Below, piece by piece: positions 1-64,000 of a stretch of DNA of 64,000 nucleotides. Numbering within the stretch: the stretch's first letter is position 1; every line of letters starts with the position of its first letter. The notes below the pieces were generated by a model that was given only the letters and a program-made list of their open reading frames with translations, was not told the DNA's origin and ran no database searches. Both the position numbers and the translations under genes were made by a program. The DNA comes from Streptacidiphilus sp. PB12-B1b (GTDB taxonomy: Bacteria > Actinomycetota > Actinomycetes > Streptomycetales > Streptomycetaceae), in the NCBI RefSeq assembly GCF_014084125.1, contig NZ_CP048405.1, forward strand, positions 5,704,001 to 5,768,000, read 5' to 3'.

Positions 1-43
1 GTGTCTGCCCTTGTCGTACGGATGGGATGCGGGAGGAAAAGGA

Positions 44-91
44 ACCGGTGGCGCGCACATCTGGTGAGCGGATACGGCGCACGCCACCGGT
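44..91. terminator. Hairpin after the rhamnose operon
   Basis: A 10-bp perfect inverted repeat (ACCGGTGGCG at 44-53, CGCCACCGGT at 82-91) lies just past the stop codon of the leftward aldolase/dehydrogenase gene. There is no T-run, as is usual in GC-rich actinomycetes. It probably ends the rhaI-aldolase transcript. No gene was recognised in positions 1-107. Confidence 0.5.
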
Positions 92-107
92 CCGGTCGGT
101 GGGCGGG

Positions 108-2171
108 TCAGCGCAGGAAGGCTGCGGCGACGCCGGCGTCGACGGGAACATGTAGGCCGGTGGTGTGCGTCAACTCGCCGCCGGTCAGGGCGAAGACCGC
201 GTTCGCGACGTGCTCGGGCAGGACCTCGCGCTTGAGCAGGGTCCGCTGGGCGTAGTAGGCGCCGAGGTTCTCCTCCTCGACGCCGTAGACCGCGGCGCGC
301 TTGGCGCCCCAGCCGCCCGCGAAGATCCCGGATCCGCGGACCACGCCGTCGGGGTTGATGCCGTTGACGCGGATTCCGTGCTCGCCGAGTTCGGCGGCCA
401 GCAGCCGGACCTGGTGGGCCTGGTCGGCCTTGGTTGCGGAGTAGGCGATGTTGTTGGGGCCGGCGAAGACGGCGTTCTTAGATGCGATGTAGACGATGTC
501 GCCGCCGAGTTGCTGCTCGATCATGATCCGGGCGGCCTCGCGGGAGACCAGGAAGGAGCCGCGGGCCATGATGTCGTGCTGCAGGTCCCAGTCTTTCGCC
601 GTGGTCTCCAGCAGCGGCTTGGAGATGGAGATCCCGGCGTTGTTCACCACCAGGTCCACGCCGCCGAACGCGAGCGCGGCAGCTTTGAATGCCTCGGCGA
701 TCTGCTCCTCGCTGGTCACGTCGACGGTGACGGCCACCGCCTTGTCCGCCCCACCCAGCTCCTCCGCCACGGCGGTGGCGTTGTCGCCGTTGAGGTCGGC
801 GACGACGACGCAGGCGCCCTCGGCGACCAGTCGCTGCGCGATCGCCTTCCCGATTCCGGAACCGGCGCCGGTGACCAGTGCCACCCGTGTGGCCAGCGGC
901 TTCGGCTTGGGCATCCGGGCGAGCTTGGCCTCCTCAAGGGCCCAGTACTCGATGCGGAACTTCTCCGACTCCTCGATCGGCGCGTAGGAGGAGACGGACT
1001 CCGCGCCGCGCATCACGTTGATCGCGTTGAGGTAGAACTCCCCGGCCACCCGGGCGGTCTGCTTGTCCTTGCCGAAGGAGAACATGCCCACGCCCGGCAC
1101 CAGCACGATGGCCGGGTCCGCGCCGCGGATCGCGGGTGAGTCGGGGGTGGCGTGGCGGTCGTAGTAGGCCTGGTACTCGGCCCGGTACGCGGCGTGGAGC
1201 TGTCGAAGGCGCTCGCCCAGCTCGTCCAGCGGTGCGTCGGCGGGCAGGTCCAGCACGAGTGGGCGGATCTTGGTGCGCAGGAAGTGGTCCGGGCAGGAGG
1301 TGCCCAGCGCGGCCAGGCGCGGGTGCTGGGTCCGGGAGAGGAACTCCAATACAGGTGCGGCGTCGGTGAAGTGACCGACCTGGGGGTGGTCGGTGGATGC
1401 CAGCCCGCGGATCAGCGGGGCGAGCGCGGCCGCGCGCTCACGGCGTTCCGCCTCGGGCAGCGCCTCGTACCCGGGCAGCACAGGCCCGAAGGGATCCGGC
1501 TTGCCGTGTTCGGCGAGGCTCTGTTCTTTCAAGAACTGTTCCGCCGCGCGGATGATGTGCAGGGAGTTGGCCTCGACCTCCTCGCTGGTCGCGCCCCAGG
1601 CGGTGATGCCGTGCCCGCCCAGGATGCAGCCGATCGCCTGCGGGTTCGCGGCCTTGATCGCGGCGATGTCCAGGCCCAGCTGGAAGCCGGGCCTGCGCCA
1701 CGGCACCCAGGCAACGGAGTCGCCGAAGCACTGCGCGGTCAGCTTCTCGCCGTCCGCCGCCGTGGCCAGCGCGATGCCCGAGTCCGGATGCAGGTGGTCA
1801 ACGTGCGCGGCGTCGACCAGGCCGTGCATGGCGGTGTCGATGGACGGCGCCGCTCCCCCGCGCCCGTGCAGGCAGTAGTCGAACGCGGCGACCATCTCGT
1901 CCTCGCGCTCCACCCCCGGATAGACCTGCGCCAGCGCGCGCATCCGGTCCAGCCGCAGCACGGCCAGCCCGGCCTCGGTGAGCGTACCCAGGTCGCCGCC
2001 GGAGCCCTTGACCCACAGCAGTTCGATGTCCTGGCCGGTCGCGGGATCGACAGCGGTGCCCTTGGCGGAGGTGTTGCCGCCGGCGTAGTTGGTATTGCGC
2101 GGGTCGGAGCCCAGTCGGTTCGAGCGAGCGAGCAGCCCGGCGACCTCGGAATGATGGGGAGTGGCAGTCAT
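108..2171 (-). CDS. Bifunctional rhamnulose-1-phosphate aldolase/lactaldehyde dehydrogenase
   Basis: This 687-residue cytoplasmic protein should cleave L-rhamnulose-1-phosphate to DHAP and L-lactaldehyde and oxidise the lactaldehyde. The N-terminal ~400 residues are a class II aldolase domain containing GCILGGHGITAWG. The C-terminal part, from about residue 430, is a short-chain dehydrogenase with the TGAGSGIG nucleotide loop, NNAG, and a catalytic Tyr-Lys (AYSATK) near residue 575. This is the YuxG/RhaEW-type fusion. The ATG at 2171 is chosen over an upstream in-frame start because AGGA sits at the right distance and the protein begins TATPHHSE. It lies 89 nt after rhaI in the same orientation and is presumably cotranscribed. 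A rhamnulokinase, needed between the two steps, is not in the window. Confidence 0.93.
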   Translation of the reverse strand: MTATPHHSEVAGLLARSNRLGSDPRNTNYAGGNTSAKGTAVDPATGQDIELLWVKGSGGDLGTLTEAGLAVLRLDRMRALAQVYPGVEREDEMVAAFDYCLHGRGGAAPSIDTAMHGLVDAAHVDHLHPDSGIALATAADGEKLTAQCFGDSVAWVPWRRPGFQLGLDIAAIKAANPQAIGCILGGHGITAWGATSEEVEANSLHIIRAAEQFLKEQSLAEHGKPDPFGPVLPGYEALPEAERRERAAALAPLIRGLASTDHPQVGHFTDAAPVLEFLSRTQHPRLAALGTSCPDHFLRTKIRPLVLDLPADAPLDELGERLRQLHAAYRAEYQAYYDRHATPDSPAIRGADPAIVLVPGVGMFSFGKDKQTARVAGEFYLNAINVMRGAESVSSYAPIEESEKFRIEYWALEEAKLARMPKPKPLATRVALVTGAGSGIGKAIAQRLVAEGACVVVADLNGDNATAVAEELGGADKAVAVTVDVTSEEQIAEAFKAAALAFGGVDLVVNNAGISISKPLLETTAKDWDLQHDIMARGSFLVSREAARIMIEQQLGGDIVYIASKNAVFAGPNNIAYSATKADQAHQVRLLAAELGEHGIRVNGINPDGVVRGSGIFAGGWGAKRAAVYGVEEENLGAYYAQRTLLKREVLPEHVANAVFALTGGELTHTTGLHVPVDAGVAAAFLR

Positions 2172-2260
2172 GGGAGCGTTTCCTTCAGGGTCCGGAGACA
2201 AGGTGGTGCGGGTCGCACCGCACCCTCAAGCGGCGCGACCCGCGGTCAGTGGGCTGGGAG

Positions 2261-3427
2261 CTACGCGCCCCAGCCCGCCTGGGTGCCACCGACTCGCTCG
2301 GTGGCAATGCGTTCCTGCCAGCCGGAGGCCCAGTAGGCGGCGAGCGGGTCCGGGTCCAAGCCCTGCTCCTCACGGACCTCGCGCAGCAGCGGCCGGACAT
2401 CGGTGTTGTAGGCGTCCATCAGCACGGCGTTGGCGCCCAGCACGTCGCCGGACTGCTGGGCGGAGGACAGTGCGTCCAGGTCGACGAGCAGCGCCTTGGC
2501 GGTGGCCTCCTGGACGTTCATCACCGAGCGGATCACGGCAGGGATCTTTGCCTCGATGTTGTGGCACTGGTCGAGCATGAACACGACCCCGTTGTCCGGA
2601 TCGAAGCCGCCGTTCTTGGCGACCTCGTGCAGGATCCGGAACAGCTGGAACGGGTCGGCGGAGCCGACCATCAGGTCGTCGTCGGCGTAGAAGCGGGAGT
2701 TGAAATCGAACGCGCCCAGCTTCTGCTCGCGCAGCAGGAACGCGACGATGAACTCGATGTTGGTGCCGGGTGCGTGGTGGCCGGTGTCGACCACGACCTT
2801 CGCCTTCGGGCCGAGCTTGAGGCAGTGGGCATAGGAGGTGCCCCAGTCCGGGACGTCGGTGGTGTAGAAGGCGGGCTCGAACAGCTTGTACTCCAGGATC
2901 AGCCGCTGCTCGTCGCCGAGCCGTGCGTAGACCTCGGCGAGCGCCTCGGACAGCCGGTCCTGGCGGGCGGTGATGTCGTCCTGGCCCGGGTAGTTGGTGC
3001 CGTCGGCGAACCACAGCTTCAGATCACGCGAGCCGGTGGCGTCCATGATGTCGACGCACTCCAGCAGGTGGTCCAGGGCCTTGCGGCGGATCTTCGGGTC
3101 CGGGTGGGCGACGGAGCCGAGCTTGTAGTCGTCGTCCTGGAAGGTGTTGGAGTTGATCGCCCCGAGTACCAGGCCCCGCTCCTTGGCGTGCTGTGCGAGG
3201 GCGGCGTAGTCCTCGACCTTGTCCCACGGGATGTGCAGCGACACCCGCGGCGCGACACCCGTTGCCGCGTGCACCTGTGCCGCGTCGTCCAGCTTCTCGA
3301 ACGGATTGCGCGGCACGCCCTGCTGGGCGAACACCTTGAAGCGCGTACCCGAGTTCCCGTAGCCCCAGGAGGGGGTCTCGATCTCCTGGGCCTTCAGCCC
3401 GGCCTTCACCGCAGGCAGGTCAGTCAT
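2261..3427 (-). CDS. rhaI: L-rhamnose isomerase
   Basis: This 388-residue cytoplasmic protein interconverts L-rhamnose and L-rhamnulose, the first committed step of rhamnose catabolism. It is of the TIM-barrel Pseudomonas stutzeri RhaI type rather than the E. coli RhaA type. Recognisable segments are GTRFKVFAQQG, LWFADGTNYPGQ, VVVDTGHHAPGTNIEF and FNSRFYADDDL, which hold metal- and substrate-binding acids and histidines. The start MTDLPAVKAG is preceded by GAGGA. It heads a two-gene operon with the aldolase/dehydrogenase. A fragment of a second rhaI-like gene lies at 29660-29800. Confidence 0.93.
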   Translation of the reverse strand: MTDLPAVKAGLKAQEIETPSWGYGNSGTRFKVFAQQGVPRNPFEKLDDAAQVHAATGVAPRVSLHIPWDKVEDYAALAQHAKERGLVLGAINSNTFQDDDYKLGSVAHPDPKIRRKALDHLLECVDIMDATGSRDLKLWFADGTNYPGQDDITARQDRLSEALAEVYARLGDEQRLILEYKLFEPAFYTTDVPDWGTSYAHCLKLGPKAKVVVDTGHHAPGTNIEFIVAFLLREQKLGAFDFNSRFYADDDLMVGSADPFQLFRILHEVAKNGGFDPDNGVVFMLDQCHNIEAKIPAVIRSVMNVQEATAKALLVDLDALSSAQQSGDVLGANAVLMDAYNTDVRPLLREVREEQGLDPDPLAAYWASGWQERIATERVGGTQAGWGA

Positions 3428-3470
3428 GGCAGAGTCCTCGCATCTGGGGCACCATCCGGGTGCGGCTGAA

Positions 3471-3527
3471 TTGGAACGATTCAATCACGGGCACTGCGAC
3501 ACTAAGTCGAGGACTGCGACCCGTCAA
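3471..3527 (-). promoter_or_regulatory. rhaI promoter with a LacI-type operator
   Basis: Read leftwards, TTGACG (3522-3527) and TAGTGT (3499-3504) are separated by exactly 17 nt, a good primary-sigma promoter. Just inside the expected transcript start lies the imperfect palindrome TTGGAACGATTCAA (3471-3484), with the central CG typical of LacI-family operators. A related half site (TGGAAAAACGATTCAC) lies at 3591-3606, nearer the divergent LacI gene. A repressor there would block rhaI by roadblock. The assignment to the neighbouring regulator is inference. Confidence 0.6.
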
Positions 3528-3724
3528 GTGGTTGCCAACCTTCCATCCGATGCCCCGTCGACCGAGGGTCGGGAAGACCTCCGTGCTCCATGGAAAAACG
3601 ATTCACCCACGATTGGCGCCCTGAGCCCCGGCTCGCGTCGACTGCTCGGCATGGCAGACTTCCTCGAGTATCCGGAGGTCATCCAGCTCGGCTGAGCGCC
3701 CCTCCTTGCCTGAGAGGAAACGAC

Positions 3725-4786
3725 GTGGGACGCACGGTGGGCATCAAGGAGGTCGCCCGGCAGGCAGGGGTGTCCGTCGGCACCGTCTCCAACGTGATCA
3801 ACCACCCGGATCTGGTCTCGGCCGACACCCGCGCGCGGATCCAGGCCGTCATCGCGCGACTGGGCTACGTCCGCAGCGAATCGGCCCGGCAGCTTCGGGC
3901 CGGGCGCAGCCGGGTGATGGCGCTTCTCGTCCTGGACATGGGCAACCCCTTCTTCGTGGATGTCGCCCGCGGCGCGGAGAAAGCGGCGCGCGAGGCCGGG
4001 TTGATCGTCATGATGTGCAACAGCGGCCAGGATGCGGCGGAGGAGGCCGCGTACCTGTCGCACTTCGCCCAGCAGCAGGTACTCGGGGTGCTGCTGTCCC
4101 CGGTCGGCGGCGCCGAATCCGACGTCGGCATGCTGCGGCGCAGCGGCATTCCGGTCGTCCTGGTGGACCGCGGCGCCGGGGCCGAGAACGCCTGCTCGGT
4201 GTCCGTGGACGACGTACTGGGCGGTGCCCTGGCCGCACGCCACCTCATCGAGACCGGACACACCGAGCTGGTGTTCGTCGGCGGACCGAAGGCGCTGCAC
4301 CAGGTACGCAGCCGGCTCAGCGGGGCACGACAGGCGCTCGCCGAAGCCGGCCTGCCCCCGGAGGCCCTGACCGTGATCGAGACCGGCCGACCGGACATCG
4401 CCGCAGGCCGCGACGCCGGGCAACGACTGCTCGGGCTCTCCCCGCGGCCGACGGCCGTGTTCTGCGCCAACGACCTGCTGGCAATCGGCATGCTTCAGTC
4501 CCTGTTCGCGGCCGGAATCCGAATCCCGGAGGACGTGGCCCTCATCGGCTACGACGACATCGAATTCGCCGGCGCCGCCGCCGTACCGATCACCTCGGTG
4601 CGCCAGCCCGCCTTCCAGATCGGCCTCACCTCGGCCGAGCTGCTGATCGCGGAGTCCTTCGCCGAGGAGGGACAGCACCAGCACCGGCAGGTTGTCTACC
4701 AGCCCGAACTCGTGGTCCGGGCCTCCACCTTGACCCCCGGTACCGGCCCGCCCCGACTCCGCCCCACGACCCGTTCGGCCACCTGA
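3725..4786 (+). CDS. LacI-family transcriptional regulator, probable rhamnose repressor
   Basis: This is a 353-residue DNA-binding regulator. Its N-terminal helix-turn-helix reads IKEVARQAGVSVGTVSNVIN, followed by the hinge helix and a periplasmic-binding-protein-like sensor domain (ALLVLDMGNPFF, VFCANDLLAIGML, IGYDDIEFA). The GTG at 3725 is chosen because GAGGAAA precedes it and the helix-turn-helix starts six residues later; upstream in-frame starts would add a non-conserved extension. It is divergent from rhaI across about 300 bp containing the candidate operators. From this position it likely represses the rhaI-aldolase operon in response to rhamnose or a metabolite, which is inference. 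Confidence 0.85.
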   Translation: MGRTVGIKEVARQAGVSVGTVSNVINHPDLVSADTRARIQAVIARLGYVRSESARQLRAGRSRVMALLVLDMGNPFFVDVARGAEKAAREAGLIVMMCNSGQDAAEEAAYLSHFAQQQVLGVLLSPVGGAESDVGMLRRSGIPVVLVDRGAGAENACSVSVDDVLGGALAARHLIETGHTELVFVGGPKALHQVRSRLSGARQALAEAGLPPEALTVIETGRPDIAAGRDAGQRLLGLSPRPTAVFCANDLLAIGMLQSLFAAGIRIPEDVALIGYDDIEFAGAAAVPITSVRQPAFQIGLTSAELLIAESFAEEGQHQHRQVVYQPELVVRASTLTPGTGPPRLRPTTRSAT

Positions 4787-4817
4787 CCGCCCGAGCGGGC
4801 TTGACCGGCTCCGGGCC

Positions 4818-6095
4818 TCAGAACTCGGCCACCATGCCTCGGCCGTCCAGGAAGGCGATCATGTTGAGGACCAGGAAGTTCCAGTTCTGGAAGTTCCTGG
4901 TCATGATCGGCTCCCCGTTGTCCGGGTGGTAGAACTCGTGGAGGCAGCCGTTGGCCTCCAGGTCGCGCCCGAACAGCAGGACCGTCTTCTCCGCCAGCTC
5001 CCGGGCGTCGTCCACGAAGCCGTACCTGAGCAGGCCGCGGAAGACCATGTAGTTGCTGATCCCCCAGATCGGGCCGAGCCAGTTGGAGGGGTTGTTCGAG
5101 GCCCGCAGGTCGTACATCTTCTCCAGCCTGGACAGGGTGCGGACCCCGTAGTTCGCGGCGAAGGTGCGCCGATCGCGCAGCCGCTCGACCATCCGCTCCG
5201 CCTGCTCCTGCGACGCGAGCCCGGCCCACATCGGCAGGAAACTCGACCAGCTGTCGACCCGCAGCAGCAACGACGACCAGGCCCGCGGAGCCCCGCTGTG
5301 CAGCCAGTCGTCGCCGTCGATCGGGCCCAGCGCGAGGTCGGCGCTGTAGAAGGTGCCGTCGCGCTCGTCCCAGCAGTGCCGGTTGACCGCGTCCGCGAGA
5401 TCCTCTGCCCGACGCCGCCAGCGAACCGAGTCCGCCAACTCGCCCAGTTCCTCCAACAGGTACCCGTACGCCAGCAGTTCGCGGTAGAGCAGGCTGTTGA
5501 GGTAGATCGCGGCCGTGCTCTTCGCCGGCCGGTAGTACACCGACGGGTCGTTGTCGACACCGATCGCGAAGTCCGTCTGCCAGTAGGCGAGCCCGGTCCC
5601 CTGGTGAAGGTGGCGGGTCAGGTAACCGGTGAGGAACGCCTCCAGCTTGGGCAGGTGGGGCCGGAGCCATTCGGCGTCCCCGCGCCGCCGCGCCAGGATG
5701 GCCGCGTGCTGCGCGATCACCGGCTTGTGGGTGTTCTGGTGGCGCGCATACGCATCGTCGTCGCCGTCCGCGAAGTCGCCGTGCCGCAGAGGCCCCTCGG
5801 GGGTGATCTGGATCGGCATGACCCCGTCGGCGGTCGTGTGGTCGAGGAAGTTGAGGATGCATCCCTCCTCGTACCGCGCGAACCGCCCCGGCTCACCGCT
5901 CTGCGCCTCGACCTGCCCCAGGAAACCGCTGACCCACCAGGAGTCCCAGTCCCAGAGATGATCGCTGTAGTAGGGCGAGTCGGGGCTGCTGGGGACCAGG
6001 TACGGATGCTTGAGGATGCCCTCGGGTTCGCGGGTCATCTGCTCGCTGCTGGCGACTATGTGGTCGTTCAGAAGCGAGGCGTAGCGGTCGATCAT
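4818..6095 (-). CDS. MGH1-like/GH63-type glycoside hydrolase
   Basis: A 425-residue protein without a signal peptide, so probably cytoplasmic. It looks like a trehalase/GH63-superfamily (alpha/alpha)6 barrel: SDHLWDWDSWWVSGFL near the N-terminus, QTDFAIGVDNDPSVYYRP in the middle, and NNPSNWLGPIWGISNYMVF toward the end. Acids in WDWD and GVDND are candidates for catalysis or binding. It could act on oligosaccharides brought in by the neighbouring importer; the substrate cannot be read from sequence. The ATG at 6095 is preceded by GAAGGA at good spacing. It is convergent with the LacI gene, ending 31 nt from it. A strong hairpin (6123-6163) lies immediately before its ribosome binding site, so read-through from the upstream operon may be attenuated. 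Confidence 0.7.
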   Translation of the reverse strand: MIDRYASLLNDHIVASSEQMTREPEGILKHPYLVPSSPDSPYYSDHLWDWDSWWVSGFLGQVEAQSGEPGRFARYEEGCILNFLDHTTADGVMPIQITPEGPLRHGDFADGDDDAYARHQNTHKPVIAQHAAILARRRGDAEWLRPHLPKLEAFLTGYLTRHLHQGTGLAYWQTDFAIGVDNDPSVYYRPAKSTAAIYLNSLLYRELLAYGYLLEELGELADSVRWRRRAEDLADAVNRHCWDERDGTFYSADLALGPIDGDDWLHSGAPRAWSSLLLRVDSWSSFLPMWAGLASQEQAERMVERLRDRRTFAANYGVRTLSRLEKMYDLRASNNPSNWLGPIWGISNYMVFRGLLRYGFVDDARELAEKTVLLFGRDLEANGCLHEFYHPDNGEPIMTRNFQNWNFLVLNMIAFLDGRGMVAEF

Positions 6096-6122
6096 CGTTT
6101 TCCTTCGATAGGCAGACTGACG

Positions 6123-6163
6123 GATCGTTGGCCCTGCGGACGGGGTCGGCAGGGCCAACGATC
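6123..6163 (-). terminator. Long perfect hairpin between operon 1 and the MGH1-like gene
   Basis: Perfect 15-bp arms (GATCGTTGGCCCTGC at 6123-6137 and its complement at 6149-6163) enclose an 11-nt loop. The hairpin follows the stop codon of a carbohydrate-binding-module remnant and precedes the next gene's ribosome binding site, so it acts as a terminator or attenuator for importer operon 1. A similar hairpin follows the homologous intact module at 20575-20605. Confidence 0.7.
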
Positions 6164-6165
6164 GG

Positions 6166-6275
6166 TCAACTGGTCGCCCGCGGCGTGACGTCGTCGTCCA
6201 ACGCCCGGGCTGTGCCGCTGTTCTTGTACATGTGGACCGTCGCGCTGGTACTGCTCGCGCCGGTGGTGGGATCGA
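6166..6275 (-). pseudogene. Orphan tail of a carbohydrate-binding module
   Basis: Read leftwards, this stretch encodes a 3'-terminal peptide containing TTGASSTSATVHMYKNSGTA and a stop at 6166. It is nearly identical to the last residues of the GH39-type gene that ends at 20613 (TTGASSTSATVYMYKNSGTA). The match starts abruptly around 6275, 60 nt past the stop of the beta-helix gene, and has no start codon or upstream partner. It is therefore the stump of a gene that once ended here, replaced by recombination. DNA identity over about 80 nt is obvious by eye. Confidence 0.75.
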
Positions 6276-6334
6276 GGCGAGCGCGCCCGCCGCGGGCGCG
6301 ATCGCCTCGACCCCGATCATCCGTCCGCCGTCGG

Positions 6335-9073
6335 TCAGTTGGGCTGAACTGTGTCGACGAAGGCTGTGTGATCGCCGGAAACGGTGCCGCAGATCTTTAT
6401 CAGATGCGTTCCGGCGGTGAGCGAGGCGGTGCCCGAGGTGTATGACGTCCAGCTCGTGGATGAGGGGGTCACGGTGCCGAGGGATACGGAGTCGAGGAAC
6501 ACCTGCAGGGTCTGGCCGCCGAGGCTGCCTGCCCTGGCAGCGACCTGCATCGTGACGCTGTGGGCGCCGGCGGTCCATCCGCTCACCGCGCGTTGGATGC
6601 ATCCTCCGGTGTTCTGCAGGAATGCCGCTTGCGTGCCTTGCGGAGCGTTCGCGGCCCCGAACGCACTGCCGTTGTGCTCGATGCCCGCGTTGCCACCGAA
6701 TGTCCAGGCCGATCCACTGATGACCGGCCCGTACGAGTAGGTGGTCAGCGACGGCGACTCGAACCCCGGGTCGGCGATGATCGGGGTGTTCTGACGGACA
6801 TTGTCGATGAACGCGGTGTGGTCGCCCAGCACGGTTCCGCAGAATGACAGTGTCTCGGTGCTGGCCGTCGCGGTCGCGGACCCGGTGGCCACGTCGGCGA
6901 AGGTCGTCGACGACGGGGTGATGCTACCGAGGGAAGCGCCCCCCAGGGTGGCCGCGATCGACTGGCCGCCCTCGGTACCGGATCTCTGCGCCGCACTCAC
7001 AGTGAATGAGTAGCTGCTTCCGACGGTGAGGCCGGACACGCTCTGCGTCATGCAGGAGCCGGCGACCGCGCCCTGGACGAAGGCGACCTGCGTGCCGTCA
7101 GGAGCCATGTTGCCGAAGGCGCTGCCGGCGGAGCTGATCCCGGTCTGGTTGCCGAAGGTCCACGGTGAGCCGGTGGCGGAGTAGTTGTAGCTGGAGTGGT
7201 GCAGCGTCGGCAGCTCGAACGAGGTGTCGCCCAGGGCGCTCGCCTGAGTGTAGGCGATCGAGGGGTCGAAGCTCGTCAGGTCATCAGTGTTGTTCGCCGC
7301 GGCGCCTGCACCCACCTCGAACCGGATCTTGTCGCCGGCCGCGACGCTCACGGCGTCCAGGGAGACCGGGGACTCCGCCGAGGTCGTCACGGTGGACGCC
7401 GCTACCAGCGGGTTCTGGTTCAGCTGCACGCCAACGGTGGTGCCGTCCCCACCGGCCTGCACGGCCAGGGCGTCCGCCCGGATCGAGACGGTCCCGGTGG
7501 CCGGCGCCGTCCAGGTGCGGGCCACGAGGCAGGTGGCGCAGGCCGCGGGCAACTGGTCGAACTGGGAGACGGCCGGGGAGGCGGCCCCGGTGTCCCACTG
7601 GTCCAGGGTGGCGTCCCAGCTGAGCGGCGACCAGGTGGAGCCGCTGTCCGCACTGTACTCGTAGGACCAGTTGCCCGATCCCTGGGTGGAGGAGAACGAG
7701 GCCGCCGCGTTGGTCTCGCTGTTCACGTCCTGGTTCTGGGTGGCGGTGACCCCCGAGCCGGAGGCGCTGCCGCCGGTCGCGAGCAGGCCGCCGCTGGGCT
7801 CGTCGAAGAGGTTCCCCTGCACCGTGGCGGTCTGCGTGAAGCCGCTGCCGTTGATGTCCACCGAGCCGGTGTAGTTGGCGGTCGCAGTCCCGTTGTCCGC
7901 GAAGAGGTTGGACTGGATCACCTGGCCGTTGTCCTGGTCGTCCGCGCCGTGGATCGCCAGCAGCTCGATCCCGGGCCCGGCGTTCCCCGCGATGTAGTCG
8001 TGGTCGATCTTGTCGTCGGTGTTGTGCTTCTCGAAGTCGATGGCGGTCTGGTCGGTGCTGCCCGTGGCCGGGGTGTTGGTCAGCGTGTCGTTGACGAAGC
8101 GCACGTTGTGGGTGCGCTGCAGGATGACGGCGGCGGTGCCGGTGGAGGTGGCGCAGGAGGCTTCGTTGTTCAGGGAGGAATCGATGATCAGCACGTTCTC
8201 GCTGTCGTTGATCCGCAGTGAGTCGGGGCACGAGCCCGAGCCGGGGCCGTCGTCGCCGGAGAGGTTCAGTCCCCGCATGACCACGTTGCGGATGAGCGTG
8301 AAGTCGTCCTGGCCGTCGGACGTCAGGGCGGTGCCGTTGTACGTCCAGCTGAGCCCGTTGGCGGTGGAGGCGATGCCGTTGCACATCTCCAGGGAGACCG
8401 AGTCGACGTTCCTCGTGCCGGTGATGTCAGTGAAGTTGACGCCGTCCAGCGCGTAGTCGCTGGAGGAGAACGCGGGAAGGTCACCGGTGATGCCGATGCC
8501 GGTGGGAACGAACATGCGGTTCGTCGACAGGCACTGGGAATTGGCTTTGGAGAAGGCCCACCCGGTGTTGTCGTGGACGGAGATGTTGCTGAAGTTCAGT
8601 CCGGCGTGCCCGAGCGTCGTCAGGTAGACCCGCAGGCCGATGCCCGCGTCGCCCAGTTCGAGATTGCTGTAGTCGAAGTAGGAGGGGTCCTCGGCGTCGA
8701 TCGCCATCTCCGAGGCGCTGCCGTCGCGCAGGATCTTCGGCCGGGCGCCAGTTCCGTAGGAGGAGAGCACCGCGTGGTCCGCGGCGGATCCCGCACCGTG
8801 CAGGGTGAGCTGCTGGTCCCAGGTGTCACCGCTCGCCAGGAGCAGCTCGTCGCCCGGCCCGAAGGTGAGGGCGTTCGCCGGGGTGAAGGTGCACCAGGGA
8901 ACCGTGATGGTCCCCGGCCCGGAGTCACTGCAGCCGGAGCCCGTCGCGTTGTTGACGTAGTAGGTGGTTCCCTCCGCCTGGGCGGGAGCGGCCGCCACCA
9001 GCGAGACGGCGGCCGCCGCGAGGAACGCGGTGAGCCCCGCGGCTGCCCGCTTGACGAACGTCGTTGTTCTCAT
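6335..9073 (-). CDS. Secreted right-handed beta-helix protein with tandem C-terminal domains
   Basis: A 912-residue exported protein. Residues 1-33 are a signal peptide (KRAAAGLTAFLAAAAVSL, cleavage near AQA). Residues ~40-450 form a parallel beta-helix of the pectate-lyase superfamily, with repeated N/D-rich turns (NVLIIDSSLNNEASC, HNVRFVNDTLTN). Residues ~650-912 hold two similar ~130-residue domains, each running from a FE(L/S)P segment through GSAFG..A..GTQ.AF.Q to CGTV.GDHTAF.D. These are probably carbohydrate-binding jelly rolls. The function is likely polysaccharide lyase or hydrolase activity, but catalytic residues are not identifiable. The ATG overlaps the rhaM stop (ATGA), making it the last intact gene of importer operon 1. 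Confidence 0.75.
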   Translation of the reverse strand: MRTTTFVKRAAAGLTAFLAAAAVSLVAAAPAQAEGTTYYVNNATGSGCSDSGPGTITVPWCTFTPANALTFGPGDELLLASGDTWDQQLTLHGAGSAADHAVLSSYGTGARPKILRDGSASEMAIDAEDPSYFDYSNLELGDAGIGLRVYLTTLGHAGLNFSNISVHDNTGWAFSKANSQCLSTNRMFVPTGIGITGDLPAFSSSDYALDGVNFTDITGTRNVDSVSLEMCNGIASTANGLSWTYNGTALTSDGQDDFTLIRNVVMRGLNLSGDDGPGSGSCPDSLRINDSENVLIIDSSLNNEASCATSTGTAAVILQRTHNVRFVNDTLTNTPATGSTDQTAIDFEKHNTDDKIDHDYIAGNAGPGIELLAIHGADDQDNGQVIQSNLFADNGTATANYTGSVDINGSGFTQTATVQGNLFDEPSGGLLATGGSASGSGVTATQNQDVNSETNAAASFSSTQGSGNWSYEYSADSGSTWSPLSWDATLDQWDTGAASPAVSQFDQLPAACATCLVARTWTAPATGTVSIRADALAVQAGGDGTTVGVQLNQNPLVAASTVTTSAESPVSLDAVSVAAGDKIRFEVGAGAAANNTDDLTSFDPSIAYTQASALGDTSFELPTLHHSSYNYSATGSPWTFGNQTGISSAGSAFGNMAPDGTQVAFVQGAVAGSCMTQSVSGLTVGSSYSFTVSAAQRSGTEGGQSIAATLGGASLGSITPSSTTFADVATGSATATASTETLSFCGTVLGDHTAFIDNVRQNTPIIADPGFESPSLTTYSYGPVISGSAWTFGGNAGIEHNGSAFGAANAPQGTQAAFLQNTGGCIQRAVSGWTAGAHSVTMQVAARAGSLGGQTLQVFLDSVSLGTVTPSSTSWTSYTSGTASLTAGTHLIKICGTVSGDHTAFVDTVQPN

Positions 9074-9426
9074 GGACCCCTTCTTTCTTCAAGTGCCAGT
9101 AGTTGTGTGTCGAGGTTGAAGATCTCGTCCAGCAGGTGGAAGCCTTCGTCGGGGCGGCGTCCGTCGAGTCCCTCGAAGTAGCGGCCCATCTCGGCCTGCC
9201 AGCGGGCGTTCACCTCGGTTCCGGCCATGGCCGCCTGGGCGGCGGCCAGGTCGTGGGCTTCGACGTAGCCGACCAGCAGCCCGTCGGCGTTGGCGAAGAG
9301 CGAGTAGTTGTGCCAGCCGCTGGCGGCCAGCGCGGCGAGCATCTCCGGCCACACCTGCCGGTGCCACGCCCGGTACTCGTCGAGCAGTTCGGGTCTGACC
9401 CGCGCCAGGAAGCAGTAGCGGTTCAC
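9070..9426 (-). CDS. rhaM: L-rhamnose mutarotase
   Basis: A 118-residue cytoplasmic protein that converts alpha- and beta-L-rhamnose. It has the family layout: RYCFLARVRPELLDEYRAWH at the N-terminus (the conserved His follows the Arg-Ala-Trp), GWHNYSLF, and GLLVGYVEAHDL. The length matches the family. The GTG start at 9426 overlaps the preceding permease stop (GTGA), and the stop overlaps the beta-helix start (ATGA), so translation of the three genes is coupled. Its presence in the importer operon indicates that the transported sugar is rhamnose or a rhamnoside. Confidence 0.88.
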   Translation of the reverse strand: MNRYCFLARVRPELLDEYRAWHRQVWPEMLAALAASGWHNYSLFANADGLLVGYVEAHDLAAAQAAMAGTEVNARWQAEMGRYFEGLDGRRPDEGFHLLDEIFNLDTQLLALEERRGP

Positions 9427-10238
9427 TTGACGGCGCCGTCGAGCTGTCCGACCGCGATGAACCGCTGCGCGAAAGCGAGCAGCACGATGGCCGGCAGCGC
9501 GGACAGCACGCCGGTGGCCATGACCGGCCCCCATGCCTGGACGTTGTCGCCGAGGTAGTCGTAGATGCCGAGGGTGACCGGGCGCAGGCTGCTGCCGGTC
9601 GTCAGCGTCAGCGCGAACAGGAAGTCGCTCCAGCTGAACAGGAAGCTGAACAGGGCGGCGGTGATGACCGCGTTGCGGCTGATCGGGAGCACGATCGACA
9701 CGAATGTCCGCACGAAGCCGGCGCCGTCCACCCGGGCCGCCTCGATGATCTCCCCGGGTAGCGAGGCCATGAAGGCCCGCATGATCAGGATCGCGAAGGG
9801 CAGCGCGGTCGACGTGTCGGCCAGTACCAGACCGACCCGGGTGTCGAGCAGGCCGACCTGGTTGAACACCGGGTACAGCGAGTTCGCGATCACGATGCCC
9901 GGGATCATCTGGGTGACCACCAGCGCGAACAGGATGACGCTGCGGCCCCGGATCGCGGTCTTCGCCAGCACGTAGGCCGCCGGTGCCGCGATCACCAACG
10001 ACAGCACCACCGTGCCGCAGGAGATGACCAGGCTGGTGAGGATGTTGCCGCCCTGCTGGCTCAGCGCCAGCCGGTAGGCGGCGAGCGTCGGATGCAGCGG
10101 CAGCAGTGTGCTACCGGCTCCGGAACTCCCGGACTGCAGCGATGCGTTGAGCATCCAGTAGACCGGGAACAGCATGACCGCCAGCAGGCACAGGCCGATC
10201 ACCGTGAACGCAGCCTGGCGCCTCTTCGTCAGTCCCAT
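9423..10238 (-). CDS. Carbohydrate ABC transporter permease (MalG type)
   Basis: A 271-residue inner-membrane permease with six predicted transmembrane helices. The MalG-type cytoplasmic loop EAARVDGAGFVRTFVSIVLP is the EAA motif that contacts the ATPase. It pairs with the MalF-type permease upstream and the lipoprotein binding protein. No ATPase is encoded nearby, so a shared MsiK-type ATPase elsewhere is expected, as is usual in streptomycetes. The ATG at 10238 is preferred over the GTG one codon earlier because AGGA is then 7 nt away. It is separated from the upstream permease by 9 nt and overlaps rhaM by 4 nt. Confidence 0.9.
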   Translation of the reverse strand: MGLTKRRQAAFTVIGLCLLAVMLFPVYWMLNASLQSGSSGAGSTLLPLHPTLAAYRLALSQQGGNILTSLVISCGTVVLSLVIAAPAAYVLAKTAIRGRSVILFALVVTQMIPGIVIANSLYPVFNQVGLLDTRVGLVLADTSTALPFAILIMRAFMASLPGEIIEAARVDGAGFVRTFVSIVLPISRNAVITAALFSFLFSWSDFLFALTLTTGSSLRPVTLGIYDYLGDNVQAWGPVMATGVLSALPAIVLLAFAQRFIAVGQLDGAVK

Positions 10239-10247
10239 CACAACGTC

Positions 10248-11213
10248 CTATTCATCCGAGGCGCGCCGGTTGACGCGGAGGTACAGGCAGGCGAACAGCA
10301 GCGAGACGACCATCAGGACGTTGCTCACCGCGGCGCCCTGGCCGAACGAGAACTGCACGAACGAGTCCTGGTACGCGGTCGTCGCCAGCGTCTGGGTCGA
10401 GTTGGCCGGACCGCCGCCGGTCAGCCCGAGGATGATGTCGACGACCTTGAGCGTGTAGATCACGCCCAGCACCAGGACGACGGTCACCACCGGGCGCAGG
10501 GCCGGCCAGGTGATGTGCCGGAACGCCTTCCAACCGACAGCGCCGTCGATCGCCGCGGCCTCGTACTGCTCCGCCGGGATGCCCTGCAGGCCGCTGTAGA
10601 ACAGCGCGACGTTGAAGGGGATGCCGATCCAGACGTTCACGATGATCACCGAGTACAGAGCGAAACTCGGGCTGCTCAGCCACGGCACCGACGAGTGCAC
10701 CAGATGCAGGTGCATCAGCACACTGTTGAGCACCCCGCTGTCCTGGTCCAGGATCCACCGCCACACCGCCGTGCCCGCGATCAACGGGAGCAGCCACGGC
10801 AGCAGCAGCAGCGAGCGCATCAGCCCGCTCAAAGGGAACCGGCGGCGGAAGAACAGCGCCACGGCCAGGCCGATGCTGAACTGGCCCACGATGGAACCCA
10901 CCGTGAACACGGCGGTGTTCAGGAAGGTCGTGCCCGCCAGCGGGCCGGTGAAGAACGTGCGGTAGTTCGCCCAGCCCACCCACGGCGAGCTGCCGGTGAA
11001 GAACGTGGCCGTGGTGTAGTCCTGCGACCCCATCAGCACGTTCTTCACGATCGGATAGCCGAAGAACAGCGCGATGTAGACCAGGGCCGGCAGCAGGAAC
11101 AGCCAGGTGACGGCCCGGTCCTGCCGCGGGCCGCGACCGCGGGTGCGGGGAGGGGTGCCCGGCACGGCGGCCTGCGCACCGGAGGGCGGTGAATGGCGGT
11201 CCAAGGTCTTCAT
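10248..11213 (-). CDS. Carbohydrate ABC transporter permease (MalF type)
   Basis: A 321-residue inner-membrane permease. A hydrophilic, Pro/Arg-rich N-terminal tail of ~35 residues is followed by six transmembrane segments, beginning WLFLLPALVYIALFFGYPIV. The EAA loop reads YEAAAIDGAVGWKAFRHITWP. It forms a heterodimer with the downstream MalG-type permease. The ATG at 11213 (MKTLDRH) is chosen. A TTG five codons upstream is possible, and neither has a strong ribosome binding site. A tiny frame starting inside the 56-nt gap and ending over this ATG could couple translation. Confidence 0.87.
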   Translation of the reverse strand: MKTLDRHSPPSGAQAAVPGTPPRTRGRGPRQDRAVTWLFLLPALVYIALFFGYPIVKNVLMGSQDYTTATFFTGSSPWVGWANYRTFFTGPLAGTTFLNTAVFTVGSIVGQFSIGLAVALFFRRRFPLSGLMRSLLLLPWLLPLIAGTAVWRWILDQDSGVLNSVLMHLHLVHSSVPWLSSPSFALYSVIIVNVWIGIPFNVALFYSGLQGIPAEQYEAAAIDGAVGWKAFRHITWPALRPVVTVVLVLGVIYTLKVVDIILGLTGGGPANSTQTLATTAYQDSFVQFSFGQGAAVSNVLMVVSLLFACLYLRVNRRASDE

Positions 11214-11269
11214 GCCAGCGCCCGCCAACTGTCGGAAATCATGCTCGTGGTACCCCTCGCCGTATCGGG

Positions 11270-12505
11270 TTACTGGCCCTGTGCCTGCTTGAGCGCGGCT
11301 GCCGGCGAGGCCTCGCCGGTCAACGCCTGCTGCTCGGCGGTGTAGATGGCGGTCGCCGCCTTGTCCCAGCCGGTGCCCAGTTCACCGGTGCGCGACCGGG
11401 CGGTCTGCGCGACCGTGACGTACGGCGCCATCAGCGGGTTGTCCTTGGCGAACTGCTCGGCGACCGAGGTCTTCGCGGGCACGTAGGCGACGGTCTTGGC
11501 GATGGTCACCTGGTTGGCATCGCTGTTGATGCAGGCGACGATCTTGCCCGCGGCCGCCATCTTCGCCGAGTCACCGGTCTGCGGGACGGTGTAGGTCTCG
11601 CCGCCCAGCGGCGAGACGACTTTCTGCCCGGCCGTCGGCGTGGGCAGCGGCACGCTCGCCCAGTGCAGACCCTTGACCTGCTGCAGCTGCGCGATGTTCC
11701 AGGGCCCGTTCTCCATCATCGCCGCCTTGCCGGCCGCGAACTGGCTCTCCACGTCGTTCTGGGTCCACAGGTCGACGCTCTTGGACGCCGAGCCGTCCTT
11801 GACCAGGCTGGTGAGGAGTTGCAGGGCAGCGGCGGTCTGCGGGGTGTCGATGTTCTTCTCGTCGCCGCCGCTGGTCCACATCCACGGCATGAACTGCCAG
11901 GTGCCCTCGTAGGTGTTCACGCCGCTGAACGCGAAACCGTACCGGCCCGACTTCGTCAACGCCTTGGCGTCGCTCTGCAACTCGGCCCAGGTCGTCGGCG
12001 GCGTCAGGCCGGCGGCCTTGAACATGTCGGTGTTGTAGAACAGCGCCAGGGAGTTGACCGCCGGCGCCAGTCCGTACAGCTTGCCCTGGTAGCTGCCGGC
12101 CGCGATGATCCCCGGGACGTACCCGGCACCGGTGATCCCGTAGTCCGACAGCGGCGACAGCGCCCCGGTAGCCGCGATCTGAGCGACGTCCGGGTTGTCC
12201 AGCATCAGCACGTCCGGCATCGTCCTGGACGACGCCTGCTGCAGCACCTTCGGTATCAGGGCAGCACCCGCGATGTGGGAGATCGTCACCGTGTCGCCGA
12301 GCTGCTTGGCGCACGCGTTGTAGATGCTGTCGTACTCGGCCGCAGCCGGCTGGGTGTAGTAGTCCTCGACGGTCAGGTGCAGACCCGTCGACGCCGAACT
12401 CGTGTGACCGCTGCTGCTACCGCAGCCGGCCAGCGTCAGCGCGAGCGCCGTGCACGCCGCTGCCGCGACGCCTACCTGCGTGGACCGTACTCTCTGTCGA
12501 TTCAT
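11270..12505 (-). CDS. Sugar-binding lipoprotein of ABC importer 1
   Basis: A 411-residue extracytoplasmic solute-binding protein of the MalE/UgpB class. The lipoprotein signal peptide ends LTLAGCGSSSG, giving a lipidated Cys near residue 28. Later segments typical of the class are VLMLDNPDVAQIAATGAL, LYGLAPAVNSLALFYNTDMF and FAAGKAAMMENGPW. It delivers sugar to the two downstream permeases. Cotranscription with rhaM suggests rhamnose or a rhamnose-containing oligosaccharide. The start at 12505 has AAAGGA at proper spacing. The upstream region carries two LacI-type operators and a TACAAT -10 box. Confidence 0.9.
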   Translation of the reverse strand: MNRQRVRSTQVGVAAAACTALALTLAGCGSSSGHTSSASTGLHLTVEDYYTQPAAAEYDSIYNACAKQLGDTVTISHIAGAALIPKVLQQASSRTMPDVLMLDNPDVAQIAATGALSPLSDYGITGAGYVPGIIAAGSYQGKLYGLAPAVNSLALFYNTDMFKAAGLTPPTTWAELQSDAKALTKSGRYGFAFSGVNTYEGTWQFMPWMWTSGGDEKNIDTPQTAAALQLLTSLVKDGSASKSVDLWTQNDVESQFAAGKAAMMENGPWNIAQLQQVKGLHWASVPLPTPTAGQKVVSPLGGETYTVPQTGDSAKMAAAGKIVACINSDANQVTIAKTVAYVPAKTSVAEQFAKDNPLMAPYVTVAQTARSRTGELGTGWDKAATAIYTAEQQALTGEASPAAALKQAQGQ

Positions 12506-12546
12506 GGCTTTCCTTTCATTGAGCGCCGCTCGCATGATGGGCGCCG

Positions 12547-12593
12547 ATTGTAGGCACGACGTATGTGTCGATACGCATCGTCGATACGCATCG
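12547..12593 (-). promoter_or_regulatory. Promoter and paired LacI operators of importer operon 1
   Basis: CGATACGCATCG occurs twice, at 12569-12580 and 12582-12593, 13 bp apart. Each is a near-palindrome around a central CG, as LacI-family proteins require. Read leftwards, a TACAAT -10 box (12547-12552) follows and no good -35 is visible, so the operators sit across the -35 region. The same pair precedes the neighbouring LacI gene (13733-13757). Confidence 0.7.
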
Positions 12594-12675
12594 ATTGATG
12601 GGTCTGTTCTGCTGCGGTGCTGGTCGCAGGTTGTTGGGGGCGGCTTCGTCGGCGGATGGATGGTGCCGACGCCGG

Positions 12676-13707
12676 TCAGCCGATTGGGACGTTCACCACT
12701 GTCTGGCGCCGAGTCAGCCGAGGCGGAATCAGGTCCATGACCGGCGGAGCCGGTATCCCCGTGGGCTCCAGTAGCGCGAGCAGGGTCTGCATCGCCCGCT
12801 GTGAGAGGTCGAGCGGTTCGAACGCCAGATTCGTGATCTGCGGGTCCGACTCCGTGGCGTCCGCATCGGTGCAGAGGCCGATCAGGGAGATGTCGCGCCC
12901 CGCCACCACTCCGCGGGCCGCGAGCAGCCGCAGAATCGACTGCTGCGCCTGCATGTTCGGGACGATGAGACCGAGCGGGCCCGGTCCCGGCAGCCCGATC
13001 AGCCGGTCGATCACCGAGGCAAGGGCCACCCGGCCCCGCTCGGCCGGCGTCGAGACCTCGACCGGCAGCGACCGCTGGTGGGCGGCCTCCAGCGCTGCGT
13101 CCAGAAACCGGTCGATGAAGCTCAGCCTGCGATCGAGCATCTCAGCGGGGTGCTCGATGATGGCGATGCGCTGGTGACCCGTCGCCGCAAGCTCCTCGAC
13201 CGCCATGCGGCCGGCGGCCGCGAAGTCGAGGTCCACGCAGTGCAACCCCTGCGGATCCTCCGGCACCCCGAGCATCACCACCGGCACCGGCAGCGCCGCC
13301 GCCACCGGCACGCGCTCGTCGCGGGTCTGCACGTTCATCACGAGGATCGCGTCGCACAAAGACCGGCCGGCCACTCGCTGGAGCCCGGCCGAACCTTCGT
13401 TCCCCGCCAGCAGCAGCACGTCGTAGTCACGGGAGCGCGCGATGCTGGAGATCGTCTCGATGAACGGCACCAGCGCCGCAGTGTCCACCACGGCTTCGAA
13501 TGGCAGATCCAGAGCGATCACCCGCGTGCGCTGGCTGGCCAGCGCCCGTGCGCCCGCATTCGGCTGGTAGGTCAGCTCCTCGATCGCGTCGAGAACCCGC
13601 CGCCTCGTCTCCTCCGAGATCGGACGGTTGCCGGTCAGAACATACGAGACAGTGCTCTGGGAAACGCCGGCGAGCCGGGCAACGTCCTTGCTCGTGTATG
13701 CCGCCAT
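12676..13707 (-). CDS. LacI-family transcriptional regulator of importer operon 1
   Basis: A 343-residue regulator. The N-terminal helix-turn-helix YTSKDVARLAGVSQSTVSYV is followed by the hinge (YQPNAGARALASQ) and a sugar-sensing domain (VIALDLPFEAVVDTAAL, IAIIEHPAEMLDRR, ISLIGLCTDADATESD). The ATG at 13707 has a strong AGGAGGG ribosome binding site. It is encoded upstream of and in the same direction as the importer operon, 170 bp from the binding-protein gene. Identical paired operators in front of both genes indicate autoregulation and control of the importer. The inducer is unknown but is presumably a rhamnose-containing sugar. Confidence 0.88.
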   Translation of the reverse strand: MAAYTSKDVARLAGVSQSTVSYVLTGNRPISEETRRRVLDAIEELTYQPNAGARALASQRTRVIALDLPFEAVVDTAALVPFIETISSIARSRDYDVLLLAGNEGSAGLQRVAGRSLCDAILVMNVQTRDERVPVAAALPVPVVMLGVPEDPQGLHCVDLDFAAAGRMAVEELAATGHQRIAIIEHPAEMLDRRLSFIDRFLDAALEAAHQRSLPVEVSTPAERGRVALASVIDRLIGLPGPGPLGLIVPNMQAQQSILRLLAARGVVAGRDISLIGLCTDADATESDPQITNLAFEPLDLSQRAMQTLLALLEPTGIPAPPVMDLIPPRLTRRQTVVNVPIG

Positions 13708-13732
13708 CGCCGACCCTCCTCTCGCATGCTGT

Positions 13733-13802
13733 CGATACGCATCGTCGATACGTATCCCGGAAACATTGGCGAAACCGTACTGCCGCGTGGCGCAAACCAC
13801 AA
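13733..13802 (-). promoter_or_regulatory. Autoregulatory promoter and operator pair of the LacI gene
   Basis: Read leftwards, TTGTGG (13797-13802) and TACGGT (13774-13779) have 17-nt spacing. Just downstream lie CGATACGCATCG (13733-13744) and the nearly perfect palindrome CGATACGTATCC (13746-13757), again 13 bp apart. The match to the operators at 12569-12593 is evident, and repression by the gene's own product is the simplest reading. Confidence 0.65.
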
Positions 13803-13880
13803 GACCTCTCGCGCAATGCCGTTCAGCTGGTTTGATCATGCGATCGGGCTCTCTGTGCCGGTCGGGTAGATTCCGGTGCC

Positions 13881-14090
13881 ATGCTGCGCCTTCGAGTCCT
13901 GGGTTCGCTGGGTGCCGAGATCAGCGGATCGCCGATCGACCTCGGCCCCCGCGGCAGCGCGCCGTCCTGGCGATGCTGATCGCGGCCCGGGGCCGAGTGG
14001 TACCAGTCGACCGGATGACCGAGCAGCTCGCCCGGGGCAGGGGGCGGCTGTGCGTGGATCGACATGCCGGCCAGTGTGCGCACACCACTG
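13881..14090 (+). pseudogene. Frameshifted N-terminal remnant of a SARP-family activator
   Basis: An ATG at 13881 opens LRLRVLGSLGAEISGSPIDL, the start of the winged-helix DNA-binding domain of AfsR/SARP regulators. After ~23 codons the frame breaks. The continuation (RQRAVLAMLIAARGRVVPVD, then RMTEQLA) lies in another frame and then dissolves. The original frame stops at 13979. No transcriptional-activation or ATPase domain follows, so only a stump of the DNA-binding domain remains, lying between the LacI gene and the sigma factor. Confidence 0.7.
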
Positions 14091-14098
14091 GTAGGCGA

Positions 14099-14126
14099 CT
14101 TGGAACCACTTGGAAACGGCTTGGAA
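14099..14126 (+). repeat. Three direct CTTGGAA heptamers
   Basis: CTTGGAA occurs at 14099, 14109 and 14120, that is, with 10-11-bp spacing, about 70 bp upstream of the ECF sigma gene and directly after the SARP remnant. SARP activators bind heptameric direct repeats on an 11-bp period, so this could be a surviving SARP-type site. It could also be a binding site for another regulator of the sigma factor. Confidence 0.4.
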
Positions 14127-14194
14127 CGTGCCGCGGAGCCGACGCAGGCAGCGGTCCGCCGGGACGGCATGAAGGATCGGCTTGCTAAGGTCCC

Positions 14195-14749
14195 ATGCCC
14201 ATGGCAGTGACTACGCTCGGCGCGAAGGACGAAGCTGCACGCCAGGCGTTCGGCGCGTTCTTCAGCGCCCACCACCGCGGTCTCGGCCGGCTGGCCTACC
14301 TGCTGTCCGGGGACCAGGATGCGGCCGAGGACATCACGGCAGAAGCCTTCGCCGAAGCCTGGCGTTGCTGGAAGCAGGTGACACAGGCGGATTCGCCGGT
14401 TGCCTATGTCCGTCGGATCGTGGTGAACCTCGCCGCGAACCGGATACGGGGCCTGACGCGGGAACGGAACAGCCGGCGCCTGCTCGGGGCCGCCTGGTCG
14501 GACCGGTCGAACGGTCCGGACGTGGCCGCCGTGACGGGCGTGCGCGCGGCCCTGATGAAACTGCCGGCCAGGAAACGCGCCTGCGTGGTCCTGCGTCACT
14601 ACTACGGGTTGAGCGAGCAGGATACGGCGCAGACCCTGGGAATATCGGTCGGCACGGTCAAGAGCCAGACCTCGCGGGGGGTGGCCGAACTCGCCGCGCT
14701 GCTGGACACGGGAACGGAAGGGAAGAGGAGGCGAGGTAGCCGTGGGTGA
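14195..14749 (+). CDS. ECF sigma factor (SigE-like, sigma-70 family)
   Basis: A 184-residue sigma factor with region 2 (LGRLAYLLSGDQDAAEDITA, then EAFAEAWRCW) and region 4 (LPARKRACVVLRHYYGLSEQ, then TLGISVGTVKSQTSRGVAEL). It would direct RNA polymerase to a small regulon. The start could be 14195 or the ATG two codons later. AAGG at 14187 is 4 or 10 nt away respectively. Its last 8 nt overlap the membrane anti-sigma-like gene, implying coupled translation. The next gene downstream encodes a secreted glycosidase, a likely regulon member. Confidence 0.88.
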   Translation: MPMAVTTLGAKDEAARQAFGAFFSAHHRGLGRLAYLLSGDQDAAEDITAEAFAEAWRCWKQVTQADSPVAYVRRIVVNLAANRIRGLTRERNSRRLLGAAWSDRSNGPDVAAVTGVRAALMKLPARKRACVVLRHYYGLSEQDTAQTLGISVGTVKSQTSRGVAELAALLDTGTEGKRRRGSRG

Positions 14750-15653
14750 CGAACGACAGCCCTGGTTGAGCGAGTTGCTGGACGCTGCGGCCACCGAGTA
14801 CACGCCTGACACTGAGCGGATCCGGGCACTGACGGCGGCCCGGATCGCCGAACAGCGGGACGAGAAGCAGCCCGCCACGGCGTCCGCGCGCCGCTCGCGC
14901 CGCAGGGCCCGTCGTCTGGGCAGGCTCGGTCTGCTGGGCCGCCTCGGCCTGGCCGGCCTCCCGGCGGGCGTGGCCCTGGCGACGATCGGCACCACCGCCG
15001 CCGCACTCGCTGTCGGTGCGACTGCCACGATCGCTGTCACCACCCGGCATGACGGCCACCGGCCAGTGACCGTCTCCGCGCCGGGCGCTACCCCCGGCGG
15101 CTCCGCACCGGGGCAGGCCGTTACCAGCGCCCCGAGCACCACGCCCGCAGCCACTGGCGCCCACGGCTCCCTGCCCGCAGCCACCGGCAGCTCTACGCAT
15201 CCGGCCGCCTCGAGCAGCAGCAGTGCCTCCGCCCCCTCGTCTCCACAGGCATCGGATCCCGCGACGTCCGCCCTCGTCGACGCCGCCGCCTCGATCGACT
15301 CCGGCAGCAATGCGAACTGGGCGCAGCTGGACCTCAACGTGGCCGTCAAGCAGCCGCTCACCTCGCTCGACGTCACGGTCAAGGTCTCGAACTGCACCGG
15401 CCTGGCCGGGACGGGTTCCTGGGATTCGGGCGCGACCGGCCAATTCACCGAGATCACGACCACGGGCTCGGACGGCTCGATCACCTACGAGTTCCAGCTC
15501 AACCCAGGGCACGTGGTCTCCCCCGGCACCCTGACGTTCGCCGTCCAGTTCAACCACGCGAGCACCGGCTGGATCCCGGCGGACGACACCTACTACGCCT
15601 CCGCCCGTACCGCGACGTCCACCAGTGCCGGCTCTGCCCACGGCGCCTACTGA
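14742..15653 (+). CDS. Single-pass membrane protein, probable anti-sigma factor with extracellular sensor
   Basis: A 303-residue protein. The cytoplasmic N-terminus (~60 residues, with WLSELLDAA and an Arg-rich juxtamembrane stretch) is followed by one transmembrane helix (LGRLGLAGLPAGVALATIG). A Ser/Thr/Pro/Ala-rich linker of ~90 residues then leads to a ~110-residue extracellular domain (LDLNVAVKQPLTSLDVTVKV, then FQLNPGHVVSPGTLTFAVQF) that resembles a beta-sandwich binding module. The GTG overlaps the sigma gene by 8 nt and has GAGGAGGCGAGG upstream. The arrangement matches sigma/anti-sigma pairs that sense polysaccharide outside the cell. Anti-sigma activity is inferred from position, because no zinc-finger motif is visible. 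Confidence 0.65.
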   Translation: MGDERQPWLSELLDAAATEYTPDTERIRALTAARIAEQRDEKQPATASARRSRRRARRLGRLGLLGRLGLAGLPAGVALATIGTTAAALAVGATATIAVTTRHDGHRPVTVSAPGATPGGSAPGQAVTSAPSTTPAATGAHGSLPAATGSSTHPAASSSSSASAPSSPQASDPATSALVDAAASIDSGSNANWAQLDLNVAVKQPLTSLDVTVKVSNCTGLAGTGSWDSGATGQFTEITTTGSDGSITYEFQLNPGHVVSPGTLTFAVQFNHASTGWIPADDTYYASARTATSTSAGSAHGAY

Positions 15654-15671
15654 CCGACCAGGAAAGCAGCC

Positions 15672-15771
15672 GGCAACCTTTTCGCCGCCCCGACCGACAG
15701 TGAAGATGCGCAGTGCGACGACTCCCCCTTTCCCCTTCCGTCGCACTACGCAGCCCAACTGACTCACTGTC
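15672..15771. promoter_or_regulatory. Nested inverted repeats and possible ECF promoter
   Basis: AGTGCGACG (15712-15720) pairs with CGTCGCACT (15739-15747). Around it, GACAGTGA (15696-15703) pairs with TCACTGTC (15764-15771). The inner hairpin could terminate the sigma/anti-sigma transcript. GGCAACC (15672-15678), with CGAC 16 nt downstream, resembles an ECF-type -35/-10 pair oriented toward the arabinofuranosidase gene. That reading is inference. Confidence 0.4.
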
Positions 15772-15791
15772 GGACGGATGGCTCAGCACTC

Positions 15792-17603
15792 ATGCACCGC
15801 AGATCCCGGCGCCGCTTCCTCGTGGCCACCACCGCACCCGCTGTTCTGGCATTGACCGTCGGCGGATTTCTCCTCGCCCAGGGCGCGAAGGCGAGCAGTA
15901 CCATCGCGGTCGAAGTAAACGCGGCCAGCAGCCTCGGCACGGTCCCGAGCACCGCGAACGGCATCAACACGGGGGTCTTCGACGGCCAACTGAACGACAG
16001 CGCGACCACCTCGGCACTCAAGAGCGCGGGAGTCGACGCGCTGCGCTACCCCGGCGGTTCCACCTCGGATGCCTACAACTGGCAGACGAACTCCGTGGTC
16101 TCCGGCCAGGGCTACGCGAATCCGAGCAACGACTTCGACGACTTCATGGGCATCGCCGACAAGGTCGGCGCGAGTCCGGTCATCACCGTGAACTACGGCT
16201 CCGGCACCGCCGCGGAGGCTGCCGCCTGGGTCAAGTACGCGGACGTCACCAAGAACTACGGCGTGAAGTACTGGGAGCTGGGCAACGAGGTGTACGGCGA
16301 CGGCACCTACGGCTCCAGCTGGGAGTACAACACCAAGTCCAAGGGTGCGACGGCCTACGCGGACAACATCGAGGACTACATCACCCGGATGAAGGCGGCG
16401 GACTCCTCGATCAAGGTCGGCGCGGTGCTGACCACGGACGGCGACTGGCCGGACGGGCTCGTGGCCGGCTCCTACGGCGACACGGCCGACTGGAACGAGA
16501 CGGTCCTGAAGACCGACGGCAGCAAGCTTGACTTCGTGATCCTGCACGACTACCCCGATTCGACGACCGAGGCCGGGATGCTCGCGCAGTACCAGAACAT
16601 CGCGACGATCATCAAGAAGACACGATCGGAGATCGACGAGTACGCGGGCAGCAACGCCGCGAACATCAAGATCATGGTCACCGAGACGAACTCGGGATAC
16701 GAGGTCGACTCGGTCCCCGCCGCCCTCTACGCTGCGGACACCTACATGACGTTCCTTCAGAACGGCGTCGCCAACATCGACTGGTGGGACCTGCACAACG
16801 GCGCCGGGACGATCAGCACCGACGCCGACGGCACGACCGACTACGGCGACTCGGCCATACTCTCCAGCGGCAACTGCACGGGATCGACCTGCGAACCGGC
16901 GAAGGACACGGCCTTCCCGATGTACTACGGCATCCAAGCAGTCGGCGACTTCGCACCGGCCGGCGCCGACATGATCGCGACCACAAGCTCGAACAGCGCC
17001 GTGACCGCGTACGCCACCAGGCGCACGGACGGCGGCCTGAACGTGATGCTGGTCAACCACAGCGCCACGACCAGCGAACCCGTAAGCCTGGCCTACAACG
17101 GATTCTCGCCCTCCGGTGTCACCTCGGCCGAGCAGTTCAGCCCGAGCACGAAAAAGCTGACCAGCGTGACCGGCACCAACACCCGCGCCCTGACACTCCC
17201 CGCATACTCCATCACCGTCCTCAAGTTGTCCGGCTCCACCCCTGCTTCCGGCTCCCCCAGCGCCTCGGCGTCCCCGTCCCCTTCCACCGCCTCCTGCAAA
17301 GTCACCACGACCAAGACGTACGACTGGGGCAACGGCTACACGGAGAACGTGACGATCAGGAACACGGGCAGCGCTGCCGTCAGCGCCTGGAAGCTCGCCT
17401 TCGCGGTTCCCGGCAACGAGAAGATCACCTACGGCTGGAGCGCCACGTACCACCAGAGCGGCAAAGCGGTCATCGCCCACCCCGTGAGCTATGACGGCAC
17501 CATTACCGCAGGCACATCCGTGACCATCGGATACACCGCCTCATACACGGGCACTGACACCGCGCCCACCTGGTACACCCTCAACGGCGTCCACTGCGGC
17601 TGA
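15792..17603 (+). CDS. Secreted arabinofuranosidase-like glycosidase with CBM2
   Basis: A 603-residue exported enzyme. The N-terminus RRSRRRFLVATTAPAVLALT is a Tat-like signal peptide. The catalytic (beta/alpha)8 domain is of clan GH-A: KYWELGNEVYG (acid/base Glu near residue 163) and IMVTETNSGYE (nucleophile Glu near residue 297). After a beta domain (~420-480) and a Ser/Pro linker comes a C-terminal CBM2 (from SCKVTTTKTYDWGNGYTENV, ending LNGVHCG), which normally binds cellulose or xylan. It is probably an alpha-L-arabinofuranosidase of the GH51/GH39 kind; the exact family is uncertain. No strong ribosome binding site precedes the ATG at 15792. Confidence 0.75.
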   Translation: MHRRSRRRFLVATTAPAVLALTVGGFLLAQGAKASSTIAVEVNAASSLGTVPSTANGINTGVFDGQLNDSATTSALKSAGVDALRYPGGSTSDAYNWQTNSVVSGQGYANPSNDFDDFMGIADKVGASPVITVNYGSGTAAEAAAWVKYADVTKNYGVKYWELGNEVYGDGTYGSSWEYNTKSKGATAYADNIEDYITRMKAADSSIKVGAVLTTDGDWPDGLVAGSYGDTADWNETVLKTDGSKLDFVILHDYPDSTTEAGMLAQYQNIATIIKKTRSEIDEYAGSNAANIKIMVTETNSGYEVDSVPAALYAADTYMTFLQNGVANIDWWDLHNGAGTISTDADGTTDYGDSAILSSGNCTGSTCEPAKDTAFPMYYGIQAVGDFAPAGADMIATTSSNSAVTAYATRRTDGGLNVMLVNHSATTSEPVSLAYNGFSPSGVTSAEQFSPSTKKLTSVTGTNTRALTLPAYSITVLKLSGSTPASGSPSASASPSPSTASCKVTTTKTYDWGNGYTENVTIRNTGSAAVSAWKLAFAVPGNEKITYGWSATYHQSGKAVIAHPVSYDGTITAGTSVTIGYTASYTGTDTAPTWYTLNGVHCG

Positions 17604-17738
17604 GCCGACCATGCTCGCAGTTGAGGCAGGCGCGGACGTCTGCGCAGCTGACGAGATGACCGCGTCGAGGGTACCGGGGCCCTGGAGGCTCTCGACGCGG
17701 TCGAGTTCGATGTCGCCGGTAGCGCAAGGTCCGGACAT

Positions 17739-17771
17739 CCGGCTCTGTGGGCGGCGCGGGCCGAGAGCCGG
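17739..17771. terminator. Hairpin between two convergent genes
   Basis: CCGGCTCT (17739-17746) and AGAGCCGG (17764-17771) form a perfect 8-bp stem with a 17-nt loop. It lies in the 233-bp gap between the convergent arabinofuranosidase-like gene and the repeat-rich surface protein. It is a plausible bidirectional terminator, and nothing else was recognised in this gap. Confidence 0.4.
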
Positions 17772-17836
17772 GGTAGCTCCCTGGGCACGGAGGCCATGAC
17801 CTGGGTCCGAGTGTTGAGTGCGCGCTACGGATGCGA

Positions 17837-20077
17837 TCACCTGCGACGGTGGCTGCCCACTGCGGCGGGGCGCCGGCGAGCGCGGAGGTACCAGAATCCG
17901 GCGAGCAGCGCTGCGATGGCTGCGGCGATTGCCAGCAGGGGCGGCCAGATGCCCGAACCCTTGCTTGATCGCGCCGCAGCAGCAACCGTAGATGTCGGGT
18001 CGTCGCCGTGCGGTGCCGCCTTCGTGGACGACGTGCCGGTGACGGTGGTCAGCACGACGTCGTGGCCGGTGCCTCCCTTGTAGCTGATCTGGAAGACAGC
18101 TCCGCCGACGGTCACCTTCGCCCCCTGGGCGAGTCCGGAGAACGTGCCACGGGTGCTCGCACTGGAACCGGTCTGGTGGATGAGTGTGAGCTGCCGACCG
18201 GCGGTCACCTGCCCGGCGGTCTTGACCGCGAGGCTCCCCGCCAGGTTCAGCGGGCCGTTCACCGTGAGCGCAGCAGCGCCGGCGCGCAGTGTGAGCATCA
18301 GAGTGCTGCCCGCTGCCTCGGTCAATCCCCCGGTGGTCATCGCACCGCCGTCCAGGGCCAGGGTGCCCCGGGAGATCCGCCACGGGCCGCCCGTCGTGCC
18401 TATTCCGGTGAGGGTCAGTGTGCCGTTCCCGGACTTGACCAGTGCGCCGGCGCCGGTGAAAGTCCCGTGGTAGGTGGTGGAGGCGGCCGTCCCGACGGTG
18501 AGCGTATGCGTGCCGAGGGCGACGGTTCCGGCGCTGCCGGTAAGGGCCCTGATGGCTTGGTCTGCGGCGGCTATGTCGAAGGTGCCGCCGGTCAGTGTCA
18601 GGCCGCTGCTGGAGTCGATCCCGGCGGATCCCGCGCCGAGCGCCAGCGTGCCGGAGGTGACCGTCGTCGCCCCCGTGTAGCTCGTCCTACCGGTCAGGGT
18701 CGTGGTCGCGGTGCCCGCCTGTTCGAGCGATCCGGAGCCGGTGATGTTCGACAGTGCCAGCGCCGCCGCCGTGTTGCGGGCGACCAACCCGCCATCGTCC
18801 ACGACCGCGTCCGACGAGGCCCCGGTCAGCAGAGTACTGTCCCCGCCTACGGATCCCGTGCCCAACAGCAGTCTCGCTCCGGAGCCGATCGTGGTGGTGC
18901 CGTGGTAGTTCTGCGGCGTGGCGAAGGTGACCGCGTTTCCCCGTGTCGGATTCAGCGTGACGTCGGCGTAGGCGGGCGTGCTCAGCGAGGCGTGGTACAC
19001 ACCCCCTGATATTGGAGTGTCGAGCGTGACCGGGCCGTCGTAGTCGAACGCCAGGGAACCGTTGTTGTGGATGTTGATGTACGAGTCGGCCGGGACCGCG
19101 GGCAGGAAGAACCGACCCGTGGTCCCGTCGCCCCACTGGACGTTGGCGCCCTCGATATTGATGCCCCGGAAGTTGATCGTGTGCGGGACCTGGCGGGTGT
19201 TCAGGCCGGGGTCGCTGAGCGTCGGAGCGGAGTTCGGCCCGCTGTCGGAATAGCTGTAGACGCCGGTCATCACGATCTTTCCGGCCTGCCAGGTGTGGTA
19301 GTCGACGTCAGTGCCGTAGTTCTGCTCGTAGATGTCCTGCGGGATGGTGAGCGTGTAGTTGCGGGCATAGAAGATGGCGGAGCCGTCGTTGAGAATGGCG
19401 CGGGCATTGGGCAGCGCCACCCGGTACGAGGCGTCGCCGAAGTCCGTTCCGGTGCCGAGGCCGATGACCCCGCTGAACGGCTGGGTGCCCGCCAGATCCA
19501 GCGTGTCCCATGCGGTGCGCGGCTGCCAGATCAGTCCTGAGCCCGAGATCGTGCCCAGGTTGAGGCCGGGGCCGTTGAGGTCGAGCACCAGGGTGCCGTC
19601 GACCCGAATGTTGTCCTGGTTGAGGGTGAGGTTGATGTTCGGCCAGGAATAGGGGTAGTGCCCGATGATCCCGGTGGCACCACCGTTGCCGTACTGGAGC
19701 GTCGCGCCGCGCTCGACGATCACCGTTGGCGCGTCCGGATCGGCGACGATCGGGTAGGGCCAGTTGCCGCCGCTCGTGGACACGCTCTGGTGCCGGCGCC
19801 CGGCGGGCAGCGTGAAGTCGCTGTTCCCGGTCAGCACCAGCGTGCCCGATCCGGCGACCGTCACCGTGCCCTGGCCCGAGAACACTCCGTTGTACGTCGT
19901 CGTCCCTGACGGCAGGTTGACGATCGAGTCACCGGTCAGCGCGATGTTCTGCCCGGCCAGCACCTGGCTGGTGATGTCGCCGGCACCGTCCGCCTGCGCC
20001 GAAGCAGTCGGCAGGACCAAGGCTCCCGCAAACATCACGACCGCAGCCAATCGGCCCAGTACCTTCCCACAGAACAC
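17837..20077 (-). CDS. Cell-surface protein with autotransporter-type beta-strand repeats
   Basis: A 746-residue exported, membrane-anchored protein. The GTG start is at 20077 (AGGAAAGGG 7 nt before). The signal peptide is LGRLAAVVMFAGALVLPTAS, cleaved near AQA. Most of the protein is Gly/Thr/Ser-rich beta-strand repeats like the passenger-associated transport repeats of autotransporters: LVLTGNSDFTLPAG, TTTLTGRTSYTGATTVTSGT, GALVKSGNGTLTLTG. The C-terminus has a transmembrane helix (PPLLAIAAAIAALLAGFWYL) and an Arg-rich tail, with no LPXTG. There is no beta-barrel, as expected for a Gram-positive host. It is probably a beta-helical adhesin or polysaccharide-binding protein; no catalytic residues were recognised. 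Confidence 0.7.
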   Translation of the reverse strand: MFCGKVLGRLAAVVMFAGALVLPTASAQADGAGDITSQVLAGQNIALTGDSIVNLPSGTTTYNGVFSGQGTVTVAGSGTLVLTGNSDFTLPAGRRHQSVSTSGGNWPYPIVADPDAPTVIVERGATLQYGNGGATGIIGHYPYSWPNINLTLNQDNIRVDGTLVLDLNGPGLNLGTISGSGLIWQPRTAWDTLDLAGTQPFSGVIGLGTGTDFGDASYRVALPNARAILNDGSAIFYARNYTLTIPQDIYEQNYGTDVDYHTWQAGKIVMTGVYSYSDSGPNSAPTLSDPGLNTRQVPHTINFRGINIEGANVQWGDGTTGRFFLPAVPADSYINIHNNGSLAFDYDGPVTLDTPISGGVYHASLSTPAYADVTLNPTRGNAVTFATPQNYHGTTTIGSGARLLLGTGSVGGDSTLLTGASSDAVVDDGGLVARNTAAALALSNITGSGSLEQAGTATTTLTGRTSYTGATTVTSGTLALGAGSAGIDSSSGLTLTGGTFDIAAADQAIRALTGSAGTVALGTHTLTVGTAASTTYHGTFTGAGALVKSGNGTLTLTGIGTTGGPWRISRGTLALDGGAMTTGGLTEAAGSTLMLTLRAGAAALTVNGPLNLAGSLAVKTAGQVTAGRQLTLIHQTGSSASTRGTFSGLAQGAKVTVGGAVFQISYKGGTGHDVVLTTVTGTSSTKAAPHGDDPTSTVAAAARSSKGSGIWPPLLAIAAAIAALLAGFWYLRARRRPAAVGSHRRR

Positions 20078-20574
20078 GATTGCGCCCTTTCCTGGTGATT
20101 CAACACGCCTGCCGTTGCCACCTGCCGCCGACGGTCGCCCCGATTGGTCGGTGACAGCTCGGCGCCTGCGGCCATCTGCGGGCGCTCGAAGACGAGGAAA
20201 CACATTCAAGCAGCAGGATGTTTCATGGCCGCAAAGCGATGTGCCCCCGAGACTGCTTCAGCACAATCGGTACCGGACAGTGGTCACGCGGTCCTGGAGG
20301 CCCGGTACGGCCAAGGAACCGCTTCTCCATGTGTGGGGCCTTCCTCACCGCTCACAGTGGCGAATGAAGTGCGTTCGGGAAATTCGAGCGCTGAGCTTGA
20401 TACCGGTGAGTGAACAGATGAATCGGGGGCCGTAGCGCGCGTCGCACCGGAGTGAGCTGGACGCGCGGCCTCACTCTCGGTGCAGGGTTGACGGAGGGTC
20501 AGCGTTAGTTCTCGGCATACGGGTCAGCGGGCGAGCAGGGTCCGAGCAAGCGCATCCTCCTCGCCCACTGACGA
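20078..20574. other. Intergenic region without recognised gene
   Basis: About 500 bp upstream of the repeat-rich surface protein gene and downstream of the GH39-type operon. The leftward promoter of the surface protein gene should be here, but no clear -35/-10 pair was found. Open frames are short and lack coding character. Confidence 0.4.
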
Positions 20575-20605
20575 TGGGCCTTCCCGACCGGGTCGGGAAG
20601 GCCCA
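20575..20605 (-). terminator. Terminator of the GH78/importer-2/GH39 operon
   Basis: TGGGCCTTCCCGACC (20575-20589) and GGTCGGGAAGGCCCA (20591-20605) are perfectly complementary, giving a long GC-rich hairpin with a tight loop 8 nt past the GH39-type stop codon. Its position relative to the carbohydrate-binding-module end mirrors the hairpin at 6123-6163. Confidence 0.75.
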
Positions 20606-20612
20606 CGGCGGT

Positions 20613-23040
20613 TCAGCTGCCGGGTTGCAGCGTGAAGTCGTCGCCCCACGCCTGGGCCGTGCCGCTGTTCTTGTACATGTAGACCGTCGCGCTGGTACTG
20701 CTCGCACCGGTCGTGAAGGTGATCCACACGGGAGTCCACTGGGTGGAGCTGACCGGCACCGCGGTCTCGGTGCCGCCATAGCCCTTGACGCCCAGGTAGA
20801 CCGGGTCACCGGTCGCGCCCGACCTCAGATAGCCGCCGAAGGTGTACGTGGTGTCGGGCGAGAGCCCGGTTGCCGTGTACTGCACGCCGTTGCCGGCGCC
20901 GGTGACCGTCACAGCGTCGGTGCCGCTGTGGACCACGCTGGACTCGACCGAGGTTGCCCTCGACCGTCCACGGGCTGGTGCTGCCGCTCTCGAAGCCGGC
21001 GTTCGGCAGTCCCATGTCATAGGCCGCGAGCTGCTGGAGTTGGAACCGGTAGACGGTCGAGCCGCTCTCCTCGATGGCGCCACCCAGTGTCGTCGCGGTC
21101 ACCTTGATGTACCGGTAGGAGGCCGGGGACACCGCAAAGGACTGCGGGCCGTCGACAGTGGCGCCACCGTTGTAGTCGGATGCCGAGTACAGCGTCGTCC
21201 AAGTGCTGTCATCCGTGGAGCCGGCGATCGTGAACGCCGTCGGGAAGCCGCCACCGTTCGAGTCCTGCGCATCCCGTGGCCACAGCACCACGGTATCGAT
21301 GGTCTTCGCCGATCCCAGGTCCACCTGCGCCCACTCGGTGGCGGCAGTCGTCGAATGGGCCGCCGAGGTCCAACCCTCGACCGGGGAGCCGTTGTTGGCC
21401 GACTCGAAGGAGTGGTCCTGCCCGTCGGTCAGGTTGGCCGCCGCCCACCCCGTGCCGGTGTAGGTCGAGCTGTACGTCACGGGTGCGCCGTAGGCCAGAT
21501 CGTCGTACAGCGGTGCGGCGGTGGTGGTCACCACACCCGTTGAGGAGGTGGTCGGCTTGAGGATCAGCTCCGAGACCGAGTTGGCCGGCAGGTCGATGGT
21601 GCCCGAGTACGACGAGGCGGCCGACTGAACCGTGTCGGAGACTACCGGCGCGTTCTCGTTGGGTGACGGCGTGTCGGCGTTCGCCCCATCCGTGTAGTCG
21701 TTGTAGTAGTTCCCGTCGGTCGAGTCCACCAGGGTCTGGGTGACGCTGAAGTTGCTGCTGGTGTACGGCAGATCTGTCAGCGAGACCGAGGTGGAGGTGT
21801 CGGTGGCGGTGTTGTTCCACAGCAGCACCGTGGTCTCATCGCTACTCGTGTTCTTGGATGCCACGCCGTAGACGTCCGTCTCCCCGGCGTTGGTCCCGGA
21901 AACCGTGGACGACAGCTCGCTCGGCGCGAGTTGGGAGTACATCCAGAACACGTTGCCGACTGCCTTGCGATGGCCGTTCTCGGTGACCATGCCCAGGTCG
22001 CCGTTGAAGGTGTCGGCGGGGGTGTACCCGTCGACCGGCGAGAACCAGAAGACCTTGCTCGCGTCGGAACCGAGCGCGGTGTAGAGCCGGGCAGCGGCGT
22101 ACGACGCTCCGCCGTCGCTGGAGTTGGTGTCACTGCCCGAGCCTGCGCCCGCCGTCATCGACGTGGGGTCGTTCCACTCGGTGACGTAGACGGGGATGCC
22201 GCTGCGGCCGATACCGGTCAGATCGGCCTGGGCCGTGGCCGCGCTGGAGAAATTGGTGGCGAAGTAGCTGTGGTAGGAGAAGAAGTCGAGCGGGACCGAG
22301 GGGTTCGCCTGCAGGTAGGACAGGAAGGCAGTGGTCCAGGAGTCGGACAGGTTGTATACCGCAGGGCCGCCCACCTCCGCCGTCGGGTCAGCCGCCTTGA
22401 CCGCCGAGGCCGCGGCCGCGTACATGGCATCGTACTGGGCCTGTGTGCCGCTGAACGAGTTGTCCGGCTCGTTCCAGATCTCCCAGTCCCAGCCGGTGTA
22501 GCCGAGAGCGGCATAGTGCGATACCAGGGCCGATACCGCCGCGCCCCAGGCTGTGTCCGAGGTCGGCGGCCCGCTGTTGTCCGAGCCGAGGGCCGCGGGC
22601 ATGAAGGACAGCGACATGAACGGGGTGATGCCGCTCTTCACCATCGGCAGGATCTGCTTGTCGAGGTCGGTGAAGTCGTAGGTGATGTTGCCTGACGAGT
22701 CCTTGTTGACCAGGTGGTAGAACGTGTCGTCGAAGATGTGGTCGACGCGGACGGACTGCAGGCCGATGCTGGAGAGCTGGCCGGTCTCCTGCGGGAACCA
22801 GTGCAGGTTCTGCATGGTCAGGTAGCCGCCCTCGGAGCCGTTGAGCAGCAGGGAGGAGCTGATGGTGGTGCCTGTGGTGGTGGCGTAGTCGGCGCTGAAC
22901 GAGGCCGTGCTCCCGGCCGCCCGGGCGGGGGCTGGGGTGAGTGCGACCGCCATCGCGGCTATGAGGGCCAGGACAGCCGCGAGTACGCGGGGGGAGCGCG
23001 AGCCGGGTGGGACTCGCAGGGGCATTTCCAACGGAACCAT
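20613..23040 (-). CDS. Secreted GH39-type glycosidase with F5/8-type-C and CBM domains, frameshifted
   Basis: Signal peptide, then a clan GH-A catalytic domain with the acid/base motif WDWEIWNEPDN (near residue 188) and the nucleophile motif VYVTEWNDP (near 288). These fit GH39 or a relative. A discoidin-like F5/8 type C module covers residues ~507-665 (EWAQVDLGSAKTIDTVVLWP, YRYIKVTATTLGG). A final CBM4/9-like module begins GFESGSTSPWTVEG. There the frame is lost at a GGG run (20957-20959). The rest (TSVESSVVHSGTDAVTVTG to the stop at 20613) continues in another frame. One extra G explains it. As deposited, the first frame ends near 20806. The start is ambiguous between 23040 and 23025. It is the last gene of the importer-2 operon. 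Confidence 0.75.
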
Positions 23041-23058
23041 CTCCCTTGATGGGTCTGA

Positions 23059-23880
23059 CTAACCTTTGACTCCGCCGGCCATGACGCCGGCGAGGATGCG
23101 GCGCTGTCCGATCACGAAGACCAGGACCAGCGGCAGGCTCACCACGACGACGTCGGCGAACACGTAGTTCCAGTTCGTCGAGTGGGAGTTGGAGCTGACG
23201 ACCGAGAACAGGCCGAGTGGCAGGGTCTGCTTGGAGGCACCGTTGAGCAGGAAGAACGCGTAGAAGAAGTCGTTCCACACGTACACCCACAGCACGACCC
23301 CGGCGGCGAACAGCACCGGTCTCAGCAGCGGGAAGATGATCTGCCAGAAGATCCGCAACCGGGACGCCCCGTCGATCTCGGCGGCCTCTTCGAGCTCGCG
23401 CGGGATGGTGCGCACGAATCCGGTGATCAGGAAGACGGCCAGCGACAGGTAGACGCCGGAGTACAGTCCGACCAGCGACATCCGCGACCCCTGGATGCCC
23501 AGCTGCGCGTCGAGGTACACCGAGGTGATCACGGGCGCGGGGATCAGGATGCCGACGATGCTGACGTAGAACAGCGCGCGCACGGTCCGGGATTCGCTGC
23601 GGGCGAAGATCCATGCCGCCATGGAGCCGACGACCAGCACCAGCGCCACGGCGGAGCCGGTGACCGCGATGCTGTTGAGCAGGCCGGTGCCGGCCGCGCC
23701 CTGGGTGAGCACGGTGCGGAAGTTCGCGATCAGGGCCCAATGGTGCGGCAGGCCGAAGCCGGGATTCTGCGCCTCCTCGAAGGGCTTGGCCGCGTTGACC
23801 AGGATCATCCACATCGGCAGGCCGATGAGCACGGCCGCGGCAGCGGACACCAGCGTGTATTTGACTGTTCTGGCGATCAC
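23059..23880 (-). CDS. Carbohydrate ABC transporter permease 2 (MalG type)
   Basis: A 273-residue inner-membrane permease with six transmembrane helices. The EAA loop reads ELEEAAEIDGASRLRIFWQI. It pairs with the MalF-type permease just upstream, whose stop it overlaps (GTGA). The ribosome binding site GAGGAGA lies 4 nt before the GTG at 23880. It is separated from the GH39-type gene by 18 nt, so import and extracellular hydrolysis are made together. Confidence 0.9.
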   Translation of the reverse strand: MIARTVKYTLVSAAAAVLIGLPMWMILVNAAKPFEEAQNPGFGLPHHWALIANFRTVLTQGAAGTGLLNSIAVTGSAVALVLVVGSMAAWIFARSESRTVRALFYVSIVGILIPAPVITSVYLDAQLGIQGSRMSLVGLYSGVYLSLAVFLITGFVRTIPRELEEAAEIDGASRLRIFWQIIFPLLRPVLFAAGVVLWVYVWNDFFYAFFLLNGASKQTLPLGLFSVVSSNSHSTNWNYVFADVVVVSLPLVLVFVIGQRRILAGVMAGGVKG

Positions 23881-24803
23881 AGGTTCTCCTCGCGGCGCCG
23901 CAGCACGATCAGGGCCGGGAAGGCCACCACGCAGACCAGCACCAGCAGCAGCAGGCCCATCGCGATCGAGAGGCCGTAGAAGCCCTGCGCGTACTCCTGC
24001 TGGATGAAGGCGTTCAGGACCTGTGTGGAGATGCCGGGACCGCCCTGCGTCATGGCGAAGACGATGTCGAAGGTGTTGAAGGCCCCGATCAAGGTGGCGA
24101 CGACGTTGAAGGTCACGGCCGGGGCGAGGAGCGGGAGCTTGACCCGCCGGACCATCTGGCCCCAGGTGGCGCCTTCCACATACGCCGCCTCTATCAGTTC
24201 TCCGGGGATCGCGTTCAGGCCGGCGATGTAGACCAGCATGTTGATTCCCATGAACTTCCAGGCGTTCACCAGCGCGACCACGATGATCGTCCAGGTGGGG
24301 CTGCCCAGCCAGGAGAAGTGGATGCCGAGCAGGCTGTTGAGCGGACCGTTGTCGGCCAGGATCGCCTTGAACACGTACCCGGCCGCCAGTGGCGAGATCA
24401 GCACGGGCAGGAAGAAGACCGAGCGGAAGAAGCCGTTGGCCCTGGAGGTCTTCTCCAGAGCCAGGGCGAGCGCCAGCCCGGCGAGGTTCTGGGCCACCAT
24501 GACCACTGCCGCGTACTCCACGGTCACGCGCAGGTCATTGGTCAGCGCCCCCTGCTGCAGCAGTTCGCGGAAGTTAGTCAGGCCGGTGAACCTGATCGCA
24601 TCGCTGTAGGTCGACCAGTTGGTGAAGGCCAGGGCGAAATCGAGCAGGTTGGGCACGATGTAGAAGACGGTGATGACGGCCAGGGCCGGCAGCAGGAAGC
24701 CGCTGGTGCCCAGACGCTGCCGCCAGGCGTGAGACCGCGGCGGACTGGTCGTCGATCGGGACCGGGAGACCGCAGTCGGTCTCGGGGTGGTGTGTACGGA
24801 CAT
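23877..24803 (-). CDS. Carbohydrate ABC transporter permease 2 (MalF type)
   Basis: A 308-residue inner-membrane permease. After a basic N-terminal tail come six transmembrane helices (first TSGFLLPALAVITVFYIVPN), with the EAA loop IEAAYVEGATWGQMVRRVKL. The ATG at 24803 has AAAGGAGGA at the right distance; the open frame extends far upstream without coding character. It works with the 24908-26230 binding protein and the 23059-23880 permease. No ATPase is encoded in the operon. Confidence 0.9.
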   Translation of the reverse strand: MSVHTTPRPTAVSRSRSTTSPPRSHAWRQRLGTSGFLLPALAVITVFYIVPNLLDFALAFTNWSTYSDAIRFTGLTNFRELLQQGALTNDLRVTVEYAAVVMVAQNLAGLALALALEKTSRANGFFRSVFFLPVLISPLAAGYVFKAILADNGPLNSLLGIHFSWLGSPTWTIIVVALVNAWKFMGINMLVYIAGLNAIPGELIEAAYVEGATWGQMVRRVKLPLLAPAVTFNVVATLIGAFNTFDIVFAMTQGGPGISTQVLNAFIQQEYAQGFYGLSIAMGLLLLVLVCVVAFPALIVLRRREENL

Positions 24804-24907
24804 CGATGTCCTCCTTTCGCGCGGCCATGGAACACGGCCCCGACGTCGGCGGGGAAGGTTCTTGGGCGCGGGGCGGGCGTGCGGGCCCGCCCCGGCACCG
24901 GCCCCGG

Positions 24908-26230
24908 CTAGAACCCGGGCAGGCTGAGCGCTGTGGCGCTCTGCTCCCACTGCTGTTGCAGATCGTTCGCGACCCGCTCCGGGGTGGCCGAGCCGTCGAT
25001 CATCTCGCTCATGTAGGTGGTGAAAGGACCGTAGGAGGCGACGAACAGCTGTGGGTAGCCCGATCCAGCGAGCGCCGTGTAGTTCGCCAGCAGCGCGTCG
25101 GGCACATTGGCGGGCGTCTTGAAGCCGGACAGCGCGGGTGCCTGGTCGTTGGTGTCGACGAACGTCTGGTACGCGGGTCCGGAGGCGAAGTCCAGGAACG
25201 ACAGGGCGGCCGACTCCCCCTTGGTGTCCGCGGTCTTGGGGACCTGGAGGGAGAAGGTGGTCGAGTAGGCGGCGGTCGCGGTGCTGGTGGACATCGCCTG
25301 CCAGCCGATCTCCTGGTTCATCTTGGTCACGCCCATGGCCTTGACCAGGTCCGGGCTGACCCAGGAGCCCTGGGGGATCATCGCGACCTTGCCGGACTCG
25401 AATTCGGACTCCTGCTGTGCGTAGGTGCCGGTCTTCAGGTTGCTGTTGAAGCAGCCGTCCTTGATCAGCGTCTGGTAGTCGGCCAGGGACTGGACGATCG
25501 CCTGGTTCGTCCACTTCGCCTTATTGGTGTTCAGCTCGTTCTGCAGGCCCGCCTTCATCGCGTCGGTCCACAGCATGAAGGGCAGGACCTGGGTGGTCCA
25601 CTGGTCGCCGCCGGCGTCGTAGAGCGGGCTGACCCCGGGGTTGTCCTTCTTGATGGTCTGGCACGCCGAGACCAGCTGGTTGAAGTCGGTCGGCGCGCTC
25701 AGCCCGTCCTTGGCGACGATCTGCTTGTTGAACCACAGACCGAAGACGCTCGGGGTCTCCAGGCTCAGGCCGTAGTCCTTGCCGCCGCTCACCGAGGCGT
25801 ACTTGTTCTGGTGGAAGAGTTCCTTGGCGACGTACGGCTGGCCGGTCAGGTCGATCAGGTTCTTGGCCGGGTTCAGCTGCTGGAGGTAGTCCGTCGCGGA
25901 CTGAAAGACCATCAGGTCGGGTCGGGTCCCGGTGGCCCACTTGGTGAGCAGGTTCGACTCGAACGGGTCGGGGAAGACCACCTGGTCGATTTTCGCACCG
26001 GTGGCCTTCTCGAAGGCGGTGAACAGCGCCTTGTAGCCGGCCGTGACCGAGTTGGACTCCCAGACGGTCAGGGTAACGCCCTTGAGGTCCATGCTCGCCG
26101 AGTGGGCGGGCAGCGCGGAGGCGCTCGACCCGGAGCTGGAGGGCACTGTCGGGCTGCCGCATGCGGCGAGTGCGCCTGCGGCCAGGACAGACACGGCGAC
26201 GGATGCCGCGGTTCTCTTCGTGAATCTCAT
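24908..26230 (-). CDS. Sugar-binding lipoprotein of ABC importer 2
   Basis: A 440-residue extracellular solute-binding protein. The lipobox is AAGALAACGSP (Cys near residue 23), followed by a Ser-rich spacer and the MalE-class fold (GVTLTVWESNSVTAGYKALF, FGLWFNKQIVAKDGL, FESGKVAMIPQGSW). It should capture the oligosaccharide released by the co-encoded rhamnosidase and GH39-type enzyme. The ATG at 26230 has a GAAGAG ribosome binding site. The gap to the GH78 gene is 49 bp, consistent with one operon. Confidence 0.9.
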   Translation of the reverse strand: MRFTKRTAASVAVSVLAAGALAACGSPTVPSSSGSSASALPAHSASMDLKGVTLTVWESNSVTAGYKALFTAFEKATGAKIDQVVFPDPFESNLLTKWATGTRPDLMVFQSATDYLQQLNPAKNLIDLTGQPYVAKELFHQNKYASVSGGKDYGLSLETPSVFGLWFNKQIVAKDGLSAPTDFNQLVSACQTIKKDNPGVSPLYDAGGDQWTTQVLPFMLWTDAMKAGLQNELNTNKAKWTNQAIVQSLADYQTLIKDGCFNSNLKTGTYAQQESEFESGKVAMIPQGSWVSPDLVKAMGVTKMNQEIGWQAMSTSTATAAYSTTFSLQVPKTADTKGESAALSFLDFASGPAYQTFVDTNDQAPALSGFKTPANVPDALLANYTALAGSGYPQLFVASYGPFTTYMSEMIDGSATPERVANDLQQQWEQSATALSLPGF

Positions 26231-26279
26231 GATCTCTTCATTTCTGTGTGGGTTCGTGAGGAAGCAGAGCAGAAGGTGC

Positions 26280-28580
26280 TCAGCAGAAGCTGTGGAAGGT
26301 CCAGTCGCCCGGTCCCACCCGGTAGCCGGCATAGCCGTCGGCGGTCCCGACCAGCTGGGCTCCTGCGGGTGCCACGACTTGGGCATGCGCGGGGCGCAAC
26401 GGAACGAAGACCGTTGCGTCGGGCCCCGGCGGAATGGTGACGTCCATATTGAAGGCGCCATCGGTGGAGCGCCAGTGGCTGCGTACGATGCCGCGAGCGG
26501 TGCGGGTCTGCGCGGTGACCTCGGCCAGGTCGCCGGCCAGGACCGGGCGTATCACCAGGTTGCCGTAGGCCACAGACTGGGCGCTCTGGCCGAGGCCGGC
26601 CAGGCAGCCGGTGAGCCAGTCGTCGACCGCCCCGAGCATGAAGTGGTTCTGCGATCCGTGCCCTTCGGGACCGTCCCAGTACTCCGGCAGTGAGGCGGCT
26701 CCCGAGCCGACCAGATGGCCGTAGCCGGGGTAGTCGGACCCGGTGACGACATCCCAGATCACGTCATGGCGCCCGGCGGCCGAGAGGACTCGCAGTACTG
26801 AGGGCAGCGGGATCTCACCGACCGTCAGGTGGTTCCCGTGCGTCCGGATATCGGCGACCAGATGGTCGAGAACCCGCTGGCGGTCGAGTTCGGGGACCAC
26901 GCCGAGGTCCAGGGCGAGGGCGTCGCAGGCCTGGCTTCCGGTGCCGTAGGTGCCCTCCTCCTGCCGGAAGTAAGCGGCGTTGAAGGCGGCAGCGATCTTG
27001 TCGGTGAGTTCGGCCCAGTGCGTGGCGTCGTCGGGGCGGTCGATCAGGGCGGCGATCCTGGCCATCGCCGCGGCGGCGCGGTGGTAGCCGAAGCTCGCAG
27101 TGATTCCGGTCGGGGTGCTCTCGTCGACCGCGGCCCAGTCCCCCAGGCCGTGGTCGAGCAGGTTCCCCTGGGCCGTCCCGGCCAGGTAGTCGAGGTAGCG
27201 CACCATCGCCGGGTAGTGCTCCCGCGCCGTCTCTGTGTCCCCGTACTCCTGGTAGAGGGCCCACGGGACCAGGACGAGGGCGCTTCCCCAGTTCGGGTCG
27301 TCCCGGAATCCGCCCTCGAAGGCGGTGTACTCCGGCACGATGCTCGGCACCAGGCCGTCCGGGGTCTGTGCCTCGGCGATGACCTGGACGAAGTCGCGGA
27401 GGTAGTCGGCCACGTCGTAGCCGAACGCGAGCGGGCCGAACACCAGGTGGGCCTGCTCCAGCCACCCGAGCTTCTCCCGGTGCGGACAGTCGGTCGGTAC
27501 CGAGTACATGTTGGACTGGATCGCGCGGTCGATGATCGTGTGCAGGCCGGTGAGCAGAGCGCTGGAGCAGCTGAACGAGCCGGTCTTCTCATTCGCCGTG
27601 CGCAGCACGATGCCGGTGACCGTGTCGTGGGTCGGCTTACCAGGAAGCCCCTCCACCTGCAGGTATCGCAGACCGTGGTAGCGGAAGCGCGGATGCCAGG
27701 TCTCCAGGCCGCCTCCGGCGAGCGTGTAGGTGTCCCAGATCGGGCCGCCGGTGCCATTCAGGTCCTGGACGACCGTCCCGTCAGCCGCGAGCAGTTCACC
27801 GGGTCGCATGGTGACGACGGCCCCCGCCGGTCCCGACACGGAAAGCTGTTGCCAGCCCGCGAAGTTCACGCCGAAGTCGAAAACGTACGTGCCGGGCCGC
27901 GGCTCGGTGACCGCCTGAACAGCCAAGGTGTCCACCGGTTCTACCGTCGGCGAGCGGCGCGGAGTGAGTACGGGGCCGTCGTCGGCCGAGCCCAGGTCCG
28001 CCACTGGCAGCCAGTCCTCCAGGCTGCGGCCTGCGTCGTGGTCCTCGCCGCCGTACCAGCCGGAGAACGTGGTGCGCCCGAGCGCCGTGCGCCAGGACGC
28101 GCCGGTCGCGATCGTGCTCGCGGTGCCGTCCGTGTGGCTGATCTCCAGTTCCGCGAGCAGCCGCGGCGGCCCGTCGGAGCGCACCAGTTTCTGGTACCGG
28201 CCAGGCGTTGGCGGCACATGCGCCATACCCGGGCCGACTTCGACGGACAGCGTGTTCTCCCCTTGGTGGAGCAGACCGGTGATGTCGTACGTCGCGTACA
28301 CGAGCCGGGTCCGGTAGTCGGTGTGCGGCGGCTCCAGGACAGCTGCGCCGACCGGCAGCCCGTTCACGGTGGCGTCGTACACGCCCAGCGCGGTCAACCT
28401 CAGCTTCGCGCTGCGCAGCGGGAAGTCGAGCCCGAAGTCCGCAGCGAATACCGGCAGTGCGGCTGCGCCCGGCCCTCCGGCCGCAACCGCCTGCTCCCAG
28501 GCTGGGTTACCGATCCAGTGGGCGGCCCAGTTTCGCGTACTGGCCGCTGTTCGTTTCCGTGGTGTTTCATTCTCTGGCAC
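26280..28580 (-). CDS. Alpha-L-rhamnosidase, GH78
   Basis: A 766-residue enzyme that releases terminal alpha-L-rhamnose. Domains in order: N-terminal beta-sandwiches (RLTALGVYDATVNGLPVG, then DYRTRLVYATYDITGLL), a rhamnosidase jelly-roll (FDFGVNFAGWQQLSVSGPAG), the (alpha/alpha)6 catalytic barrel starting near YSVPTDCPHREKLGW, which carries the expected catalytic acid Glu, and a C-terminal beta-sandwich. There is no signal peptide, so it probably acts in the cytoplasm on imported rhamnosides. The GTG start at 28580 lacks a clear ribosome binding site, so a leaderless or differently placed start is possible. It is first in the operon with importer 2 and the GH39-type gene. Confidence 0.9.
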   Translation of the reverse strand: MPENETPRKRTAASTRNWAAHWIGNPAWEQAVAAGGPGAAALPVFAADFGLDFPLRSAKLRLTALGVYDATVNGLPVGAAVLEPPHTDYRTRLVYATYDITGLLHQGENTLSVEVGPGMAHVPPTPGRYQKLVRSDGPPRLLAELEISHTDGTASTIATGASWRTALGRTTFSGWYGGEDHDAGRSLEDWLPVADLGSADDGPVLTPRRSPTVEPVDTLAVQAVTEPRPGTYVFDFGVNFAGWQQLSVSGPAGAVVTMRPGELLAADGTVVQDLNGTGGPIWDTYTLAGGGLETWHPRFRYHGLRYLQVEGLPGKPTHDTVTGIVLRTANEKTGSFSCSSALLTGLHTIIDRAIQSNMYSVPTDCPHREKLGWLEQAHLVFGPLAFGYDVADYLRDFVQVIAEAQTPDGLVPSIVPEYTAFEGGFRDDPNWGSALVLVPWALYQEYGDTETAREHYPAMVRYLDYLAGTAQGNLLDHGLGDWAAVDESTPTGITASFGYHRAAAAMARIAALIDRPDDATHWAELTDKIAAAFNAAYFRQEEGTYGTGSQACDALALDLGVVPELDRQRVLDHLVADIRTHGNHLTVGEIPLPSVLRVLSAAGRHDVIWDVVTGSDYPGYGHLVGSGAASLPEYWDGPEGHGSQNHFMLGAVDDWLTGCLAGLGQSAQSVAYGNLVIRPVLAGDLAEVTAQTRTARGIVRSHWRSTDGAFNMDVTIPPGPDATVFVPLRPAHAQVVAPAGAQLVGTADGYAGYRVGPGDWTFHSFC

Positions 28581-28613
28581 GCAGCGATGATGCGCGTCGG
28601 ACAGCAGCAGGGG

Positions 28614-28651
28614 TTAGCCCGTGTCCAACCACCGCTAGCACGAAATACACC
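28614..28651 (-). promoter_or_regulatory. Tandem AraC-type operator A (GH78/importer-2 promoter)
   Basis: Two 17-bp direct half-sites, TTAGCCCGTGTCCAACC (28614-28630) and CTAGCACGAAATACACC (28635-28651), lie 21 bp apart, two helical turns, as AraC/XylS proteins bind. They are in the gap between GH78 and the divergent AraC gene. Closely related pairs occur at 32605-32642 and 35812-35850. Confidence 0.7.
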
Positions 28652-28742
28652 CTGCGATCCGGAACGAGGCTCTGAGGTGCAACGGGCCATAGGTTCGCCC
28701 GCACTCTTTGCAACGGCCGCCCTGCGGGCTACCGTCTCCCGC

Positions 28743-29630
28743 ATGACTGAACTGCCCGTGGCACTTGAGAACGGGCTGATCTATTTCACCGACGACGTGC
28801 TGGCCGGCGCGGGCCACCATGTGCACGCCCGGCTTCACCCGGTGCACACCCATAGCTTCATCGAGGTCATGTTCGTGATCGGCGGCGAGGGCGTCCACCT
28901 GTCACAGCTCGGCCGTCATGAGCTGGCCATCGGCGACATCATGGTCCTGCGCCCAGGCGCATGGCACGCCCTTGAGGAGTGCTCCGACCTCCAGGTGGTG
29001 AACTGCTGCTTCGGCGTCGAGCTGCTCCACCGGGAGCTGGCCTGGACACGTGAGGACTCCCTGCTCAGCCAGTTGCTCTGGGACGGCCCCTACGCCCCCG
29101 GACAGGGCGGCGTGCTGCAGTTGCGCCTGGACCACACCGACCTCGCGAGCTGCGTGGTGCATCTGGACGCCCTGGAGGACCTGCGAGCCGTGCCGTCCGG
29201 CTCGCACCGCGCCGACATCGTCGGCCGGCTGGCCCTCGTTCTAGGGCACCTGGCGCGCGGCGTCGGCCAGGACGGCGACAGCCTGTCCACTGCGCAGGAG
29301 CCCACCCATCCGGCCGTGGTGCGGGCCATCCGGCTGTTCGAATCGCGAATCGCGCACGACTGGTCGCTGGCCGAGCTCGCGGAGCAGTTGCACCTCGCCC
29401 CGAACTATCTCGGACGGGTCTTCAAGTCCGCCACAGGACTGCCGCCCATGGCCTACCTGGCGCACTACCGCATGGAGACAGCCGCCGTCCTGCTGGGACG
29501 CACCGACCAGTCGGTGGCGCAGGTCAGCGAGGCTGTCGGCTGCGCCGACCAGAACTACTTCGCCCGGCGCTTCAAAGCACACTACGGCCTCAGCCCCAGC
29601 ACCTACCGGCTCCGCGGCATCCGGGACTGA
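28743..29630 (+). CDS. AraC-family transcriptional regulator with cupin sensor
   Basis: A 295-residue regulator. The N-terminal ~100 residues form a cupin sugar-binding fold (HVHARLHPVHTHSFIEVMFV, GDIMVLRPGAWHALEECSDL). The last ~100 residues carry the two helix-turn-helix motifs (WSLAELAEQLHLAPNYLGRV, VAQVSEAVGCADQNYFARRF, then the typical FKAHYGLSPSTYR end). The ATG at 28743 is chosen because the conserved cupin begins soon after. No clear ribosome binding site is seen. It is divergent from GH78. It is the natural candidate to bind the tandem repeats at 28614, 32605 and 35812 and activate rhamnoside degradation. Confidence 0.88.
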   Translation: MTELPVALENGLIYFTDDVLAGAGHHVHARLHPVHTHSFIEVMFVIGGEGVHLSQLGRHELAIGDIMVLRPGAWHALEECSDLQVVNCCFGVELLHRELAWTREDSLLSQLLWDGPYAPGQGGVLQLRLDHTDLASCVVHLDALEDLRAVPSGSHRADIVGRLALVLGHLARGVGQDGDSLSTAQEPTHPAVVRAIRLFESRIAHDWSLAELAEQLHLAPNYLGRVFKSATGLPPMAYLAHYRMETAAVLLGRTDQSVAQVSEAVGCADQNYFARRFKAHYGLSPSTYRLRGIRD

Positions 29631-29659
29631 GGCGTAGCAGGCCCCCAGGGACTGCGGCC

Positions 29660-29800
29660 TCTTTGTCCTGCGGAGTGCGCAGCGACAGCCTCGGCGCGAT
29701 ACCGTCGCCGCGTGCACCTGCGCGGTGTCGTCCAGCTTTTCGAAGGGATCTCGCACCACGGCCTGATGGGCGAGCACCTTGAAACGCGTACCCGATCGCC
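29660..29800 (-). pseudogene. Fragment of a second rhamnose isomerase gene
   Basis: Read leftwards, this segment encodes SGTRFKVLAHQAVVRDPFEK then LDDTAQVHAAT, matching rhaI residues ~25-60 (GTRFKVFAQQGVPRNPFEKL). After a frame change it continues GIAPRLSLRTPQDKE, which matches the next rhaI segment. Both ends stop abruptly. It is fused at its upstream end to a beta-helix fragment (29801-29985). It has no start and at least one frameshift, so it is debris. Confidence 0.75.
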
Positions 29801-29985
29801 GACGGCGACTCCAGGTTCTGCACCGTCCAGTCCTGCTGGTTCGACAGCACGAAGGCGCCGACGCCGGAGCCACCGTTGACGATCGGACGGTCGTGGTTGG
29901 CAGTGGTCGCGTAGGAGTCGAGCGTGATCGGTGTCGCGCTGGCACCTGAGCCCGGCGGTTCGAGCGTCCCTGAACACGTGGTTGG
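29801..29985 (-). pseudogene. Fragment of a beta-helix protein gene
   Basis: Read leftwards, about 60 codons encode TPITLDSYATTANHDRPIVN then GVGAFVLSNQQDWTVQNLES. This is the N-terminal type of sequence seen in secreted beta-helix proteins, comparable to the segment ITAVGATSAIQLIGVSNYVV of the neighbouring intact gene. It runs directly into the rhaI fragment without a stop. No signal peptide or start remains. Confidence 0.6.
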
Positions 29986-30084
29986 ACCGCTTCGAGAGCT
30001 TGCTGCTCCAGTTCTCGCGTGGCGTAGAGCGGATGGATCCACGACCCGCGACCGCCGGAAATACCGGCGGTCGCGGCGATTCGT

Positions 30085-32481
30085 TTAGGAGACTTGGACC
30101 TCAGCGAGCTGCATGACATAGTCGGTGCCCACCTGTGAAAGCGCGGTGCCGACGATGCGGATCTTGTCGGTGGTGTCGCTGTGTCCCCAAGTGAAGGTCT
30201 GCGCAGTGGTTGGTGTCGGATAATCCGTCTCGGTCACGCGCGTTTCCCAGTAAGTCCCGTCCCACACCTGGATCTCGAAGCTGGTCGGGAAGCCCGCGCC
30301 GACCTCTCCCGCGTCGTTTCGGGGATAGATGATCACCTGGCTGAACGTCTGGATGCCGGGGAGGTCGATTTCCGCCCACTCGCTGTGCTGAGTGGTGATA
30401 CCGGTCGCCGAGGACCAGCCCAGTTCTCCGCCGACCGAAGCGGTGAATCCGTCCACGAGGTCGGCCGGGAGCCAGCCGCTGCCGTAGGCGGAGCTGGAGG
30501 TTTGGACGGTCGCTCCCGAGGTGCCCGCGGCGAGGTTGCTGTCGTCGAAGACCTGGAGGCCGGCGAGTTCCAGCCGGTAGTCGCCGGCGCCGTTGGTCAG
30601 GGTGGTGGCGTTGATCCGGATCTTGTTCGTGTAGTCGTCGCGGCCCCAGGTGAACTCCTGGCCACCCAGATCGTCCAGGAGGTAGCCGGTCTTGCTGACC
30701 CGGGTGACCCAGCTCGCCCCGTTCCAGACCTGGATCTGGAAGGCGCTGGGGAAGTCGGTGCCGGTGGTCCCGTTGTCGGTGCGTGGGTAGAGCACCACCT
30801 TGTTGAAGGTGCGCTGGGAGCCGAAGTCGACGGTGACCCACTCGGTGTGGTTGGTCGTCAGGCTGCTGGAGGACGCGTAGCCGAGGTGGTTGGGCCCGTA
30901 GGGGGCGTAGCTGTGCGTCTGGCCGTTGTTCAGGGCATCGGTGGTCCAACTGCTGCCGGTGACCGCGCTCGACGCGGTGATGGTCGCACCTTCGGCCAGG
31001 TTCCACTCCGAGCTCGCGGGCGCGTCGGCCGCGGAGTACTGGGACGCGCCGATGTCCGGAGCCGAGGTGGAGGGCACCGCGTCACCGAAGTAGTCGACCG
31101 AGCCGTTATCGGCTACCACGGCTCCGGCGCCGATGGCCGGCGAGGTGCTCTGCAGCTTGAAACCCTGCGGGTCGACTCCGGGGTGAACGAACAGCGGGTC
31201 AGTGACGTTCACCGCGCCTGTCTCGGTGCCCGTGTGGTTGACGTACAGGTTGTGACTGAACGTCGCGCTTCCGGTGACCGCAATGGTGTCGCTGGTGCTG
31301 GCGTAATCGATGATGTTGTTCGTGAAGGTCGCGTTGACGGCGTGCAGGTTCCATCCGGCGAAGTTCACCAGTGTGTTGTTGTAGACCTGGAGGTTGATCT
31401 CACCTCCGTTGGAGTCGTAGCAGTTTTCACTGGGGGTGACATCGTCATAGGAGATGTTGTAGCGGATGACGTTGTTGTAGTTGTCGTACACGCTGCAGGG
31501 ATAGGCGAACTCGCCGTTTCGCTCGGAGTAGTTGTACTGGTAGACCGAGTTGTCCGTTCGCCAGTCGAAGTCCACGGCCATGCCGTCGCTCGGGACCGCA
31601 TCGACGATCTTGTTGCGCTGGATGGTGATGTACGAGCTGCCCACCATCCACACCGGCGCGACGTGCGTCCCTGGGTCGTGCGAGACATTGATGTACGAGT
31701 TGTCAGTGATGAGGCTGTTGACCGTGCCCAGATAGACGGTGCCTTCACCGATGATGTCGTGGAAGTAGTTGTTCTCGGTCGTGATATTGCTGTTGCGTGG
31801 CTTGTCGGAGTAGCTTCCGTAGGCTTGGGATTCATTGCCGCCGACGTAGACCCCGTTGTGCACGCCGTAGAACTCGTTGCTGTCCACGGTCACGTCGGAG
31901 ATGGCGTAGTTCGTCATGTCGGCGTATATGTTGTGCCAGGTGCCGATCATGACGGCCGCCTTGTTCTCCACCGCATTGTATTCAGGCGAGAGCTGGCGAG
32001 TGTTGTCCACGGTGTTCTGGATGTTGTGGAACACGTTGTGGCGGATCGTTATCCCGGACACACCGGAAGTCGGACTCGCGGCCAATTGGACTTCGATCCC
32101 CGCGCCGGACGGGGCACTGATGTCAAGATTCTGTACGACGTAGTTCGAGACGCCGATGAGCTGGATCGCCGAGGTAGCGCCGACAGCGGTGATGGCCGGC
32201 GCGGCCCCGGTGCCGGTCGCGTCGATCGTGATGGGTGCGGCTGTGGTGCCGGATCCCTGGAGGACGAGGCTGCCGCTGAACGAGACTCCTCGTTCGAGCA
32301 GGATCTGGTCGCCCGGCTGATAGGTACGCGCGCTGGCCGCGGTGAAGTCGGCCTGGGTGGCAATCGTGTAGGTCGTTGAATCGGCGTGGGCTGCGACGGA
32401 CGTGCCGACGACCAATCCGGACGCGGCTATTACGAGGGCGAGCAGTCGGCTCACCAGGGAGGCGATGCTTCTCCGAGTCAT
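30085..32481 (-). CDS. Secreted beta-helix protein with two discoidin-like domains
   Basis: A 798-residue exported protein. The signal peptide is LVSRLLALVIAASGLVVGTS, cleaved near AHA. Residues ~40-480 are a right-handed beta-helix of the pectate-lyase/rhamnogalacturonase type with strand-turn repeats (NNYFHDIIGEGTVYLGTVNS, NVIRYNISYDDVTPSENC). Two F5/8-type-C-like modules follow (~510-650 and ~660-798), each with EW.(T/E).D and W.(T/E)RV segments. It likely cleaves or binds pectic polysaccharide outside the cell; the active site is not identifiable. The start at 32481 has GGAAAGG ~11 nt upstream. An AraC-type tandem operator lies 124 bp upstream. Confidence 0.75.
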   Translation of the reverse strand: MTRRSIASLVSRLLALVIAASGLVVGTSVAAHADSTTYTIATQADFTAASARTYQPGDQILLERGVSFSGSLVLQGSGTTAAPITIDATGTGAAPAITAVGATSAIQLIGVSNYVVQNLDISAPSGAGIEVQLAASPTSGVSGITIRHNVFHNIQNTVDNTRQLSPEYNAVENKAAVMIGTWHNIYADMTNYAISDVTVDSNEFYGVHNGVYVGGNESQAYGSYSDKPRNSNITTENNYFHDIIGEGTVYLGTVNSLITDNSYINVSHDPGTHVAPVWMVGSSYITIQRNKIVDAVPSDGMAVDFDWRTDNSVYQYNYSERNGEFAYPCSVYDNYNNVIRYNISYDDVTPSENCYDSNGGEINLQVYNNTLVNFAGWNLHAVNATFTNNIIDYASTSDTIAVTGSATFSHNLYVNHTGTETGAVNVTDPLFVHPGVDPQGFKLQSTSPAIGAGAVVADNGSVDYFGDAVPSTSAPDIGASQYSAADAPASSEWNLAEGATITASSAVTGSSWTTDALNNGQTHSYAPYGPNHLGYASSSSLTTNHTEWVTVDFGSQRTFNKVVLYPRTDNGTTGTDFPSAFQIQVWNGASWVTRVSKTGYLLDDLGGQEFTWGRDDYTNKIRINATTLTNGAGDYRLELAGLQVFDDSNLAAGTSGATVQTSSSAYGSGWLPADLVDGFTASVGGELGWSSATGITTQHSEWAEIDLPGIQTFSQVIIYPRNDAGEVGAGFPTSFEIQVWDGTYWETRVTETDYPTPTTAQTFTWGHSDTTDKIRIVGTALSQVGTDYVMQLAEVQVS

Positions 32482-32604
32482 GCTTTGACATACCTTTCCG
32501 GGATGTTTGCGGTGGGCAAGATGATGAACAGGCGGACCCGTGCTGCGGTGCCGTTGCTGCTGCGCTTTCAGCGGCAGAAACTACTGCGGCGATACAGGAG
32601 AGGA

Positions 32605-32642
32605 TTAGCCCTGAACGCTCCTTGGCTAGCACAAAAGAAGAA
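32605..32642 (-). promoter_or_regulatory. Tandem AraC-type operator B (beta-helix gene promoter)
   Basis: Half-sites TTAGCCCTGAACGCTCC (32605-32621) and CTAGCACAAAAGAAGAA (32626-32642) are spaced 21 bp apart. The arrangement matches operator A, in the 230-bp gap upstream of the leftward beta-helix gene. Confidence 0.6.
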
Positions 32643-32712
32643 CGCGATCTGATGAGGGTCGGGAAGTTCAGCGGGCTGTAATCTCCGGAGCTTCCTGTGT
32701 TCGGCGGGAAAG

Positions 32713-35655
32713 TCAGCCGACCTTCACGAGTTTCCACTGCTGCGCCGCCACGGCTGCGGGTAGCTTCTGCACTATCGCGGCCCCGTTCCCGGAGGTGCCG
32801 CCGTTGTCCAGGGCCATACCGCTGACGCGGCTGATCAGCTGACTGGAGCCGTTGCCGAGGTCGACGATGGTCCAGTGCTGCGCGGGCAGTCCGTTGTTGG
32901 TGTGCTGCACCACCGCGCTACCGCTGGTCGTCGAGTTGTTGTTGTCCAGGGCCATGCCGCTGTACGCGCAGACCAGGGAGTAGTAGCCGGCCTCGATGTT
33001 GGTGAGCGTCCAGTGCTGCTGTTTGCCGCCGTTCGCGGCCCACTGCATGACGGGGGCGCCTTTGGCCGTGGAGCTGCCGTTGTCCAGGACCTCGCCGCCG
33101 GCGCCGCAGATCAGCTCGTACACGCCGTTGACTGGGAACGTCGGCACCGCGGCCGTCACGTCCAGCTCGTACAGAGGCGCCGCCGCCAGGCCGTTCAAGG
33201 CGCATGCCTGCCCGTTGCTGTCGTACGCGGGGGCCGCGCCTGACTGCAGGTAGATGGGCGCGTCCGAGCGCAGCGGCATGATGGCCAAGGTCAGTGGCGC
33301 GGTCAGGTCCGCCTGCTGGGCCAGTTGACTAAGGCTGACGGACCAGGGCTGCCCATTGTAGAAGTGGTCGTCGAGCAGGAGGTCTCCGGAGTAGATCCGG
33401 GCCAGGTCGCCCGCGTAGGTGACGGTCAGGTAGGCGTCCGTGGCACCGGTCACCTGGGACCAGGGCACCGCCAGGCTCCACTCGCCCTGCGTGGCGCTGA
33501 TCACGGCCTCGGTCGGTTCCAAGGCGCCCTTGGCCTGACCCCCCTTCAGCACGGCCGGGGCGAGCCCCGGCGTGCGGGTCTGGGTGGAGGACACTATGAT
33601 CTGCTGGGCCGCGACCGTGCCGGTGTATCGGGTGAAGACGCCATCGGTGCCCGCCGGTGCGAACGTGCTGGCGCCTGGGGCGGTGACGGTGAGGTCGGGG
33701 TAGGTGCCGAACTCGAACTGCGGCATGCCCGGGGAGGTGAAGGTGAACCCGGATGCCGTGGCGTTGAACTGGTGGGACGTCAGCAGGAGCACGTCGGTGC
33801 CGTTGACGGTCAGGCGCCACAGCTGGTCGGCCTGTGCCTGGGTCAGTACGAGCACGTCAACCTTGGTACCGGACGCGGTGGTGACCTGCATGGCGATGTC
33901 GGTTCCCGGGGTCAGGCCCGTGACCACGGTACGCCCTGCGCTGTCGGTGCCCACCTGGCCGGTACTCGCCTGGACACGGCTCACGGTGCTGCCCGTGAAC
34001 GCGAACTCGGGGGTGATCCCGTTCTGGGCGACGAACACGTACACCTGGCGGCCGAACGCGGTCAGCGAGGTGACGGGCTGGGCGCTGGCGTAGGACAGGC
34101 GGGCGTCGGCGAGGGCGAAGTTGACCGGCCAGATGAAGTACGCCCCGTCGTCGATGGTCACCCCGCTGCTCGGAAACGTGACCGTCTCGTCGGCGAACTG
34201 CACCTGGAACTGAATCCCGGGATGGCTGGCCATGGCGTACTGGCGTACATAGTTGTTCACGAAGACGAAGCCGCTGCTGCCGTCGGACCGTGCCGACCAG
34301 CGCAGACTGCTCAAGTCGGCGGAGCCGCCTGCGATCGCGGACGGCTGCCGGTAGCTCATGGGGGCCAGGTCGGAGCCGAAGGCGTTGAGGAAGTAGTGGT
34401 AGAGCTTGATCCGGCCCAGGGTGGGCCGCTGTTCGCCGAACTGGCCCAGCGCGGACTGGTAGTCGTAGTTGATGATCGGCAGGTCGTTGAAGCCGTTGCT
34501 CGCCGTCGACTCCTGCAACGTCTCGGTGCTGCCCAGCGGATTGCGTCCGCCGTGGAACATGTAGTGGCCGTAGAGGTTCACACCGGACCCGAGCTGCACC
34601 GGGATGGTCGCAGCGATGTCATCGGGCAGGTTCAGCGCGATGCGGCGGCGGTACATCGCTGCCGTGCCGCACCCGTACTCCGCGGTCAGGAACGGGTAGG
34701 AGGAGCTCAACTGGGACTGGGGATTCGGGACGGCCCCGCCGTCTGCCTTGTCGGGATAGCCGTCCTGGCCGTTCTCGCGGCTGAAGAACCGGAAGGAGTA
34801 GGTCTCGTTCGGCGCGGAGGCTGTCACGATGGTGTCCCACGGAGCGTCCTGGTAGCCGCCGAACATCGGCAGCACCTGGAGCGCGGGGTAGTTGGCACCG
34901 TTCCAGGCAGTGACCGTGTAGAGGGGTACGTCCAGTCCCAGCGAGCCGGCCATCGACTTCAGGGTCGCGATGTGGGAGGCACTGCCGCTGTACTCGTTCT
35001 CCAGCTGCACCCCGATGACCGGTCCTCCGGCCTTCCAGACCAGGCTGCTGACGCGGTTGGCCAGTTGCGTCCAGAACGAGGTGACGAATCCCAGGTAGGC
35101 GGTGTTGTTGCTGCGCGGTGTGCTCTGCGTGAGCACCCAGTCGGGGAGGCCTCCGTTGCGGACCTCGGCGTGCACCCACGGTCCGATGCGAAGCAGGACG
35201 CGCAGGCCCAGCTGCCCGCACAGGGTGACGAACTGCTGGACGTCGCAGTCGCCCGTGAACAGGTACTGGCCCTGGACTTCCTCGTGGTGGATCCAGATGA
35301 CATAGCTGGTGATGATCTGAACTCCGGCCGCCTTCATCTTCCGCAGCTCGGTCTCCCACTGCGAGGACGGCACCCGCGAGTAGTGGAACTCGCCTGAGAC
35401 CGGCAGCCAGGGCGTGCCGTTCAATGACAGGTACTGGCTGTTGACGGTCAGCGTCTGGCCGGACGGCGAGGTGACCGCAGCGCTGGTTCCCATTTGCAGG
35501 GAACCCGTCGCCGGAGCCGCGACCGGCGCACTCGCGTCGACTGTCACCACGGTGCCCGTTGCTGCCCGGGCGGGGAGCGGCACTGCCACCGCTCGGGCGA
35601 CGACCGCTGCCGCGGACGCCGCCAGGAAGGATCTGCGTGATAGCCCAAGTGCCAT
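32713..35655 (-). CDS. Secreted GH35 beta-galactosidase with ricin-type lectin domain
   Basis: A 980-residue exported enzyme. The Tat-type signal LGLSRRSFLAASAAAVVARA is followed by a GH35 (beta/alpha)8 domain (WLPVSGEFHYSRVPSSQWE, GGPVIGVQLENEY with the acid/base Glu near residue 218, FLTAEYGCG with the nucleophile Glu near residue 324). Beta-sandwich domains follow. The C-terminus (~845-980) is a ricin B/CBM13 trefoil with three QQW/QHW repeats (QQHWTLTNIEAGYYSLVCAY, AQHWTIVDLG, AQQWKLV). It would remove beta-galactose from side chains of pectin or arabinogalactan. The ATG at 35655 (AAAGGG upstream) is preferred over a start ten codons earlier. It stands alone with AraC-type operator C upstream. 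Confidence 0.88.
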   Translation of the reverse strand: MALGLSRRSFLAASAAAVVARAVAVPLPARAATGTVVTVDASAPVAAPATGSLQMGTSAAVTSPSGQTLTVNSQYLSLNGTPWLPVSGEFHYSRVPSSQWETELRKMKAAGVQIITSYVIWIHHEEVQGQYLFTGDCDVQQFVTLCGQLGLRVLLRIGPWVHAEVRNGGLPDWVLTQSTPRSNNTAYLGFVTSFWTQLANRVSSLVWKAGGPVIGVQLENEYSGSASHIATLKSMAGSLGLDVPLYTVTAWNGANYPALQVLPMFGGYQDAPWDTIVTASAPNETYSFRFFSRENGQDGYPDKADGGAVPNPQSQLSSSYPFLTAEYGCGTAAMYRRRIALNLPDDIAATIPVQLGSGVNLYGHYMFHGGRNPLGSTETLQESTASNGFNDLPIINYDYQSALGQFGEQRPTLGRIKLYHYFLNAFGSDLAPMSYRQPSAIAGGSADLSSLRWSARSDGSSGFVFVNNYVRQYAMASHPGIQFQVQFADETVTFPSSGVTIDDGAYFIWPVNFALADARLSYASAQPVTSLTAFGRQVYVFVAQNGITPEFAFTGSTVSRVQASTGQVGTDSAGRTVVTGLTPGTDIAMQVTTASGTKVDVLVLTQAQADQLWRLTVNGTDVLLLTSHQFNATASGFTFTSPGMPQFEFGTYPDLTVTAPGASTFAPAGTDGVFTRYTGTVAAQQIIVSSTQTRTPGLAPAVLKGGQAKGALEPTEAVISATQGEWSLAVPWSQVTGATDAYLTVTYAGDLARIYSGDLLLDDHFYNGQPWSVSLSQLAQQADLTAPLTLAIMPLRSDAPIYLQSGAAPAYDSNGQACALNGLAAAPLYELDVTAAVPTFPVNGVYELICGAGGEVLDNGSSTAKGAPVMQWAANGGKQQHWTLTNIEAGYYSLVCAYSGMALDNNNSTTSGSAVVQHTNNGLPAQHWTIVDLGNGSSQLISRVSGMALDNGGTSGNGAAIVQKLPAAVAAQQWKLVKVG

Positions 35656-35811
35656 GATTCTGGTCCCTTTCAGACACAACGGCATGCCTGAGCCGCCAGG
35701 GAGCGGCTACAGGACGATGAGCGCCAAGCGCGGCTAGGCACTTCAGGCGTGTGTCGCTGAGGTTTCGTACGGGTGGTACGGGCGAATGTACGACCAGTGT
35801 CTGCAGGTCAC

Positions 35812-35850
35812 TTAGCCTTTGGCTCACCTCTCGTTAGCACGAAGCACACC
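35812..35850 (-). promoter_or_regulatory. Tandem AraC-type operator C (GH35 promoter)
   Basis: TTAGCCTTTGGCTCACC (35812-35828) and TTAGCACGAAGCACACC (35834-35850) form a direct repeat spaced 22 bp apart. The second half-site shares TAGCACGAA and ACACC with operator A. It lies 157 bp upstream of the GH35 start. Apart from this site, 35656-36267 holds no gene I can recognise. Confidence 0.65.
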
Positions 35851-36267
35851 TACATACCTGGCCGGACCAATGCGATGCCGAGCTACCGGGCGCCGAAGCG
35901 GCCGCGGCGGGGACCTGGACGGCAGCGCTCCGGCCCGCGCACCCGGGCGGCCCGGGCGGTCTATGGGAATACCGGCGATTCATTGCCGGGGTAGTCGTCG
36001 TAAACGTCGATGACACCGAGTGGTCGGAGTAGTCGCACCATCACACATGCCTGACTATCCCAAGCGTCTTCAGGCGCGGGACACAGCCGGCGTCGGGGGG
36101 CCGCTCAAGCCGCCGACTGTCCAGCTGTGCCCCCTCGCCGTTGGCCGCCCAGCGACGGTGGCCACCGGCCCGGAATACGCCGGAACCCCGGTGTGCATCC
36201 AGGTACTCGACCCGGATGTGGCTGTTGTTCTAGCACAGACGGTCGCAGCAGCGACGGTGCTTCCGCA

Positions 36268-37977
36268 CTACCGGATGCGCGGTCCTTGCTGGTCCGGACG
36301 CTGGCGCGGAGGCTGCTGGACCTGGGGCTGCTGCAGCTGCTCGGGTCGGCGGTCGGGGCGCGAGACCGTCTGCTGCGGCTGGTCGGCGCGGCGGACCGGG
36401 GTCGAGTTCCGGGCAGTTCGGCCGTTGCGGGCCTGGACCTGTTCACGGTGAGCAGCGCGCTCGGCGGCGCGGCCCGCGCGGCGCCGCTCAGCAAGGCTCG
36501 GCTCCGCCCCCGCCGCGGAGGCTTCGGTGGTTTCCGGGGCCGCGGTCGCTGTGGTGGTCGGAATGCGGCTTTCGGGGGTGAGGTGGCCGCGTTCGGTCAT
36601 TACGGTGGTCAGCGGGTCCACGACGGTGACGAAGCGCAGGGCGGCGTTGTCGGTGACCGGGGTGTGCTGGAGCCAGGTGGCGCCGGTGCGGGTGGCGATG
36701 TCGTTGATGATGGTCTGCTGCTGCTGGGGTGTGAGGGCCTGGAAGACGTCCGCCGCGAGCTGGCCTCGGGCGGTGTCGTCCGGGGTCGGCGTTGTGCTGG
36801 TGGGCGCGGTGCTGGTGCTGGTGAGTTGGCGGGCGGCGAGGGCGGAGGCAGCGGCTGCCCAGTAGGCGGTGTGTCCGGCGCGGCCTTGTTCGACGTAGGG
36901 ACCGGCGGGCTGGGCGGGGTCGTTGTCGGTGACCTGATACTGGTCGCGGTAGGCGGCGATGGTGGCCAGATGCCGGGTCCAGGTGGCGCGGACGGCCGGG
37001 TCGGCGGGGGCGTCGCCCAGGCTCTGGCTCCAGTCAGGGCGGGTGGTGGTGACGCGCTCGGCCAGGGCGGTCATCCGGTCGGCGATCAGCTGGGCACGGT
37101 CGTCCAGGTAGGTGCGGTGGGCCGGGTCCATAGCGGCATTGTGCTGCGGCGCGGCCACCCAGCCGGGCAGGTCCTGGCGCACAGCAGCGCTGGCCTCCTG
37201 GAGGGCGCGAGCGTGCTGGAGCACCCGGTCCAGCTGGCCCGTGCCGCTGGAGCTGACGAAGGCGTCGGTGAGGTCGCTGCCGCTGATCTCGGCGGCCTTG
37301 AGGGTCCAGGCCAGGGTGCGCCACTGCTCGGCCTGGCGGTCGGTCGTCCGCTGATCGGTGCCGGGGGTGGGGGCGGTGGCGAGGTAGCGGTTGAGGCGCC
37401 AGGCAAGGAGCAGGCTGACGCTGTCCGCGCCGTCGATCGGGCGGGCTTCGACGGCCTGGCGCAGCAGTTGGTCGGGCCGGTGGCCGACGGTCTCGGCACG
37501 GCGCAGTGCCGCCGTGAGGGCGGGCCAGGCGGCTTCGGCGCGGACTTGTTCGGCGAGGTGGTCGGCCAGGGCGTGGTGGGCGGCGGCCTGGTGGCGCAGG
37601 GCGGCCGGGACGCGGTGCTCGGATGCAGGGATGCCGCGCTGGACGGCGAGTTCGCTGGTCTGGGTGGCGAGGTCGTGCAGGAGGTTGTCGCTGCGGGTGG
37701 TGCGGGCGTGGGCAGTGTCGAGCAGCAGGTCGGTGTCGTGGCCGGCCTGGTGGGCAGCGACCAGGACGGCGGCGAGCTGCGGCCAGTCGCGGTGCCCGGT
37801 GACGGTCGCTGCGGTGATTCCGGCCCGTTCGGAGGCGGCAGCGGCGTACCGGTCCAGGTCAGCGGCGGAGACATAGGGGTGACCTGCGGGCGTGGTGCCG
37901 GAGGCTGCGACGGTACGCAGCGCGAACGGCGTGGTCGCCGCGGTTTCGGGGGTGAAGGTGGTGGTGTTCAGGCCCAG
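36268..37977 (-). pseudogene. 3' part of a MobF-type relaxase gene
   Basis: A single leftward reading frame of about 570 codons, with high-quality actinobacterial coding sequence, runs from the inverted-repeat boundary at 37977 to a TAG at 36268. It has no start codon in its first ~250 codons. It resembles the C-terminal region of conjugative MobF/TraA relaxases of actinobacterial plasmids: ARPIDGADSVSLLLAWRLNR, AHRTYLDDRAQLIADRMTAL, RPDWSQSLGDAPADPAVR and TWTRHLATIAAYRDQYQV, with a Gln/Arg-rich tail. The relaxase and helicase domains are missing, cut off where the SDR/XRE element begins. A GTG at 37224 could give a 318-residue product but probably has no function. Confidence 0.65.
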
Positions 37978-38007
37978 GAGGTCGTACCTTGAGAGGAGCT
38001 ACACCCG
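37978..38007 (+). repeat. Left terminal inverted repeat of the SDR/XRE unit
   Basis: Thirty bases identical to the reverse complement of 39953-39982. The relaxase reading frame enters it and stops at 37999-38001. Confidence 0.85.
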
Positions 38008-38035
38008 GAGTCGGACCTGGGAAGCGTGCCTGGTT

Positions 38036-38893
38036 TCAGACGCCGGTTCCGGTGAGAGTGGCGGTTGCCTGCCAGAGCCTCTTGGCGACGGCCGGGTCCA
38101 GGCCGGCCCGGCTGGGCTTGCGGATCAGTGGGTAGCCCGTGAAGCTGAACAACCCGTCCGGACCGACGTAGGCGTTGGCGGGGACGTCTTGCGTGGCTGC
38201 GTACATGAGCGGCAGAGCTCCGTGTTCGACGTCCTGGACCAGGAACGGGAGCCGGTTGACGAATCCCAGCGGCGAGTGCGTGACCAGTCCGGTCCGCGCG
38301 ACGCCAGGGTGAGCGATGACCGAGCGGACATGGCTGCCCGAGGCGGTCAAGCGGCGCTGCAATTCCAGCGAGAACAGCACACCGGCGAGCTTGGACGACT
38401 CGTAGACGGCCAGCCCGTTGTACTTGCGGGTGCGCCAGTCGAGGTCGTCGAGGTCCAGCTTGCCGAATCGGTGCAGTTGGCTGGAGACCGTCACCACGCG
38501 GTCGGTCAGCCGGGGCAGCAGTAGGTTGGTGAGCACGAACGGCCCGAAATAGTTCGTCGCGGTCTGTACGTCCAGGCCCTGCGCGGTGCGCGCCGCCGGG
38601 ATGTCCATCACTCCTGCGTTGTTGATCAGAACATCGATGTCGCCGGTGTACGACGTCGCAAACGCACGTACCGAGTCCAGGTCGGCGACATCGAGTTGCC
38701 GGACATCGAAATCTCCACGCATACCGGCCACTGCCTGGCGCGCCTTGTCGACGTTGCGCACGGCCAGCACCACGTGGGCGCCGACCCGTGCGAGTTCGCG
38801 AGCGGTCACCAGCCCGATCCCCCCGCCAGCACCGGTGATCACCACCGTCACGCCGGTCATGCTCGGCAGCCGGTCCGCGGTCCATTTGGCCAT
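38036..38893 (-). CDS. Short-chain dehydrogenase/reductase
   Basis: A 285-residue cytoplasmic NAD(P)-dependent oxidoreductase. It has the Rossmann motif TVVITGAGGGIGLVTARELA, DVLINNAGVM, and the catalytic Ser-Tyr-Lys set (VSSQLHRFG; YESSKLAG, where the Tyr-x-x-x-Lys is intact). The length and the C-terminal region resemble retinol-dehydrogenase/WW-domain-oxidoreductase-like SDRs. The substrate is unknown. The ATG at 38893 has GGAGGA 8 nt upstream. It is divergent from the XRE regulator, which probably controls it. Both lie inside the inverted-repeat unit. Confidence 0.85.
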   Translation of the reverse strand: MAKWTADRLPSMTGVTVVITGAGGGIGLVTARELARVGAHVVLAVRNVDKARQAVAGMRGDFDVRQLDVADLDSVRAFATSYTGDIDVLINNAGVMDIPAARTAQGLDVQTATNYFGPFVLTNLLLPRLTDRVVTVSSQLHRFGKLDLDDLDWRTRKYNGLAVYESSKLAGVLFSLELQRRLTASGSHVRSVIAHPGVARTGLVTHSPLGFVNRLPFLVQDVEHGALPLMYAATQDVPANAYVGPDGLFSFTGYPLIRKPSRAGLDPAVAKRLWQATATLTGTGV

Positions 38894-39064
38894 GGTGAAA
38901 TCCTCCAGAGGCTTTTTTCCCTGATTCCTGACGTCGTCCAGTGAAGAGGACCCGTGCCGACGGATGAAGGACTTGCTCAACCACTGAATGGCAGGGCGTG
39001 GCTCCCCGTGTTGACCTGCCGGACAATGAGCTGGAGGTATACGACATTCGACGTGGGGAGCCCG

Positions 39065-39919
39065 ATGGTGGACACGGCACTGGATGGCGATGGTCTGGCT
39101 GATTTCCTGCGCGGACGGCGGGAGTCCTTGCAACCCGAGGACGTCGGGTTGCGCCGCGGCGCACGACGGCGCACGACCGGGCTGCGCCGGGAGGAGGTCG
39201 CCGAGCTGTGCGACATGTCGGCCGACTATTTGGCCCGGCTGGAACGCGGTAGTGGTTCCCAGCCGTCGCAGCAGATGGCAGCGGCCATCGCCCGGGGCCT
39301 GCGCCTGACCCCCGACGAACGTGACCACCTGTTCCTGCTGTGCGGGCACCGCCTCCAGACACGGCGACTACGCGAAGCGCACATCAGTCCCGGGCTGCTG
39401 CGGGTCATGGACCGGCTTCAGGACACACCGGCGCAGATCGTGGGCACGGTCGGTGAAACGCTGCAGCAAACGCCGCCCGCCGTGGCGCTGCTCGGCGACG
39501 AGACGCGTCACACCGGCCCGGCGCGCAGCGCCCTCTACCGGTGGTTCACCGACCCCACCGCCCGCCACCGGTACCTGCCCGACGACCACCACCTGCACAG
39601 CCGCGTCTACGTCGCCATCCTGCGCGCCAGTGCCACCGCGCAGGGGCCCGGATCGCCGGCCGCCTCGCTCGTGGCCGACCTGCAACACAACGAGGAATTC
39701 GCCGAGCTGTGGAACCGCCACGAAGTGGGACTGCGGTGGAGCAACGCCAAACGCTTCGTCCACCCCGAGGTCGGACGCATCGACCTGTACTGCCAGACAC
39801 TGCTCGACCCCGACCAGGGGCAGTCCCTACTCATCTTCACCGCCACACCTGGTACGGAGAGCCACGACAAGCTTGCCCTGCTGACCGTGCTCGGCGCCGA
39901 CACATTCGCAGGCTCCTGA
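39065..39919 (+). CDS. XRE-family regulator with MmyB-like ligand domain
   Basis: A 284-residue DNA-binding protein. The helix-turn-helix is GLRREEVAELCDMSADYLAR, then LERGSGSQPS. The C-terminal ~170 residues form the MmyB-like domain typical of actinobacterial XRE regulators next to SDR genes (HSRVYVAILRASATAQ, FAELWNRHEVGLRWSNAKRF). The ATG at 39065 (GGGGAG just upstream) is preferred to a start 37 codons earlier. It is divergent from the SDR gene across 171 bp, presumably its operator region. Confidence 0.85.
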   Translation: MVDTALDGDGLADFLRGRRESLQPEDVGLRRGARRRTTGLRREEVAELCDMSADYLARLERGSGSQPSQQMAAAIARGLRLTPDERDHLFLLCGHRLQTRRLREAHISPGLLRVMDRLQDTPAQIVGTVGETLQQTPPAVALLGDETRHTGPARSALYRWFTDPTARHRYLPDDHHLHSRVYVAILRASATAQGPGSPAASLVADLQHNEEFAELWNRHEVGLRWSNAKRFVHPEVGRIDLYCQTLLDPDQGQSLLIFTATPGTESHDKLALLTVLGADTFAGS

Positions 39920-39952
39920 CGCACGTGCGGCACTCTCGGAGCCGAGCGCCTT

Positions 39953-39982
39953 CGGGTGTAGCTCCTCTCAAGGTACGACCTC
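39953..39982 (-). repeat. Right terminal inverted repeat of the SDR/XRE unit
   Basis: Exact reverse complement of 37978-38007. It lies 33 bp after the XRE stop codon. Confidence 0.85.
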
Positions 39983-40187
39983 ACCGGCACCGAGCCGCGA
40001 GTTCACATGTGAGGTGTGATCCTTCCGGCGGTTCCGGTCGTCCCGCCGCTGATCACCGAGGACCGCTCGGCCGATCTTCGGCCTGGCCGGCACGCCTACC
40101 CCGCGGCGCTCCAACGAGGGGCCGCCGCATGGGCCACGGGCGATGCGCCAGACACCGACGTCCCAGCCCGGCCCGTCCCTCCAAAGG
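39983..40187. other. Unassigned sequence between the SDR/XRE unit and the intron 3' end
   Basis: About 200 bp. If the group II intron ends at 40188, this is what remains of its 3' exon (read leftwards). It has an open leftward frame without recognised similarity. Confidence 0.3.
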
Positions 40188-40235
40188 GTCGGGTAGCCCC
40201 GGGCACCTCCGTGGCTCCCACAGAACCGTGCGTAA
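40188..40235 (-). other. 3' end of a group II intron: domain V half and domain VI
   Basis: Read leftwards, CACGGTTC (the 3' strand of domain V) is followed by a domain VI-like stem and the intron-end-like sequence GGGGCTACCCGAC ending at 40188. The other half of domain V is at 42863-42895, on the far side of the IS-bounded unit. The two were contiguous before that insertion. Confidence 0.7.
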
Positions 40236-40407
40236 GAGCCCGCGCAGATAGGCGGGTGGGGCACTCGGGCAGTGAGGTGAGCACAGGTCTCCGTGATCAA
40301 GGAGTTGCGACGCTCTGTGATCACTGGGGAGACCCGTGCCCGTTCTTCCAGCATGGCTGACCGACCCATTGTGGGACCAATTCGCGGCGCTGCTGCCCGC
40401 CGTGGGG
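40236..40407 (+). pseudogene. Truncated IS5-family element: left end and first transposase codons
   Basis: Contains the terminal inverted repeat, the leader shared with 42762-42862, and an ATG at 40336 opening PVLPAWLTDPLWDQFAALLPA. The match ends right at the aldo/keto reductase stop codon. Confidence 0.75.
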
Positions 40408-41280
40408 TTAGCGGCCGATCTTGTCCAGCTCGGCGAGATCGTCGTCGGAGAGCTGGAGTTCCGCGCCTGCGACGTTCTCTCGCAGGTGTGCCACCGACGA
40501 GGTGCCGGGGATCAGCAGGATGTTCGGCGACCGCTGCAACAACCAGGTCAGGGCAACCGACATCGGCGCCGCGTCCAGCCGGGTGGCCACGGCCGTGAGC
40601 GCGGAGGATTGCAGCGGGCTGAAGCCGCCGAGGGGGAAGAAGGGCACGTAGGCGATGTCCTGTTCGGCGAGTTCGTCGATCAGCTCGTCGTCTTGGCGGT
40701 GGGCGAGGTTGTACATGTTCTGGACGCACACGATCGGCGCGATCGAGCGTGCCTCTGCGACCTGTGCCGTCGTCGCGTTGCTCACGCCGAGGTGTCGAAT
40801 CATTCCCTGCTGCTGGAGTTCGACGAGTGTTTCGAACGCCTCAGCGAGCGAACCGGGCACGGGGCCCTGGGCGTCGCCGAGCCGGAGGTTGACCACGTCC
40901 AGCGTGTCGAGGCCGAGGTTCTCCAGGTTCTCGGTGACGGCCCTGCGCAGCTCTTCGGGCTTGCGCGCCGGGGGCCAGCCGCCCTCCTGGTCCCGGGTCG
41001 CGCCGACCTTGGTCACGATGTGCAGCGCGTCGGGGTACGGGTGCAGGGCTTCGCGGATCAGCTGGTTGGTGATGTGCGGCCCGTAGGCGTCGGCGGTGTC
41101 GATGTGGGTGATGCCAAGGCCGACGGCCTCGCTCAGGACGGCGAGTGCGCCGTTGCGGTCGGCGGGCGGCCCCATGACCCAGGGGCCGGCGAGCTGCATG
41201 GCGCCGTAGCCGAACCGGGTGACGGTCAGGTCGCCCAGGTTCCAGGTGCCGCCGGGCAGCGAGGCGGAGGGGGTGCTCAT
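40408..41280 (-). CDS. Aldo/keto reductase
   Basis: A 290-residue NADPH-dependent oxidoreductase of the AKR TIM-barrel superfamily. It has the catalytic Asp and Tyr near the N-terminus (HIDTADAYGPHI), the Lys (HIVTKVGATRD), and a C-terminal cofactor-binding region (ILLIPGTSSVAHLRENVAGA). The start MSTPSASLPGG has GAAAGG upstream. It is divergent from an HxlR regulator, a common pairing for redox or aldehyde stress. It ends against the truncated IS at 40407 and moves with the IS-bounded unit. Confidence 0.88.
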   Translation of the reverse strand: MSTPSASLPGGTWNLGDLTVTRFGYGAMQLAGPWVMGPPADRNGALAVLSEAVGLGITHIDTADAYGPHITNQLIREALHPYPDALHIVTKVGATRDQEGGWPPARKPEELRRAVTENLENLGLDTLDVVNLRLGDAQGPVPGSLAEAFETLVELQQQGMIRHLGVSNATTAQVAEARSIAPIVCVQNMYNLAHRQDDELIDELAEQDIAYVPFFPLGGFSPLQSSALTAVATRLDAAPMSVALTWLLQRSPNILLIPGTSSVAHLRENVAGAELQLSDDDLAELDKIGR

Positions 41281-41357
41281 GGTGTGCCTTTCGTGTCGAG
41301 CCAGGGGATGGTGCCTGACGGCTCCTTGCACCACTATTGGTACGTAGCTTCTAATCG

Positions 41358-41373
41358 GGAAGTAGGCACTTCC
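41358..41373. promoter_or_regulatory. Palindrome in the AKR/HxlR divergent promoter
   Basis: GGAAGT-AGGC-ACTTCC is a perfect inverted repeat (arms 41358-41363 and 41368-41373) about 38 bp before the HxlR start. It is a candidate HxlR operator; promoter boxes are not clear. Confidence 0.45.
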
Positions 41374-41410
41374 GAGTTCGTAGGGCACCTGCAGGTGAGA
41401 GGAACGGTCC

Positions 41411-41854
41411 ATGGCGACGATGACGGCGGCCCAGCAAAGGGCACAGGCCAAGGTGGAGTACGACGCCTTCGTGGCGGCCTGTCCCAGCCGCAAGCTGCTC
41501 GACCGGATCTCCGACAAGTGGGTCACGCTGATCCTGGCCGGGCTCGGCAGCGACAGCGCGCATGAGCCCGGCGCCGACTGCGCCGGCGAGCCCCGGGTGA
41601 TGCGCTACTCGGAGTTGCAGCGCCTGCTGGCCGGCGTCAGCCAGAAGATGCTCACCCAGACGCTGCGCTCCCTGGAGCGCGACGGCCTGGTGTCCCGCTC
41701 CGTAGTGCCGACCGTGCCGGTCACGGTCTCCTACGAGCTGACGGATCTCGGCCTGTCGCTGTACGAGATGATGCGGGGCCTCAAGGCCTGGGCCGAGGTG
41801 CACATGGACGATGTGCTCGCCAACCGCCAGACTTACGAGACCCGCGTCGCCTGA
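41411..41854 (+). CDS. HxlR-family transcriptional regulator
   Basis: A 147-residue winged-helix regulator with the family signature CPSRKLLDRISDKWVTLILA, where the Cys could be a redox switch. The recognition helix region is RYSELQRLLAGVSQKMLTQT, then the wing RDGLVSRSVVPTVPVTVSYE. An unusual ~15-residue loop (GSDSAHEPGADCAGE) is inserted after the first helix. It is divergent from the aldo/keto reductase, which it probably represses. Confidence 0.88.
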   Translation: MATMTAAQQRAQAKVEYDAFVAACPSRKLLDRISDKWVTLILAGLGSDSAHEPGADCAGEPRVMRYSELQRLLAGVSQKMLTQTLRSLERDGLVSRSVVPTVPVTVSYELTDLGLSLYEMMRGLKAWAEVHMDDVLANRQTYETRVA

Positions 41855-41897
41855 ACCACAACAGGGTTGCTGACCAGCGGGAACAGTCTGCGCGTAA

Positions 41898-42862
41898 GAG
41901 GCCGGGCAGATGGGCGGGGCTCAAGGACGTCCCTTCGGGCGCTCGTCCCAGCGGTGGGTGGTGCAGGCCCGGCGGATCAGGCTACGAACGGTGATGATCG
42001 TGTCCGCGAGGTCGAAGAAGGCGTTGGCGACAGTCGCACGGCGCTCGTAGCAGCGGGCAATTCGGTGGAAGGCGTTCTGCCAGGCGTGCGTGCGCTCGAC
42101 GTGCCACCGCTCGCTGGCCTGGATCGGCGCCCTCTCGCCCTTGTGCGCGATGCGGCCGTGCAGGTTGCGGGCGGTCAGTTCGGTGCGGGTCCTGTCCGAG
42201 TCGTAGCCGGCATCCAGGTGCACGGTGATGTCGTCGGGCATCGGTCCCAGATCCTCCAGCAGGTCCAGAGTCGCGGCGAGCAGCGGGGAGTCGTGGCGGT
42301 TCGCTCCGGCGAGGACCCTGCCGAGCGGGATCCGTAACCATCTGTCATGCCCGAGCGTTTGAGCCCTTGCTTGCCGCGGTCGACCGCTGAGCGTCCAGCG
42401 ACCTCGCCGCCGCCGGGGGCCTTGGTGATCGAGCCGTCGACGGCGATCCGGTCAAGCTCCAGCCCGACGATCCGGTCGTAGGACTCCAGCGCAATCTGCT
42501 TGAGCCGCATGAAGACGCCGAGGGAGATCCACTCGTCGCGGCGGTTGCGGATGGTGGTCGCCGAGCAGGTGGTGTCGGCGATCGCCTGGTAGGAGCAGCC
42601 GAACCGCAGCAGTTGCAGCAGCTTGTCGAACACGATCCGGTCGCCGATGCGGGGACGATGGCAGCCCAGCGGGTGGGCCGGATCGACCGCGGGACGCTCG
42701 GGCAGCAGCGCCGCGAATTGGCCCCACAACGGGTCGGTCAGCCATGCTGGAAGAACGGGCACAGGTCTCCCCAGTGATCACAGAGCGTCGCAACTCAATA
42801 ATCACGGAGACCTGTGCTCGCCTCACTACCTGGGTGCCGCACCCGCCTATCTGCGCAGGCTC
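41898..42862 (-). mobile_element. IS5-family insertion sequence (965 bp)
   Basis: Terminal inverted repeats GAGGCCGGGCAGATGGGCGG (41898) and GAGCCTGCGCAGATAGGCGG (from 42862, other strand), with TAA flanking both ends (41895-41897, 42863-42865). It carries one frameshifted transposase gene. Its left-end sequence recurs truncated at 40236. Confidence 0.75.
41921..42762 (-). pseudogene. IS5-family transposase, frameshifted
   Basis: The first ~140 codons (PVLPAWLTDPLWGQFAALLP; CSATTIRNRRDEWISLGVFM; RIAVDGSITKAPGGGE with the first catalytic Asp) run to MTDGYG, near 42335. The rest is one frame over: MPDDITVHLDAGYDSDRTRT (second Asp), RWHVERTHAWQNAFHRIARC (catalytic Glu) and an end at 41921. Loss of one base at GGATCC explains the break. 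This IS copy is probably inactive unless frameshifting occurs. Confidence 0.8.
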
Positions 42863-43063
42863 TAAATCTTTCGATTTACACGGCTCTTGTCGTCCTGGTC
42901 ACCAGACGATGGGGACCCAGTTCACCCAGGCCCAGTGCTCGAAGAACCTCGGTCTCAGCTTGACGACCATCTCCCACTGGGCATGGGCCTTCCTGCGGCC
43001 CCGCAGGCGTTTGTACTTGTTGCGCGACCACCGCATCACGTAGCTATTCACATGGGGTTGCGA
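42863..43063 (-). pseudogene. Group II intron remnant: maturase C-terminus and 5' half of domain V
   Basis: Read leftwards, ~54 codons encode YVMRWSRNKYKRLRGRRKAH then RPRFFEHWAWV and a TGA at 42899. This is the conserved C-terminal tail of group II intron reverse transcriptase/maturases. After the stop comes GAGCCGTG-TAAATC-GAAA-GATTTA. Joined to 40188-40235 this makes a canonical 34-nt domain V with GAAA tetraloop, CG bulge and AGC triad. The maturase is missing its N-terminal part, so the intron was already 5'-truncated. Confidence 0.8.
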
Positions 43064-43143
43064 GCGGGCCCGCCGCGGCGCGAGGCCGCGTCAGCGGCAG
43101 GCTGGAGAGGGCACGTGGGGTGGCGATGCAGGGACTCGGCCGT

Positions 43144-44034
43144 TCAGCGGCTCCGGTCGACGCGGTCGACGAAGTCGCCGACCGCGGTGGCGAAGGCGGC
43201 GGGCGCCTCCTGCGCGACGAAATGCCCGACGTCCGGGATCGTGACCGCGGTGACGTCGCCGGCGACCTGGCGCATCGTCTGCTCGGTGAAGGGGGCGTTG
43301 ATGCCGTCGACGGCGAGCACGGGAACGGTCAGCGGCCGCGACTCGGCCAGTGCCCGCATCCGGTCGCCGCCGGTCAGGGAGGAACGGTAGAGCCCCTCGG
43401 TGCCGCGCCAGCCGCCCGGCCGCGCGTAGGTGCGGGCGAACTCGTCAAGGTCGGCCTCGGTGACCCCGCCCGGCACCACCGTCATCACCGAGACGGCCCA
43501 ATCGAGCATCACTCGCTCGCGGCCGGCCAGGAACAGCTCCGCAATTCCCGGGGCGGCCAGGAATCCCACGTGCCAGGAGCCGCCGTTCCTCACGTCGGCC
43601 AGCATCTCCCAGCCGTACCCCGGAAGGGTGGTCTCGACGCCGGTGAAGCTGAGGACGTCGCCGGGGTGCGTGGCCGCGAACGCGAAGACCGGCCCGCCGC
43701 TGATGTCCTGGCAGGTCACGTGCACGGGCCCGACGCCGAGGTGGGCGACCAGCCGGTGCAGGTCCTCCGCCAAGGTCGCCAAGTCGTGGTCGCCGTCGGC
43801 GATGCCGGAGTCGCCGAAGCCGCGCAGGTCGACGGCGAACACCCGGTGGGTGGCGGCGAGTAGCGGGATGACGTCGCGGAAGGCCCACCAGGACTCCGGC
43901 CACCCGTGCACCAGCAGGATCGGGGAGCCGGTGTCGCCCGCCGAGACGTAGTGCAACGTGGTGCCGTTGACCTCGGCGGTGTGGTGCGTGATGCCCGCCA
44001 CGGCGGGCGAGGCGGTCACGAAAGAGCTGGTCAT
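43144..44034 (-). CDS. Alpha/beta hydrolase, epoxide-hydrolase-like
   Basis: A 296-residue cytoplasmic hydrolase. It has the oxyanion-hole motif LVHGWPESWWAF, the strand DLRGFGDSG, and a nucleophile elbow HVTCQDISGGPVFAF with Asp as nucleophile, as in epoxide hydrolases and dehalogenases. The catalytic His is in IPDVGHFVAQEAP. The ATG at 44034 (GGGAG upstream) is preferred to one 22 codons earlier. It is divergent from a MarR regulator with a 15-bp inverted repeat between them. The substrate is unknown. Confidence 0.85.
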   Translation of the reverse strand: MTSSFVTASPAVAGITHHTAEVNGTTLHYVSAGDTGSPILLVHGWPESWWAFRDVIPLLAATHRVFAVDLRGFGDSGIADGDHDLATLAEDLHRLVAHLGVGPVHVTCQDISGGPVFAFAATHPGDVLSFTGVETTLPGYGWEMLADVRNGGSWHVGFLAAPGIAELFLAGRERVMLDWAVSVMTVVPGGVTEADLDEFARTYARPGGWRGTEGLYRSSLTGGDRMRALAESRPLTVPVLAVDGINAPFTEQTMRQVAGDVTAVTIPDVGHFVAQEAPAAFATAVGDFVDRVDRSR

Positions 44035-44052
44035 GCGATGACTCCCAAGATA

Positions 44053-44092
44053 GACAATCAGGTTGACTCCAGTGTTGGTCAACCTGGTTGTC
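44053..44092. promoter_or_regulatory. Inverted repeat in the hydrolase/MarR divergent promoter
   Basis: GACAATCAGGTTGAC (44053-44067) and GTCAACCTGGTTGTC (44078-44092) are complementary at 14 of 15 positions, with a 10-bp spacer. The arms contain AGTTGAC-like MarR half-sites. It lies 18 bp from the hydrolase start, so binding would repress both genes. Confidence 0.65.
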
Positions 44093-44115
44093 CAGGTCAA
44101 GGGAAGATCTAGACT

Positions 44116-44598
44116 GTGGTCATGTCCTCACGATCCGGCGCCGATCTCGCCCTGCTGCTCCTGGGCAGCTATCGCAATCTGGTGGACGAAGTGGTCCGGG
44201 AGCTGGCGACCCGGGGATACCCCGACGCCCGGCCGTCGCACGAGTACGCGATCCGGGCCATCCGAGCCGGCGCCGACAGCGCCTCGGACTTGGCCCGCAG
44301 ACTCGCCATCACCAAGCAGGCCGCGGCGAAGACGATCGCCGCGCTCGTCGAACGCGGTTACGTCACCACCGAGACCGACCCCGCCGACATCCGCCGCAAG
44401 AACATCCGGATCACCGATCACGGGATCGGGCTGATCACCGAGAGCACGGCGATCTTCGACGAGGTGCGGGCCCGCTGGGAAGTGCGTCTGGGCGCCGCCG
44501 AACTCGCCGAGCTGGAAACGCAGCTCGCCCAATTCGTCGGCGACTCGCCCATCAACCTCGACGCTCCGGGCTGGGCGGCGGGACAGGAACTGCGCTAG
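44116..44598 (+). CDS. MarR-family transcriptional regulator
   Basis: A 160-residue winged-helix regulator. It has the recognition region SDLARRLAITKQAAAKTIAA and the wing LVERGYVTTETDPADIRRKN, with flanking dimerisation helices. The GTG at 44116 is 9 nt from GGGAAG; an ATG two codons later is also possible. It is divergent from the epoxide-hydrolase-like gene and probably represses it and itself through the 44053-44092 repeat. Confidence 0.87.
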   Translation: MVMSSRSGADLALLLLGSYRNLVDEVVRELATRGYPDARPSHEYAIRAIRAGADSASDLARRLAITKQAAAKTIAALVERGYVTTETDPADIRRKNIRITDHGIGLITESTAIFDEVRARWEVRLGAAELAELETQLAQFVGDSPINLDAPGWAAGQELR

Positions 44599-44642
44599 GC
44601 GGTGTCGTCAAAGTGATCTTGGATACGGTGGATCATGGCAGA

Positions 44643-44920
44643 GTGATACGCCGTCATGAACTCACCGACGCCGCATGGGATCTGCGGAGCCCCTGCTGCC
44701 AAGGCCGACGAGGGGGCGTCCTCGGCTGGATGACCGGACGGTGCTGAACGGGATTGTGTGGAAGTTCCGGACCGGGGTGCCCTGGCGGGACGTGCCCGCG
44801 CGGTACGGCTCCTGGAGGACGCTGCACACGCGGTTCCGGCGCTGGGCCGGAGACGGAACCTTCGACCAGATGCTGCAACGCGATACGAGTGCCCCGGATC
44901 GGACGGGGCTTCACCCCGGG
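44643..44920 (+). pseudogene. N-terminal fragment of an IS5-type transposase
   Basis: [14 protein letters not shown] starts at the GTG at 44643. After a one-base loss near 44685 the frame continues [40 protein letters not shown] and [14 protein letters not shown]. This is the orfA-like N-terminus of IS427-group IS5 elements. The catalytic domain is absent, replaced by the IS3 fragment that follows. Confidence 0.75.
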
Positions 44921-45388
44921 TGGTAGACACGGGTTTGTGTGGTTATGCGGCGAGTGCCAGGGTAGCTGACCGCTGCTGCTCGTAGGCGACGGGGCTGACC
45001 TGGCCGTTGGTGGAGTGGCGTCTGCGGGTGTTGTAGCGGGTCAGCCAGGCGAAGACGGTGTTCCTGCAGGTCGTGGGGGTGCCGTAGTCGTGGGCGCCCT
45101 GGAGCGTCTCGCGTTTGAGGGAGGCGTGGAAGCTCTCGCAGGCGGCGTTGTCCGCGCTGGTGCCCACCGCGCCCATCGACCGGGTGACGCCCAGGTCGGA
45201 GCACAGCTCGGCGAAGGCCCGGGAGCCGTACTGCGCCCCGTGGTCGCTGTGGAACACCGCGCCGTCCAGACCGCCGCGGCCCCGGGCCGCCATCCGCAGC
45301 GCGTCGGCGACCAGGTCGGTGCGCATGTGGTCCGCGATCGACCAGCCCACGACCTTGCGGCTGAAGCAGTCCAGCACGGTGGCCATTC
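44921..45388 (-). pseudogene. C-terminal fragment of an IS3-family transposase (orfB)
   Basis: Read leftwards from 45388, ATVLDCFSRKVVGWSIADHM, HSDHGAQYGSRAFAELC and DNAACESFHASLKRETL give the D, D and E of the rve integrase core. It ends ATLALAA at 44943. The element's 3' terminus (TGGTAGACAC) is near 44921. The first half of orfB and all of orfA are missing. Its 5' cut joins the tnpC stub of the Tn554-like element. Confidence 0.78.
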
Positions 45389-45415
45389 TGTGGAATCTGT
45401 GACCTGTGGTTTCAT
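45389..45415 (-). pseudogene. Stub of tnpC of a Tn554-like element
   Basis: An ATG at 45415 overlaps the tnpB stop (ATGA) and opens MKPQVTDST before running into the IS3 fragment. The position matches that of tnpC in Tn554-like transposons. Confidence 0.45.
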
Positions 45416-47763
45416 CGTTGGGTGCCTTGTCGGACTTCGATGATGGGTAGCAGTCGGGAGGCGGTCGGTCGGTTCAGCTCGAGAGGGCTGGGGCCGGCGG
45501 GGGTAGGGGTCTCGGCGAGGCGGTCGAGGAGTGCGTCCAGAGCGGCCTGTCCGTCGTCGACGGCGGCGCGTTCGTCGTCGGTCAGCGGGATAGAGACGAG
45601 CATCCGCTGCAGGTTGGCCTTGGCTTCCAGGAGTTGGGCCTGGGTGGAGTCCTTGGGGGTGTAGAAGTCACAGCGTGCGCAGGCCATGCGGTGCTGGCAC
45701 TGCTCGAAGAAGCTGTAGGTGCAGTAGCCGTGGCCGAGGTCGTAGTGCTGCCAGGGCACCCCGCCCGCGGCGGCGCCGGAGGCGACGGCGTCGCGGTCGA
45801 CCAGGACCTCGATGGTCCGCAGGTTGCGGGAGAAGTACCCGGCTTCGGTGTAGGCCCTGGTCAGCGTGTTCGGGGTGATCTTCGCGTAGTGCTGGGTGCT
45901 GACCGGGCTGCGGTGGCCGAGCCATGCCTGCAGCTCGAAGAGGGTCATCGGCTCCTTGGCGTTGTAGAGCTGGCTGGCGATGGTGGATCGGGCCCGGTGG
46001 CTGGTGATGTTGCCGCGGACGTCGGCGGTGGGCACTCCGGCCTTCTCGCAGAGCGAGGGGATCAGGGTGCGGTTGATGTAGTTCTTCGCGACCGGGTGGG
46101 CTCGGATGGAGAAGAGCAGGTCGACGTGTTCGCTGGTCTTGGCATCGAGGCGCTTCGGCTGGGCGGGCCGCAGGGCCTGCCAGGCTTCGATGGCCTGGCC
46201 GACGATCGGGTCGACGGGCTTGGTGAAAGCGGTGTTGGTCTTGTTGACCGGGACGTCGAGCAGGCAGACGGCCTGGTCGGCCAGGACCTCGCGGGAGGCA
46301 CCGTCGATGGGCTGTCCCTCGTGCTGCCAGCGGACGCAGCCGACCCGCAACCGGGAGATCTCATCGCTCCTCAGACCGGAGAACAGCCAGGTCAGTGCGA
46401 GCGAGCGGATCAATTCGAGGGGGTAGTAGCTGCCGGCGGAGGTGCCCGGCAGGTCCGGGGCCTGGAGGTTGAGCCCGGCCCACAACAGCTTGGCCCAGAT
46501 CTCGTCGGCGATGACGCGGGGATCGGTGGCGATCAGCGCGGCGATGGTGCGGGGCACCGCCAGTGCCCGGGCGGTGTCGAACCGGCGGGGCATCCATTCC
46601 CATTCCTGCAGGTCACGCAGGAATGTGCGGGTGCCCATGAGGATGTGGGCCTTGGTGCGCGGGGCGATCGGATCGCCGAGGCGGTCGTGGAGGTGGTCAC
46701 TGCGCTGGACGTAGTCGCCGACGGCCATCCTGTCGACCGCGGCGACCCAGTCCGCGCAGGTCGCCCGGGTCCAGTGGGCCGGATCGACGGCCTCGGGATG
46801 CTCGGCGGCCAGCCAGCGGCCGGCCTTGGCCATGTTCGTGCGGATGTTGTTGCGGACGTTCGCGGTCAGGACGGAGGTGTCGTACCAACGCTGCAGATAG
46901 CCCGACCACGGCTCGGGGACCCCGGCCAGGGTCGGGGCGTGGTTGAAGCCGGGGCGGACGGGGGCATGGCAGTGCCCCAGGTCGGCCAGGATCTTCTGCA
47001 GGGCAAAGAACCCGGACGCATACCGGGTGCCGGTGGCCGGGTGCGCCTGCAGGCGGGCGAACACCTCGGTGGTCAGGTCCTCCAGGCGAGGGCTGCGGTT
47101 GATCAGCAGGGCCTGGGCCAGGACCCCGGGCAGCCGGTAGCGGCCGTCGTCACGATTGTGGCTGCGGTATCCCCAGCGGTCCGCGACCACGGCGACCTCG
47201 CCCATCGCCGCCTCGATGGCTTCGGGGCCGAAGAGGAGCTGGGCCAGGTGGAGCCGGTTGAAGTGGCCCAGGTGCTGGAAATCGGTGAAGCCGCCGAGGA
47301 GATAGCCCAGGGAGATCAGGAACGGGCGGGTCGCAGTGTCTGTCGGGAGTTCCTGTGCTGTGCGGAACGCGGTGCTGCCGGTGGAGCACAACCGTGCCCA
47401 GTCCCAGGGTGTCCAGCCCCACCACGAGCGGTTCATTGCACGGCAGTTGGCCAAGACGACGGCCGCAGCCTGTGCCCCGGCCCGGCGAAGATTGACCTCA
47501 TCGTCGTGGTGCAGGGCGTGAAGGGCCTGGTCGAGGGGGTCGACCAGGCGGGTCAGTGCTCTCCAGTGCACAGCGGTCCGTCGCGGGATGCCGCCGTGGG
47601 CCCGCTGACGACGCAGGGCCCGCAGGTCCAGCGCTGCCAGGGCGGCAGCCTCCTGGTCCAGCAGCCCCGGGCGCTGGTCGAAACGGTCCAGGGCGAACAA
47701 CTGCGGCCGGCCGTCTGCGGCGACCGGGCCGGCGGCAAGCGGGCCGATCTTCGGCAGGGTCAC
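45412..47763 (-). CDS. tnpB: Tn554 TnpB-like large tyrosine recombinase
   Basis: A 783-residue site-specific recombinase. The catalytic part holds the tyrosine-recombinase residues: Arg in LFSGLRSDEISRLRVGCV, His-x-x-Arg in ITSHRARSTIASQL, and His...Tyr in WLGHRSPVSTQHYAKI. A long N-terminal region precedes it. Near residue 700 is a Cys/His cluster, CTYSFFEQCQHRMACARCDF, probably metal-binding and typical of the TnpB type. The GTG at 47763 overlaps the tnpA stop (GTGA). TnpA and TnpB act together in Tn554-type transposition; the third gene, tnpC, is cut off downstream. Confidence 0.8.
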   Translation of the reverse strand: MTLPKIGPLAAGPVAADGRPQLFALDRFDQRPGLLDQEAAALAALDLRALRRQRAHGGIPRRTAVHWRALTRLVDPLDQALHALHHDDEVNLRRAGAQAAAVVLANCRAMNRSWWGWTPWDWARLCSTGSTAFRTAQELPTDTATRPFLISLGYLLGGFTDFQHLGHFNRLHLAQLLFGPEAIEAAMGEVAVVADRWGYRSHNRDDGRYRLPGVLAQALLINRSPRLEDLTTEVFARLQAHPATGTRYASGFFALQKILADLGHCHAPVRPGFNHAPTLAGVPEPWSGYLQRWYDTSVLTANVRNNIRTNMAKAGRWLAAEHPEAVDPAHWTRATCADWVAAVDRMAVGDYVQRSDHLHDRLGDPIAPRTKAHILMGTRTFLRDLQEWEWMPRRFDTARALAVPRTIAALIATDPRVIADEIWAKLLWAGLNLQAPDLPGTSAGSYYPLELIRSLALTWLFSGLRSDEISRLRVGCVRWQHEGQPIDGASREVLADQAVCLLDVPVNKTNTAFTKPVDPIVGQAIEAWQALRPAQPKRLDAKTSEHVDLLFSIRAHPVAKNYINRTLIPSLCEKAGVPTADVRGNITSHRARSTIASQLYNAKEPMTLFELQAWLGHRSPVSTQHYAKITPNTLTRAYTEAGYFSRNLRTIEVLVDRDAVASGAAAGGVPWQHYDLGHGYCTYSFFEQCQHRMACARCDFYTPKDSTQAQLLEAKANLQRMLVSIPLTDDERAAVDDGQAALDALLDRLAETPTPAGPSPLELNRPTASRLLPIIEVRQGTQR

Positions 47764-48818
47764 CTCGCGTTCCTCTCCGTGCCGGTGAGCATCTCGATTC
47801 GCCAGGCGTGCAGATGCGACATCGAGGCGTTCAGCCGAGCCGACAGTTCACGGCCGGACAGATGGATGTAGCGCAGGGTCGACTCGGGGCTGCGGTGTCC
47901 GGCGAAGGTCGCGATCGCGTGCAGTTCCCAGCCCATCCGGGCCAGGTCCGTCAGGCACAGATGCCGGGTGGTGTGGGTGGAAAAGCGCGGCACCTCGGCG
48001 TCCAGCGCGATCCGGCGCACGACCTTCGACCAGGTCCACAAGGTCAGCGGCTGTGCCGCATTGCGGCGCGACTCCGAGAGGAACAGCGGTCCCCGGGCCC
48101 GCGACAGCGTGGCACGGTGGCGCAGGTACTCGCCCAGCAACACCCCGGTGGACGCCGAATAGGGCACCATCCGCTCCTGGCGGGTCTTGGTGGTCTCCGC
48201 CCGCACCCGCAGCATGCGGTGGGCCGGATCGATGTCGTCCGTCCGCAGCGAGCACAGCTCCTCCCGCCGAAGCGCCGCATCGTAGGCCACCGCCAGCATC
48301 AGCCGGTTGCGGATCGGCTCGGCCCGGAAGACGTCCAGGACCTGCAGCCACTCGGCCTCGGCCGGGATCCACGGCAGCTTGACCATGCGCGGCACCAGCC
48401 CCCGCGCGACCCCGGTGCCGCCTGCCCGCCCCGGTGTGTAGCGGCCACGGCCCACCGGATTCGACTCGCGCACCCCTTCCTCGACCAGGAAGTCGAAGAA
48501 CAGCCTCACCGGCACCAGCCGCTGCTGCAAAGTGGCATTGGACAGACCCGCCCCCGAGTCCAGGGCCAGGACATTCGATCCGCCGCGACTTGGCCTGGTC
48601 CTCAACTCCCGTACAAAAGCAGCGATATGGCTCCGATTGACTCTCTCCGGATCGTTCCCGTCCCGCTCGCACGCCAGCAGGAACTCGCCCAGACCACGGG
48701 CGTACGCATCGATCGTCCGGGGCGCCCGGCCCAGGTCCGACCAGATCTGCAGCCACTCGGCCGCCCGCGCATGCCGGTCCAAGACCGGCCACTTCTCCGA
48801 CAACACCGTCACGAACAT
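47760..48818 (-). CDS. tnpA: Tn554 TnpA-like tyrosine recombinase
   Basis: A 352-residue integrase. The N-terminal SAM-like core-binding domain (TIDAYARGLGEFLLACERDG, NATLQQRLVPVRLFFDFLVE) is followed by the catalytic domain: Arg in AVAYDAALRREELCSLRTDD, Lys/His region FSTHTTRHLCLTDLARMG, and GHRSPESTLRYIHLSG with the nucleophile Tyr. It is coupled to tnpB. The start is uncertain: ATG at 48818 or TTG at 48824, neither with a good ribosome binding site. The element's outer end should be near 48840-48890, where ACGTAACTTATACGTAC stands next to the IS fragment. Confidence 0.82.
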   Translation of the reverse strand: MFVTVLSEKWPVLDRHARAAEWLQIWSDLGRAPRTIDAYARGLGEFLLACERDGNDPERVNRSHIAAFVRELRTRPSRGGSNVLALDSGAGLSNATLQQRLVPVRLFFDFLVEEGVRESNPVGRGRYTPGRAGGTGVARGLVPRMVKLPWIPAEAEWLQVLDVFRAEPIRNRLMLAVAYDAALRREELCSLRTDDIDPAHRMLRVRAETTKTRQERMVPYSASTGVLLGEYLRHRATLSRARGPLFLSESRRNAAQPLTLWTWSKVVRRIALDAEVPRFSTHTTRHLCLTDLARMGWELHAIATFAGHRSPESTLRYIHLSGRELSARLNASMSHLHAWRIEMLTGTERNAR

Positions 48819-48896
48819 GCTCAACGCGACAGCAGGCCCGCCGTGCCGCCCCAGACGGCAGATCCATCCGTCAGCGTGATTCCACGTAACTTATAC

Positions 48897-49195
48897 GTAC
48901 ATCCGGGTACCGGTCAGGGTGCGGGTCTCCAGGAAGTCGCAGGCCAGCAGCGCATCAGCCTGGGAGCGCAGGAACGCCGCCCAGGTGGTGCGCTCCCGCT
49001 GCGGCGCGGGGTCGATGCCGTGCTCCCTCAAGATCTCCCAGACCGTGGAGGCGGCTACCTTGACGCCCAGGGCAGCGAGTTCGCCGTGGATTCTGCGGTA
49101 GCCCCACGAGCTGTTCTCCCGCGCCAGCCGCAGGACCAGGGCCCGGATCGAGCGCAGGGTACGCGGCCGGCCGGGGCGCTTGGGTGCACACGTCG
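48897..49195 (-). pseudogene. Internal fragment of an rve-type transposase
   Basis: Read leftwards it encodes KRPGRPRTLRSIRALVLRLA, NSSWGYRRIHGELAALGVKV, AASTVWEILREHGIDP and SQADALLACDFLETRTLTG. This parallels residues ~100-200 of the intact transposase encoded next door on the other strand. It lacks both ends and most of the catalytic core. Confidence 0.8.
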
Positions 49196-49237
49196 GGGGT
49201 GTTCTTGAGTGGGGGTGGCCTGGTCGTCTGCGACGTT

Positions 49238-50442
49238 GCGCCTGCCGAGAATGCCATCCGCGCAGGTCAACCCCCATTGCAGTCGCTCTATGACGGCGCG
49301 GCATGATGGTCGTCCGTGCTACTCCGCTTCGCCTACCTGACCGCGGTCAACGCCTTCGCCGCTCTGCGGCTGCTGCCCATGAGCGACAAGGCCAAGGACG
49401 CCGAGATCCTGGCCCTGCGCCACCAGATCACCATCCTCGAACGGCAACTCGGCGCAGCGAAGGTCAGGTTTGCTCCCGAGGACAGGGCCTTCCTCGCCGC
49501 ACTCCTCACGCCACTCCCCCGCAGCCTCCTGCGCCGGCTCCGCCTCGTGGTCCGACCCGACACCCTGCTGCGCTGGCACCGCGACCTGCTCAGGCGACGG
49601 CACGCGAACGCCTCACGGCCCAAACGCCCGGGCCGACCGCGCACCGTACGCTCCATCCGTGCCCTCGTCCTCCGGCTCGTCCGCGAAAACCCTTCGTGGG
49701 GCTACCGCAGGATCCACGGCGAACTCACCACGCTCGGCATCAAAATCGCTGCCTCCACCGTCTGGGAGATCCTCAAGGCCGAGGGCATCGACCCCGCTCC
49801 GGACAGGTCCTCGACCACCTGGGCCGACTTCCTGCGTTCCCAGGCCGACGCCCTGCTCGCCTGCGACTTCATCGAGACCGTCACCCTCACCGGCCAGCGC
49901 CAGTACATCCTCGCAGTCATCGCACACGGCACCCGGCGTGTACGCATCCTCGGCACGACCGCCCATCCCACCGCCGCCTGGGTCACCCAGGCAGCCAGGA
50001 ACCTCGCAATGGATCTGGAGGACGCCGGCGCGAAGGTCAAATACCTGATCCGGGACCACGACGCGAAGTTCCCCGCCCTGTTCGACCAGGTCCTCGCCGA
50101 CGCCGGCATCACCACCGTCCTCAGCGGCGTGCGCGTTCCCCGGATGAACTCCATCATGGAACGCTGGGTGCAGACCTGCCGCCACGAACTCCTGGACCGC
50201 ACCCTCATCTGGAACGAGCACCACCTGCGCCACGCCCTACACGAGTTCGAAACCCACCACAACACCCACCGGGCCCATCAAGCCCTCGCCCAAGCAAGCC
50301 CGCTCCGCACAGCACCCGAACCGATCACCGATCCCGATCGCATCGCCCGACTCGACATACGCCGACACGACCGACTCGGCGGCGTGATCCACGAGTACCA
50401 ACATGCCGCCTGAACTGCACGGATGGGGTTGTCGGCAGGCGC
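49238..50442 (+). mobile_element. Complete rve-type insertion sequence (about 1.2 kb)
   Basis: Imperfect 32-bp terminal inverted repeats, GCGCCTGCCGAGAATGCCAT... at 49238-49269 and the complement of 50411-50442 (GCGCCTGCCGACAACCCCAT...), agree at about 27 positions. They enclose a single intact transposase gene. No clear target duplication was seen. Confidence 0.75.
49316..50413 (+). CDS. IS481/IS3-type transposase with rve domain
   Basis: A 365-residue DDE transposase. The N-terminal helix region (AEILALRHQITILERQLG) is followed by helix-turn-helix-like segments (NPSWGYRRIHGELTTLGI, KIAASTVWEILKAEGIDP). The integrase core carries Asp in LLACDFIETVTL, Asp in YLIRDHDAKFPALF and Glu in MNSIMERWVQTCRHELLD. 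The C-terminus has the usual ...HNTHRAHQAL segment. The GTG at 49316 gives the full family length. The frame is intact and bounded by inverted repeats, so it may be active. Confidence 0.85.
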   Translation: MLLRFAYLTAVNAFAALRLLPMSDKAKDAEILALRHQITILERQLGAAKVRFAPEDRAFLAALLTPLPRSLLRRLRLVVRPDTLLRWHRDLLRRRHANASRPKRPGRPRTVRSIRALVLRLVRENPSWGYRRIHGELTTLGIKIAASTVWEILKAEGIDPAPDRSSTTWADFLRSQADALLACDFIETVTLTGQRQYILAVIAHGTRRVRILGTTAHPTAAWVTQAARNLAMDLEDAGAKVKYLIRDHDAKFPALFDQVLADAGITTVLSGVRVPRMNSIMERWVQTCRHELLDRTLIWNEHHLRHALHEFETHHNTHRAHQALAQASPLRTAPEPITDPDRIARLDIRRHDRLGGVIHEYQHAA

Positions 50443-50796
50443 ACCGTCGGACGAACGCGCATGCCGCCCGGGCACCGCTCATGGCCATCGCCCGGCCGAC
50501 GATCCCCATCTCACTGTCCGTAGCAGCGATCTGGGCACGCCCAGACGGCTTCGTCAGCCTGACGACGACCGCCCAGAAGCGAACGGAATCGTTTCAGCCA
50601 CGTCCTGCCGAATTCTTGCGCCGCGCCCCGGAAATCCGCCCGTGATGGCACCCGAATTCGCACATCCGTCTGCATTTTGCGTGCAGAGCGTGAGTCTCCG
50701 CGTGCCTCGTGTGACCGCCGTGGTCCCCAGATGGTCCCCAACCCCCCTGACCGGACCCCCGGCGCGCACTGTCCAAATCTGACGCCCAGTCACGCA
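50443..50796. other. Unassigned sequence between the IS and tRNA-Pro
   Basis: About 350 bp with no gene I can support. A leftward frame containing GDHLGTT sits near 50730, but it lacks any integrase motif. Confidence 0.3.
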
Positions 50797-50837
50797 AAAG
50801 CCCTCCGACCAGGACTTTCGTCCAGTCGAAGGGCTTT
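50797..50837 (-). terminator. Terminator of the tRNA-Pro gene
   Basis: AAAGCCCTCCGAC (50797-50809) pairs with GTCGAAGGGCTTT (50825-50837) with one mismatch. Read leftwards the stem is followed by TTTTGCG, 10 nt beyond the tRNA 3' end. Confidence 0.75.
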
Positions 50838-50846
50838 CGTACTCTG

Positions 50847-50920
50847 TCGGGACGACAGGATTTGAACCTGCGACCCCCTGACCCCCAGTCAGGTGCGCTA
50901 CCAAGCTGCGCCACGTCCCG
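50847..50920 (-). tRNA. tRNA-Pro (GGG anticodon)
   Basis: A 74-nt cloverleaf. The acceptor arms are CGGGACG and CGTCCCG with discriminator A. The D loop has AGCTTGGTAGCGC. The anticodon stem CCTGA/TCAGG encloses CTGGGGG (anticodon GGG), and the T arm is GCAGGTTCAAATCCTGT. CCA is not encoded. The mobile-element region lies on the side of its 3' end, the usual place for tRNA-targeted integration. Confidence 0.95.
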
Positions 50921-51045
50921 AGGCTGCGGTGCCTTGCGGCTTTGCGGCCTGTCCCCGGTCTCCCGGGCACAGGAAGAACAATACAGCACATGGGGCGGTG
51001 CTCGCGCACAGGTCGAGGGGGTGGGGGTGGGGACAGAGGGGCTGG

Positions 51046-52524
51046 TCAGGGGGTGGGGTGGCGGGAGTCGTAGCGGGCGAAGCCGGGGTAGCGGACGAGC
51101 AGGAGCAGCATGGCGGCGACGCAGGCGACGCCGCCGCTGACGGCCGAGAAGGTCGGGGTGGTGAGCTGGGCCACGGTGCCGGACTCGAAGTCGCCCAGGC
51201 GGGGGCCACCGGCGACGACCACGGTGAAGACGCCCTGGAGGCGGCCGCGCATGTCGTCCGGGGCGGCGGCCTGCATGATCGTGTTGCGGAAGATCATGCT
51301 GACGGTGTCGGCCGCGCCGGCGGCGGCCAGCAGCAGCAGGCCGAGCCAGAGGTGGCGGGAGAGCCCGAAGCCGGCGATGGACAGGCCCCAGACCATGACC
51401 GCGAGGATGACGGCGACGCCGTGCCGGTGCACGCGGCCGACCCAGCCGGAGAACAGGGCACCGAGCAGCGCGCCGACCGCCGGGGCGGCGGCGAGCAGGC
51501 CGACGGTGCCGGTGTTGCTGTGGTAGAGCACCACGGCGAGGGCCGGGAACAGCGCCCTGGGCATGCCGAAGACCATGGCCGCGAGGTCGGCCAGGAAGCT
51601 CATCCGCAGGTTGGGGCGGTCGCGCAGGAAGCGCAGGCCGTCCAGGACGGATGCGCGCGGCCGCCGGGCAGGCGCGGTGGGGTCGGACGGGTCGGCCGGC
51701 TCGGGGCGCATCGACGGCAGCCGCCACATCGCGTACAGCGAGGCGCTGAAGGCGATCGCGTCGACCAGGTAGGCGGCCTGGTAGCTCCAGATCTCGATGA
51801 GCAGGCCACCGAGCATAGGGCCGACGGTCAGGCCGAGGTTCATGCTGATCGTGGACAGGGCGTTGGCGGCGGGCAGCTGCTCGGCCGGGACCAGGCGCGG
51901 GACCATGGACGCCCGGGCCGGGGCGTTGAGCGCGAAGCAGACCGCCTGCAGGGCGACCACCGCGTACAGGACGCCGACCTGCCGGACGCCGAGGAACGCC
52001 TGCGTCGCCAGCCCGGCGGACAGGATGGCGAGGCCGGTCGCGCCGAAGAGGCCGAGCCGCCGCCGGTCCATGGTGTCGGCGATCGCGCCGCCGTACAGGC
52101 CGAAGATCACCAGGGGCACCAGCGAGCAGAGCCCGACCAGGCCGGTGGCGAAGGTGGAGCGGGTGAGCGCGTAGACCTGGATGGAGATCGCCAGGGCCGT
52201 CATCTGCTGGCCGATGGATGAGACGCTCTGGCCGAACCAGAGCCGACGGAAGTGGGCGCTGCTGCGGAGCGGGGTGACGTCGGCCAGCGCCGTGGCCGCC
52301 AGCCTGCGGAGTCCTCGGGGCGGGGACGGCAGCGTGGGCGTCAGCGAGACAAGGGATGAGTCGTACTGTTGGGATGATTCGGATCTTTGGGCGCGAGCAG
52401 TCTGCTGCGGGAGCCGGATATCCGGGATATCCGGGCCATCGACCTCGGCCTTCGCTTGGCGCTCGGATCCGGATATATCGGGACGACGGGGAGGCGGGGG
52501 CGGCGAAAGCTGGTCACTGGGCAC
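51046..52524 (-). CDS. MFS transporter (EntS-like exporter)
   Basis: A 492-residue membrane protein. A ~90-residue hydrophilic Pro/Ser-rich N-terminal extension precedes about 11-12 transmembrane helices. The MFS loop 2-3 motif is GGAIADTMDRRRLGL. Segments ARASMVPRLVPAEQLPAANA and LGLTVGPMLGGLLIE are typical of the EntS/multidrug exporter class. The GTG at 52524 has a strong GGGAGG ribosome binding site, supporting the long N-terminus. The substrate is unknown. It is followed leftward by tRNA-Pro and preceded by tesB in the same orientation. Confidence 0.85.
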   Translation of the reverse strand: MPSDQLSPPPPPRRPDISGSERQAKAEVDGPDIPDIRLPQQTARAQRSESSQQYDSSLVSLTPTLPSPPRGLRRLAATALADVTPLRSSAHFRRLWFGQSVSSIGQQMTALAISIQVYALTRSTFATGLVGLCSLVPLVIFGLYGGAIADTMDRRRLGLFGATGLAILSAGLATQAFLGVRQVGVLYAVVALQAVCFALNAPARASMVPRLVPAEQLPAANALSTISMNLGLTVGPMLGGLLIEIWSYQAAYLVDAIAFSASLYAMWRLPSMRPEPADPSDPTAPARRPRASVLDGLRFLRDRPNLRMSFLADLAAMVFGMPRALFPALAVVLYHSNTGTVGLLAAAPAVGALLGALFSGWVGRVHRHGVAVILAVMVWGLSIAGFGLSRHLWLGLLLLAAAGAADTVSMIFRNTIMQAAAPDDMRGRLQGVFTVVVAGGPRLGDFESGTVAQLTTPTFSAVSGGVACVAAMLLLLVRYPGFARYDSRHPTP

Positions 52525-52634
52525 GCAATATCCTCCCTCGCCGCCCCGCCGACGCCTCCTCCGGGGTCGTCTACTCAGGGGTCGGCCGGGGGCCGGGGCA
52601 GCCCCGAGGCCGGGGCCGCACCGGGCGCGGGGGA

Positions 52635-53495
52635 TCAGTCCGGGATGCGGCGGAACAGGCCCTCCTGCATCACCGACACCACCAGCCGGCCGCTGCGGTC
52701 GAACAGCTGGCCGCGCGCCAGCCCCCGTCCGCCGACCGCCACCGGGGACTCCTGCTGGTAGAGCAGCCAGTCATCGGCGCGGAACGGGCGGTGGAACCAC
52801 ATGGCGTGGTCCAGCGAGGCCATGTCGAAGTGCCGCTTGCCCCACAGCGGCTCCACCGGCACCCGGACCGCGTCCAGCAGCGTCATATCGCTGGCGTAGG
52901 TCACCGCGCACGCATGGATCAGCGGGTCGTCGCCGAGCTCGCCGTTGGTGCGCAGCCAGACGGCGACGCTCGGTTCGACCCCGGCCAGCTCCTCCTGCGT
53001 CCAGCGGAGCCGCTCGACGTAGCGGAGGTCGAACGGCTGACGCCTGCTGATGAACGGCGGGATCTCCCCCAGCACCGAGCCGACCTCGTCCAGCGCGCTG
53101 GGCAGGTCCTCGGGGCCGGGCACCGGGGGCGCCGGGATCTGGTGCTCGAAGGGCGAAGGTTCCGGGAGGTGGAAATCGGCCGTCAGCGCGAAGATCGTCC
53201 GTCCCTGCTGGACGCCGAGCACTCTTCGGGTGGTGAAGGACCGGCCGTCCCGGATCCGGTCCACCTGGTAGACGATCGGCACGCCGGGGACGCCCGGGCG
53301 CAGGAAGTAGGCGTGCAGCGAGTGGACCGGCCGCCCGTCGTCGACGGTGCGGCCCGCCGCGATCAGGGCCTGTCCCGCCACCTGGCCGCCGAAGACCCGT
53401 TGCAGCGACTCCTCCGGGCTGCGGCCACGGAAGATATTGGTCTCGATTCGCTCCAGATCCAGCAGGTCGACCAGGTGGTCCACGGGATTGCCCAT
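52635..53495 (-). CDS. tesB: Acyl-CoA thioesterase II
   Basis: A 286-residue double-hotdog thioesterase that hydrolyses medium- and long-chain acyl-CoA. The N-terminal hotdog includes VFGGQVAGQALIAAGRTVDD and VHSLHAYFLRPG. The C-terminal hotdog includes SLDHAMWFHRPFRADDWLLY and GRGLARGQLFDRSGRLVVSV. The active-site residues of the TesB class (Asp in SLDHAMWF, plus Thr/Gln on the second hotdog) appear present. The ATG at 53495 has AAAGGG upstream. It is probably housekeeping and unrelated to the sugar locus. Confidence 0.92.
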   Translation of the reverse strand: MGNPVDHLVDLLDLERIETNIFRGRSPEESLQRVFGGQVAGQALIAAGRTVDDGRPVHSLHAYFLRPGVPGVPIVYQVDRIRDGRSFTTRRVLGVQQGRTIFALTADFHLPEPSPFEHQIPAPPVPGPEDLPSALDEVGSVLGEIPPFISRRQPFDLRYVERLRWTQEELAGVEPSVAVWLRTNGELGDDPLIHACAVTYASDMTLLDAVRVPVEPLWGKRHFDMASLDHAMWFHRPFRADDWLLYQQESPVAVGGRGLARGQLFDRSGRLVVSVMQEGLFRRIPD

Positions 53496-53797
53496 GCGAT
53501 TCTCGCCCTTTCCATCTGCGTGTTCTCCCCCGTCGAACTCTGCGAACTCCTCAGCGAACTCCGCATCCCTGTGCGAACCCCGCTGCCGCCATTCTCCTCT
53601 TCCCCCGCCGGTTCCCGCCTGACAGGGCGTGACGGGCGCACCCGGCCAGGTCCGTACACAGGTGTGAGCCGCTCGTACGGGTGATGACCGTCCGACAGGT
53701 TTCTACTCAGGTCGGGCCTGGTCAACCGGTTGAGAACGACGTATGAACAGACTGCGCCGCTCCCGAATCGCGCGGCAGATCGTGTCAAAATGCGCCA
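53496..53797. other. Divergent promoter region between tesB and a membrane-protein gene
   Basis: About 300 bp without a recognisable gene. Promoters for both directions are expected, but no clear -35/-10 pairs or operators were found. Confidence 0.35.
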
Positions 53798-56196
53798 GTG
53801 CCCTCTGTTTCTCCCGCCGACTCGGCCGACACGGCCGACACGGCCGCTACCGAACCGGTGGAACCCGCCACGGCTGCCGCGCCGCCCGCCGCTGAAAGCG
53901 ACGACGACCGGCCGCCTGCGGGCAACCACGCGAAACAGCCCCTCCGCCGCGCGACGGACGCCGCGAACACGCTGAACACCGCGCCTGCGGTGAACACCGC
54001 GAACGCTGTGGACGTCGCGGCCATGGTGAACGCCGCGGCGGCCCTGAAGGCCGGGACCGCCGCCGCTGCCGCCCCGGCGAAGGCCGACGCCGACGCCGAC
54101 GCCAGAGCCGAGGCCGGGGCCGACACCCGTGCCGAGGCCCGGGCCGAAACCGGGGCCGAAACCGCCGCCGACGCTGCGGAGGGCTCCGTCCGTGCTGCCC
54201 CGGCGCGGACCGCGGAGCCCGCCGCGCCCGGGAGCGCCCGCTGGGGCGGCCGGCTCCGGAGCTCGCTGACCACCGCCCGGCTGCGCAGCGTCGTGCGGCT
54301 GGTCGGCGCCGGTGAGACCACACCGGGCAGCCTGCGGCGTCCGCCCGCGCAGATGAACCGGATGCTCACCGTACTGGCCTGCTCCAGCATGCTCATCGGC
54401 GCGCAGGACATGTGGAACCGCACGGTCATCAACGAGCACAACCACGCCATCGTGGTCATGCTGTACTTCGGCTCGATCGTGGTGCTCGGCGTCCTGGCCC
54501 TGTCGGTGCGCACCCGGCGGGCGATGACGATAGTGGACGGGTCGGTCCTGCTGGTCGCCGCGCTGGAGTGCGTCAACCGCTTCTACACAGTCACCGCCGC
54601 CAAGCCGCCCAGCACGCTGAACTCGACCCACGTCTACTACGGCACGGACGAGGGCTCGCTGATCCACATGGCGGCCAGGACGCTGCTGCACGGCGGCCGC
54701 ATCTACGGCACGCAGTGGCCGCAGATCTTCGAGATGTTCCATGTCGGCACCACGCCGCTGATGAACGGCGGCGCCGCCACCGGCCTGGACTATCCGCCGC
54801 TCGGCCCGATCTTCACGGCCCTGCCGATGGGCCTGCACCTGAGCCACCCCCGGCCGGGATCGCCGCGACGGCCATGCTGCTGCTGGCGTCGCTGGTGATG
54901 TTCCTGCTGCTGCCGGTCGCCTGGCGGCCGGTCGCGGTGATCGTCTGCTACGGCTTCGGCTGGCTGCCGAACTACGCGGAGATGGGCTACCCGGGCTGCA
55001 TGGAGCTGCCGTTCCTGCTGGTCGTGGTCGCCTACTGGCAGCGCACCGGACGCGGCGGGCGGCTCGGGCGCTGGGGCACCGTCCAGGCGGTGTGCCTGGG
55101 GATCGCCTGCTGCCTGCACCAGCTGACCTGGTTCCTGGCCCCGTTCCTGGTGGTCGGGCTGTACCTGATCCGGCGCGGCGAGATGCCCGCCCGGGACGCG
55201 GCCCGGGTGGTGGGCCGCTACGTCGGCATCACCGCCGGGGTCGCCCTGGTGATCAATCTGCCCTTCATCCTGCAGGGGCCCAAGCCCTGGCTGCGGGGGG
55301 TGCTGGCGCCGATACTGCAGAAGGCGATCCCCAGCGGGCAGGGGCTGGTGGGCATCTCGTACTACTTCCGTTCCGGCAGCGGCAACCTCAGCCTGTACAG
55401 CGATGCGGGGCTGCTGCTCGGCGCGGCGATGCTGATCATGCTGGTGGTCTTCCCCCGGCGGCTGGGGCTGGCCGTCACGGTGATGCCCTGGCTGGTGTTC
55501 TACCTGTCCACGCGTTCGCAGGAGGACTACTTCGACCTGACCGTCCCGCTGTGGGTGATGGCCGCCGCGACCGTCAGCTCGGTCGAGTTCGACCGGGCCT
55601 GGCATCCGCGTCCCCGGCTGCTGCGCACCCGGACGGCGCGCACGCTGCTGGTGCCGCTGCTGCTCGCCCCGGCCATGCTGTCGCTGTTCGGCGCGGTCCT
55701 GACGCATCCGCCGCTGCGGATGCGGATCACCCAGATGGCCGGGAGCGCCGGCGAGGGCGTGCTCGCGCTCAGCAGCGACCTGCAGAAGCTGACGGTGGAG
55801 GTGACCAACACCTCCGGCGACCCGCTGAGCCCGCACTTCGCCACCAGCACCGGGGCGACCACCTCGGCGTACTGGCAGGTGCTGGCCGGGCCCGCGGTGA
55901 TCGCGCCCGGGCAGAGCGCGACGTACGAGCTGGCCGCGCCGCTGAGCGGGGTCGGCGCGCCGGGCATCACCGACCGCATCCTGCTGCGCGCGGTGACGCC
56001 GGACCCGATGACGCTGTCCACGCAGCTCATCGGCATCGGCCCGGATCCGGAGACGGTGACGGCGCTCCAGCGGCAGGCGGCGAAGGAGCGGCAGGCGGCG
56101 GCGCAGGCGAAAGCCCGGGCCGTGGCCCGGGCGAAGTCCGGCGAGCGGCATCGCTCGTCGCGGAACGACCGGTCGGTCGAGGCCGGCGCGCGGTGA
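53798..56196 (+). CDS. Large multi-pass membrane protein, glycosyltransferase-like, with frameshift
   Basis: The N-terminus (~150 residues) is Ala/Glu/Thr-rich and low-complexity. About ten transmembrane helices follow (MLTVLACSSMLIGAQDMWN, AIVVMLYFGSIVVLGVLALS, LLLASLVMFLLLPVAWRPVA, LTWFLAPFLVVGLYLI), then an extracellular beta-type domain and an Ala/Lys/Arg-rich tail. The layout and loops (ATGLDYPPLGPIFTALPMG) resemble lipid-linked-sugar (GT87-like) glycosyltransferases, but no motif proves it. The frame breaks in a run of five C (54847-54851). With a sixth C, GLHLSHP joins AGIATAM-type sequence and the protein runs to 56196, ~799 residues. The GTG at 53798 is the best available start. Confidence 0.6.
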
Positions 56197-56215
56197 TCCG
56201 GCCGGGGCGGCGCAG

Positions 56216-56240
56216 ATCGGGATCGGGATCGGGATCGGCG
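56216..56240. repeat. Short GGGATC tandem repeat
   Basis: Four consecutive copies of a 6-bp unit (GATCGG) occur just after the membrane-protein gene, in the 126-bp gap between convergent genes. Two small hairpins, GAGCGGTGCTC and GAGCAGTGCTC, follow at about 56253 and 56310 and may serve as terminators. Confidence 0.5.
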
Positions 56241-56322
56241 CTCACGGGCGAGAGCGGTGCTCTGCCGCGAGAGTGCCGATCCGGTCTGCGACGCGAGCGC
56301 CATTCCGGGGCGAGAGCAGTGC

Positions 56323-57717
56323 TCACGGTCTGAACGGCAGCGCGGGCACCTCGAAGCAGTCGGTGTCCATGTCCGGCACCTGGGTGACCCAGGCGCCCCG
56401 GACACCCTGGACCGTCGCCGAGTCCTCCCAGCGGGCCACGTCCAGGCAGGCCCGCTGGAGGCCGGTCGGCGCGGGCCCGGCCGTGAAGCCGGTGGGAATC
56501 AGCAGCCCGTCGGCGTCGTACGGCTGCGGCCGCTCCATGAAGCTGTTGACGCAGGCGCGGTCCACCTCGCCGCCGCAGGACAGGGCCGCGTCTGCGAACC
56601 ACTGCGCCGCCGCCCAGCCCTCCAGCTCCCACTGCGACATCAGTCCGGCCCGCGCCGGGTAGTAGAGCTGCATGGCCGCCCGGAACGCCGCCACCGCCGG
56701 GTAGCGGACGTCCTCGTAGTTGCGGCTGCCCGCGGTGGCCCACAGCACGTCCCGGCAGCCCGGGACGGCGGCGTAGTCCTGCGCCGTCTGCTGCGACCAG
56801 TTCTGGACGTTGGTCACCTTGGCGGCCACCGTGACCCCGTCCGCCGCCATGGCCTGGCACAGGCTGATGTTGCCCCGGGTGTCCATGGCGTCCATCAGCA
56901 GCTGCGTCCCCTGCGCCTTCATCCCGGCGGCGACGGCGGCGAAGTCGGGCAGGGCGAAGTCCACGGTCTCGCTCTGCACCTGGTAGCCGTCGGCGCGCAG
57001 CCCCTGGGTCAGCTCCGCCGCGTAGCGGGCCGAGTCCGCCTGGTCGTAGGCGACGACGGTGGCGCGGCGCAGGCCGAGCTTCTGCCGGAAGTACTGGTAC
57101 ACCTCGGTGGTCTGGTACTCGGTGCCGTTCCAGCCGGGTGACGCCCCGGTCCTGGGCTCCGAGCTGCCGTCGATCTGGTACAGGTACGGGTACTGGTCGT
57201 AGGCGGTGCTGATGGGTTCGCCGCCGATGTCGGGCACGTGCTGGGCGCTGACGTAGGCGGCTCCGGCGTAGTCGAGTTCGCTGCCGGCGACCAGGGCGAC
57301 CACGTGGTCCTGGTCGATCAGCCGATGGACGCAGGTCTGGTTGCCTCCGCCGTCGCCGCTGTCGTCACAGGTCACGACGTGGATCTGGTGGCCGTCGAGG
57401 CCGCCCGAGGCGTTCAGGGCGCGGAAGTGGGCCAGCGCGCCGTACAGCGGTCCGCTGAAGGCGTCGACGCCGAGCGGGCTGGACACCGAGGTGACGATGC
57501 CGACGGTCACCGGCGGCCCGGCTGCGGACGCGGGCGCGCCCGCTGCTCCCCCGGCCGGGCCGCCGAAGTCGCGCGCGGGCAAGCGGCTGCCGCACCCGGC
57601 CAGCGGCAGCGCAGCGAGCAGCAGCACCGCCAGCACGGCCACCGCCCGCCGGGACGACCGGGCGCAGAGCAACCGACTGCGCCCGCGCCGCGCCCGGACC
57701 GGCCGGTTCAGGAGCAT
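56323..57717 (-). CDS. Branched-chain amino-acid-type ABC substrate-binding lipoprotein
   Basis: A 464-residue extracellular binding protein of the LivJ/type I periplasmic fold. The lipobox is LLAALPLAGCGSRLP (Cys near residue 43). The two lobes are visible as VTVGIVTSVSSPLGVDAFSG and VVALVAGSELDYAGAAYVSA, then RRATVVAYDQADSARYAAEL. Several Cys pairs (CDDSGDGGGNQTC; CGGEVDRAC) may form disulfides. The start is at 57717, overlapping the upstream lipoprotein gene by 10 nt. The matching permease and ATPases are encoded divergently at 59217-62617, so it probably serves that transporter. The ligand is not predictable. Confidence 0.82.
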   Translation of the reverse strand: MLLNRPVRARRGRSRLLCARSSRRAVAVLAVLLLAALPLAGCGSRLPARDFGGPAGGAAGAPASAAGPPVTVGIVTSVSSPLGVDAFSGPLYGALAHFRALNASGGLDGHQIHVVTCDDSGDGGGNQTCVHRLIDQDHVVALVAGSELDYAGAAYVSAQHVPDIGGEPISTAYDQYPYLYQIDGSSEPRTGASPGWNGTEYQTTEVYQYFRQKLGLRRATVVAYDQADSARYAAELTQGLRADGYQVQSETVDFALPDFAAVAAGMKAQGTQLLMDAMDTRGNISLCQAMAADGVTVAAKVTNVQNWSQQTAQDYAAVPGCRDVLWATAGSRNYEDVRYPAVAAFRAAMQLYYPARAGLMSQWELEGWAAAQWFADAALSCGGEVDRACVNSFMERPQPYDADGLLIPTGFTAGPAPTGLQRACLDVARWEDSATVQGVRGAWVTQVPDMDTDCFEVPALPFRP

Positions 57718-58373
57718 CCGGGGACGGCAGCGCCGCCGTTGTTCAGCTTGACCAGGCCGCACAGGGTGGCATCGGCCACCTGCCAGACCCCGCCGGCCAG
57801 CACCGACTTGCCCGCCGAGCCGGGCAGTACGGCCGCGCCGCTCTCGCACAGGTTGAACGTGACGTCGGCGGCCGCGGCTCCGGTGAAGTCGACGGCGGTG
57901 ACGGTCACCGTGGCGGCGCTCGCCAGCTTGTTGCTGGCGAAGCCCTGCAGGACGGGCGCGAAGGCCGGACCGTTCTGCAGCAGCGCCAGCTTGGAGGCGG
58001 CGGGCGTGGCCGGGTCGAAGAACTTCTGGAAGGAGGTGGCGACGGCCGTGGCCGCCGAGGCGGTGTCGGCCGGGCCGCTGCCGCTGACGGTCGGGGCGAT
58101 CACCGTGGTACAGGCGGCCGGAGCGGCGCCCGCCGTGGTCGGAGCCGCCGCAGCGGTCGTGGGCGCGGCGGGCGCGGTGCTGCTCGCGGCGGAGGCCGTG
58201 GACGTGGTCGATCCGCTGCTGCTGCACGCCGCCGCGAACAGCAGGACGGCCGCCGCACCCAGGCCGACCGCGCCGCGCCGCCGCACCACGGCCGCGAGCG
58301 GCGTCGCCGGATGCGCCGCCGCAGACCGCTGCGCCGAGCGCCGTGCACCCGCTGTCCTGGAATCTCTGGCCAT
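57708..58373 (-). CDS. Lipoprotein with MTB12-like C-terminal domain
   Basis: A 221-residue lipoprotein. The Arg-rich N-terminus and signal VGLGAAAVLLFAAACSSSGS (lipobox Cys) are followed by a Ser/Thr/Ala/Pro linker and a ~120-residue globular domain (TSFQKFFDPATPAASKLALL, GFASNKLASAATVTVTAVDF, GVWQVADATLCGLVKLNNGG). This domain resembles the low-molecular-weight antigen MTB12 family of actinobacteria, function unknown. The ATG at 58373 has GGGAGG at ideal spacing. It is translationally coupled to the binding-protein gene by a 10-nt overlap, suggesting an accessory role in the same uptake system. Confidence 0.75.
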   Translation of the reverse strand: MARDSRTAGARRSAQRSAAAHPATPLAAVVRRRGAVGLGAAAVLLFAAACSSSGSTTSTASAASSTAPAAPTTAAAAPTTAGAAPAACTTVIAPTVSGSGPADTASAATAVATSFQKFFDPATPAASKLALLQNGPAFAPVLQGFASNKLASAATVTVTAVDFTGAAAADVTFNLCESGAAVLPGSAGKSVLAGGVWQVADATLCGLVKLNNGGAAVPGCS

Positions 58374-58402
58374 GGAAGCCTCCCGCCGTCTCCACACTCA
58401 AT

Positions 58403-58417
58403 CTGACTAACCGTCAG
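58403..58417. promoter_or_regulatory. Palindrome in the divergent promoter of the Liv-type system
   Basis: CTGAC-TAACC-GTCAG is a perfect 5-bp-arm palindrome 30 bp upstream of the lipoprotein gene. The same CTGAC-N5-GTCAGT pattern recurs inside the permease gene at 60137-60153. A TetR-like operator is one possibility. No regulator gene is adjacent. Confidence 0.45.
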
Positions 58418-58592
58418 TTATGAATACGCTAGCGGCTCCTGCCGGAAGCAGAGCCGACTGTGCAGTCAATCGATGGCGGAATGTGACCCTCCGCTCAGCG
58501 TCGAGACCACCACGAGGATTCGCTGCAGCGGCATGGAGCCGGAGCGGCCCCTGTGCTTTCCTGAGGGGGGACCACCGGCGACGGGGGAGACG

Positions 58593-59213
58593 ATGGCGAA
58601 CACACGCGACGCCGCTCCACGCTCCCCGCGAGCACCGCGCGCTCTCGCCGCACGCACCCTCGCCGCCCTGCGCGACGTACGAGCCCTGCGCGCACGGCGG
58701 GTTGCCCGGGTGCGCACGGGCTGGATCGCGGTGGCACTCGGAGCCGGGCTGTGCTTCCTCGGCTGGTACGGCGTCTCCGGCGAGCGATACACCGCCCGGC
58801 AGCTCCCCTACCTGGCGTCCGCGACCGCGCCCGGCGTAGCGCTGCTGCTGGGCGGAACCATCCTGCTCGGCAACGGCGACGGGGACGCCCGATCACTCCA
58901 ACAGGAAAGAATCCTGCGGCAGTTGGAGCTGCTGTACCGGCTGCTGACGGAGGCGGCGGCAGCGGACGCCCCGAGGGAGCCGACGGCGGAGCGGCCGCAG
59001 GCGGGCAGCGCGGCGACGGAGACAGCGAAGACGACGACGGCGGCGGCGGGCGCGGTGCTGTTCGCCGTACCCGGCGGCGGCACCTACCACCTGGCCGAGT
59101 GCCTGCTGCTCCAGGGCCGGGACGACCCGCAGCCCGCCGCTCCCGGCACGATCGTCCAACGCGCTCTGCGGCCGTGCCCGTTGTGCGAGCCGCCGTCCGC
59201 GCCGGAGGGGTGA
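58593..59213 (+). CDS. Two-helix membrane protein with C-terminal Cys motif
   Basis: A 206-residue protein of unknown function. A basic N-terminus is followed by two transmembrane helices (GWIAVALGAGLCFLGWYGVS, YLASATAPGVALLLGGTILL). A short coiled-coil-like stretch follows (SLQQERILRQLELLYRLLTE), then a linker. The C-terminal motif VPGGGTYHLAECLLLQGRD...LRPCPLC could coordinate metal through His and three Cys. The ATG at 58593 has GGGGGAG upstream. The gap to the fused permease gene is 3 nt, so it is cotranscribed with the transporter. I infer a regulatory or assembly role from context only. Confidence 0.65.
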   Translation: MANTRDAAPRSPRAPRALAARTLAALRDVRALRARRVARVRTGWIAVALGAGLCFLGWYGVSGERYTARQLPYLASATAPGVALLLGGTILLGNGDGDARSLQQERILRQLELLYRLLTEAAAADAPREPTAERPQAGSAATETAKTTTAAAGAVLFAVPGGGTYHLAECLLLQGRDDPQPAAPGTIVQRALRPCPLCEPPSAPEG

Positions 59214-59216
59214 GCG

Positions 59217-61169
59217 GTGACCGCCCCGCTCGCGTTGGAGCTGGCCGTCGCCGGGGTGGCCGTGGGCGGTGCCGCAGCCCTGTCCGGTATGGGCCTGGTC
59301 GCCTGCTACCGCACCACCGGAGTGCTCAACGTCGCCCAGGGCGCGATCGCCATGATCGTCGCCTATGCCCTGCGGCAGACTGTGGTGGTGTGGCACTGGC
59401 CGCGCGCCCTGGCCGCCCCCTGCTGCCTACTGCTGCTCGCACCCGGGCTCGGTGTGCTGCTGGACGTCCTGGTGTTCCGGCCGTTGCAGCGCCGCCGGGC
59501 CGGGGCCGGGGAGACCCTCGTCGCCGGGCTGGGCGTGTTCGTCCTGCTCATCGGCGTGGCCTACCTGGTCTGGGGCCCCACGCCGCGCGCGGACGCCCCC
59601 GCACTGCTGCCGCGACTGCGGATCGCCGACATGGGCGGGCTGGATCTGCAGCTCGACACCGTGGTGGAACTCGGGACCGTCCTGGTCCTGGCCCTGCTGG
59701 TGGGCGCCGTCACCCGCCGGACCCGCTTCGGGACAAGTCTGCGCGCCGTCGTGGACGACCGCCGCCTGGCCGAACTCGGCGGCCTGGACGCGGACATGGT
59801 CTCCTCGGTGGGCTGGGCCTTCGGCTCCTTCACCGCCGGGCTCAGCGGCGTACTGCTTGCGCCGAATCTGCAACTCGACCCGTACGGGCTGCCGTTGCTG
59901 GTCATGGAGACCATGGCCGTCGCCGTCCTCGCCGGGCTGCGCAGCCTTCCGGCGGCCATAGCCTCCGCACTGGCTCTCGGCGTGGCGCAGAGCGAGCTGA
60001 CGCAAATTCATCTCACCGGTCTGGCGCAGCCCTTGGTGGAGTCGACCGGCGCCAACCTGTTCGTCCTGGCGCTGCTGTCGGCCGCGCTGCTGCCGCGCCT
60101 GCTGCCCTCGATCACGCGCGAGGAATACGAATCGGCACTGACCATACGTCAGTCATGGCCGATGAAAGCGGGATCGGGGCCGAGGGTCGCCCTCGTGACA
60201 GGCCTGGGCCTGCTGCTGCCGCTGGCGCTGCGCGCGGACGATCTGCGCGTCGCCCTCCACATGCCCGCGCTGGCGCTGATCCTGCTCTCCGTCGTGGTGG
60301 TCACCGGATATGCGGGTCAGATCTCGCTCGGCCAGGCCGGGTACGCCGGGTTGGGCGCACTGGTCACCGGAGTGCTGGCCGGCGGGGGCGTTCCGGGGCT
60401 GCCGCGCCTGCCCGGTCTGGTGGGGCTGGCTGCGGGCGTACTGCTCGCCGCGCTGCTGGCGCTACTGGTCGGGCGGCCGACGATCCACCGCAGAGGGCTC
60501 GCCCTGGCCCTGGCCACCTTCGCCGTGGGCACCGCACTGAGCCGACTCCTCTTCCAGCAGCCTTTTGCCGCAACCCGGTTGGCGCTGGACCGGACCGGGC
60601 TGATGGCCCACGACCGCGTCTTCTACCTGCTGGAACTGCTGCTGCTGGGCGCGGCCCTGCTGTTGGTGCGATCGCTGCACCGGGGCCGCACCGGGAGGGC
60701 GCTGGGGGCGGTGCGCGACCACGAACCGGCGGCAGCAGCCGCCGGGGTGGACGTCGCACGGGTCAAACTGCTGGCGTTCACCGTGGGCGCGGCCCTGGCG
60801 GCGCTCGGTGGCGGGCTGCTCGGGTTGGGGGTGCAGGCGTTCGACCCGGACAGCTTCGATCCGGTGTACGGGCTGATCTGGTTCGCCGCCGTGGTCGTCG
60901 CGGGCGCGGACAGCGCCCTCGGCGCGGTGCTGGCGGCGGCGGTCCTGACCGCCCTGGACGCCGCGAGCCTGCCCGGCGCCTCCACGGCGGCGATCGGCAT
61001 CCTGGCACTCCTCCGGGGCTGGATTCCCGGGGTATATATGACAGACCATCAGTCCGCCGACGAGCGCCAGCAGCTGCGGCTCAGCCCGCTGGGACGCAGC
61101 CTGGCCGCCCGTATCGGTGGCGCTCCCCCGACCGCGAGCGGGCCGCTGCCACCGGGCGGCGGCACGTGA
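59217..61169 (+). CDS. Fused LivH-LivM branched-chain amino-acid-type ABC permease
   Basis: A 650-residue inner-membrane protein joining the two permease subunits that are normally separate. The LivH half (~1-290) has GVLNVAQGAIAMIVAYAL and FGTSLRAVVDDRRLAELGGL. The LivM half (~320-620) has VVTGYAGQISLGQAGYAGLG and GRTGRALGAVRDHEPAAAAA. The GTG at 59217 has GGAGGGG 6 nt before it. It belongs to an operon with two ATPases downstream and the small membrane protein upstream; the binding protein is divergent. An ACTGAC-N5-GTCAGT palindrome lies inside, at the junction between the halves. Confidence 0.88.
   Translation: MTAPLALELAVAGVAVGGAAALSGMGLVACYRTTGVLNVAQGAIAMIVAYALRQTVVVWHWPRALAAPCCLLLLAPGLGVLLDVLVFRPLQRRRAGAGETLVAGLGVFVLLIGVAYLVWGPTPRADAPALLPRLRIADMGGLDLQLDTVVELGTVLVLALLVGAVTRRTRFGTSLRAVVDDRRLAELGGLDADMVSSVGWAFGSFTAGLSGVLLAPNLQLDPYGLPLLVMETMAVAVLAGLRSLPAAIASALALGVAQSELTQIHLTGLAQPLVESTGANLFVLALLSAALLPRLLPSITREEYESALTIRQSWPMKAGSGPRVALVTGLGLLLPLALRADDLRVALHMPALALILLSVVVVTGYAGQISLGQAGYAGLGALVTGVLAGGGVPGLPRLPGLVGLAAGVLLAALLALLVGRPTIHRRGLALALATFAVGTALSRLLFQQPFAATRLALDRTGLMAHDRVFYLLELLLLGAALLLVRSLHRGRTGRALGAVRDHEPAAAAAGVDVARVKLLAFTVGAALAALGGGLLGLGVQAFDPDSFDPVYGLIWFAAVVVAGADSALGAVLAAAVLTALDAASLPGASTAAIGILALLRGWIPGVYMTDHQSADERQQLRLSPLGRSLAARIGGAPPTASGPLPPGGGT
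60137..60153. promoter_or_regulatory. Intragenic palindrome at the LivH/LivM junction
   Basis: ACTGAC-CATAC-GTCAGT followed by CATGG, in the linker between the two permease halves. It shares arms and spacing with the promoter palindrome at 58403-58417. It may be an operator or an internal-promoter relic from when livM was separate. Confidence 0.35.
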
Positions 61170-61182
61170 ACCGCGGGCGCGC

Positions 61183-61884
61183 GTGAACGGCGGGGGCGGG
61201 CGGCTGACCGCGCGCGGGCTGGTGCGGCGCTTCGGCGGGGTCACCGCCGTGGACCAGGTCAGCCTCAGGGTCGTGCCCGGCCGGATCACCGCGCTGACCG
61301 GCCCCAACGGCGCGGGCAAGAGCACCCTCTTCGACTGCCTCAGCGGCGCGCAGCGCCCCGACGCGGGCCGGATCCTGCTCTCCGGGCGCGACATCACCCG
61401 ACTCCCGGAGCACCGCCGGGCCCGGCTCGGGCTGGCCCGGACCTTCCAGCAGATCGCGGTGTTCCCCCGGCTCAGCGTCGCCGAGAACCTCCGCGTCGGC
61501 GCGGAGCAGGCGGGCCGCCGCCGCCCGGCCGAGGCGGGGAGCGCCGTGGAGCGCACGCTGGCCCTGCTCGGCCTGGCCGGGGTGCGCGACCGCCCGGCCT
61601 GGGCGCTGCCCAGCGGCACCCTGCGGCTGGTCGAACTGGGCCGCGCGCTCGCCGCCGACCCGGGCGTCCTGCTGCTGGACGAGCCCGCCGCCGGTCTGGA
61701 CCGAGCCGAGACCCGGCGCTTCATGCTGCTGCTGCGGGCGTTGGCGGACGACGGTCTGGCCGTCCTGCTCGTGGAGCACGACCACGCGCTGGTCGACCGG
61801 TTGGCCGATGCGGTGCTGGTGATGGAGGACGGGCGGGCCCGGCGGCTCCCCGGCGCCGACGGGAGGCCGGACGGTGGCGCTTGA
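61183..61884 (+). CDS. livG: LivG-type ABC ATPase with an atypical signature
   Basis: A 233-residue cytoplasmic ATPase. Walker A is GPNGAGKST, the Q-loop is ARTFQQIAVFP, Walker B is VLLLDEPAAGLD, and the switch His is VEHDHAL. The ABC signature, normally like LSYGQQRRLEIARAL in this family, reads LPSGTLRLVELGRAL. The key Ser-Gly is kept, but the Gly-Gln that follows is replaced. The GTG at 61183 starts the conserved domain; a longer upstream frame overlaps the permease end and lacks coding character. It partners with the next gene, which it overlaps by 11 nt. Confidence 0.82.
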   Translation: MNGGGGRLTARGLVRRFGGVTAVDQVSLRVVPGRITALTGPNGAGKSTLFDCLSGAQRPDAGRILLSGRDITRLPEHRRARLGLARTFQQIAVFPRLSVAENLRVGAEQAGRRRPAEAGSAVERTLALLGLAGVRDRPAWALPSGTLRLVELGRALAADPGVLLLDEPAAGLDRAETRRFMLLLRALADDGLAVLLVEHDHALVDRLADAVLVMEDGRARRLPGADGRPDGGA

Positions 61885-62617
61885 GATCAGCCTGGACCAT
61901 GCCCGGGTCCACTACGGCCCGTTGGAGGCCCTGCACGGGGTGGATCTGCGGATTCCCTCCGGACGGCTGACGCTGCTGCTCGGCCGCAACGGCTCCGGCC
62001 GCAGCACCGTGCTGCACGCGCTCAGCGGTACCGTGCCGCTCTCCGCCGGGCGGGTGCTCTGGCACGGCGGCGCGTCCGGCGGAGCCGGGGAGGGCGCCGA
62101 GGGCACGGCATCAGGCGCGGGGCCGCGCGACATCACCCGGTGGGAGGCCTACCGCCGGGCGCGGTTGGGCATCTGCCTGGTCCCGTCCGGGCGCGCGGTG
62201 TTCCCCTCGCTGACCGTGGGCGAGCAGCTGGGCCTGGCCGGCCGCTCGCGGAAGGACGCGGCGCTGGCCCTCTTCCCGGAACTGGCACGGCTGTTGGGGC
62301 GTACGGCCGGACGGCTGTCCGGCGGCGAGCAGCAGATGCTGGCGTTGGCCCGGGCCTTGGCCGGTCCGGCCCGTCTGCTGCTGCTGGACGAGCCGGGGCG
62401 CGGCCTGGCCGAGCCGGTGGTGGCCCGGCTGCACGCAGCGCTGGCGGCGGCCGTGGCCGACGGGCGGACGGTGGTCCTGGCCGGTCAGGCGCTGCCGCCG
62501 GGGCCGGTGCTGCCGGATCTGGTCTGGGTGCTGCGCCAGGGCGCGGTGGTGTTCGCAGGCGAACCGGAGCGCGGCGCGCCCGCCGCCGCCGGGGACGGCC
62601 GCAGCGCGGCCCCTTGA
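61874..62617 (+). CDS. livF: LivF-like ABC ATPase with Walker A Lys-to-Arg change
   Basis: A 247-residue ABC-type ATPase by fold: GVDLRIPSGRLTLLLGRNGS, signature RLSGGEQQMLALARALAGPA, Walker B RLLLLDEPGRGL. The Walker A motif is GRNGSGRST, with Arg (CGC codon near 62001) in place of the nearly invariant Lys. The switch region reads VVLAGQALPPG without the usual His. A ~20-residue Gly/Ala-rich insertion follows Walker A. ATP hydrolysis at its own site may be weak or absent, leaving LivG as the main motor. Its stop codon is inside the following terminator hairpin. Confidence 0.8.
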   Translation: MALEISLDHARVHYGPLEALHGVDLRIPSGRLTLLLGRNGSGRSTVLHALSGTVPLSAGRVLWHGGASGGAGEGAEGTASGAGPRDITRWEAYRRARLGICLVPSGRAVFPSLTVGEQLGLAGRSRKDAALALFPELARLLGRTAGRLSGGEQQMLALARALAGPARLLLLDEPGRGLAEPVVARLHAALAAAVADGRTVVLAGQALPPGPVLPDLVWVLRQGAVVFAGEPERGAPAAAGDGRSAAP

Positions 62618-62631
62618 GCAAGGGGGCCGCG
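62605..62631. terminator. Hairpin between livF and the RPF gene
   Basis: CGCGGCCCCTT (62605-62615) and AAGGGGGCCGCG (62620-62631) pair with one bulged G and a 4-nt loop, overlapping the livF stop. It serves convergent genes on both sides. Confidence 0.65.
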
Positions 62632-62653
62632 CCAAAGCCGTGCTGACGGTGCA

Positions 62654-63397
<744 letters not shown>

Positions 63398-63973
63398 TTA
63401 ATCCCTCTCTACAGCCCCGGACGGCAGGGTGAAGGGCGCGCTCGGCGCGCTTCGCCTCACTGCTGCGTTGCGCGGGACGGCTCGGTTCACGCTGACGCGC
63501 TCCGGTCCGTCCCGGCGCCCCCCACTCGCCACCGGCCCCTGGCAGGCGGCGGGCACGTTCTCGTGGACAAGCCGAGACCGTGCGGAGGAGGGCGAACCCG
63601 GGTGGTGCTCGTTGCACCGATGTCTGAACGTAGGCAACGGATCGCGCGCTGACAAACAGTTCAGCGACATCGCAGGTCAGATGGAGGTTACCGCGGGTAT
63701 CGATCGAGGAATTCCGGGAATATAAGCGACATTTGACGTCTTTGCACCACCACCGCCGACGCCCTGCGTGACCTGCGCCACACAAAAGTACGGGTGAGCC
63801 ATCCCACACCGTCGACCATCAGTGACGATGTGCCAGCCGAAAGTAGCCGTCGATCTTGGACTCCGGTGACTCGATCGTCGTCAACCGTGACCCGGAGCAC
63901 ACCTGGTCCGTTTGTCATCACGGCTGAGGCAGTCCCGCCCTCGGCCCCCGCTCGCGCAACCCAAGGAGTCTTC
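63398..63973. other. Long leader/promoter region of the RPF gene
   Basis: About 575 bp without a gene. Read leftwards, a TATATT box (63719-63724) could be a -10 for the RPF gene, giving a leader over 300 nt. A riboswitch would be expected for such genes in actinomycetes, but I could not match one with confidence. Confidence 0.35.
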
Positions 63974-64000
63974 GTGCCGCGCTTGATCGATGTCAGCGAC
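63974..64000 (+). CDS. Start of an unidentified gene, cut by the window end
   Basis: A GTG at 63974 is preceded by AAGGAG at 6-nt spacing and opens VPRLIDVSD before the window ends. The ribosome binding site is strong, so a real gene is likely. Nine residues do not allow identification. Confidence 0.55.

Follow-up and report, generated by a model that had tools for sequence, protein, structure and literature searches.

The genome of Streptacidiphilus sp. PB12-B1b, a single contig of 7.67 Mb, contains the 3' end of a group II intron lying in two pieces on either side of mobile DNA. This arrangement raises the questions of what split the intron, whether the intervening DNA arrived as one unit and whether the intron was already defective when it did. 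We addressed these questions in a 64,000-nt window (NZ_CP048405.1, positions 5,704,001 to 5,768,000), whose numbering is used throughout. A first-pass annotation had proposed that a unit bounded by insertion sequences (ISs) split domain V of a 5'-truncated intron, and this core claim stands in substance. We favor, with a probability of about 0.9, the reading that a composite transposon inserted as one unit into a TAA of domain V, duplicating 3 bp and splitting the hairpin.

Base by base, the window contains a TAA (40233-40235), a 2,627-bp unit (40236-42862) and a second TAA (42863-42865). Removal of the unit with one TAA joins the 24 nt of 42886-42863 to the 10 nt of 40232-40223 on the minus strand. 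The resulting 34-nt hairpin has the attributes of domain V: 14 of 14 pairs formed, a lower stem of 8 bp that includes one G.U, a 2-nt bulge, an upper stem of 6 bp, a GAAA tetraloop and the AGC triad. Both the rejoining and alignment with intact introns identify 40223-40235 (minus strand) as the 3' portion of domain V, including one TAA copy, and 42863-42886 (minus strand) as the 5' portion, including the second. A 35-nt domain VI, which includes the 3' end of the intron (40222-40188, minus strand), adjoins the rejoined domain V directly. The proposed split is therefore exact to the base, and it is this rejoining of domain V, not the pair of TAA copies, that proves an insertion event.

The unit begins with the left end fragment of an IS5-type element (40236-40399, plus strand), comprising the outer inverted repeat and the start of the transposase gene and recognized through a 165-nt inverted match (93%) to 42699-42863. 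Next come genes for an aldo/keto reductase (40408-41280, minus strand; PF00248, E = 3.1e-50; NF007695, 499.9 bits against a cut-off of 280) and, divergent from it, an HxlR-family regulator (41411-41854, plus strand; PF01638, E = 3e-22). A TAA (41895-41897) marks the inner end of the complete IS, at an inner junction that is the same in a plasmid of Streptomyces sp. NBC_01435. The 965-bp IS itself (41898-42862, minus strand) matches PF13340 and PF13586 on its two frames and has short terminal inverted repeats, GAGGCCGGGCAGATGGGCGGG and GAGCCTGCGCAGATAGGCGGG. Its transposase frame is broken in PB12-B1b by a one-base difference, and is open in two relatives, one from another species of the same genus (G001) and one from another genus (G178). 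The G001 protein is identified as an IS5-family transposase by NF033580 (169.6 bits, cut-off 110); because of the break, the first frame of PB12-B1b alone scores 73.9 bits, under that cut-off. Beyond the two ends of the unit, no further copy of this IS was detected in the genome at E 1e-20.

Classical composite transposons consist of two IS copies around cargo. The unit described here resembles them in having inverted IS ends around its cargo and in being found as a unit, and differs in that one IS is an end fragment and a reductase gene and a regulator gene make up the cargo. With the IS5 family (NF033580; DUF4096 plus DDE domain) it shares the transposase family, imperfect terminal inverted repeats and a target that is mostly a 3-bp TAA or TTA, the broken frame of its 965-bp IS copy being the point of difference. 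An actinobacterial IS5 member, ISLxx6, is described in an excerpt of its report as having a single ORF and a 3-nt target (PMC2516522).

Among named records, the unit is best matched by actinomycete plasmids, those of Streptomyces ahead of the rest. The copy on the NBC_01435 plasmid is 91.2% identical over window positions 40339-42863, so that the left outer 103 nt are absent. Its inner junctions are the same (one reads GCGCG-TAA-GAGGCC), and its right outer flank is TTA where PB12-B1b has TAA; it thus represents the unit, minus its left outer end, at another target. The left outer end is also joined to the reductase gene in genome G077 and in the S. viridifaciens plasmid pKVP2, and the HxlR gene is also joined to the IS in genomes G077 and G060. 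Halves of the unit are present in pKVP2 and G060, and G077 lacks the right outer end; a second target with both outer ends was not found among these four copies. Complete or nearly complete copies are infrequent among the matching records: coverage of the unit query is 80% or more in 1 of 463 plasmid records, and the left inner junction is present over 80% or more of its length in 2 of 48. This junction is about 40 nt shorter in PB12-B1b than in the other copies. Because the same inner junctions occur at other targets, the unit had most likely been put together before it reached the intron. Separately, about 2.1 kb of other DNA replaces or interrupts part of the reductase gene in G077 (L100, 6883-8996). 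Two loci with inverted IS pairs were considered and set aside: L101 (G038) has no match to the cargo, and L102 (G143) has a reductase match of 230 nt at 73%. A further comparison stretch, L049, gave nothing of use.

The matching TAA copies carry less information than the first-pass annotation assigned to them. We inspected 27 of 30 related IS loci, leaving out the three split copies, and 22 of these reach the right IS end. Beyond this end, the adjoining triplet is TAA in 10, TTA in 8, CAA in 2, GGC in 1 and ATG in 1. With 18 of 22 related ends followed by TAA or TTA, about half of unrelated pairings would be expected to match by chance. The TAA copies, which the first-pass annotation took as a precise record of the event, are thus weak evidence by themselves. 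By eye, pKVP2 and G077 have TAG and CAA, rather than TAA or TTA, outside the left end. No domain V motif was evident by eye in the flanks of the 27 related loci, giving no sign that the IS targets this structure.

The sequence of events that we favor would begin with an IS5-type composite, made up of the IS end fragment, the aldo/keto reductase gene, the HxlR regulator gene and the complete inverted IS, moving as one unit. Its target would have been the TAA in domain V, and insertion with a 3-bp duplication would have split the catalytic hairpin. Since both outer ends correspond to the transposase-proximal end of the same IS, a single transposase, intact at the time, could have cut both.

The most durable alternative is that the unit was assembled in place, either by two separate IS insertions or by one IS insertion followed by acquisition of the cargo through recombination or adjacent transposition, the TAA match then being partly luck. 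The prevalence of TAA and TTA beside related IS ends leaves the matching flanks with little weight against this possibility, the complete IS has a TAA on its inner side as well, and the search for a second insertion with both outer ends gave none, the other copies seen lacking one outer end. However, assembly in place would have to accommodate the recurrence of both the left and the right inner junctions on Streptomyces plasmids and in other genera, as well as the rejoining of the domain V halves without loss or gain. We consider it improbable, and return to insertion of a preassembled composite as the explanation of the split.

A more basic doubt is whether the rejoined hairpin is domain V at all. 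RNAfold assigns the joined 34-mer -16.2 kcal/mol (z = -6.05), a value equaled by 0 of 200 shuffles, and places the bulge one base over, as AC with a U.G pair, relative to the CG of domain V as proposed. The two unjoined flanks fold in an ordinary manner (z = -1.20 and -1.00) and reach at best 10 pairs, the same number with the AGC triad required. Among 20,000 random cut-and-join pairs drawn from the window, 14 of 14 pairs together with AGC never occurred; 14 of 14 pairs without AGC occurred in 3, and at least 13 pairs in 37. The unjoined window contains one 34-mer with 14 of 14 pairs, on the plus strand, and none on the minus strand. An Rfam search of the unjoined window returned no RF00029 match, as expected of a split hairpin.

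Comparison with natural introns supports the identification. The exact 33-mer of the rejoined domain V, with its GAAA loop, is absent from the genomes of 84,980 species, and the inner 26-mer with the loop left free occurs at 14 places in the same collection. These belong to Acidobacteria, Burkholderiales, Chlorobiaceae and others, with no actinomycete among the record titles. Natural introns sharing the domain V were scored with Rfam in place of the joined letters themselves, and RF00029 was found at all 14 places, at 46.4-57.9 bits. It was also found in 16 of 18 loci tried, out of 45, the two exceptions being the split copies L008 and L018. The 16 intact loci and 10 of the 14 free-loop loci provided 26 intact introns for alignment with the joined sequence (L063, L066, L067, L068 and a second match in L020 were left out). 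In the resulting 27 rows, standard pairs fill 97.6% of domain V pair cells; shuffles give 80.5% and slid controls no more than 46.3%. Changes on both sides are seen in 8 of the 14 pairs. Domain VI aligns with that of the 26 introns. The relative arrangement of maturase C-terminus, domain V and domain VI, which the first-pass reading required of intact homologs, exists in them and is the standard one of bacterial group II introns (RF00029, TIGR04416). Neither of the two outcomes that would have overturned the first-pass reading was observed.

That the resemblance to domain V arose by chance, or that a group II intron was never present, is consequently a reading we regard as already refuted and to which we assign next to no probability. 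It could draw on the missing RF00029 match in the window and on the few random joins and single window 34-mer that pair fully, but the former is equally expected of a split hairpin, and the AGC triad, the maturase C-terminus beside domain V and the alignable domain VI all speak against it.

The maturase C-terminus is encoded at 42899-43054 on the minus strand, its stop codon (42899-42901) lying 12 nt before domain V. It is 71% identical to residues 385-435 of a complete 435-aa maturase (TIGR04416, 398.5 bits) encoded in L048, a larger stretch of the best-matching uninterrupted locus, that of G046. These 51 residues, too short to produce a Pfam match, are the only part of the L048 maturase matched in the PB12-B1b genome. 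Homology to L048 ends by 43054, and the intron is 5'-truncated beyond this point. Compared with bacterial group II introns that encode an LtrA-type maturase, only the last ~0.24 kb survives, with domain V split. Domains I-IV and a 5' splice site, as needed for a functional intron, are missing at the locus; matches to the D1-D4 families were absent from the window, and also from L019, the counterpart of L048.

The other boundary of the intron is fixed by G178, which carries nearby an inverted copy of window positions 39947-40187 (241 bp, 98.8%) that contains no intron and in which an open frame runs on to a stop. This copy departs from the window exactly after 40187, the base before the intron 3' end, placing the boundary at 40187/40188. 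The window retains the 5' part of the frame (40016-40187, plus strand), an arrangement suggesting a small gene that the intron occupied in antisense orientation. A search for the second half of this gene in the PB12-B1b genome, run without a positive control, found none at E 0.001. Given the intron-free frame in G178 and the missing second half, the 5' truncation probably arose by deletion rather than by incomplete insertion. The description of the intron as already truncated when the unit arrived is borne out as to the truncation but not as to the order, since PB12-B1b, G001 and G178 all carry both lesions. In the same neighborhood, an inverted repeat of ~29 bp (about 37976-38005 and 39953-39982) brackets an SDR gene and a gene for an MmyB-like regulator; in G178 this repeat extends into the 241-bp inverted copy that holds the intron-free host gene.

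The intron remnant is very probably dead: domains I-IV and most of its maturase are missing, and searches of the genome found no further maturase of this kind at E 0.01 and, with 150 of 248 candidates scored, no RF00029 match at E 0.001. That it still works in trans, with transcripts assembling as in engineered split introns, is exceedingly improbable: an excerpt of one report states that Ll.LtrB tolerates many fragmentation sites (PMC3410883), but here domains I-IV are missing at the locus, and the genome offers neither a second such maturase nor, among the candidates scored, an RF00029 match.

We searched relatives for the joined 224 nt. Matches at E 1e-6 were obtained in 34 of 394 family genomes, with as a rule only two candidates scored per genome. 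Of these 34, PB12-B1b, G001 and G178 have the split form, in two pieces, and differ at 10 columns in ~3.4 kb aligned; the presence of the same split copy in the two relatives shows that it is not an assembly error. Among the other 31 genomes, 30 match across the junction and one (G126) in the maturase part only. All 37 matching records among 72,556 plasmid records also match across the junction, although in two Caballeronia records (40 nt, 95%) and two Acaryochloris records (36 nt, 97.2%) the match covers domain V alone. Over the full length, the best uninterrupted relative is G046 (L019/L048), 79% identical over positions 1-223; a shorter uninterrupted match, in G220, is 89% identical over 64 nt. 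A near-identical uninterrupted intron was found in none of the 14 genomes of the genus, the 394 of the family or the 72,556 plasmid records, and the confirmation that the first-pass annotation had hoped for, a relative lacking the 2.6-kb unit and retaining one TAA, did not materialize.

The three split copies lie within a more extensive shared region. Outside a 1.86-kb insertion in G001, the identity to that genome is 99.93-99.98% over window positions 1-45386; to G178 it is 99.7% over positions 37978-44900. Near-identity on this scale between different species and genera suggests that the region, split intron included, has recently moved by horizontal transfer. The G001 insertion, absent from PB12-B1b, corresponds to position 20227, and its long ORF appears transposase-like by eye. 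Conversely, a 3.5-kb segment of the window (45387-48892) with a 783-aa ORF of the tyrosine-recombinase family (PF00589) is absent from G001, where its flanks are adjacent; by eye, its ends show short inverted matches, GTGGAATC and GATTCCAC.

In the titles or abstract openings of the literature matches listed, neither this insertion nor the unit is described. A partial precedent is FRE652 of Sinorhizobium, according to an excerpt of its report a degraded group II intron that was kept and moved with its surroundings (PMC5894124). The remnant studied here is similar in having been kept and moved with its surroundings; FRE652 retains 5' domains, whereas this remnant retains the 3' end.

At this locus, the disruption of one mobile element's core by another is recorded cleanly and to the exact base. 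It represents an ordinary nesting of known kinds of mobile element and introduces no new principle of intron biology. The more useful part is a by-product: Streptomyces relatives carry a recurrent composite unit whose cargo is a reductase and a regulator, and whose conserved inner junctions allow it to be traced across genomes. We tentatively suggest, at somewhat less than even odds for the proposal as a whole, that a previously undescribed composite transposon of Streptomyces-like bacteria disseminates the paired HxlR and aldo/keto reductase genes among plasmids and chromosomes, and that the region may be a landing zone for modules of a regulator plus an enzyme on transferable DNA, among them an SDR with an MmyB-like regulator, the aldo/keto reductase with HxlR and an alpha/beta hydrolase with MarR.
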